From a virus, in the IMG/VR virus record IMGVR_UViG_3300028548_004680, positions 1 through 27,817 of that record: a DNA stretch of 27,817 bases. One strand, given 5' to 3'. This document shows positions 1-27,817 of the stretch, piece after piece (position 1 is the first letter of the stretch; each line of letters opens with the position of its first letter). The position numbers and the translations under genes were made by a program. The notes beneath the pieces are model-generated. The model saw nothing but the letters and a program-made list of their open reading frames with translations. It had not been told where the DNA came from and ran no database searches.

Positions 1-423
1 GAAGTTAAGGTCGATGAATCGAATTTAAAATATACAGCCGTGGAAATTAACACTCACTGCGACCTCATGGAGAGGCTATTCAGCGAGATGATGGATAAGA
101 CTCTAGATGATGTTGATCGCAAGGCATCGGCTATTCTTTGGAGATTTTCTGGCGAAACAACTATCGGTGAAGATTTAGCCGGCTATAGAAATCAGTTGCA
201 TCAGATTGAAATGCTGGAAGAATCATTGAAGCTCAACTTATTCGAGGTTACAACAAGATACTTGATCACTGACTCTAAAGATCTAATCAGTCCAGCGGGC
301 TATCACTCTTCAGATCATGTATTTGTTCAGCCTACTAATATCGCTATTCAATCAGATAGCCTCAAAAATTTACCAAGCTGTAATGTCGACCTTCGAGCTT
401 TCGATATGAACAATCTAGAATAG
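1..423 (+). CDS. Unknown phage protein, 5' end outside window
   Basis: Frame 1 is open from the first base to the TAG at 421-423, so this is the C-terminal 140 residues of a longer protein. A GTG at position 40 could be read as a start, but nothing like a ribosome site precedes it and the frame stays open upstream, so I treat the gene as truncated by the window edge. The visible part is acidic and largely helical at its start (MERLFSEMMDKTLDDVDRK), without membrane segments or a motif I recognise. A UUCG hairpin follows 12 bases after the stop and closes the unit. An 11-bp sequence identical to the iteron core of the 3436-3650 region lies inside the gene at 245-255. Function unknown. Confidence 0.7.
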   Translation, partial: EVKVDESNLKYTAVEINTHCDLMERLFSEMMDKTLDDVDRKASAILWRFSGETTIGEDLAGYRNQLHQIEMLEESLKLNLFEVTTRYLITDSKDLISPAGYHSSDHVFVQPTNIAIQSDSLKNLPSCNVDLRAFDMNNLE

Positions 424-434
424 TAACTTCGTCT

Positions 435-452
435 AGCCCCTTCGGGGGCTTT
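435..452 (+). terminator. UUCG hairpin terminator
   Basis: AGCCCC (435-440), TTCG loop (441-444) and GGGGCT (445-450) form a perfect 6-bp GC-rich stem directly after the first gene. The U-tract is very short (TT then ACC), so termination may be weak. It separates the upstream gene from the promoter at 467. Confidence 0.6.
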
Positions 453-466
453 ACCTAAAAATAAAG

Positions 467-494
467 TTGACATTAGTACTACATACTGTATAAT
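467..494 (+). promoter_or_regulatory. Sigma70-type promoter P1 with internal dyad
   Basis: TTGACA (467-472), a 16-bp spacer and TATAAT (489-494) are both full consensus matches. The spacer contains ATTA at 472-475, and TACA-N3-TGTA at 480-490 overlaps the start of the -10. The same arrangement recurs at 11024 and 11556. It should drive the three small genes at 549-1393. The strict match to consensus implies use of the host sigma70 RNA polymerase, fitting an early transcript; no phage RNA polymerase is seen in the window. Confidence 0.8.
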
Positions 495-496
495 GT

Positions 497-528
497 TTAT
501 TAAGTTAGTAATTTAACTAACTTAATAA
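497..528. promoter_or_regulatory. 13-bp inverted repeat in the P1 leader (operator or leader hairpin)
   Basis: TTATTAAGTTAGT (497-509) and ACTAACTTAATAA (516-528) are perfect 13-bp arms around a 6-bp centre. The repeat begins 2 bp after the P1 -10 box, so it covers the expected transcription start and 5' leader. This position suits a repressor operator; as RNA it would be an AT-rich hairpin ending about 8 bases before the ribosome site of the 549 gene. Which role applies cannot be told from sequence. Confidence 0.55.
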
Positions 529-548
529 CGAACACAAGGATAATTAAA

Positions 549-878
549 ATGGAAAAATTATATTCAATAGAAGAATCTTACTCAATCGAGACAGAAGGTC
601 ACGTAGACGGATTAGGCTGGATATTAATTCAGTTTAATTTGGTAGTAGAACCCGCTGAAGATGGTGGTTGTGTATGGCACGAAAATGCACATCCATCATG
701 CGCTGAACATCACGAGTACAATGATGTCTTTGTTAAACTAGAACGCTCTCACAATTGGTTCACTGTATCTGAAAAGAATCAAAAAAGAATGCAAGAGTTA
801 CTTACAATTGCTGCCGATGAGCACTTGGAAGATGTAAGGAGTTCTAGTTATGAGCCAGAGGGAGCTTATGAATATTAA
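549..878 (+). CDS. Small acidic phage protein, function unknown
   Basis: A 109-residue protein with an AAGGA ribosome site 9 bases before the ATG. It is the first gene after promoter P1 and its leader inverted repeat, so it is probably expressed early. The sequence is acidic and includes a short stretch rich in Cys and His in the middle (GGCVWHENAHPSCAEHHEY, residues about 39-57), which could bind a metal, although the spacing fits no zinc-finger family I know. No signal peptide or membrane segment. Its 3' end overlaps the next gene by 29 bases, which suggests coupled translation. I do not recognise a family. Confidence 0.75.
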   Translation: MEKLYSIEESYSIETEGHVDGLGWILIQFNLVVEPAEDGGCVWHENAHPSCAEHHEYNDVFVKLERSHNWFTVSEKNQKRMQELLTIAADEHLEDVRSSSYEPEGAYEY

Positions 879-1032
879 TGAAGAACGAATCGTTAAGCTA
901 CAAAAGTTAATGACACAGTTAGAGGTATTAGATGTTTGGGATAGTTACGACCACCAAATATATGACTTCTACAAGTATGAACTAAAAACATTACTTTATA
1001 AACAAGGTGGAGCTAAAGATGAAAATATCTAG
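850..1032 (+). CDS. Small phage protein, function unknown
   Basis: A 60-residue protein. The ATG at 850 is preceded by AAGGAG at 836-841 with 8-bp spacing, a near-perfect ribosome site. A second in-frame ATG at 868 also has a GGGAG just upstream, so a 54-residue product is possible. The sequence is probably helical, rich in Leu, Lys, Asp and Tyr. It overlaps the preceding gene by 29 bases and the following one by about 14, so it sits in a tight three-gene unit under P1. No domain recognised. Confidence 0.65.
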   Translation: MSQRELMNINEERIVKLQKLMTQLEVLDVWDSYDHQIYDFYKYELKTLLYKQGGAKDENI

Positions 1033-1393
1033 TCAAAATAGACAGAGAATGATAAAGCACTTTACTTCGACAATAATACGTCTTCATGATGACCCACTTC
1101 GTGCTGACTTATTTGACGGACTTAGCATAGAAGCAGAGCGTGAAGTTGCTAGAACAATAGACATATTTTTAGCTGGTGTTTATTTAGTCAATGGTGCGAT
1201 AGACGTGATAAATAAAGCTGGACCAGCTGTAACAGCCGCTGACTTGGCCCTTCATTTTGTGGAAAAGCCAGATTTCTATTACTTAGAGGGAGACATACAT
1301 AAAATCATAGACACATTAATAAACGCTGGTGCCATAAAAATTTACAGCTTTTGTTTGGACGATGGTGGTTGGTTATCGCTTGATTTTGATTGA
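1019..1393 (+). CDS. Small phage protein, function unknown
   Basis: A 124-residue protein. The frame can also be opened from a GTG at 1007, but the ATG at 1019 has AAGGTGGAG at 1005-1012 immediately upstream and is the better start. It is a mixed alpha/beta protein with a helical middle (EAEREVARTIDIFLAGVYLV) and no membrane segment long enough to call. The last gene of the P1 unit, it ends convergently with block B: the short minus-strand ORF at 1342-1479 overlaps its last 52 bases. No family recognised. Confidence 0.7.
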   Translation: MKISSQNRQRMIKHFTSTIIRLHDDPLRADLFDGLSIEAEREVARTIDIFLAGVYLVNGAIDVINKAGPAVTAADLALHFVEKPDFYYLEGDIHKIIDTLINAGAIKIYSFCLDDGGWLSLDFD

Positions 1394-1479
1394 TTAGATT
1401 TTTTAGTCCAATCAATTTTATCGTAGTTGTCTTCCACCTTCTTCCTGTTTTCAATTCTACGTTTTGAACCTTTACTCAT
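1342..1479 (-). CDS. Small basic phage protein (45 aa)
   Basis: Reading from ATG at 1479-1477 gives 45 residues, beginning MSKGSKRRIENRKKVEDNYD. The start overlaps the stop of the upstream 106-residue gene as ATGAGTAA, the same coupling used through this operon. The opening MSKGSK plus a basic stretch and an aromatic-acidic NYDKIDW segment resembles a class of short phage proteins beginning MSKG or MSRG with a NFDxIxW-like middle; this is from memory of such sequences. It runs antisense to the last 52 bases of the convergent gene at 1019-1393. The product is strongly basic, so nucleic-acid contact is possible. Confidence 0.5.
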   Translation of the reverse strand: MSKGSKRRIENRKKVEDNYDKIDWTKKSNQSKSSDNQPPSSKQKL

Positions 1480-1792
1480 TATCGTAAACTAATCCATCGT
1501 TACCATTTTGACCAATTGCTGCCAATCGTGTTTGGTCCACATCTGGCCAATCAACATCATGTGAATCTAACTCATTGAGAAAGGCATCGCAATCTGCTAA
1601 CACTTCTGCTGTTGTTATCCAGCTAGTGTAAGCCCCTATCAAATTATCCTCATCAATGTCATCCCAATCTCCATCAGCTCTTACATTAAAATTCTCGTCT
1701 TCTAAAGACCAGTAAACAATAATGTTTTCATTTTGAGCCAGCTCAGAGTTAATTTTAATAGACATATTATATTTAGAATATGACGTGTTCAT
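1472..1792 (-). CDS. Small acidic phage protein, function unknown
   Basis: A 106-residue, strongly acidic protein (WDDIDEDN and similar runs). Its ATG overlaps the stop of the DUF3310 gene as ATGA, so translation is probably coupled; AAGGA is present but only 1-2 bases away from the ATG. An internal Met at codon 10 (MSIKINS) is an alternative start but has no ribosome site. The C-terminal part has a repeated-looking AEVLADCDAF...DVDWPDVDQTRL segment. No membrane segment or known motif. It lies at the end of the primase-led operon with DUF3310 and the phosphoesterase. Confidence 0.65.
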   Translation of the reverse strand: MNTSYSKYNMSIKINSELAQNENIIVYWSLEDENFNVRADGDWDDIDEDNLIGAYTSWITTAEVLADCDAFLNELDSHDVDWPDVDQTRLAAIGQNGNDGLVYDNE

Positions 1793-2007
1793 TCCTTGTT
1801 CTCCAAATCATTAACCATCTTTTCTAGGTAGTGAATTGCTTTTAGCAAATCTTCCTTCCTATTACTTTTATCTCTCAAGATATACTTGATTGCATTTCCA
1901 CTATAAAAGCATAATTGATAGCTGTCAATAATATCCCAAGGTTGAATAGTGTTTTTTAAGTAGTGGTCACCACCTACTTGTTGTTTCATTGGTGATTTGA
2001 TATCCAT
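1789..2007 (-). CDS. DUF3310 family protein
   Basis: A 72-residue protein matching the DUF3310 pattern: VGGDHY near the N-terminus (about residues 11-16), then QPWDII, a Y-x-G-N-A-IKYI-R core (residues about 35-45), then K-x2-DLLKAIHYLEKM. This family is common in phages of many hosts, usually as a short stand-alone protein or fused to nucleotide-metabolism genes; its role is not established. The length is normal for the stand-alone form. ATG overlaps the stop of the phosphoesterase gene as TAATG, and its own stop overlaps the next start as ATGA. Family assignment is firm, function unknown. Confidence 0.9.
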   Translation of the reverse strand: MDIKSPMKQQVGGDHYLKNTIQPWDIIDSYQLCFYSGNAIKYILRDKSNRKEDLLKAIHYLEKMVNDLENKE

Positions 2008-3200
2008 TAATCTATCCTCATGTCGGGTTCATTCTTAGGTTTCTCAATCTCATAAATCAACGTCGAATGTCTACCCCCTGACTTTCTAAAGGTAATCATT
2101 TCCATGACAGCACTTGACCCATATCCATGCTCAGCATGGTAGGAATCTGAAGGAGCTAATGTTCCAAACTTTTGAACGATGCAACCATCCAATTCTAAAG
2201 TGTTCTGGTGATGCCAATGTCCCAAACACCACATTCTGTAAGTGCATCTACCCCAAGCCGTTGGCATATCTCTTGCCATTACTGAAACAAGTTTTTGTGG
2301 CTTAATTTTATTGCCATGATTGATACCCAATAAGTTCTTTCCAAATTCTAAATAATGGAAAAACCCTTCTGTTGGAAGAACGCTCACTCTTGGCTCATTT
2401 TTATAATAAAATTCCAGTAACAGGCTCACTGCTTGTGCACTATCTAAATTATGATTCCCACGAGCCACGACCACTATGACCTTGCTGAACTTCTCAAGCA
2501 TACGGTCTATACTGTAAGACATAATTGATGCGCTTGTTCTTAGCGTCGTTCCGTACTTTGTGTCAACATCTAATTGTGTCCCTGAAAAAGTCTGTCCCTT
2601 AGAATTGTCAGCGTGCATAAAATCACCCACATCCACCAGCAATCCAATCTCTGAATTGGGTGCTCTTGAAACTAAATTATCAACAGCCCCTCTCAACATT
2701 CCAGCCGATAGCTCTGTTGAATTTTCGCTTCCCCTCGTGTCACTACTAAAAGAACGAGCACCGACATGAGCATCACCAATAAAGATACTGCTCATCAATT
2801 CATCGTCGGTATCTTTGCTGTGTATAGGTTTAGGGTTGGCTGGGTCAAAGTTACAAAGACTTTCAGCGTACTCTTGCAGCAGCTGACTCTCTTGTTCTTT
2901 CTCCATGCTGGTCTTGACCCATTGGATCTTAATGTTTCCAGCCTCATCATAAAGAATTGACTTGCCTTTGATAAGATAGCTATTGTCAACAGACTCAGTC
3001 GAACCGTCACCATGAGTGATTGTCTTTTGAGCAGCTCTGTCTCTTAATATTTTGAGAACCCTTCTTCCATAAGCACCATCTATTGCTGAGTCCCTCCACG
3101 CTTTATTCTTTTTTCCTCCAGACTTTTTTAAAGCATCCAGCACATCACCTTGTCTTGCCGTAGTGCAGAACTCCCTGAGATACTCATAATCATCACTCAT
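2007..3200 (-). CDS. Calcineurin-like metallophosphoesterase
   Basis: A 397-residue protein with every metallophosphoesterase block in order: GDAHVG (D143, H145), VGDF (D193), RGNHN (N249, H250), NHGN (H295) and GHWHH (H328, H330). These residues bind the two metal ions and the catalytic water in the family. The first about 130 residues, with a WRDSAIDGAYGRRVLKIL segment, look like an additional helical or DNA-contacting domain found before the catalytic part in many phage homologues. In phages such enzymes are thought to process DNA or nucleotides; the substrate here is unknown. AAGGA lies 8 bases before the ATG. It is followed without a gap by DUF3310. Confidence 0.9.
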   Translation of the reverse strand: MSDDYEYLREFCTTARQGDVLDALKKSGGKKNKAWRDSAIDGAYGRRVLKILRDRAAQKTITHGDGSTESVDNSYLIKGKSILYDEAGNIKIQWVKTSMEKEQESQLLQEYAESLCNFDPANPKPIHSKDTDDELMSSIFIGDAHVGARSFSSDTRGSENSTELSAGMLRGAVDNLVSRAPNSEIGLLVDVGDFMHADNSKGQTFSGTQLDVDTKYGTTLRTSASIMSYSIDRMLEKFSKVIVVVARGNHNLDSAQAVSLLLEFYYKNEPRVSVLPTEGFFHYLEFGKNLLGINHGNKIKPQKLVSVMARDMPTAWGRCTYRMWCLGHWHHQNTLELDGCIVQKFGTLAPSDSYHAEHGYGSSAVMEMITFRKSGGRHSTLIYEIEKPKNEPDMRID

Positions 3201-3202
3201 TA

Positions 3203-3421
3203 TTAATCCTTTTTAAAAACATCACTTCTTACTTCATGTAAAGGCAAGCCTAACAAATCTGCGGCTTTCTCTGCAAGCGATGGATTGCCGACAACACCAA
3301 GCTGTCGAACTCCAATACAAACAGAATCAATAAGGGCTTTGGAACACCCCATGTCTTTAACAAACTTAGCACGTTTATACTCTGCGATAGCAGCAATCAA
3401 CTTATCATTTTTCATTTTCAT
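3203..3421 (-). CDS. Small YdaS/Cro-like helix-turn-helix regulator (putative)
   Basis: A 72-residue protein. The layout Y-x-R-A-K-FVKDMGCSKALIDSVC (helix, turn, helix) followed by PSLAEKAADLLGLPLHEVRSDVF is very like the C-terminal half of YdaS/Cro-type phage regulators, which end with a short helix and an L/V-R-x-D-VF motif. The recognition segment is less canonical, so I call it putative. It lies directly downstream of the iteron-rich gap and upstream of the phosphoesterase (2-base gap). A GAGAG ribosome site precedes the ATG; Met3 could also start. It is the most obvious candidate to bind a repeat or palindrome in this window, but which one is unknown. Confidence 0.6.
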   Translation of the reverse strand: MKMKNDKLIAAIAEYKRAKFVKDMGCSKALIDSVCIGVRQLGVVGNPSLAEKAADLLGLPLHEVRSDVFKKD

Positions 3422-3435
3422 TCTCTCTCTTTTTT

Positions 3436-3650
3436 AAAGGTTACAACAAAAGGTTACAACAACCTTATTTTTATCTGTCATCAAATCAAATTAAAATATT
3501 ATTTTATTTTACCAACAAAATAAAATAACCACTATATTGTTGTAACTTGTAACCTTTTATATATAAGTAGTTAATAAATATAATAAAAAGTAGGTTACAA
3601 CAAAGGTTACAACAAAGGTTACAATAAGCCTAAATTAGCTTGTTGTAACC
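3436..3650. repeat. Iteron cluster with AT-rich hairpin; candidate replication origin
   Basis: Eight copies of an AAAGGTTACAACA-like sequence lie in 215 bp: direct at 3436-3448 and 3449-3461 (13-bp period), inverted and partial at 3538-3546 and 3547-3558, direct at 3592-3602, 3603-3614 and 3615-3626 (12-bp period), and inverted at 3640-3650. The last copy lies inside the 3' end of the primase gene, where it encodes GYNK. Between the copy groups is an AT-rich stretch (3462-3537) with a perfect 12-bp A/T inverted repeat, 3499-3510 against 3517-3528 around ACCAAC. Iterons flanking an AT-rich unwinding element next to a primase/helicase gene is the usual plan of an iteron origin; a regulator-binding site array is the alternative. 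This also accounts for the 208-bp gap between genes. Confidence 0.65.
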
Positions 3651-5936
3651 AAATTCACTCCTTATTTCGTCATTAGTTAAAAAAGTTTTAGTCCAAACTC
3701 GACGAGCAGTACCATCAATCTTGACGACACCTTGTTGGCTGTAACCCATCTTTTTGAATAAATAATTAGCATCTCGATTACTAAGTGGACCAACATCAAG
3801 CTCAATTGCTTCTCTAAATTCAGAGCTTGAAAAGACTTTAACGGTCCACCATTTACCTCCATCAACTAACATTTGTTCGGCCTCATGCTGACCATCAGTC
3901 ATCGCTTTTTCTGTCTCAATTACTGAGCGCTTAGAGTTATTCATTGGAGCGACGCCGTCAAATCCAGCGGGAATATCTATACTTTCAAGCCAAGCTCTCA
4001 TAGCCCCACCGTCTCGAATTGCTTCAAATAGTTTAGTAAAATAACCATGACCCATCTTATGAGCTGTTGCAAATGACACCCACCATCTTCTGTCGTGATG
4101 ATTTTGAATAGGAACAGAGTCTCTAAAATTACTAAATACTAAATAGTTAGTCACATTGCGAACAACGTATGGCTTCAAGCCTTTATTGTTTATCTCAATG
4201 TCAGGGTCGGTAAACAATGGCTTAAGCGCATTGGCCACATCGAATCGGTTGTGACCTGTCAGCTTTAATTCCTGTAGAACGTTAACGGCTACACCTTCTG
4301 CCCAGCCGTTAAAGCTAGACTTAATAGTGTTGGGTGAAACTAGGCCAACATTCATGGCACCCATAGCTGACTTTAATAGCTCTCCAAAGAAAGACTTACC
4401 GATGCCTTCATCACCTACAAGCAAGGGGGACCATCTAACAAGTTCACCGCATCGCTGAACTTGCCACGCTAACCATTGCAGGAAGACAACAGAATCTGCC
4501 TTACCAATAAGCCCTATTAAATGGTCAGTTATTATTTGTTCTGCTACAGGGTCTCTTTTACCAGCAGCTGGAACTAAGTCAGCGCGGTAGGTATTTAAAC
4601 AGTCACCTACTATCCTATCGGCTTCTGTAGGTATGTACTCAAGCCTATTTAATATAGAAATAAATCCGCCATCAGCAACAGCTTGAGAGGCTGATTGTTT
4701 GGACCCGTTATCGCTGGCGGGTATTTGTATGCCACATTTAAGATTGAATGATGCAGCGCTGTAGCCCGTCATTGTGTTCAGATTTATGTACTGATTATGC
4801 GATAAGACGAACACCCAATGATTGCACCACTCAGGTCTAGCAGTAGCAGTCGTTAATGCGGAGGATGTAATCAACCGTCTAACATCAGCAATAGGGACTG
4901 GAACGCCGGTGAAACCTTTTAGCATGTTCTTCATGAGCGCGGCTAGTGTGTTCCTTTCTAGCGCATCAATGTTTGTTTCTTTTATCTCACCAGCCAATAC
5001 CATCACGGCTTGTTCGCTGTCACATTCGTCAAGCCGATCTCTAAAAGACGGAGCTTTCCAACCCGCTTCTTTGGCTAGGTATATAATGGTACCGACAGAT
5101 ACACGAACGCCATCCTTTTCAAATGAACGCCAACGCTTTCTTGTCTCTCCTTTCTTATAACTAACACCACCCTTGGACCACGCCTCCCAAATTTCTAACC
5201 CTTCATCTGCGTCCCAATCATAAAGACACATACCTATTTTTGCCCAATAGTCGTTGTCGGAGTTGTTATCGAGAACGCTCAGGTAAGACTCAAGTTGAAG
5301 ACGAGTAACCGCGTCGTATTGATTATCTATTAAACCGTCAAAATCTCCCAAGTCATCGTCGGTAACTACAGCCGCCGAGCTTCCGACCTCTACCCAAGTC
5401 GAAGGAACTTCTATTGCAGCCATCCATGCTTTAACTTTGTCAAAGTTTAGACTCTTTAACTCATGAGTCTCTAAGTCTTCCAATGACTCACCAGTCCAAA
5501 TGTAATCCTTGCCAGTGTCTGGATGCTTACCAAATGCGGCGAACTGTTGGCCCTTGCCTAGCAATTCAAAACCATGCACGACACCATCGGCATCGCGCCA
5601 CGAACGTTTTAGTTTAGTCTGACCTTCAACGCCTCTGTATACGAGTAGCTGCTTTGGAGCCTGACCGATGCGAACAGGAGCGCCGCCGAACTGTTCTATA
5701 AAAGATTTGACAACAACAGCCGAAACATCGGCGTCATAAAAGTCAAAGTCAGCGGCGTAAACAGAACCACAACGAACGCCAATGTTCATAGCACCTTTAC
5801 CGTTCAAGGACCACTTGCTTATTAAGTCTTCGGTTATCTCAATGTCTTGCCAATTAGAAACTACTGGTCGCTTACCATCTATAGGTATGACCTCAAATCC
5901 GTTATTAAATAAAGTAGAAGCTAATTGTTTGTACAT
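3630..5936 (-). CDS. Prim-pol primase / PriCT / SF3 helicase fusion
   Basis: A 768-residue replication protein with three parts. Residues 1-190 are a bifunctional primase-polymerase domain: DFDFYD at 63-68 supplies the metal-binding acids and FGKHP at 135-139 is the conserved His motif. Residues about 205-295 resemble PriCT (DNDYWAKIGMCLYDW, then a conserved W-x-S-F-E block). Residues about 500-660 are a DUF5906/SF3-type helicase: Walker A GDEGIGKS (508-515), Walker B VNVLQELKL with E556, sensor 1 NYLVFSNF (597-604) and the DRRWW arginine motif (615-619). It would prime and unwind DNA at the fork for the polymerase encoded at 7743. It is divergent from the DUF2800 gene. Its last codons overlap the iteron cluster. 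Confidence 0.93.
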   Translation of the reverse strand: MYKQLASTLFNNGFEVIPIDGKRPVVSNWQDIEITEDLISKWSLNGKGAMNIGVRCGSVYAADFDFYDADVSAVVVKSFIEQFGGAPVRIGQAPKQLLVYRGVEGQTKLKRSWRDADGVVHGFELLGKGQQFAAFGKHPDTGKDYIWTGESLEDLETHELKSLNFDKVKAWMAAIEVPSTWVEVGSSAAVVTDDDLGDFDGLIDNQYDAVTRLQLESYLSVLDNNSDNDYWAKIGMCLYDWDADEGLEIWEAWSKGGVSYKKGETRKRWRSFEKDGVRVSVGTIIYLAKEAGWKAPSFRDRLDECDSEQAVMVLAGEIKETNIDALERNTLAALMKNMLKGFTGVPVPIADVRRLITSSALTTATARPEWCNHWVFVLSHNQYINLNTMTGYSAASFNLKCGIQIPASDNGSKQSASQAVADGGFISILNRLEYIPTEADRIVGDCLNTYRADLVPAAGKRDPVAEQIITDHLIGLIGKADSVVFLQWLAWQVQRCGELVRWSPLLVGDEGIGKSFFGELLKSAMGAMNVGLVSPNTIKSSFNGWAEGVAVNVLQELKLTGHNRFDVANALKPLFTDPDIEINNKGLKPYVVRNVTNYLVFSNFRDSVPIQNHHDRRWWVSFATAHKMGHGYFTKLFEAIRDGGAMRAWLESIDIPAGFDGVAPMNNSKRSVIETEKAMTDGQHEAEQMLVDGGKWWTVKVFSSSEFREAIELDVGPLSNRDANYLFKKMGYSQQGVVKIDGTARRVWTKTFLTNDEIRSEFGYNKLI

Positions 5937-5961
5937 TGTTTTTTCCTTTTAGTTAAATTTT

Positions 5962-5991
5962 ATAATAACACACGTTGTGTTATTGTGTGAA
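5962..5991 (-). promoter_or_regulatory. Candidate promoter for the primase operon
   Basis: On the minus strand, TTCACA (5991-5986) and TATTAT (5967-5962) are separated by 18 bp. Both are imperfect matches. The 21-bp palindrome at 5964-5984 lies between and overlaps them. Moderate support only; position upstream of the operon is the main argument. Confidence 0.4.
5964..5984. promoter_or_regulatory. Palindromic operator between divergent replication operons
   Basis: AATAACACA (5964-5972) and TGTGTTATT (5976-5984) are perfect 9-bp arms around CGT. The site is in the 98-bp region between the divergently transcribed primase and DUF2800 genes and overlaps candidate promoters for both, so one bound protein could control both replication operons. 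The arms are long and close enough for a homodimeric helix-turn-helix repressor. Confidence 0.6.
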
Positions 5992-6003
5992 ATACTTTAT
6001 CAT
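5975..6003 (+). promoter_or_regulatory. Candidate promoter for the DUF2800/DUF2815 operon
   Basis: TTGTGT (5975-5980), 17-bp spacer, TATCAT (5998-6003), ending 31 bases before the DUF2800 ATG. The boxes are imperfect. The -35 overlaps the right arm of the 5964-5984 palindrome. Confidence 0.4.
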
Positions 6004-6034
6004 TAAAACTCAAAACTAATAAAAGGTATTTAAA

Positions 6035-7129
6035 ATGAAGCACGCAAAGTTATCGGCCAGTGGTTCGGCCAAATGGTTGCGATGTCCGGGATCTTTAAAA
6101 GCAGAGGAAGGATATCCTAACACGTCATCTCCTTTTGCACTGGAGGGATCTTGTGCCCACGAAGTAGCAAGTGAATCGTTAATTACTAAATCACATCCTA
6201 CCTTTTATATAGGCCAACTATTTCATAAAACAGTAGTCACTCATGAAATGGCTGACTTTGTTCTTGAATACACAGAGTATGTTGATGCGTTAATTACCGA
6301 AGATTCATCAGTTTTTATTGAAACAAAGGTAGACTTCTCAAATTACGTACCTCACGGATTTGGAACAGCCGATGCTATTGTGGTCACCGATAGACATGCT
6401 CATGTTATAGATTTAAAGTATGGCAAAGGTGTGCCAGTCTATGCTGACAATAACAGCCAAGGCATGTTATATGCTATTGGCGTTCTTAACGATTTGGGCC
6501 ACATACATGACATAGAAGAAGTCACCGTGCATATTGTTCAGCCTAGAATAAGAAATTTTTCAGAGTGGACCATCAGTGTTAAAGATTTAATCACGTGGGC
6601 CACGAGAACATTAGCGCCAGCGGCAGCTCTTTGTTTAACAGATGATGCGCCGAGACATGCATCAACGGTAGCTTGTCGATGGTGCAAAGCTAAAGGAAAT
6701 TGTGCAGAACTTTATGCGCTGACCAACAAAACCATAACAGGAATGTTTGATAGTTTGGACCAAGACATGAGCGACGAACAAACTAAAATGATATTAGACA
6801 ATCGTTTGCTAATTGAAGCATTTATGAAAGCTGTCGAGACTAACGCCAAAAATAAATTAAGCGACGGTCAATCAGTAGCAGGTTATAAGTTGGTGGCAGG
6901 AAGAAGTACAAGAAGATGGTCAGAAGATGCTTACAAAGACTTGGAGGTTAAGCTAGGATATCAAGCATACTCACGCAAATTGATTGGATTAGGCGAGGCC
7001 ACAAAATTAATATCAAAAGAGTTTGTAGCCGAGCACACTGTAAAACCAGACGCCAAGCCAGTCTTAGTGCAAGAGTCAGATAAACGCGAGTCAATTAGTA
7101 ATATAGGCTTTGAAAACTTAGACGCCTAG
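6035..7129 (+). CDS. DUF2800 family PD-(D/E)XK nuclease with Fe-S-type cysteines
   Basis: A 364-residue protein of the DUF2800 family, related to Cas4/RecB-type nucleases. GTAD (D113) and VIDLKYG (D126, K128) form the PD-(D/E)XK core. One Cys near the N-terminus (C17 in RCPGS) and three downstream (C214, C217, C223 in ACRWCKAKGNC) match the split four-cysteine pattern that binds a 4Fe-4S cluster in AddB and Cas4 nucleases. H42 in the AHEVASE segment fits the usual N-terminal His motif. In phage replication modules it is consistently next to DUF2815, as here, and is inferred to process DNA ends for replication or recombination. AAAGG precedes the ATG. It starts the plus-strand replication operon. 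Confidence 0.9.
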   Translation: MKHAKLSASGSAKWLRCPGSLKAEEGYPNTSSPFALEGSCAHEVASESLITKSHPTFYIGQLFHKTVVTHEMADFVLEYTEYVDALITEDSSVFIETKVDFSNYVPHGFGTADAIVVTDRHAHVIDLKYGKGVPVYADNNSQGMLYAIGVLNDLGHIHDIEEVTVHIVQPRIRNFSEWTISVKDLITWATRTLAPAAALCLTDDAPRHASTVACRWCKAKGNCAELYALTNKTITGMFDSLDQDMSDEQTKMILDNRLLIEAFMKAVETNAKNKLSDGQSVAGYKLVAGRSTRRWSEDAYKDLEVKLGYQAYSRKLIGLGEATKLISKEFVAEHTVKPDAKPVLVQESDKRESISNIGFENLDA

Positions 7130-7181
7130 TGTTACTATTTAAACGTGCACTTGATGCACATAACTAAAAGGATAAAATACA

Positions 7182-7679
7182 ATGTCTAAAATTCACTTAA
7201 AAAATGTAAGGTTATCATTCGCTTCAATCTTTCACCGGGCTGTATTTAACGGCGACGAGGGTAAATATGAAGCAACGTTCTTAATACCAAAGACCGACGA
7301 AGCAACCAAGGAAGCTCTCGATGAAGCTATCGCAGATGCTCTCAAAGATGCGAAAGTTAAAGTGCCATCAGATAAGTCATGCTTAAAAGACGGTGACGAT
7401 TCCGAGTACGATGGTTATGCAGACCATTGGTCATTTAAGGCAGCAAACAATAAACGTCCAACGATTATTGACCGAGATAAAACACCATTAGTAGAAGAAG
7501 ATGGCAAGCCTTATTCTGGCTGCTATGTAAACGCTGTTGTTGACATTTGGGTCCAAAACAACAGTTATGGTAAGCGAGTGAATGCCAACCTCCACGGCGT
7601 TCAGTTTGTCAAAGATGCTCAATCATTCGGCTCAGGTGGAACACCCGATGCAACAGATGAGTTCGATGACTTAGACTAA
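7182..7679 (+). CDS. DUF2815 family ssDNA-binding-like protein
   Basis: A 165-residue protein of the DUF2815 family, which has an OB-fold and behaves as a phage single-stranded DNA-binding protein by comparison with related replication modules. The opening (KIHLKNVRLSFASIF) and the F-IPK segment near residue 35 are typical. The final residues, DATDEFDDLD, form an acidic aromatic tail like those by which SSB and gp2.5 proteins contact replication partners. AAAAGGA precedes the ATG. It lies 52 bases after DUF2800 and is followed by a strong terminator, so the two genes form a unit and may be expressed more strongly than the polymerase genes downstream. Confidence 0.88.
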   Translation: MSKIHLKNVRLSFASIFHRAVFNGDEGKYEATFLIPKTDEATKEALDEAIADALKDAKVKVPSDKSCLKDGDDSEYDGYADHWSFKAANNKRPTIIDRDKTPLVEEDGKPYSGCYVNAVVDIWVQNNSYGKRVNANLHGVQFVKDAQSFGSGGTPDATDEFDDLD

Positions 7680-7696
7680 TAACCATAAACAAGATT

Positions 7697-7723
7697 GGGG
7701 CGGCTTCGGCTGCCCCTTTTTTT
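7697..7723 (+). terminator. Strong Rho-independent terminator
   Basis: GGGGCGGC (7697-7704), TTCG loop, GCTGCCCC (7709-7716) form an 8-bp GC stem with one G-U pair, followed by seven T residues. It is the clearest terminator in the window and lies between DUF2815 and the polymerase gene in the same direction, implying partial read-through or attenuation to lower polymerase, VRR-NUC and helicase expression relative to the SSB-like protein. Confidence 0.92.
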
Positions 7724-7742
7724 ATTATAAGGAGCAAAGCTA

Positions 7743-9479
7743 ATGCCTCTTGCCTTAGACACAGAATGTTACCCAAACTTCCATTTAATTTGCATCGCAG
7801 ATAAAGAATGGCATACATCAAACAAGTACACCAAGCAGCAGCGCACAGAAATACGTGACACAATGCGAAGTGCTACGACGTATGGCTTTAACTCTTTAAA
7901 TTATGACATGCCAATCATTCATGCTGCATTAAAAGGCAGCAGTGTGAAAGCGCTTTATAAAATGTCTAAAGATATCATTGATAATCAGCAGCCGCATTGG
8001 ATCACCTATCGTGAGCATAATATCGAACAGTTCAGCGGTTTCGATCACTTTGACATTAAAGAACCTGCACCCGCCGTTATGATTTCTTTGAAAATGTATG
8101 GCGCAAGAATGCACATGCCAAACCTTCAAGACTTGCCCTACGACCCTCATTTAGAATTAAGCGATGTTCAAAAAGAAGAAATAATTAAATATTGTTTCAA
8201 TGATATCGCAACAACTAAAGCCTTGTACTCAGCCATCAAGGGTCGCTCTAAACTTCGTAATCAATTAACAGATAAATACGGCCAAGATTTGAGGTCCAAG
8301 TCTGATGCTCAGATAGCAGAAGCTATTATAAAAAGTGAAGTTGGTAATGTTAAAAAAACAAAAGCGCCAGAGTTTGTTAAATATACATTCCCTAAATTTA
8401 TACGCAGAACTAAACTTACCGCCGAAGTATATGACTTCATAAGCGAGAGAAAGTTTGAGCTAAAGAAAGGCAAGATAACATTGCCAGATGACATGCCAAC
8501 AGTGACTATAGGAACGATGGTCTATAAGTTTGGTGTTGGAGGAATACACTCGACAGAAAGTAATCAAGAAGTTAAGCCAACAAAAAATCAAATATTAGCT
8601 GACCGAGATGTCGGGTCCTACTACCCTGCAATAATTTTAGAACTTGGCTTGTACCCAGAGGGTGTTGGCAAGAAGTTTTTAAAGACATATAAAAGTATTT
8701 TTGACCAGCGACTAGAAGCAAAAGAGAAAGCAAAAACTGGCGACAAACAAGCAGCGTTAATACGTGATGGTTATAAAATTGCGTTAAACGGCAGTTACGG
8801 TAAGTTTGGTAGCGAGTATAGTTTCTTGTACTCTCCACAACTTTTATTGCAGACAACAATCACTGGCCAGTTGGCTTTGCTGCAATTAATAGAAGCCCTT
8901 CATAAAGAAAACATTATCACTGTCTCAGCAAACACGGACGGTATCGTAAGTTTATTCGATAAAGATTTATATGAAAGTTACGATGGTATCTGCAAAAAGT
9001 GGGAAAAATTTACAGGGTTTACTTTAGAAGAAACTCAGTACAGAAGTTTACATTCAGCAAATGTTAATAATTATGTGGCCATAACACCCAATGGCGAAGT
9101 CAAAGGAAAAGGCGATTATGCACAACCTTCTTTGATGAAATCACCACGGTGTTCGATACTAGCTGAATCAGTAAAAGCATTTCTTTTGAACGGAACAAAG
9201 ATAAGCGAGACCATTAAAAACTGCACGGACCTCACAAAGTTTATAGCAGTTAGACAAGTAAAAGGTGGAGCAGTATGGAAAGGGCAAGCGCTGGGCAAAG
9301 TGGTGAGATGGTATTATTCAACCAATGGTGAAGCCATAAATTATTTATCGAACGGAAACAAAGTTGCTACGAGCGATGGAGCAACTCCGATAATGACATT
9401 GCCGAAAACATTACCGTCAGACATTGACTATGACTTGTATATTGCAAAGGCCAACAAAATGTTGGGTGAATTATGTTAG
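7743..9479 (+). CDS. Family-B DNA polymerase with 3'-5' exonuclease domain
   Basis: A 578-residue replicative polymerase. Exonuclease motifs: LDTE (D6, E8), NSLNYD (50-55), and Y150-CFN-D154. Polymerase motifs are of the B type: motif A DVGSYYP (289-295, Dx2SxYP), motif B KIALNGSYG (345-353, Kx3NxxYG), motif C NTDG with D399, and a KGKGDY thumb motif near 454. At under 600 residues it is short for the family. I see no terminal protein, so it is probably primed by the prim-pol protein. AAGGAG lies just upstream of the ATG, behind a strong terminator. Its 3' end overlaps the VRR-NUC start. Confidence 0.9.
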   Translation: MPLALDTECYPNFHLICIADKEWHTSNKYTKQQRTEIRDTMRSATTYGFNSLNYDMPIIHAALKGSSVKALYKMSKDIIDNQQPHWITYREHNIEQFSGFDHFDIKEPAPAVMISLKMYGARMHMPNLQDLPYDPHLELSDVQKEEIIKYCFNDIATTKALYSAIKGRSKLRNQLTDKYGQDLRSKSDAQIAEAIIKSEVGNVKKTKAPEFVKYTFPKFIRRTKLTAEVYDFISERKFELKKGKITLPDDMPTVTIGTMVYKFGVGGIHSTESNQEVKPTKNQILADRDVGSYYPAIILELGLYPEGVGKKFLKTYKSIFDQRLEAKEKAKTGDKQAALIRDGYKIALNGSYGKFGSEYSFLYSPQLLLQTTITGQLALLQLIEALHKENIITVSANTDGIVSLFDKDLYESYDGICKKWEKFTGFTLEETQYRSLHSANVNNYVAITPNGEVKGKGDYAQPSLMKSPRCSILAESVKAFLLNGTKISETIKNCTDLTKFIAVRQVKGGAVWKGQALGKVVRWYYSTNGEAINYLSNGNKVATSDGATPIMTLPKTLPSDIDYDLYIAKANKMLGELC

Positions 9480-9751
9480 AAAGTGCAATTGAGAAGTCGT
9501 CAATGGCAGCGGCTAAAAAAGCAGGGTGGTGGGCCATAAAATTGGTCCCATCGTTTATAGCTGGATTACCTGACAGAATGTTCATCGGTCACGGCAAGGT
9601 TGTTTTCATTGAATATAAAACAGAGAAAGGTAAGCTCACAAAACTCCAAGTTGCTGTGCATAAAAGATTTGAAAAGCATGGGATAGCTGTTTATGTGTGT
9701 CGAAGTAAAGAGGAAACCATGTTGGTTTTAAATAAATATGAAACTTCATAA
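9473..9751 (+). CDS. VRR-NUC domain nuclease
   Basis: A 92-residue stand-alone VRR-NUC protein. The PD-(D/E)XK signature is complete: GLPDR (D34), then IEYK (E47, K49), then a conserved Q-x-VHKRF segment (residues 59-67). Phage VRR-NUC proteins of this size act as structure-specific nucleases, probably on branched replication or recombination intermediates. The start overlaps the polymerase stop by 7 bases and the end overlaps the helicase gene by 14, so the three are translationally linked. The family pattern and the helicase neighbour are both standard for phage replication modules. Confidence 0.9.
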   Translation: MLESAIEKSSMAAAKKAGWWAIKLVPSFIAGLPDRMFIGHGKVVFIEYKTEKGKLTKLQVAVHKRFEKHGIAVYVCRSKEETMLVLNKYETS

Positions 9752-11027
9752 ATATCAACTAAAAGCTGTTGAGTTTATTAAAAAGAAAAAGCGAGTAGCG
9801 CTACTTCTTTCGATGGGCTTGGGTAAAACAGTTTCAACATTAACGGCTATATCTGATTTAAATGTTCGAGTTTTAATTGTAGCTCCATTGCGAGTTGCCA
9901 ACACTGTTTGGAAACAAGAAGCAGAAAAGTGGGAACATTTAAATCATTTAGATATCGGCATTGCAACAGGAACTGCTGCACAGAGACGAGAAGCATTTAG
10001 TCATGACATTGTAGTTATCAATCGAGAAAACATCGCATGGATGATGGCCAATATAGCTCCTAAATTTGACATGCTAGTTGTTGACGAAAGTAGCTCGTTT
10101 AAATCAGCAAAGTCTGCTCGTTTTAAAGCGCTGAAAAAATTAGAAGTTGAGTACTGTGTGCGATTAACTGGCACTGTCTCGCCATCAGGTTTAATGGACC
10201 TTTGGTCTCAATATTTTCTTTTGGACCGAGGTCACAGATTAGGCAGAACCATTACTGCATTTAGAAATAGATTTTTTAGGCAGGGTGGCTTCGGCGGTTA
10301 TCAGTATGAGATACGAAAAGGTAGCGCCGACATTATTCACAATCTTGTAAAAGATATCTCTTTATCAATGGCAGCTGAAGATTATTTAGATATGCCCGAC
10401 AAAATAAATTTAACGCAAGCAATAGAGCTGCCAGAAGATGTTCAGGAAAAATACACGACCATTCAAAATGAATTTGTTTTAGCCATCAATGACGATGAGA
10501 TATCTATCTTATCAGCAGCGAGTTTAAGCAATAAACTACTGCAAATGGGCAACGGATTTATTTACACCGAAGAAGGTGAACCTATTTATCTACACGATGC
10601 AAAAATAGATGCTCTGTCAGAAATAATAAACGACAACACTGGCGATAATATATTAGTCTTTTATAATTTCAAAGCTGACCTTGAGCGTTTACAATCTAAG
10701 TTTAAGCAAGGTGTTGTTTTAGATAAAAAGAATAAAGCAATAGACGAATGGAATAAGGGCAATATACCATTGTTATTTGCGCAACCAGCAAGCGCTTCAA
10801 TGGGCATTAATCTGCAAAAAGGAGGTAACATTATTGTGTGGTATGGCCTCACTTGGAATTTAGAACATTATCAGCAAGGAAACGCCAGACTACATCGCCA
10901 AGGGCAAGATAGCTCAGTTACTGTGATGCATCTTGTTGTTAAAGGCGGCATTGATGAAAAAATAATGCTGGCACTAACTGGCAAAGCTAAAACACAACAA
11001 GACCTGCTCGACTTTTTAAGGGCTTGA
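9738..11027 (+). CDS. SNF2-type DEAD/DEAH-box helicase
   Basis: A 429-residue SF2 ATPase of the SNF2 class, near normal length for phage members. Motif I MGLGKT (26-31), motif II VVDESS (D116, E117), motif III RLTGT (142-146), and motif VI ARLHRQGQ near residue 395 are all present. Such enzymes move along double-stranded DNA and remodel protein-DNA or branched structures; in phages they accompany VRR-NUC and are inferred to help fork or recombination processing. It overlaps the VRR-NUC gene and ends just before promoter P2, which begins inside or at its 3' end (11024). Confidence 0.92.
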   Translation: MKLHKYQLKAVEFIKKKKRVALLLSMGLGKTVSTLTAISDLNVRVLIVAPLRVANTVWKQEAEKWEHLNHLDIGIATGTAAQRREAFSHDIVVINRENIAWMMANIAPKFDMLVVDESSSFKSAKSARFKALKKLEVEYCVRLTGTVSPSGLMDLWSQYFLLDRGHRLGRTITAFRNRFFRQGGFGGYQYEIRKGSADIIHNLVKDISLSMAAEDYLDMPDKINLTQAIELPEDVQEKYTTIQNEFVLAINDDEISILSAASLSNKLLQMGNGFIYTEEGEPIYLHDAKIDALSEIINDNTGDNILVFYNFKADLERLQSKFKQGVVLDKKNKAIDEWNKGNIPLLFAQPASASMGINLQKGGNIIVWYGLTWNLEHYQQGNARLHRQGQDSSVTVMHLVVKGGIDEKIMLALTGKAKTQQDLLDFLRA

Positions 11028-11051
11028 CATTAATAGTACAACCTGTAATAT
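11024..11051 (+). promoter_or_regulatory. Sigma70-type promoter P2 with internal dyad
   Basis: TTGACA (11024-11029), 16-bp spacer, TAATAT (11046-11051). The -35 overlaps the helicase stop codon. It shares ATTA (11029-11032) and TACA-N3-TGTA (11037-11047) with P1 and P3 at the same positions. A small dyad TACAT-AA-ATGTA (11051-11062) follows the -10. Expected to drive the small-gene island from 11086. Confidence 0.7.
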
Positions 11052-11085
11052 ACATAAATGTACTTACTTACTTTAGGAGAATTAA

Positions 11086-11343
11086 ATGACAAAGCGACAA
11101 CCTCACAATTCTGTAATTATGACTTTACCAAGATCACATATCGTTGGTGACATGGAGGATTCAGCGAAGTTACTGACTAAACTTTTACAAAAATTAGGAA
11201 TGGAAGAGTGCCGAGTTTTTGTTAATCATAGCGGTAGGTACACTATTCAATATAGCAAAAACACAAGATTCTTTTTATTTGAAGAATCAAAGGCCGATAA
11301 TTCAGAATCTATTTTATTAAACTTAGTAGAATTAAGTGATTGA
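11086..11343 (+). CDS. Small phage protein, function unknown
   Basis: An 85-residue protein with TTTAGGAGA 5-9 bases before the ATG, directly downstream of P2. Predicted mixed alpha/beta: a helical segment (DSAKLLTKLLQKLGME) and then two beta-like strands (CRVFVNHSGRYTIQYS, TRFFLFEES). No membrane segment or recognised motif. The next frame begins within its stop region (GTGATTGA). As the first gene behind a phage early-type promoter it may be a host-takeover or defence-interfering factor, but that is only a guess from position. Confidence 0.7.
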   Translation: MTKRQPHNSVIMTLPRSHIVGDMEDSAKLLTKLLQKLGMEECRVFVNHSGRYTIQYSKNTRFFLFEESKADNSESILLNLVELSD

Positions 11344-11551
11344 ACATTTGAGCCTTCAATATGTGAATGAGCCAATCCACACTTTTAACGGTGAAGACGC
11401 TGTTATAAGGTGTGATGAGGACTGGACCATTGGCTTACTAGGAGAGTGGTTAGTTGGTTTTGACATTGAAGCCTTGGAAATGATTCAAATGTGGGCAATA
11501 GATGCCGATTCTATTCAAGAAAACTTTCAATTAAAAATACTTGTCGATTAA
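11336..11551 (+). CDS. Small acidic phage protein, function unknown
   Basis: A 71-residue acidic ORF that would start at a GTG overlapping the upstream stop (GTGATTGA). No strong ribosome site precedes it, so expression would depend on coupling, and a downstream TTG at 11348 is another possible start. Content is rich in Trp, Asp and Glu (DEDWTIGLLGEWLVGFDIEALEM). No family recognised. It ends just before promoter P3. Confidence 0.5.
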   Translation: MIEHLSLQYVNEPIHTFNGEDAVIRCDEDWTIGLLGEWLVGFDIEALEMIQMWAIDADSIQENFQLKILVD

Positions 11552-11555
11552 AAAG

Positions 11556-11583
11556 TTGCTATTAACTATACACTGTGTATAAT
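11556..11583 (+). promoter_or_regulatory. Sigma70-type promoter P3 with overlapping palindrome
   Basis: TTGCTA (11556-11561), 16-bp spacer, TATAAT (11578-11583). The spacer has ATTA and TACA-N3-TGTA (11569-11579) at the same offsets as P1 and P2, here extended to a perfect 7-bp-arm palindrome TATACAC-T-GTGTATA (11567-11581) that overlaps the -10. Should drive the genes from 11610. Confidence 0.72.
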
Positions 11584-11609
11584 AGATTGTGAACTTACGG
11601 GAGACTACA

Positions 11610-11786
11610 ATGACTGAACTTGAATTAGCGGTACTTAAAGAAGCACGTAAAATTATTTTAGAACGTAAGCAAGGCATGGCCGATTATTTAAACGGTTGTG
11701 ATTTTTCCACAAAAGGTAAATCAGCTGATTGGCGAGAAGGTTGGAATGCTCAAGCTGAAATAGTTTATTACGGAGATATAAGATGA
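11610..11786 (+). CDS. Small helical phage protein, function unknown
   Basis: A 58-residue protein. The frame can open at a GTG at 11589, but ATG 11610 has CGGGAG upstream at 11598-11603 and is the preferred start; the GTG would also lie only 6 bases after the P3 -10. The N-terminal half is a predicted helix (ELELAVLKEARKIILERKQGM), and the C-terminal half has a conserved-looking DWREGWNAQAE segment. It overlaps the next gene as ATGA. Unknown function. Confidence 0.65.
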   Translation: MTELELAVLKEARKIILERKQGMADYLNGCDFSTKGKSADWREGWNAQAEIVYYGDIR

Positions 11787-12037
11787 ACAGAAAAGCAATA
11801 CGCACAGCATTAATAAGTAGGGTAGATATATCAGATAATTTTAGCAATGCGCACACGTTTGACGTGGACGTATTAGAGCAGTCTCCAAATTTAGCTGACC
11901 ACCTTAATGATTTAATTAACTCAGCAGATAAAGAAAAAACTTTGGCAATAGCCCGAAGGATACAAGAATCAATACTTAAAGGTGTTGATAATGTATCGGA
12001 AGATATTTTAGACACATTCGACGAGCCTAGTTTCTAA
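11783..12037 (+). CDS. Small phage protein, function unknown
   Basis: An 84-residue protein with CGGAG in front of the ATG and start overlapping the preceding stop. The sequence is mostly helical and mildly acidic, with segments RTALISRVDISDNF and LAIARRIQESILKGVDNV. The C-terminus is acidic (DILDTFDEPSF). Its stop overlaps the start of the membrane protein gene (TAATGA). No family recognised. Confidence 0.65.
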   Translation: MNRKAIRTALISRVDISDNFSNAHTFDVDVLEQSPNLADHLNDLINSADKEKTLAIARRIQESILKGVDNVSEDILDTFDEPSF

Positions 12038-12249
12038 TGAAAAATTATTACTCAACTATGTTTATTGCCGTTGCCATTATCATTAGTTTGTCATTGTCGT
12101 TGTTGACATGGTCCGACCTACCGACGGTTGGTGTGACAGAAAGTGGCCAATGTGTCTATATCGAAACTGGTCCAGATTTTAAAAGAAAAAGTTGCCCAAA
12201 AATACTACCAACAAAGTATCACATGATATACGTGTCAGATTTACGGTGA
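12037..12249 (+). CDS. Small membrane-anchored or exported protein
   Basis: A 70-residue protein with a hydrophobic segment at residues 8-24 (MFIAVAIIISLSLSLLTW), which would be a signal anchor, placing the rest in the periplasm. Two cysteines in the outer part (GQCVYIETGPDFKRKSCPK) could form a disulfide. The GxCVY...SCP...KYxxIYV layout resembles small proteins that I have seen in marine phages, without a known role. Its location between cytoplasmic-type small genes and the lysis enzyme suggests an envelope function such as superinfection exclusion or lysis timing; this is inference. A structured RNA hairpin begins at its stop codon. Confidence 0.65.
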   Translation: MKNYYSTMFIAVAIIISLSLSLLTWSDLPTVGVTESGQCVYIETGPDFKRKSCPKILPTKYHMIYVSDLR

Positions 12250-12392
12250 AGGACTCCTGAATAGGCCAATCGTAGGGTCTTCACACAAGGTGGTATCGGT
12301 GTTCTTCACTGATATTCAATTGCCGGAATACCACTTACTGCGATGATGGACGGAGTGTGGCCGGTTGGCGAATTGGGGCCAATCGGTCATAT
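12246..12392 (+). ncRNA. Structured non-coding segment with alternative pairings (candidate regulatory RNA)
   Basis: This 167-bp gap (12250-12416) holds three stem regions. Hairpin 1: GTGAAG-ACTC (12246-12256, one bulge) with GGGT-CTTCAC (12275-12284). Hairpin 2: 12288-12296 with 12328-12336, 9 bp, enclosing a 5-bp hairpin 12297-12301 / 12307-12311. Hairpin 3: 12355-12369 with 12378-12392, 15 bp with four G-U pairs and an 8-base loop. The loop of hairpin 1 contains GCCAATCG (12265-12272), the same sequence as the 3' arm of hairpin 3 (12378-12385), so both compete for CGGTTGGC at 12362-12369. That is the layout of a switching RNA or pseudoknot. It ends 12 bases before the ribosome site of the next gene. 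No U-tract follows, so it is not a plain terminator. No Rfam family is recognised. Confidence 0.5.
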
Positions 12393-12416
12393 GACTTAAA
12401 TTAAAAGGAAAAAAAA

Positions 12417-12644
12417 ATGAGTTTAAAATTAGAGCATGAAATAAGTAAATTAAAAAAAGAGTTAGCTAGTGAAAGTCTTAGAATTGATTGGATTATCAGT
12501 CAGATGAAAAATGGCATGACGGAGCTTGCAACGATAACAGTCACTAAAATATTAGAGCAAGGATTAGAGGCTGACATCGTAGAAAAAACAACAGATGAAC
12601 AATTAAGAGATTTAAATTTAGGGTCGATGAACAATGAGTCTTAA
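12417..12644 (+). CDS. Small coiled-coil protein, function unknown
   Basis: A 75-residue protein with AAAAGG upstream of the ATG, downstream of the structured RNA. The N-terminal 35 residues have the heptad look of a coiled coil (LEHEISKLKKELASESLRIDW), and the C-terminal part is acidic. It overlaps the next gene by 11 bases, and both open with MSLK followed by I-x-L-x3-L at the same positions, which suggests an old tandem duplication. Function unknown. Confidence 0.65.
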   Translation: MSLKLEHEISKLKKELASESLRIDWIISQMKNGMTELATITVTKILEQGLEADIVEKTTDEQLRDLNLGSMNNES

Positions 12645-12837
12645 AGTTCAAGGGCAAATCGCTTTATTGACTGAGAAACTCTATAAAAACGAACAAGCCC
12701 TTGATAGCGCAATAGCTCAAATCCATGTTTTGAGCGTAAAAATAGACCATATGAATGATGACATTAGTGGCAAAAGATACGCTGAGTTAAAGACAATGCA
12801 CGAGTTGGAAGCTGAGTTGAAGAATCATGGATGTTAA
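12634..12837 (+). CDS. Small coiled-coil protein, paralogue-like neighbour
   Basis: A 67-residue, almost entirely helical protein (MSLKVQGQIALLTEKLYKNE at its start). It shares MSLK, an I/L heptad pattern and a D-x2-I-x-Q motif with the 12417 gene product, so the two may be diverged duplicates or partner helices. No ribosome site of its own is obvious; coupling through the 11-base overlap is likely. Its stop region overlaps the start of the zinc-ribbon ORF at 12827. Function unknown. Confidence 0.6.
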   Translation: MSLKVQGQIALLTEKLYKNEQALDSAIAQIHVLSVKIDHMNDDISGKRYAELKTMHELEAELKNHGC

Positions 12838-12958
12838 ATTATCACCATGCTGCAACGATGTACTCGTCAGGTTTATTAGTCTGAATAAAAAGATGTGCAA
12901 TAAATGTCATAAGTATTACGAATGGAATTTAAAGAAAGACCAGAAATCTTTATTTTAG
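12827..12958 (+). CDS. Zinc-ribbon mini-protein (43 aa)
   Basis: ATG at 12827 to TAG at 12956-12958 gives a 43-residue protein. C8 and C9 (SPCCND) and C24-x2-C27 (MCNKC) form a plausible zinc site, followed by HKYYEWNLKKDQKSLF. The Y-E-W-x-L-K-x-x-Q-K-x-L ending after a CxxC pair recalls short phage zinc-ribbon proteins. It overlaps the preceding stop and ends 10 bases before the hydrolase ATG, filling what would otherwise be a 131-base gap. A Cys-rich composition with correct frame and coupling makes it likely to be real. Probably a protein- or nucleic-acid-binding factor. Confidence 0.6.
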   Translation: MDVKLSPCCNDVLVRFISLNKKMCNKCHKYYEWNLKKDQKSLF

Positions 12959-12968
12959 GAGAAATAAA

Positions 12969-13382
12969 ATGATTACTACAGCAGCGTTATGTTTAGCAAT
13001 GAATATCTACCACGAAGCTCGTGGAGAGCCTTTAGCTGGCCAGCTTGCAGTTGGGTACAGTGTCATGAATAGAGTGGCAGATGAGAGATATCCCAACACC
13101 GTATGTGGAGTTGTTCATCAGGCTCGATACAACGCATGGGACATGGACAACCCAATCAAACACAAGTGTCAATATTCTTGGTTTTGCGACGGCTTGTCAG
13201 ATAAACCTACTGACAGCAGAGCGATGCTAGAATCAATTGTTTTATCTAAAAAAATAATAAATGGTACAGCAACAGACATTAGCGAAGGCGCAACACATTA
13301 TCACGCTCATTATGTAAATCCTTACTGGTCCGTGCACATGGAACCTGTTTTAGAAGTTGGCGACCATCTTTTTTATCGCTAA
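12969..13382 (+). CDS. SleB/Hydrolase_2-type cell wall hydrolase
   Basis: A 137-residue protein matching the cell wall hydrolase (SleB C-terminal, PF07486) pattern: N-I-Y-H-E-A-R-G-E at residues 12-20 with catalytic E16, then AVGYSVMNRV, a C-x-V-V-x-Q segment, QYSWFCDG, and a C-terminal G-A-T-H-Y-H and PYW block. The family cleaves the glycan strand of peptidoglycan. There is no signal peptide, so it needs a holin or another route to the wall. TTTAGGAGA precedes the ATG. It is the last gene of the plus-strand operon and meets the minus-strand lysis end head-on, overlapping the convergent gene by 4 bases. Confidence 0.9.
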   Translation: MITTAALCLAMNIYHEARGEPLAGQLAVGYSVMNRVADERYPNTVCGVVHQARYNAWDMDNPIKHKCQYSWFCDGLSDKPTDSRAMLESIVLSKKIINGTATDISEGATHYHAHYVNPYWSVHMEPVLEVGDHLFYR

Positions 13383-13618
13383 CGCATCATTGGTTTTAAT
13401 TGGACTTTGTAAATATAAGCATAACCGTGACCTAAAAATTCAACTTTAAAGAATGAGATAATTATTTTTTCAGTCGGCAGCATAACATCGTCGTACTCTA
13501 TCAATGATTTAAAACCAATGTCAGGTAGCCAAAATCCTTTGACGGGATGACCAAATAGTAACCATGAACCTTCATCGTCTGTTCTAAAAAGAACACTTTC
13601 CCACACTCGTCTACTCAT
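13379..13618 (-). CDS. Small phage protein, function unknown
   Basis: A 79-residue protein with CGGAG ahead of the ATG, 11 bases downstream of the M15 endolysin gene. It is rich in aromatic residues and predicted beta-strands (WLLFGHPVKGFWLPD, IIISFFKVEFLGHGYAYIYKV) and has no clear membrane helix. It is the last gene of the leftward structural/lysis operon. No motif recognised; position beside the endolysin is the only functional hint. Confidence 0.6.
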   Translation of the reverse strand: MSRRVWESVLFRTDDEGSWLLFGHPVKGFWLPDIGFKSLIEYDDVMLPTEKIIISFFKVEFLGHGYAYIYKVQLKPMMR

Positions 13619-13629
13619 CGCAAGCTCCG

Positions 13630-14016
13630 TTAGTCTTTTAATTCAAAATGCGGAAAGTCCTGCCAAGACTTCCATAACCCACCCCATTTTAATTTATAAC
13701 CAAGTTCTGCTGCGGCTTGTAACATTGCACACGCAACAATGGCGAGGTCTTGTTTGGACCAAGATGCTTTGCCGTCAACATAAGCATAAACGTCTAATGC
13801 TTTGCCACTTTGATGGTATGATTTATTAAAGACTCCATCAGCTTTAGATTTATTTGAAGCGAATAATCCTGCTTGATGTTCGGCTGTTCTTAAACCGCCA
13901 AGTTTGGGTATTCCAAAATCAATATTAGTAATTTGAATAGCTAAATTACTAATATCAATTAGTCGCTGGTCAACTCCTTCCCGATTTAATAAAGAGTTCT
14001 TACTAAATTTAAACAT
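13630..14016 (-). CDS. M15-family peptidase endolysin
   Basis: A 128-residue peptidase of the VanY/L-Ala-D-Glu endopeptidase class. The zinc-binding layout is complete: SYHQSGKALDV (H68, D75) and W-G-G-x-W...D-F-P-H-F (D120, H123). The length matches single-domain phage endolysins of this family that cut the peptide stem of peptidoglycan. No signal peptide, so release depends on a holin. Start overlaps the stop of the upstream coiled-coil membrane protein gene (TAATG), which supports a lysis cassette. Confidence 0.93.
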   Translation of the reverse strand: MFKFSKNSLLNREGVDQRLIDISNLAIQITNIDFGIPKLGGLRTAEHQAGLFASNKSKADGVFNKSYHQSGKALDVYAYVDGKASWSKQDLAIVACAMLQAAAELGYKLKWGGLWKSWQDFPHFELKD

Positions 14017-14291
14017 TACTGAGTCGGTAAAATGTAGGCCATAAAAGTAATTCCTGAAGTTAATATAATAAAGAAAATACGTTCAGCAATCCTACTTGAT
14101 TCAGTATTTTTAATCACCAAGTCATTAAGTTTATTAAGCCTAACAGTAATTGCATCCATTCGTTTATCTTGGTCTATATTGTTCTGACTAAAATGGTCCA
14201 GTCGCGTGTCAAGCTCAACAAGTTTAGTTAGAGATTCACTCATTTTATCTAGTTTAATTTCTAGCTTGTCGAACCTTGCATCAACTTCCAT
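14016..14291 (-). CDS. Coiled-coil protein with C-terminal membrane segment (holin-like candidate)
   Basis: About 91 residues. The frame opens at 14303, but the ATG at 14291 has AGGG (14297-14300) at 5-base spacing, and I prefer it. Residues to about 65 are a coiled coil of repeated leucine/lysine heptads, followed by a single hydrophobic segment near the end (IFFIILTSGITFMAYIL). This is the architecture of XhlA-like hemolysin/holin-associated proteins, and the gene is translationally coupled to the endolysin. It could be the holin partner or a pinholin; no second membrane segment is seen, so a classical holin is not supported. Confidence 0.6.
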   Translation of the reverse strand: MEVDARFDKLEIKLDKMSESLTKLVELDTRLDHFSQNNIDQDKRMDAITVRLNKLNDLVIKNTESSRIAERIFFIILTSGITFMAYILPTQ

Positions 14292-14302
14292 AATATCCCT
14301 CA

Positions 14303-16375
14303 TTATTGTTGTTCTGATGGCAACGCCATCATAAGTTTCGTGTTACCATCGCCTCCATATGATTGCTGATTAGCCCATCTTCTATCTATTTCGTCTAGTT
14401 TTTCTTTTATTGGGTCAACTGAAGTGTCGCCTCGGTTATCAACCGATGGCAGCAAAGCCGCAGCGTCTCCTCCAAATCGTTTTACTACCATTGATTGATC
14501 AGCAAGTTGTTTCGCCACAGTTGGCGCTCTTTGTTGCAACAAATTTACAACAGTAGCGATACCCTCTGGACCTTCGGTTAATTTCTTCGCCATCTTTTCT
14601 TGCACAATTGTGTTGAGTTTATTTGGTCCCGTGATTGAGTTCATAATAAGACGAACAATTGAGGAATAATTACCACTCTGAAGAAAACTAAGCGTATCTT
14701 CACTCGCTTGTGCCAGTTTACTTACCCCAATAGCATTCTCAACAGTATCAGAGCCTCTAAGTAGTCTACTAGTATAAGCAAAGACTTGGCTTTCAAGCTC
14801 TAAAGCACGAGTAAGAAGGTTAGATGTTGCTTTTTCAGGAAAAAGTGTTTCTAAGTTCTTTTTCGTTGTTCCGCTACCAATAAATTTTTGAGCAACATTT
14901 GAATTAGAAGAGGGATTACGAATTTTTTCCAGCATATTTTGCACAGCGCCAGTCCTATAACCATCTTGAGCGGCAAAGCTTAAAGTTTCAAGGTAGGCTT
15001 TAAGTTCCTGTGGTTGAACATTATTAAACGTTTTACGACCTTTGTCTAGAGCACTAGCAATTTCTGCATCATCTCCAAAAAACTGCCGCGCGTTTGCATA
15101 TACAGATTTTCCAGTATTTGGATCTATTGTCGCATTATCTGCAAGTTTTACCATCTCCCTAGATAAATCTCCTATTACCCTTTTTTCATTCGCTATTAAA
15201 GAACCATCCAACCGTGTCTCCTTTGACATAGCGTTTAAGGCTTTCTTCACCTCGTCTATAACTTCTATGCTGATTGGATCGGAAGGGTTATTTAAATTTG
15301 GAATCAGTGACGCAGTATCGCCCGCACCGCTAATTCGGGCAATATCTGCTTCTGCCCTTATAACTTTAGTACCTTTCATGAATGCTTCATTCATATAAGG
15401 GTTATCTTTTAAAGAATTCATTAGTGCAGGATTTATAATCGCAGGAAAATCCTTAGCCTGTTTATAAAGGGGTCCTGCAAGTTTCTTGCTTGCGTTAATA
15501 GCATCTTCAGCTTCAAAAAAGTCAGCATCTCCCAAATATTTTGTAATTTGATTTGCAACCCTCTCAGCTGGTGCACTATTTGCGTTTCTAGCTACGGCTT
15601 CTCCCATTATGGTGGGTACATCTCCTTGAGCTAACCTAGTGATAACTTTTGCTTGATTGGCAAGACCTACATTAGTATCTAGAAGTTTAAGAGGAACATC
15701 TAACTCTTTGGCTTCATTAGCAACTTTTTTAATATCATCAAACGCCTCTTTCGTTAGACCGGGAGGTAACGCGGATAAAAGTTGATCATCTGCCATTGCG
15801 TCAGTAATAGTTTCATCAAGAAGCTCTCCTGTTACCTCATCAATCGCCGACCCCCTTCTATTTCTAAAATAATCTTTAGCTACATTGAAACCTTTACCAA
15901 TGGCGACACCTGCGCCACCACCTACTATTCCGGGAAGAACACCTTCTTTAGCACCAGTCATTCTTTCACCTATGTCGGCACGCCCAGCCCCAGCCAAAGC
16001 ACCTTCCCCAGCAAAATAACCCAGCGCTGATTTTTTTGGGTTATTTATAATGTAGTTTTTAGCTTTGTTTAAAAGACTCGCGTTTCTTTGCGCAGAGGCC
16101 AATGCAAGGGGGCCTGACGCTCCACCTGTAAATAGTGTACTCGCGGCTAGTCCCAATGTGGGTAAAAAACTACCTATAATTTCGCCACTTAATGCTGCCC
16201 CTTTGTTTGCATTATAAAACCGATTGTACTCTTTATTAATAGTTGAGAGTTCTTCCTCATATGTTTCAGGCCCACTCAATGTTCTGATACGAGCTTCAAT
16301 TTCATCTCCCCAGCCCCTAGCAAGACCTTGCCCAAGAGTAGCTCTAGCTAGATTACCATAGTAATTATCAGCCAT
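14303..16375 (-). CDS. Large virion-internal / ejection-type protein
   Basis: A 690-residue protein. The N-terminal RATLGQGLARGWGDEIEARI and ETYEEEL segments match a type of phage virion protein common in short-tailed phages of Gram-negative hosts. A glycine-alanine-rich hydrophobic part (residues about 60-170, for example GIVGGGAGVAIGKG) could insert into membranes, as ejection proteins do. The rest is helical. I infer a role inside the capsid or in DNA ejection from size, composition and location; no enzymatic motif is visible. GGAG precedes the ATG, and start overlaps the upstream stop. Confidence 0.75.
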   Translation of the reverse strand: MADNYYGNLARATLGQGLARGWGDEIEARIRTLSGPETYEEELSTINKEYNRFYNANKGAALSGEIIGSFLPTLGLAASTLFTGGASGPLALASAQRNASLLNKAKNYIINNPKKSALGYFAGEGALAGAGRADIGERMTGAKEGVLPGIVGGGAGVAIGKGFNVAKDYFRNRRGSAIDEVTGELLDETITDAMADDQLLSALPPGLTKEAFDDIKKVANEAKELDVPLKLLDTNVGLANQAKVITRLAQGDVPTIMGEAVARNANSAPAERVANQITKYLGDADFFEAEDAINASKKLAGPLYKQAKDFPAIINPALMNSLKDNPYMNEAFMKGTKVIRAEADIARISGAGDTASLIPNLNNPSDPISIEVIDEVKKALNAMSKETRLDGSLIANEKRVIGDLSREMVKLADNATIDPNTGKSVYANARQFFGDDAEIASALDKGRKTFNNVQPQELKAYLETLSFAAQDGYRTGAVQNMLEKIRNPSSNSNVAQKFIGSGTTKKNLETLFPEKATSNLLTRALELESQVFAYTSRLLRGSDTVENAIGVSKLAQASEDTLSFLQSGNYSSIVRLIMNSITGPNKLNTIVQEKMAKKLTEGPEGIATVVNLLQQRAPTVAKQLADQSMVVKRFGGDAAALLPSVDNRGDTSVDPIKEKLDEIDRRWANQQSYGGDGNTKLMMALPSEQQ

Positions 16376-18285
16376 TATTTATCTCCTTTAGGTCTTCTTT
16401 CGTAGTAAGTACCATCTTGAACTTTTTTCATAATTGTATTTTGCGCTTTAACGCTGTAGTTAAGATCGTTTATTATTTGATTTATCATGTCATCCCTAGC
16501 CGTACCACTTAAGGCGTATAAACCTGTCAATTTCTCCAAGGCGTTCCTTTCTCCATCTGATATCTGACCTCCGAAGGTTGCTTTAAGTTTTTCAATAGCA
16601 CCTTGACTTAATATGTTATTTAGCCTTTCGGTAGCTACAACTTGAGGGTCATTTGGAGAAAGAAAAGCCAGACCCGCCATATTTATTCTGCCGCTAGGGG
16701 AAAAATTAAATGCTATTTTAGAAAGATCAAGCGCTTCTCGTAAGTTATCAATAGCTCTCAGTCCACGAGTACGCTTTTCATCAGCTACGTTAAATACTTT
16801 TTGCTCCGAAGTAGTTAAAGTGTTTGTTTTTCGTTCTAACGCATCAAGCTCAGCTTGCTGTTGTCTTAGCTCTAATTCTTGTAGATTCTGAATATAAGCA
16901 TCATACTCAGGGCTACCCGGCACAAGCCCAGCCTCTCGCGCAGCTACTGCTTTAACTGTTTGTCCTTCTTGATATTCTCTCTCTGCCTGAATGTTATTGA
17001 TATCGGTCAGGTTTTCTGATAAGTACCTAATTTCATCCTGCAAAGCCTTTCTTCTTTCTTTTTCCTGACCTGAAAACATATTAATATTTTGGTTTTTAAT
17101 AGATAACGCAAATTTACTCGCTGCGAGACCAAGCGCTCTAGATTCACTACCAGCCTCTCTTTCCTCTTTACTTACGTCAGCCATCGCTGCATTAGCGTTG
17201 CCTAAACTTTCAAAGAAGTTTCCGGTTTTAGTTGGTGCTCCCAAAGCCGCTGCAATTCTAAACCATTTTTCTGACTCAGAAGGGCCACCGCTTATAGCGT
17301 TTGCCTCAGCTCTCATTTGTGCTTCTATATCGTCGGAAGCAGCATTAGATTCTTGCCTTAACGCTTGCAGTTGTGCTGAGTCTTGAAATGACTGTGTATC
17401 CCTCAGTTCTTGCAGTTGTGCTTCTATATTATTGTATTGTCTACTTTGAGAAGAAAGAGGTCTTCTTACATTAGCTTGAGGTTGAGCTTGAGCTTGAGCT
17501 TGAGCTTGAGCTTGAGCTTCAGCTTCAGCTTCAATCTGTCTATTAGCAAGTGGGTCTGCCATCACACCCATGCCGGGTGTATTTGGCTCAGGATAAACAC
17601 CCGCAAGCGCCTCTTCACTTAAAAAATCCAAATCTAAAACATTTCTTAAATTATACGGACCACCTTCGGCGTAACCACCCTTTTTAAGAAACATTGGATG
17701 AACGCCCGGTCTTTCCGCAACAAACGGCTCAGGTGATGTCATATACTCTGGAGTTTGTAAAATTGTAGTGTTTGCATTATAAAGAGGAGTTTCACCAAGT
17801 TCTCTAGCAGAATTTCTAAAGTTAGTTAGTAAGTCTGCGTCCGAGACACCACTATCTCTTTGTCCTTGCCAATACGCCATCCCTTCAACATCGCCATCTC
17901 TACCCAAATTATTTTGATATAAGTCGGGTATAGAAAAAGAAGTATTATATTGAGGATCATTTAGTGATGTTTCATACCCAAATCCATTACCTCGTAAACG
18001 CCTATCATACTCGTCTGAGTATTTTTGATAAGCCGCTTGGTCTATAGGGACAGTTCTCATGTCCTCATTATACCTATCAAACAGAGCCGTTTCTTCGGCA
18101 ATACCTTTGTCGTAAGTAGCCTTGGCAGAATCGTAATATTTAGCCCCAACATTTGGAGCAACTAATTGAGACTCAGCAGGGTTAGTTGGTGCAGGACCAG
18201 TTGGCAGCTCGCCCCCAGCATATGCCACCTTTGAAGACGAATTTAATCCGAACCGTTCTTTTAATCTGTTTAATTCGTAACCCAT
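16375..18285 (-). CDS. Structural protein with DUF4214-like region and Gln-Ala repeat
   Basis: A 636-residue protein. Residues about 121-162 resemble DUF4214 (LYQNNLGRDGDVEGMAYW, then a LLTNFRNSA ending), a module seen in secreted and phage proteins. An EA/QA dipeptide run at residues 252-268 is encoded by a hexanucleotide repeat at 17482-17529. The second half is long and helical, with many Gln, Glu and Lys. The location between other large virion genes suggests an internal or tail-tip structural role. A GAGAGGG ribosome site precedes the ATG. No catalytic motif seen. Confidence 0.75.
   Translation of the reverse strand: MGYELNRLKERFGLNSSSKVAYAGGELPTGPAPTNPAESQLVAPNVGAKYYDSAKATYDKGIAEETALFDRYNEDMRTVPIDQAAYQKYSDEYDRRLRGNGFGYETSLNDPQYNTSFSIPDLYQNNLGRDGDVEGMAYWQGQRDSGVSDADLLTNFRNSARELGETPLYNANTTILQTPEYMTSPEPFVAERPGVHPMFLKKGGYAEGGPYNLRNVLDLDFLSEEALAGVYPEPNTPGMGVMADPLANRQIEAEAEAQAQAQAQAQAQPQANVRRPLSSQSRQYNNIEAQLQELRDTQSFQDSAQLQALRQESNAASDDIEAQMRAEANAISGGPSESEKWFRIAAALGAPTKTGNFFESLGNANAAMADVSKEEREAGSESRALGLAASKFALSIKNQNINMFSGQEKERRKALQDEIRYLSENLTDINNIQAEREYQEGQTVKAVAAREAGLVPGSPEYDAYIQNLQELELRQQQAELDALERKTNTLTTSEQKVFNVADEKRTRGLRAIDNLREALDLSKIAFNFSPSGRINMAGLAFLSPNDPQVVATERLNNILSQGAIEKLKATFGGQISDGERNALEKLTGLYALSGTARDDMINQIINDLNYSVKAQNTIMKKVQDGTYYERRPKGDK
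17482..17529. repeat. Hexanucleotide microsatellite in structural gene
   Basis: Six perfect TTGAGC units (17482-17517) followed by two TTCAGC units (17518-17529), read on the minus strand as Gln-Ala then Glu-Ala dipeptides. A unit is six bases, so slippage changes protein length without a frameshift. Confidence 0.9.
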
Positions 18286-18286
18286 T

Positions 18287-19732
18287 TTAACCCTCTCTAG
18301 GCTTTAAAGCATTATAAGTAGCTAAACCAGTAGCTGCTTGTGTTAAAGGAGATGCGTTATAAGTAGCTCCAGTTGTTGCACCAGAATTTGTCGTTCTTAC
18401 AGGAGTTATCGGAGCCATTCCGCGAATTTGTGTTCCTAAGAAGTCTAACTGACGTTGTGGGTATAATCTTCTGTCCAAATCTTGTTTTTCCGCAGCGGAT
18501 AACTCCATCTGTCTTTGTTGTTGCTGCTGTCTACCAGCAGCTTCAAGAGCAGTTAAGTCTCTATACTCTGCCCCTTGAGCTGCCATAGCCATATCTGCGC
18601 TAGTTTGCATAGCACCAATTTGACGCTGTAAATCTTGAGCTTCTGCATTTTGAAAAGCCTGAGCTGCACCAGCTTGCATTTGCTGCTGTTGAGCACCAGC
18701 TGAAGTTCGCATATTTCCAAGATTGCCTAACTGCGACATTTGTTGACCAGTAAGTTGTCCGAGGTTTTGACCAACAGACGCTAATCTACTTGCATCTTGA
18801 CCCATTAACTGGCCAGCGGTAGAACCTAAATTTGCATACTGAGAACCGCCCTGTAAAACACGAGACAAATCAGCGCCAGAAATACTGCCAACAGTTCCAG
18901 CTAAACTTGCTTGTCTTTGCTTGTCTGCCGCTGAACTTTGAAGCGCTTGTGCATAACCTTGTTGTTGTGCATTAGCTTGTTGTTGTAATACGGCTTCTTG
19001 AGTGTCTCTTAAAGCACGAGACCCAAATTCACCCATATTACGACTTCCAAATTGACCAGCTTTAATAAATGAATCAGATACTGCTGGAAGCAAGTTTTCA
19101 GATAAATTCCTAGCTCCTTGTTGAGCTAAAACATCCATGACATTCGTTTGATATGGGTTCATGTACGAACTTACATCAGATGCCGAACTTTGAGAGGCTT
19201 GATTTAAGTAAGGATTGGCCGCTGTAAGCGCCCTATCAGAAAGAGCTTGAGCAGTCGTTGCATTAGCTTGGTTAAGATAAGGATTAGCAGCGTTAGTGGA
19301 ACTCATACCCGCTGCTTGATTTAAATAACCTTGACCAGCTCCTACAATGTCTAGGCCGCCAGCTTGATTAAATAAATTTTGACCAGCATCTAAATTTTGA
19401 TTCACTAAATCTTGTCGTAAGTATTGCTGCTGCGCTTCGCCTAAAGTACCAGCTGTTCCAGCACTTTGCATTGCTTCCATACCAGCTTGAGCTGTACCCA
19501 TGTCTTGCTTCCAAGCACCTTGAGCGTTAGCAACACCTTCCAATGCTTGATTTTGATACGGTTGCATCTTTGCAACTGTTGGTAAATCATAGGATTCGTA
19601 TGGTTTGTTTGCTATATTTTGAGACCAATTTACTTGGTTAAAAATAGCATCCTGCATCCATTTTGGAGTCTCTGAAGTAGACTCACTGTAAGATGTCGCA
19701 GATTGCGGAGTTCCTTGGAATAAACTGGCCAC
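18287..19732 (-). CDS. Gln/Ala-rich virion protein
   Basis: A 481-residue protein starting at a GTG (19732-19730) with AAGGAG at 8-base spacing. The opening (PKWMQDAIFNQVNWSQNIAN, PYESYDLPTVAKMQPYQ) and GQFGSRNMGEFGSRALRDT around residue 220 match a type of phage internal/ejection protein that I recognise. NPYLNQA occurs twice near residues 150-190, and the remainder is low-complexity Gln/Ala/Gly helix. Such proteins are packaged in the virion and lie in the same order in many podovirus structural operons. No enzymatic motif. Its start overlaps the stop of the upstream gene. Confidence 0.75.
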   Translation of the reverse strand: MASLFQGTPQSATSYSESTSETPKWMQDAIFNQVNWSQNIANKPYESYDLPTVAKMQPYQNQALEGVANAQGAWKQDMGTAQAGMEAMQSAGTAGTLGEAQQQYLRQDLVNQNLDAGQNLFNQAGGLDIVGAGQGYLNQAAGMSSTNAANPYLNQANATTAQALSDRALTAANPYLNQASQSSASDVSSYMNPYQTNVMDVLAQQGARNLSENLLPAVSDSFIKAGQFGSRNMGEFGSRALRDTQEAVLQQQANAQQQGYAQALQSSAADKQRQASLAGTVGSISGADLSRVLQGGSQYANLGSTAGQLMGQDASRLASVGQNLGQLTGQQMSQLGNLGNMRTSAGAQQQQMQAGAAQAFQNAEAQDLQRQIGAMQTSADMAMAAQGAEYRDLTALEAAGRQQQQQRQMELSAAEKQDLDRRLYPQRQLDFLGTQIRGMAPITPVRTTNSGATTGATYNASPLTQAATGLATYNALKPREG

Positions 19733-21495
19733 TATGCAGCTCCTTGTTTAAGGTATGCCAATGGAGATTTAGCATCAGCGCTAAATTTACCCTTAGCTAA
19801 ATTTTTGCCTTTGTGAGCGCGAATTTGTTTTCTCATAGCATCGAGGACATTTGCTCCAGCTTTACTAGAACCGTCGCCAAGCATTGATACTGTTTCGGCA
19901 TCAATTACATACTCACCGTCACTTAAATATGCTGGAATTTCATCGGACCTTCCTGTACCGCCACCGCGAACATATCTAGATGCTTTACTAAGAGGTCCGC
20001 CACGATTTAACGCGGTTGTATTATATTTTCCAGAGGTCAAATCGTTAAAGTTACGTGCCATAAATTCTGATAGGCTTTGATTAGCTCTACTTGCATCGGA
20101 TTTGACTTTATTCCAATCCCATTGCGTCAAATCTCTATTGAAGTATTCTCGCTGCGAATCGGACATGCTTGAAATAGCTTGGCCAACTTCTTCATCAGCT
20201 TCCATCAGAGAAGCTGCACCTGATAGCAATCCTACCCCTATTGCACCTTTGTTGTTGCTTGCATAGTCTATAGCAGAATCAAATAAACTTGATTCGGGTT
20301 GAGGTCGTGGTAACATATTTACCGGATCTTGAGGTGGTAAACCCGTAGTTGGTTTACCAGCAAAGTATCCCATCTCTGATGGTAAATCCGTAGTTCGTAA
20401 GCCACCTAAGTCTCCCATCTCTGGTGGTAAACCCGTACTCGTAGGTTCAGGTGTAAAACCCATAGGGTTTATTACTGGGTCTGTAACAAGGCTTAGGTCT
20501 AAATTTGAACCAAGCACAGGGTCTGCCATCCCAGTTGCCGCTTGACCTAGCCCATCTACAACAGAATCGGAAGGTGACATAGAATTGAACATAGGTTTAG
20601 AAGGAGCGAATAAACCTCTAGCTTGCCCTGATGAACCTAACGTATTTCCTGAAGGACTTAGAGAAGTTCCAACGCTTGGGTTAAAGTCATCAATACTAGT
20701 TTGTAGCGCTAAATCTGGATTAACAGCCTCAAGTGTACTAATTCCCTCTACGCCTTTAGCAGTGTTTCCACCCGCGTTAGCTGCGGCAGCAGCGTCTGTA
20801 CTCATGGCGCTTCCCAGTCCAGCAGTAACGCCGCCCATAAGAGCACCTTTTCCTATGTCTCCACCAGTAAGTGCTGCGCTAGTTGCACCACCAAGTGCTC
20901 CAGCGGCACCCATTGCGAGTGTAGATGTAAACGAGCCAGCTGTTGCCCCCATTGCTGAACCAATCACCGTGCCAAGACCGGGAACTAAAAAACCTATCGC
21001 AATAGGCGCTATAACTTTAAATATTTTCTTTAAACTTTTGTACTCTACTAAACCTGTGTTTGGGTTAACGGTACCTTGTCCACCCATGCGCCGTAAAACT
21101 TCAGCTTCTCTAGGATTAACGTGTGCCAACATTGAGTCGCCACCTTGACCTTGATTTGCTAAGTGTCTACCAGCAACGGTCAATCCACCACGAGCAAAAC
21201 CTTGAGCTGAAGCTCTATCTTGTAAGCCGTATAAAGCTATTAACATAGAGATTATAAATACTTGGTCAAATTCTTCTGGGGCATCGCCAACATCTATCAA
21301 GCCATCAGCTATTGCAGCTTGGACCATTTGCGGGTACATTTCTGGATTTTGAAGCGCGGCTTCTAGCATTTCAATAGCTTCGGCTAAATCTTCCGCTACG
21401 AAAGCCGTCTGTTGTAGACGTTCTTCTATTAAATCTACGCTTTTAGCGTAATCTGGGCTTTGACGTGCAAGCTCTAATATCTGTTCCCTAATCAT
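19732..21495 (-). CDS. Large virion protein with membrane-like Gly/Ala domain
   Basis: The frame opens at 21513, but ATG 21495 has AGGAG (21502-21506) with 6-base spacing and is preferred, giving 587 residues. Order: helical N-terminus; a DSMLAHVNPREAEVLRRMGG segment and then TVNPNTGL, a motif I know from marine phage virion proteins; a long Gly/Ala hydrophobic stretch (residues about 160-235) able to span a membrane; a Pro-rich part with TGLPPEM-type 15-residue repeats; and a C-terminal SDEIPAYLSDGEYVIDAETV module typical of large phage tail or ejection proteins. Likely involved in genome ejection or as an internal core protein. No catalytic residues seen. Confidence 0.75.
   Translation of the reverse strand: MIREQILELARQSPDYAKSVDLIEERLQQTAFVAEDLAEAIEMLEAALQNPEMYPQMVQAAIADGLIDVGDAPEEFDQVFIISMLIALYGLQDRASAQGFARGGLTVAGRHLANQGQGGDSMLAHVNPREAEVLRRMGGQGTVNPNTGLVEYKSLKKIFKVIAPIAIGFLVPGLGTVIGSAMGATAGSFTSTLAMGAAGALGGATSAALTGGDIGKGALMGGVTAGLGSAMSTDAAAAANAGGNTAKGVEGISTLEAVNPDLALQTSIDDFNPSVGTSLSPSGNTLGSSGQARGLFAPSKPMFNSMSPSDSVVDGLGQAATGMADPVLGSNLDLSLVTDPVINPMGFTPEPTSTGLPPEMGDLGGLRTTDLPSEMGYFAGKPTTGLPPQDPVNMLPRPQPESSLFDSAIDYASNNKGAIGVGLLSGAASLMEADEEVGQAISSMSDSQREYFNRDLTQWDWNKVKSDASRANQSLSEFMARNFNDLTSGKYNTTALNRGGPLSKASRYVRGGGTGRSDEIPAYLSDGEYVIDAETVSMLGDGSSKAGANVLDAMRKQIRAHKGKNLAKGKFSADAKSPLAYLKQGAA
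20332..20455. repeat. Degenerate 45-bp in-frame repeats
   Basis: Three diverged copies of a unit encoding TGLPPEMG-type 15-residue blocks (STGLPPEMGDLGGLR, TTDLPSEMGYFAGKP, TTGLPPQDP) inside the 19732-21495 gene. They form a proline-rich linker. Confidence 0.55.
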
Positions 21496-21497
21496 GT

Positions 21498-21932
21498 CTA
21501 ACTCCTGTACCAATTATGTTTTTTAAATTCATCATTAAGGAACCCGTAGATGTGAACGTCTTCATCTTGATCGTACGCCTTTCTCATTGTACCCTCTTTT
21601 ACAAAACCTATCTGTTCAGCAAACTTTTGTGATAGAATATTTGTATCGGCTATTAGCCCTGTAGTCCTTGCTGCACCTAACTCTTCAAAAATCATCTTAA
21701 ACGCTCCGTTAAAGAGTTGCACGGAAATTTTAGGTGTAAATATGCAGTCTGCTGCGATATTTATATCAATATTTCTTTCAGTAAAATTTGTAAGCAAAAT
21801 AACACATGCAAAAGTGCCGTCATCGTGAACGGTTGATAATGCTCTAAACAGGCTCGGCGCACCTTTTGCCCCAAGATGTTTTCTAGCCCATTTTTCTGCT
21901 GCTTCTTCTTGTGTATAGCCGATATACCTCAT
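21498..21932 (-). CDS. GNAT-like acetyltransferase fold protein
   Basis: A 144-residue protein. The C-terminal half follows the GNAT pattern: N-x2-S-x-K-F-A-E-Q-I-G-F (around residues 97-109), KEGTMRKAY, and EDVHIYGFLNDEF. The N-terminal half, with the acetyl-CoA-binding region, is hard to match, so activity is uncertain. Similar proteins occur inside the virion-gene operons of short-tailed phages without an established role; they could modify a structural or host protein. ATGA overlap with the upstream gene, and its stop (21498) precedes the preferred start of the next gene by 3 bases. Confidence 0.75.
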   Translation of the reverse strand: MRYIGYTQEEAAEKWARKHLGAKGAPSLFRALSTVHDDGTFACVILLTNFTERNIDINIAADCIFTPKISVQLFNGAFKMIFEELGAARTTGLIADTNILSQKFAEQIGFVKEGTMRKAYDQDEDVHIYGFLNDEFKKHNWYRS

Positions 21933-22168
21933 AGCGTAGTTTGCACAAATCTTTCAGCCCACTCTTGCCACTGTGTAACATCGTAGCTATATGGGTCTGG
22001 AAAATCTTCTATTAATCTACTAGCTTTATTGTATTGATTGGCCCAATCTTGCCATTTATCAGGGTCATCTAAAGGAGAATAAGCCCCAAATGCACAAAAA
22101 TCAGTGATTAAACAATCAGCCCAATCTTGAAGCTCTATTCCAACGGGTAATGTTACGCTTAGGCTCAT
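21929..22168 (-). CDS. Small Trp-rich phage protein
   Basis: A 79-residue protein with two WQxWA repeats (DKWQDWANQYN near residue 38 and TQWQEWAERFVQ near residue 66), plus ELQDWAD near residue 12. This Trp-Ala repeat style and an internal DPYSYD-x2-QW link are familiar from small proteins that sit next to the gp10-like tail gene in marine phages. The function is unknown; a scaffold or tail-assembly helper is possible. Start overlaps the stop of the large tail gene as ATGA. Confidence 0.65.
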   Translation of the reverse strand: MSLSVTLPVGIELQDWADCLITDFCAFGAYSPLDDPDKWQDWANQYNKASRLIEDFPDPYSYDVTQWQEWAERFVQTTL

Positions 22169-24351
22169 CCTAAGTCCGTTCCATCGCCACTATCAAAGTG
22201 AGCAATAATTTGTCCCATTTGATAATCTCCATAAAGAGAGTTTGATTCAAATTTAACTCGTAATTCTCTGCGTTGTTCTTTGAGCATTACAATTTGTTCA
22301 TATGGTTCTGTTGCAGATTCTGGAAATGTAAATGTAGTGCTAACTACTTCTGGTGCTCTAGCATTAGCACGGCCAGTAACATTGACAGTCATTGGACCGC
22401 TTTGTACAAAATCAGGTTCAATTGTTGTGCAACGTAAATAACGATTAGTTCCACTAACAAGAGTAGAAAGGTCAGACGTTTCAAAAAATGATTTGATAGG
22501 TCTTACTGTTGGTCCATCGTACTCATCAACTTTAAATTCATGTCTCCACGCTTTATAGCCCGAACCTCTTGCATTAGTATTAACTTGGCCTCCCATTCCA
22601 CTATGTACGGAACAGTAGTAATAAAGCGTAGGCGCTCCAGTTCCAACAAGAATCTGCGTATAAGCTCCAGCACTTCCGGGAGTCCCAACAATGGTAACTC
22701 CAGATGTGTAAGCCACACCCCCACCATGCGTGCCATCTGAGGTTGTTGAAAGGCGTAAAGGATGACCAGAATTGTTTCCTGCTGACTGGTCAAAACGATA
22801 TGTGTTTCCTTCAACAAAAGTTAAGGTTGGTTGTGCGCCACCGTTCATGTTGTATTTGTTACCAGAACCAGCATTAACAACGGTAACAGCAATAGTTTCT
22901 ACAGCATTTAATGGTAAAGGAGAAGGCTGAACGCCTGTTAAAATAGGCGCTGCAAAAGAGTTAGTAAAGTGACCAGCAGAACGACCATTATTAGGAAGCT
23001 CAGTATCATACCAAGTCTTTTCTTTTACGTTGTAAACAACAGCGTGAGTACATTCAGTTGCATCGCCTTTAGGGTAACACCACCAAACCTCATTGTGTTT
23101 TGGTACTTGAAAACCAAAAGTTTTGTTTTTAGCATCTTGATTTATATTATCATAGAAGTAATTCAAATTCATGCTATTAGGCACTTCTCTAACTACACCG
23201 TTAAACATGTAGAAAGTATCTACGCCAGCCCAATAAAATATACCGTCGTAATCAACAACACAAAACTGAGAAAGAATTGAAGTACCCGTTGCAATTATGT
23301 CAAACTGAAAAACTGTTGCCCCACCAGTAAAAGTAGCACGGATAACAGCATCGAATGCCCAAAACAGTCCTGCTGGAGCTGTTCCAGAACCCGCCCTCAT
23401 TGGTAAACCTTTGATTATTTTTTGACCCCAAACCCTAGCTAAACCAGAGCCAGAACCAGTTAAATCTGTAGGTTGTCCAGCAACTGACCAGCCAATAACT
23501 CCGTCTGTACCATAATAAAAAAGATAAGGGTGAAGACTAACAATACCGCCTGTTGCATTTGCATTAGGTGGTAGCGATATACTTCTAAGGTCAGCTGTCC
23601 CCAACACTTCGCCAAAGAATATTTGACCATCTTTGTCATTGCAGACACAAGTGCCATTTGGAGAAACGGCAGCCAAAAGGTAATTTTGATTGGTTGAAGA
23701 GTCGTATTGAACATCGAACATCCAAAAGTTATTAACATTATCTATTAAAGCGTCAGAGCCGTAATTAAGATTGACAATAGTAGATGTTAAAGTAGTTAAA
23801 GTATTGGTTATAACAAAACCGTTAGTCTGGTCGCCTGTTGTAACTGAAGTAATAGTAATTACAGCTCCAACTGCTACGGCAGAGTAGTTTGGAGTAGAGC
23901 TAAAAGCTGATATATTTGAGGCAACATCAGTAGCTGTCTGGTTTATAGTACTATTAAAAGCAACAGCCCCAGACATAATATCAACGCCCTTGATAGCAAT
24001 CATACTAACTGCCCCAGAACTTCCAGCTAATGTTACAGTACCATAAGAACCGATTGCCGTAGGTGTTCTGTCATCTATAACCGAACTGTTTCCTGAAGCA
24101 TCAAGCGTAAATCTTTCTAGAGTAGTTGGTCCACCAGAATGACAATAAACAAAGTTCTGTTGAGTAAATGTAGAAAATCCTCTACTTATTTCCTGTAAAA
24201 ACTTTTGAGTTGTTTTGTACCCACCCATTTTACGAGGCAAACCACGTTGCCAACGAACCCATTGTCCATCGGTATAGCTTTCACCTTCAAACTTAGTCCC
24301 ATCCCGTTTAATTCCGGGACTAGATTTTAGTACCGCAGTTTGAATGGGCAT
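22165..24351 (-). CDS. P22 gp10-like stabilisation protein with cupredoxin-like insert
   Basis: The frame opens at 24381, but ATG 24351 starts MPIQTAVLKSSPG, which matches the usual N-terminus of this family, and has GGAGGA at 24362-24367. That gives 728 residues. KRDGTKFEGESYTDGQWVRW near residue 20 is the signature of phage DNA-stabilisation/head-tail closure proteins. Two domains are inserted: residues about 102-197 (SMIAIKGVDI...ITITS, a beta-domain seen in other phage virion proteins) and about 484-592 (22576-22902), a cupredoxin-like fold with G-H-P-L-R (H530) and YYYCSVHSGMGG (C580, H583, M586) as likely copper ligands. Located just after the adaptor and a fibre gene. Confidence 0.82.
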   Translation of the reverse strand: MPIQTAVLKSSPGIKRDGTKFEGESYTDGQWVRWQRGLPRKMGGYKTTQKFLQEISRGFSTFTQQNFVYCHSGGPTTLERFTLDASGNSSVIDDRTPTAIGSYGTVTLAGSSGAVSMIAIKGVDIMSGAVAFNSTINQTATDVASNISAFSSTPNYSAVAVGAVITITSVTTGDQTNGFVITNTLTTLTSTIVNLNYGSDALIDNVNNFWMFDVQYDSSTNQNYLLAAVSPNGTCVCNDKDGQIFFGEVLGTADLRSISLPPNANATGGIVSLHPYLFYYGTDGVIGWSVAGQPTDLTGSGSGLARVWGQKIIKGLPMRAGSGTAPAGLFWAFDAVIRATFTGGATVFQFDIIATGTSILSQFCVVDYDGIFYWAGVDTFYMFNGVVREVPNSMNLNYFYDNINQDAKNKTFGFQVPKHNEVWWCYPKGDATECTHAVVYNVKEKTWYDTELPNNGRSAGHFTNSFAAPILTGVQPSPLPLNAVETIAVTVVNAGSGNKYNMNGGAQPTLTFVEGNTYRFDQSAGNNSGHPLRLSTTSDGTHGGGVAYTSGVTIVGTPGSAGAYTQILVGTGAPTLYYYCSVHSGMGGQVNTNARGSGYKAWRHEFKVDEYDGPTVRPIKSFFETSDLSTLVSGTNRYLRCTTIEPDFVQSGPMTVNVTGRANARAPEVVSTTFTFPESATEPYEQIVMLKEQRRELRVKFESNSLYGDYQMGQIIAHFDSGDGTDLG

Positions 24352-24352
24352 A

Positions 24353-25543
24353 TTAGTAAGTTCCTCCATCGGCAGGGCCAATAGCAGTCCAAGCAGCTCT
24401 TTTATTAGCAGCTACAAATACAGCTATACCTGTTGTGGTTCCGCCTAAATTTATTAACGCTTGTCCCGCTGATGTTGCCCCTGTACCACCATTAGAAATA
24501 GCTATAGGAACACCAATACTTGCTGTGTCAGCGTCTAATAGTTCACTACCATCACAATAAAAAATACCTCTTTCATTTGTAGCAATGATAACGCCAGTAG
24601 TACCTGACACTTTGACAGTTAGAGTATAACTGCCTGTTGTGCGATTGTCGATCCAGTATTGCTGAACCGTTGCGGGAATAATTATAGTCCTCGCACCAGT
24701 TAAAGAACCAGTAAAACGGTAAGCTACTCTATTTAATTGAGCGCCTGATAAAGTAAAGTTACCAGAACCGGGAACATCAATAACAGTATAGTCAAAAGCA
24801 AAAGTAGAAGACTGACCAAAACCAATTGTAAAAAAGTTAGTTCCATCAGAAGCTACAATAGCTGATTCACCCGGTTGAAAAGCTAACGGGTTAACGCCAT
24901 CAATTTTTGTAGACCCCGGTGTTACAACCGAAATTTGACCAGAGCCAGAATTACGAAGGTATATAAACCAGTTATCACCAACGCCAGTTGCTGTTGGGTC
25001 AGGTAGTGTAATTACACCGCCAGCGCCCGTCCAATTAAACATTTTAGCTCTATCAGAATTACCAGAAGTATAATTAGAACTAAATGTAGTAACAGGCACT
25101 GATTGGGAAAGTAAAGTTCCAACAGCAACAATTCCTGTTCCAGCTAAAGCTGATGCATTTGCGCTTGAAGTTGTTGCTCCGTATTGCAAAAGCTGCCAAA
25201 CACCGTTTGTACTAGTATTATTAGTTAAATAAACTTGCCATAGCTGACCCGCTGCAATTGTTCCAACTTGAACGCCACCAGCGTTTTTAACTGTAAAAGT
25301 ATTACTTCCTTTATTGTTAAAAAGTATAGTATTACCTGTGCCACTTTTCTTAGCGTCTGGGAGTATGATACTAAACGTGGCCGCCGCAGCAGTTACGTCC
25401 ATTATGCGAGTAGCTAAATTGATGTTTGTTGATGTTTCTTCGGGCCAACTTAAAGTTATATCAGCAGTTAAACTAACTGAGCTATAGCTTATCTCACTTG
25501 GGTATATATTTGCTCCACCAAATACATCTGTATAACTAGGCAT
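24353..25543 (-). CDS. Tail fibre/appendage protein
   Basis: A 396-residue beta-rich protein with repeated Gly/Thr/Ser strands and a C-terminal SNGGTGATSAGQALINLGG segment, a motif typical of phage tail-fibre repeats. The ending (VFVAANKRAAWTAIG) is likewise fibre-like. It probably forms a trimeric appendage used for host contact. TAATG overlap with the adaptor stop and GGAGTGA ribosome site support the start. The gene ends 1 base before the preferred start of the gp10-like gene. Confidence 0.8.
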   Translation of the reverse strand: MPSYTDVFGGANIYPSEISYSSVSLTADITLSWPEETSTNINLATRIMDVTAAAATFSIILPDAKKSGTGNTILFNNKGSNTFTVKNAGGVQVGTIAAGQLWQVYLTNNTSTNGVWQLLQYGATTSSANASALAGTGIVAVGTLLSQSVPVTTFSSNYTSGNSDRAKMFNWTGAGGVITLPDPTATGVGDNWFIYLRNSGSGQISVVTPGSTKIDGVNPLAFQPGESAIVASDGTNFFTIGFGQSSTFAFDYTVIDVPGSGNFTLSGAQLNRVAYRFTGSLTGARTIIIPATVQQYWIDNRTTGSYTLTVKVSGTTGVIIATNERGIFYCDGSELLDADTASIGVPIAISNGGTGATSAGQALINLGGTTTGIAVFVAANKRAAWTAIGPADGGTY

Positions 25544-26175
25544 TATGCTTCACTCCTTTGTGCAGCTCGATCCATTATTTTAGATAAATCTTCACCACTC
25601 AATGCTTGAGCAGCTCGATCATACATTTCTCTCCACATAGGAACTCTTTCATCATTCTTTAAGAAAGGAGTGGCTTCTAAAAGAGCTGCGTACAACAATA
25701 CGTCAGGTGCATATTCTGTTAACCAATTAACTTGAAAATCGTCACCTAAAAGTGCAGGTTGTTCGTAATATAAAATTTCTAAATTGCTTACAGCAACTGG
25801 TGTTGGCGCTATTAACCAATGTTGATAGTCATAATCAGCATAGAACTCAGGCGCAGCTGTTTCAGACTCATTAGGCCAATAATTTCGACAGTACTCATAT
25901 GACCTTGCAAATATTGATAAACCGCCAACATTCATAGATACAGTGTCTCTCCACCTATCGGGCTTTAAATACGTCGAAACGCCTATTGCCAGAGGCAAAT
26001 TTACAGCCCTAATGAAACCTTCAACTTTAAGCTCACGAGCAATTCTACGCTCTCCCAACGTTATTAAACGTGGAAGTTGATCGAATACAATCTGGTCGCT
26101 TGCCTCAGTAAATCCACGCTCTAAATACCTGCGAAGGTCCACCAATAAGCTGTCATAGGTCATCGTATAACTCAT
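25543..26175 (-). CDS. Head-tail adaptor-like protein
   Basis: A 210-residue protein of the phage adaptor type (P22 gp4 / T7 gp11 class). The N-terminal segment (LRRYLERGFTEASDQIVFDQ, then LPRLITLGERRIARELKV) is the recognised signature. Such proteins form the ring below the portal to which the tail attaches. AGGAAG is 7 bases before the ATG. Directly downstream of the small 10-codon ORF at 26172-26204. Position before the gp10-like gene follows the usual head-tail joining order. Confidence 0.8.
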   Translation of the reverse strand: MSYTMTYDSLLVDLRRYLERGFTEASDQIVFDQLPRLITLGERRIARELKVEGFIRAVNLPLAIGVSTYLKPDRWRDTVSMNVGGLSIFARSYEYCRNYWPNESETAAPEFYADYDYQHWLIAPTPVAVSNLEILYYEQPALLGDDFQVNWLTEYAPDVLLYAALLEATPFLKNDERVPMWREMYDRAAQALSGEDLSKIMDRAAQRSEA

Positions 26176-26204
26176 AAAGGCTTCCTATATTTAATTTGCA
26201 TCAT
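26172..26204 (-). other. 10-codon bridging mini-ORF
   Basis: ATGATGCAA... through TGA encodes MMQIKYRKPL. Its ATG overlaps the PLA2-like stop (TAATG), its TGA overlaps the adaptor ATG (ATGA), and AAGGA precedes it. It could pass ribosomes between the two genes rather than encode a functional peptide. Confidence 0.35.
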
Positions 26205-26551
26205 TAATCCTTATTCCAGAAGGCCGTGCCACCGAAATATTTAACGGCATAATAGTACTTCAAAGCCCGTCTTTTACGCAGCCAAATTAGCCATTTATTT
26301 GCTGACTCTATCTGGCGTTGCATATTATATAAAAAACTCCTATCAGCAGCTTTTTTATCGGCATCATCTACCCCTAAAAAATACTGATAGTCGTGAATTA
26401 GGCACGACTCATGTATAGATAGACCGTATAACGTAGATGGCGTAAAAAGACCACTAATAGAGCCTTTTGCCCCACATCCGTTACATATACGACTCTTATC
26501 TTTATCGCTTAGAGTCTTATATGACGCTGGTGAAAATAACTCGGTAGTCAT
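26204..26551 (-). CDS. Phospholipase A2-like protein
   Basis: A 115-residue protein with a PLA2-like core: NGCGAKG, then GLSIHESCLIHDYQY, where H53-D54 and Y57 match the catalytic HDxxY motif, and D70 in KKAADRSF corresponds to the second catalytic acid of the PLA2 fold. It resembles the short parvovirus and bacterial PLA2-like domains. Four Cys residues (23, 26, 50 and beyond) may give disulfides or bind metal. There is no signal peptide and no good ribosome site. In the tail operon it may be carried in the virion and act on host membrane during entry, or act in lysis. Activity is not proven by sequence. Confidence 0.65.
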   Translation of the reverse strand: MTTELFSPASYKTLSDKDKSRICNGCGAKGSISGLFTPSTLYGLSIHESCLIHDYQYFLGVDDADKKAADRSFLYNMQRQIESANKWLIWLRKRRALKYYYAVKYFGGTAFWNKD

Positions 26552-26567
26552 TTTGTTAAACGGCTAC

Positions 26568-26855
26568 TTAAGAAGCGTTTAATGCATCTATTTGAGCTTG
26601 CAAGCGCGCAATTTCAGCTACTTTCGGGTCTACCCATCCTTCTACTTGAGTAAACACAGAGCCATCAAATGTGTAGCGACCGCCCATCCAGTCCGCTGGT
26701 GGTGTTACGCCAGTATGAACAGTTGAGTTAGTGGAGTTTAAGTCTCCTATCACAAAGTCAGGACAGACAATGTTAGTGCCTGTTACTTCGATTGCTGCTT
26801 CATCGTCAAAAATATACGCTGAAACATTGCTGTCGTTAAATGTAATTGTTTTCAT
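26568..26855 (-). CDS. Tail-associated small protein (fibre-assembly style)
   Basis: A 95-residue protein. FVIGDLNSTNSTVHTGVTPP and ADWMGGRYTFDG are familiar from short proteins next to tail fibre genes in marine phages, and the C-terminus (VAEIARLQAQIDALNAS) is a coiled coil able to join a fibre. The role is probably in fibre assembly or as a fibre-associated tail protein. AAAGGA lies 9 bases before the ATG; the gene starts 1 base after the fibre stop. Confidence 0.7.
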   Translation of the reverse strand: MKTITFNDSNVSAYIFDDEAAIEVTGTNIVCPDFVIGDLNSTNSTVHTGVTPPADWMGGRYTFDGSVFTQVEGWVDPKVAEIARLQAQIDALNAS

Positions 26856-26856
26856 G

Positions 26857-27817
26857 TTATTTATTTCCTTTGATTAAAATTGATGTTGCTGACATAGCCC
26901 GACCTGCTTCTACAGTGACAGTACCCGCTGATGTGCCCAGCGTACCGTTATCTTGCACAAAATAGGTGCTGCCTATATTTAAACTGGTTTGATTGGTTGA
27001 TATGCCGCCTTCTAAAGCAACTACTGCTGTAGCTCCGTTTGCATAGGCTTTATCAGGCATACCAACAAAGTTTGTAGCAGTAAGATTGGTGGCTTGTACA
27101 GAACCCACTAATAGCTGACCTATGCTAACGTCACCGCCATCAGTGCCGGTTAATTGTACATAGCTAGTAGTAAATTGACCTGCTTGTGCAGGATTAAATG
27201 CCGAAAACAACTCATTAGGATCTGTATTTGAAAGCAAATTGTACGTAGTCCCAAAGCTAACTGATGTTCCACTAATTGTAAAAGGAGCAGTCTTAATGAT
27301 AAAAGGGTTTAGTCCTATTAACCACGTAATACCGCCTACGTCTTGTGTACCACTGCCCATAAAAGGCTGTGGCCTATTTGTATTTCCTGCTCCACCGCCC
27401 GAACCTGAGTTAAATGCTACGGGAGTTCCAAAAGACACGGTTGTTCCAGACAGTGTTGCAACGAGCGCCCGGCCAGTGTATGTGTTTGGCTGATCAACAT
27501 ATGCGATTAAAAAAGAACCTGATCTCATCGGATCAACAGCAATGCTTGGCAGAGCGTTAGTAACTAGAGTTGATGCGGTTCGTGTTCCAAAACTTAGCGA
27601 GTTTGTTCCAGAAATTGTTCCTACAATCGCGTTCAAATAATCACTATTGGCGTTATCAGCAAAAGCAGTTACAAACTTATCAGCAGTTTTATCATAAGCT
27701 ATGTAGTCAACGCCTCTTGGGCGCGGTGCAGCAGCTTGGCTTCCCGCCCAATCCACAGCGCTTCCCATGCTTGCTGTTGTTGAACCACTAGCAATATTCC
27801 CGACAATTCCTTTGCCT
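26857..27817 (-). CDS. Tail fibre protein, 5' end outside window
   Basis: The frame is open to the window edge: although an ATG occurs at 27768, in-frame sense codons continue to 27817, so the start is outside. The visible C-terminal about 319 residues contain repeated ISGTxxSFGT blocks (ISGTNSLSFGT, LSGTTVSFGT, ISGTSVSFGT), likely beta-propeller or fibre repeats, and a C-terminal domain with TNFVGMPD, GGIST, STYFV and SATSILIKGN, an ending I recognise from marine phage fibres. Probably receptor-binding. First gene of the visible leftward structural operon. Confidence 0.82.
   Translation of the reverse strand, partial: GKGIVGNIASGSTTASMGSAVDWAGSQAAAPRPRGVDYIAYDKTADKFVTAFADNANSDYLNAIVGTISGTNSLSFGTRTASTLVTNALPSIAVDPMRSGSFLIAYVDQPNTYTGRALVATLSGTTVSFGTPVAFNSGSGGGAGNTNRPQPFMGSGTQDVGGITWLIGLNPFIIKTAPFTISGTSVSFGTTYNLLSNTDPNELFSAFNPAQAGQFTTSYVQLTGTDGGDVSIGQLLVGSVQATNLTATNFVGMPDKAYANGATAVVALEGGISTNQTSLNIGSTYFVQDNGTLGTSAGTVTVEAGRAMSATSILIKGNK

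Follow-up and report, generated by a model that had tools for sequence, protein, structure and literature searches.

A predicted type-1 copper cupredoxin domain inserted in a podovirus tail nozzle protein and carried by other exterior proteins of marine phages

Type-1 copper sites are familiar from soluble electron carriers and enzyme domains. An initial annotation of a viral DNA record placed such a site inside a phage tail protein described as gp10-like, which raises the question of whether a type-1 copper domain is indeed built into a virion protein, and what it might do there. Here, we analyzed the entire record of 27,817 bases (hereafter the window), which is classed as linear by IMG/VR and is therefore possibly a fragment. 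The cupredoxin-like domain (~110 residues) is encoded on the minus strand at positions 22576-22902, within a gene at 22165-24351 that starts with ATG at 24351; its open frame reaches further upstream to a TTG at 24381 (22165-24381, 738 codons). Counted from the ATG, the domain comprises residues 484-592 (494-602 from the TTG) and the candidate ligands are His530 (22762-22764; H540 in the 738-residue numbering), Cys580 (22612-22614; C590), His583 (22603-22605; H593) and Met586 (22594-22596; M596), all exactly as annotated, and the YYYCSVHSGMGG context around the Cys-His-Met motif is present as described. The ATG (MPIQTAV...) adjoins the terminus of the preceding gene (24353-25543, minus strand), which encodes a tail fibre-like protein (PHROG 12796); Caulobacter phage GB2A has this same arrangement. 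The homologues L001-L004 start at the equivalent position. The motif C-x2-H-x2-M was found once across all six frames of the window. Elsewhere, the replication part of the window encodes a Prim-Pol/PriCT/DUF5906 primase-helicase (3630-5936, minus strand) and contains a weak match to family B DNA polymerases (7743-9479, plus strand).

Structure prediction had been proposed as a check of the annotation, and it returned a cupredoxin fold rather than a different one. The AlphaFold2 model of the domain, built with 108 homologues, had a mean pLDDT of 97.4 and a pTM of 0.89 and contained nine strands and one short helix. Foldseek searches of the PDB gave 1756 matches at E <= 10; the ten at E <= 0.001 were eight rusticyanins and two copper nitrite reductases, all of them type-1 copper proteins. 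When VIA-align was run on 998 of the top 1000 Foldseek chains, the N-terminal cupredoxin domain of the Hyphomicrobium nitrite reductase (2dv6; Z 10.1, rmsd 2.4, 97 aligned residues) came first and rusticyanin (2cal; Z 9.0, 105 aligned residues) second, with laccases next. In BFVD, 67 matches were obtained at E <= 0.001, with marine phage structural proteins on top, and the weaker matches included two giant-virus 'beta-sandwich' proteins. The model thus predicts a Greek-key beta-sandwich of the cupredoxin type. Rusticyanin and the cupredoxin domain of NirK, in which two His, one Cys and one Met form the ligand set, share this predicted fold with the phage domain over 97-105 residues at 14-22% identity; they function in periplasmic electron transfer or as parts of enzymes, whereas the phage domain is an insert of ~110 residues in a structural protein. 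Sequence methods alone stayed below significance for a link to known cupredoxins: phmmer matched no solved structure, the best hits of a profile search of PDB sequences (plastocyanins, E 0.07) were interleaved with antibody heavy chains and unusable alone, and hhalign aligned the first His, the Cys and the second His with those of three PetE proteins from cyanophages, but at a probability of only 4%.

The conservation of the candidate ligands was examined in two samples. In an alignment of 108 diverse viral domains (107 of 112 representatives plus the window), only H48, Y96, C98, H101 and M104 were invariant, namely the ligands and a Tyr that precedes the Cys by two residues. Five representatives had been set aside ahead of this count (L257, L182, L277, L172 and L214); all except L214 hold C-x2-H-x2-M. 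Because these rows had come largely through patterns that include the Cys loop, a second sample was drawn with a search pattern that lies upstream of every ligand and is hence independent of them; the 80 stretches listed, out of at least 120, yielded 82 matches (two of them cut off) and 79 distinct domains. Among the matches listed, the first His was accompanied by C-x2-H-x2-M in 61 of the 79 domains, by C-x2-H-x3-M in five and by C-x2-H-x2-Q in two (L396 and L408), the latter with an axial Gln as in stellacyanin. The Cys-His loop was absent in the other 11, which implies that copper is not needed everywhere in the family. The first His was retained by all 68 domains that have the Cys-His loop but by just 4 of the 11 that lack it (Fisher p 1.1e-7, only a guide since the sampled sequences are related), so that seven of the 11 loop-less domains had lost this residue as well. 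All four ligands were also kept in each of the 20 domain-bearing nozzle proteins found among the best 80 of 185 relatives plus the window. Joint retention or loss of residues ~50 positions apart, with Gln as the sole axial alternative, is what a type-1 copper site predicts, and, judged from sequence, the putative ligand set His...Cys-x-x-His-x(n)-Met/Gln of such a site is complete in the window domain, in agreement with the initial annotation.

These data bear on two alternatives. One is that the motif is coincidental and forms no metal site, for which only the general weakness of short motifs could be cited; the fold model, the Foldseek matches, the invariance in 108 rows and the co-variation in the ligand-independent sample all speak against it, and this candidate was rejected as hardly credible. 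The other is that in the virion the site is occupied by a different metal (Zn or Fe) or stays empty. Phage particles are assembled in the cytoplasm, which contains very little free copper, and this favours the alternative; however, a set of two His, Cys and Met whose axial position varies only to Gln is the signature of type-1 copper, and the fold matches are copper proteins, and we regard the alternative as improbable. From sequence and model together, it is likely that the domain binds copper. One ion per domain would be bound with high affinity, and loading would probably take place after release into seawater or on the host surface, because the cytoplasm in which the phage is assembled is copper-poor.

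The loop that carries three of the ligands distinguishes the domain from curated cupredoxin families. As annotated, the Cys-to-Met spacing is shorter than the C-x2-H-x4-M of plastocyanin (PetE), with which the phage domain has the fold class and ligand types in common. C-x2-H-x2-M is the ligand loop of amicyanin, and the window loop thus has amicyanin's length, seven residues from Cys to Met. Seven residues are also given for a ligand loop as long as amicyanin's in the available part of one report (PMC7480511). The phage domain lacks a Pro before the second His, and the amicyanin model TIGR02657 did not match the window domain (one of the 108 members matched, at E 0.13); membership of the amicyanin family as defined by this model was rejected. 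More generally, no cupredoxin model in Pfam, NCBIfam or PROSITE passed for the window protein or domain. For 22 of the 108 members, Copper-bind (PF00127) gave a match at E <= 1, the best of them at E 0.0088. The PROSITE pattern PS00196, in the form printed in an accessible portion of PMC517927, was found in none of the 108 virion domains versus two of three PetE proteins, and the phage loop lacks the Pro/Gly that the pattern demands. The plastocyanin family (TIGR02656, PF00127, PS00196) was therefore rejected, as there was no curated match and the spacing is not C-x2-H-x4-M. Five of the 108 members matched PF25489 (At5g54830-like) at E <= 1 (best 1e-5); the window domain was not among the five, and none of 20 re-scanned members matched.

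Two further identities were considered. A true plastocyanin was encoded by a separate gene in three of the four cyanophage records tested, and since both proteins coexist there, the view of the virion domain as a diverted PetE was rejected. Identity with the viral NirK of oxygen-minimum zones was also rejected, as that protein is described as a whole NirK enzyme in the part of the report consulted (PMC8115048). Another possibility is that the domain is a redox device, which would transfer electrons or remove superoxide or nitric oxide on the virion, either for protection or for triggering ejection. Such a device fits the nearest folds, namely that of the electron carrier rusticyanin and that of the cupredoxin domain tethered in nitrite reductase, and also the natural Met-to-Gln swaps at the axial position, which according to the accessible text of PMC4059628 tunes the potential in known cupredoxins. 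On the other hand, no redox partner was recognised within the window, and the separate plastocyanin genes of cyanophages that need an electron carrier (three of four records) make electron carriage for the host unlikely. We consider a redox device very improbable.

What the carrier protein does in the virion could be narrowed down by homology. PHROG 3287 (virion structural protein) spans residues 35-480, while PHROGs 30742 and 693 (tail fibre) and 27200 (unknown function) match the cupredoxin-like domain only. With a profile of 31 relatives, hits were obtained to the Pseudomonas phage Pa223 C6 tail protein (9nwi_Y, E 3.7e-17) and to gp16, the nozzle of Vibrio phage VP1 (8zkk and 8zkm, E 5e-11), and the close relative L018 as a single query also matched solved nozzle proteins (E 6e-14). 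The full-length AlphaFold2 model was poor (pLDDT 45) and was used only for the well-modelled first insert described below and for the nozzle matches of VIA-align, which comprised the portal-tail complex of P-SCSP1u and the T7 nozzle gp12. The gene order (virion protein, fibre, nozzle, small protein, tape-measure-like protein) is similar in Caulobacter phage GB2A, whose nozzle homologue has ~510 residues, lacks both inserts of the window protein and matches around, not over, the cupredoxin-like domain. The small protein between the nozzle and tape-measure-like genes (21498-21932, minus strand, 144 residues) resembles a GNAT acetyltransferase by eye, which would be unusual in a tail module. Given the homology to solved nozzles and the gene order of GB2A, the annotated term gp10-like can be refined to the nozzle of a short-tailed phage (podovirus), a protein of the same type as T7 gp12, P22 gp10, VP1 gp16 and the Pa223 protein. 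Unlike the window protein, the matched nozzle structures showed no cupredoxin insert. By analogy with 9nwi, a C6 tail with six chains, the nozzle would form a hexamer at the tail end.

The nozzle protein contains two exchangeable modules. The first insert (23752-24060, minus strand; residues 100-202 of the model) matched residues 146-247 of the T7 nozzle gp12 and residues 91-202 of the sheath of phage Milano, and also resembled flagellin in the VIA-align run of the full-length model; it is missing in L015-L017. The cupredoxin-like domain is the second. Among the best 80 of 185 nozzle relatives, its site was filled by the domain in 19, empty (few residues) in 53 and occupied by another domain in eight (20, 53 and eight when the window was included). 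By eye, the domain in these eight (L023, L025, L029-L033 and L035) looks homologous to the first insert of the window protein. The closest backbone is that of L018 (94% identity across 483 columns), whose site is empty: 369 nt in the window (22561-22929, minus strand) correspond to 15 nt in L018, and blastn between the two genes gave flanks of 85.7% and 88.9% identity with a break at gene positions 1452/1822. Similarly, L038 is empty (21 nt) and both L006 (364 nt) and L007 are filled, with 91-97% identity of the DNA flanking the site. In a tree of the backbone (67 distinct rows of 81, after duplicates and fragments shorter than 400 residues, such as L039 and L069, were dropped), the filled state needs seven changes, at least five of them forced by well-supported branches, and a single clade of filled nozzles was rejected (p-AU 1e-54). 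The domain is a clean insert of ~370 nt that has been gained or lost at least five times among nozzle genes.

The domain is not restricted to nozzles. The initial annotation had mentioned YYCSxHSGMGG-like sequences in other marine phages, and by tblastn we found matches at 484 places in 272 of 50,697 phage records, compared with none of 72,556 plasmids. The matched records are named for Synechococcus, Prochlorococcus, Pelagibacter and Methylophilales phages, cyanophages and marine viruses, with two names that could not be placed. The domain lies near the C-terminus of two pelagiphage tail fibres and at the extreme C-terminal end of a baseplate wedge-fibre connector of a cyanophage; further carriers include a structural protein of S-TIM5, baseplate families, minor tail families and small proteins of marine phages. 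Ligand-less versions sit in phrog_693 and head-closure proteins: in the Hc2 head-closure family (L382, L388 and L431; PHROG assigned on L382), the domain is near the C-terminus, and L382 and L388 lack the ligands. The 258 complete and distinct carrier frames, cellular carriers included, formed 58 flank clusters. ORF231 of S-SCSM1, labelled as a virion protein, has intact ligands (THPF...CTNHGNM), and 45 virion proteins of this phage were found by mass spectrometry according to the part of the report available (PMC9602691). Gp130 of S-CREM2, which contains a ligand-less relative of the domain, was detected in virions with 24 peptides, as stated in a portion of PMC10665884. The domain probably belongs to a family of marine virion-surface modules passed among nozzle, fibre, baseplate and other exterior proteins.

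This distribution could be taken to suggest a copper Trojan horse, in which metallated domains are recognised by, or exploit, copper-handling or uptake proteins in the host outer membrane. The matched records come from phages of picocyanobacteria, SAR11 and Methylophilales or from marine samples, the domain is close to the C-terminus in two pelagiphage fibres and the cyanophage connector, and the Ferrojan Horse hypothesis proposes an equivalent mechanism with iron for HxH motifs, as set out in the accessible text of PMC11705849. Iron-binding HxH fibres (T4 gp37; Alteromonas phage R22Y) and this hypothesis have the notion of a tail-borne metal in the ocean in common with the phage cupredoxin domain, yet metal, fold and site all differ. 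No receptor candidate was found in our analysis, nor any link between the presence of the domain and host copper genes, and we view such a mechanism as quite unlikely.

Relatives of the domain were also present in cells. A scan of 84,980 species genomes yielded 106 stretches, 102 of them related, and 80 cellular stretches were kept. Among these, 27 loci (30 domains) encode exported bacterial or archaeal proteins with a lipobox or signal region, and many of the remaining stretches look phage-borne. As this search used the Cys loop, only the first His of the cellular copies is an unbiased observation. Judging by record titles, the carriers belong almost exclusively to marine lineages. They include lipoproteins of SAR86, K189A, OM182 and Woeseiaceae, several of which also have cadherin-like domains; collagen-repeat proteins of marine Euryarchaeota, of which L315 and L339 are lipoprotein-like with repeats followed by the domain (Pfam on L315); and proteins that combine a signal peptide with two or three domains, such as the tandem proteins L351 and L355 of Cellvibrionales, the former with a C-terminal membrane anchor. 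In a tree of 83 domains, a single clade of cellular copies was not rejected (p-AU 0.13), and 33 of 80 inner branches were open. In L356, a bacterial locus, the domain is linked to a region resembling, by eye, the DUF4214 stretch of the window, which scored above cut-off at 17806-17931 (minus strand) inside a 636-residue frame (16375-18285).

Several of these observations feed the main rival to a host-contact role, namely that the domain is a structural beta-sandwich decoration comparable to the Ig-like domains of other phages, in which copper or hydrogen-bonded ligands merely stabilise the fold and have no function of their own. Relatives without ligands persist (11 of 79 sampled places, among the matches listed), related cellular domains adjoin cadherin and collagen repeats, and among the best 80 of 185 nozzles the slot holds an unrelated module in eight and nothing in 53, which indicates that it accepts any small domain. 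However, if copper were dispensable, four distant residues should drift more, whereas in 108 rows nothing but the ligands and one Tyr is invariant, and the ligands are retained or lost jointly. Pure stabilisation is therefore rather unlikely in our opinion.

Fold, ligand conservation and co-variation, insertion and deletion history and virion context are all established here by computation. The cupredoxin reading of the initial annotation is supported, although the amicyanin spacing, the exchangeable insert and the bacterial-surface relatives had escaped it. With moderate confidence, we favour the view that an intact type-1 copper cupredoxin has been inserted in an exchangeable slot of a podovirus nozzle protein and is predicted to be a copper-loaded, swappable module for host-facing attachment or decoration. 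Since the nozzle would be hexameric, six domains would be displayed around the tail, and six copies with outward exposure appear likely. The domain could then act as a rigid host-facing module that is swapped as hosts change; we judge a function in host contact, as opposed to mere stabilisation, about as likely as not. The filled and empty nozzle pairs (L006 and L007 versus L038) offer a natural experiment on the role of the module.

The literature searched, which comprised few subscription journals, contained no account of a copper or cupredoxin domain in phage virion proteins, nor of a mobile type-1 module there, although the fold and the type of site are themselves familiar. A fold can now be assigned to a domain filed by PHROGs merely as 'tail fiber protein' or 'unknown'. 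A predicted type-1 site is built into exterior proteins of viruses that infect very abundant ocean microbes, with cassette-like exchange. As a speculative and rather doubtful extension, marine virions might be copper metalloproteins whose tail modules load copper from seawater or the cell envelope, dock on host copper-handling proteins and are swapped to change hosts, together forming a redox-active copper pool. The occurrence of the module on exterior components of many ocean phages suggests that virus particles may carry copper centres, and if copper is bound, virions would be a copper-containing colloid.
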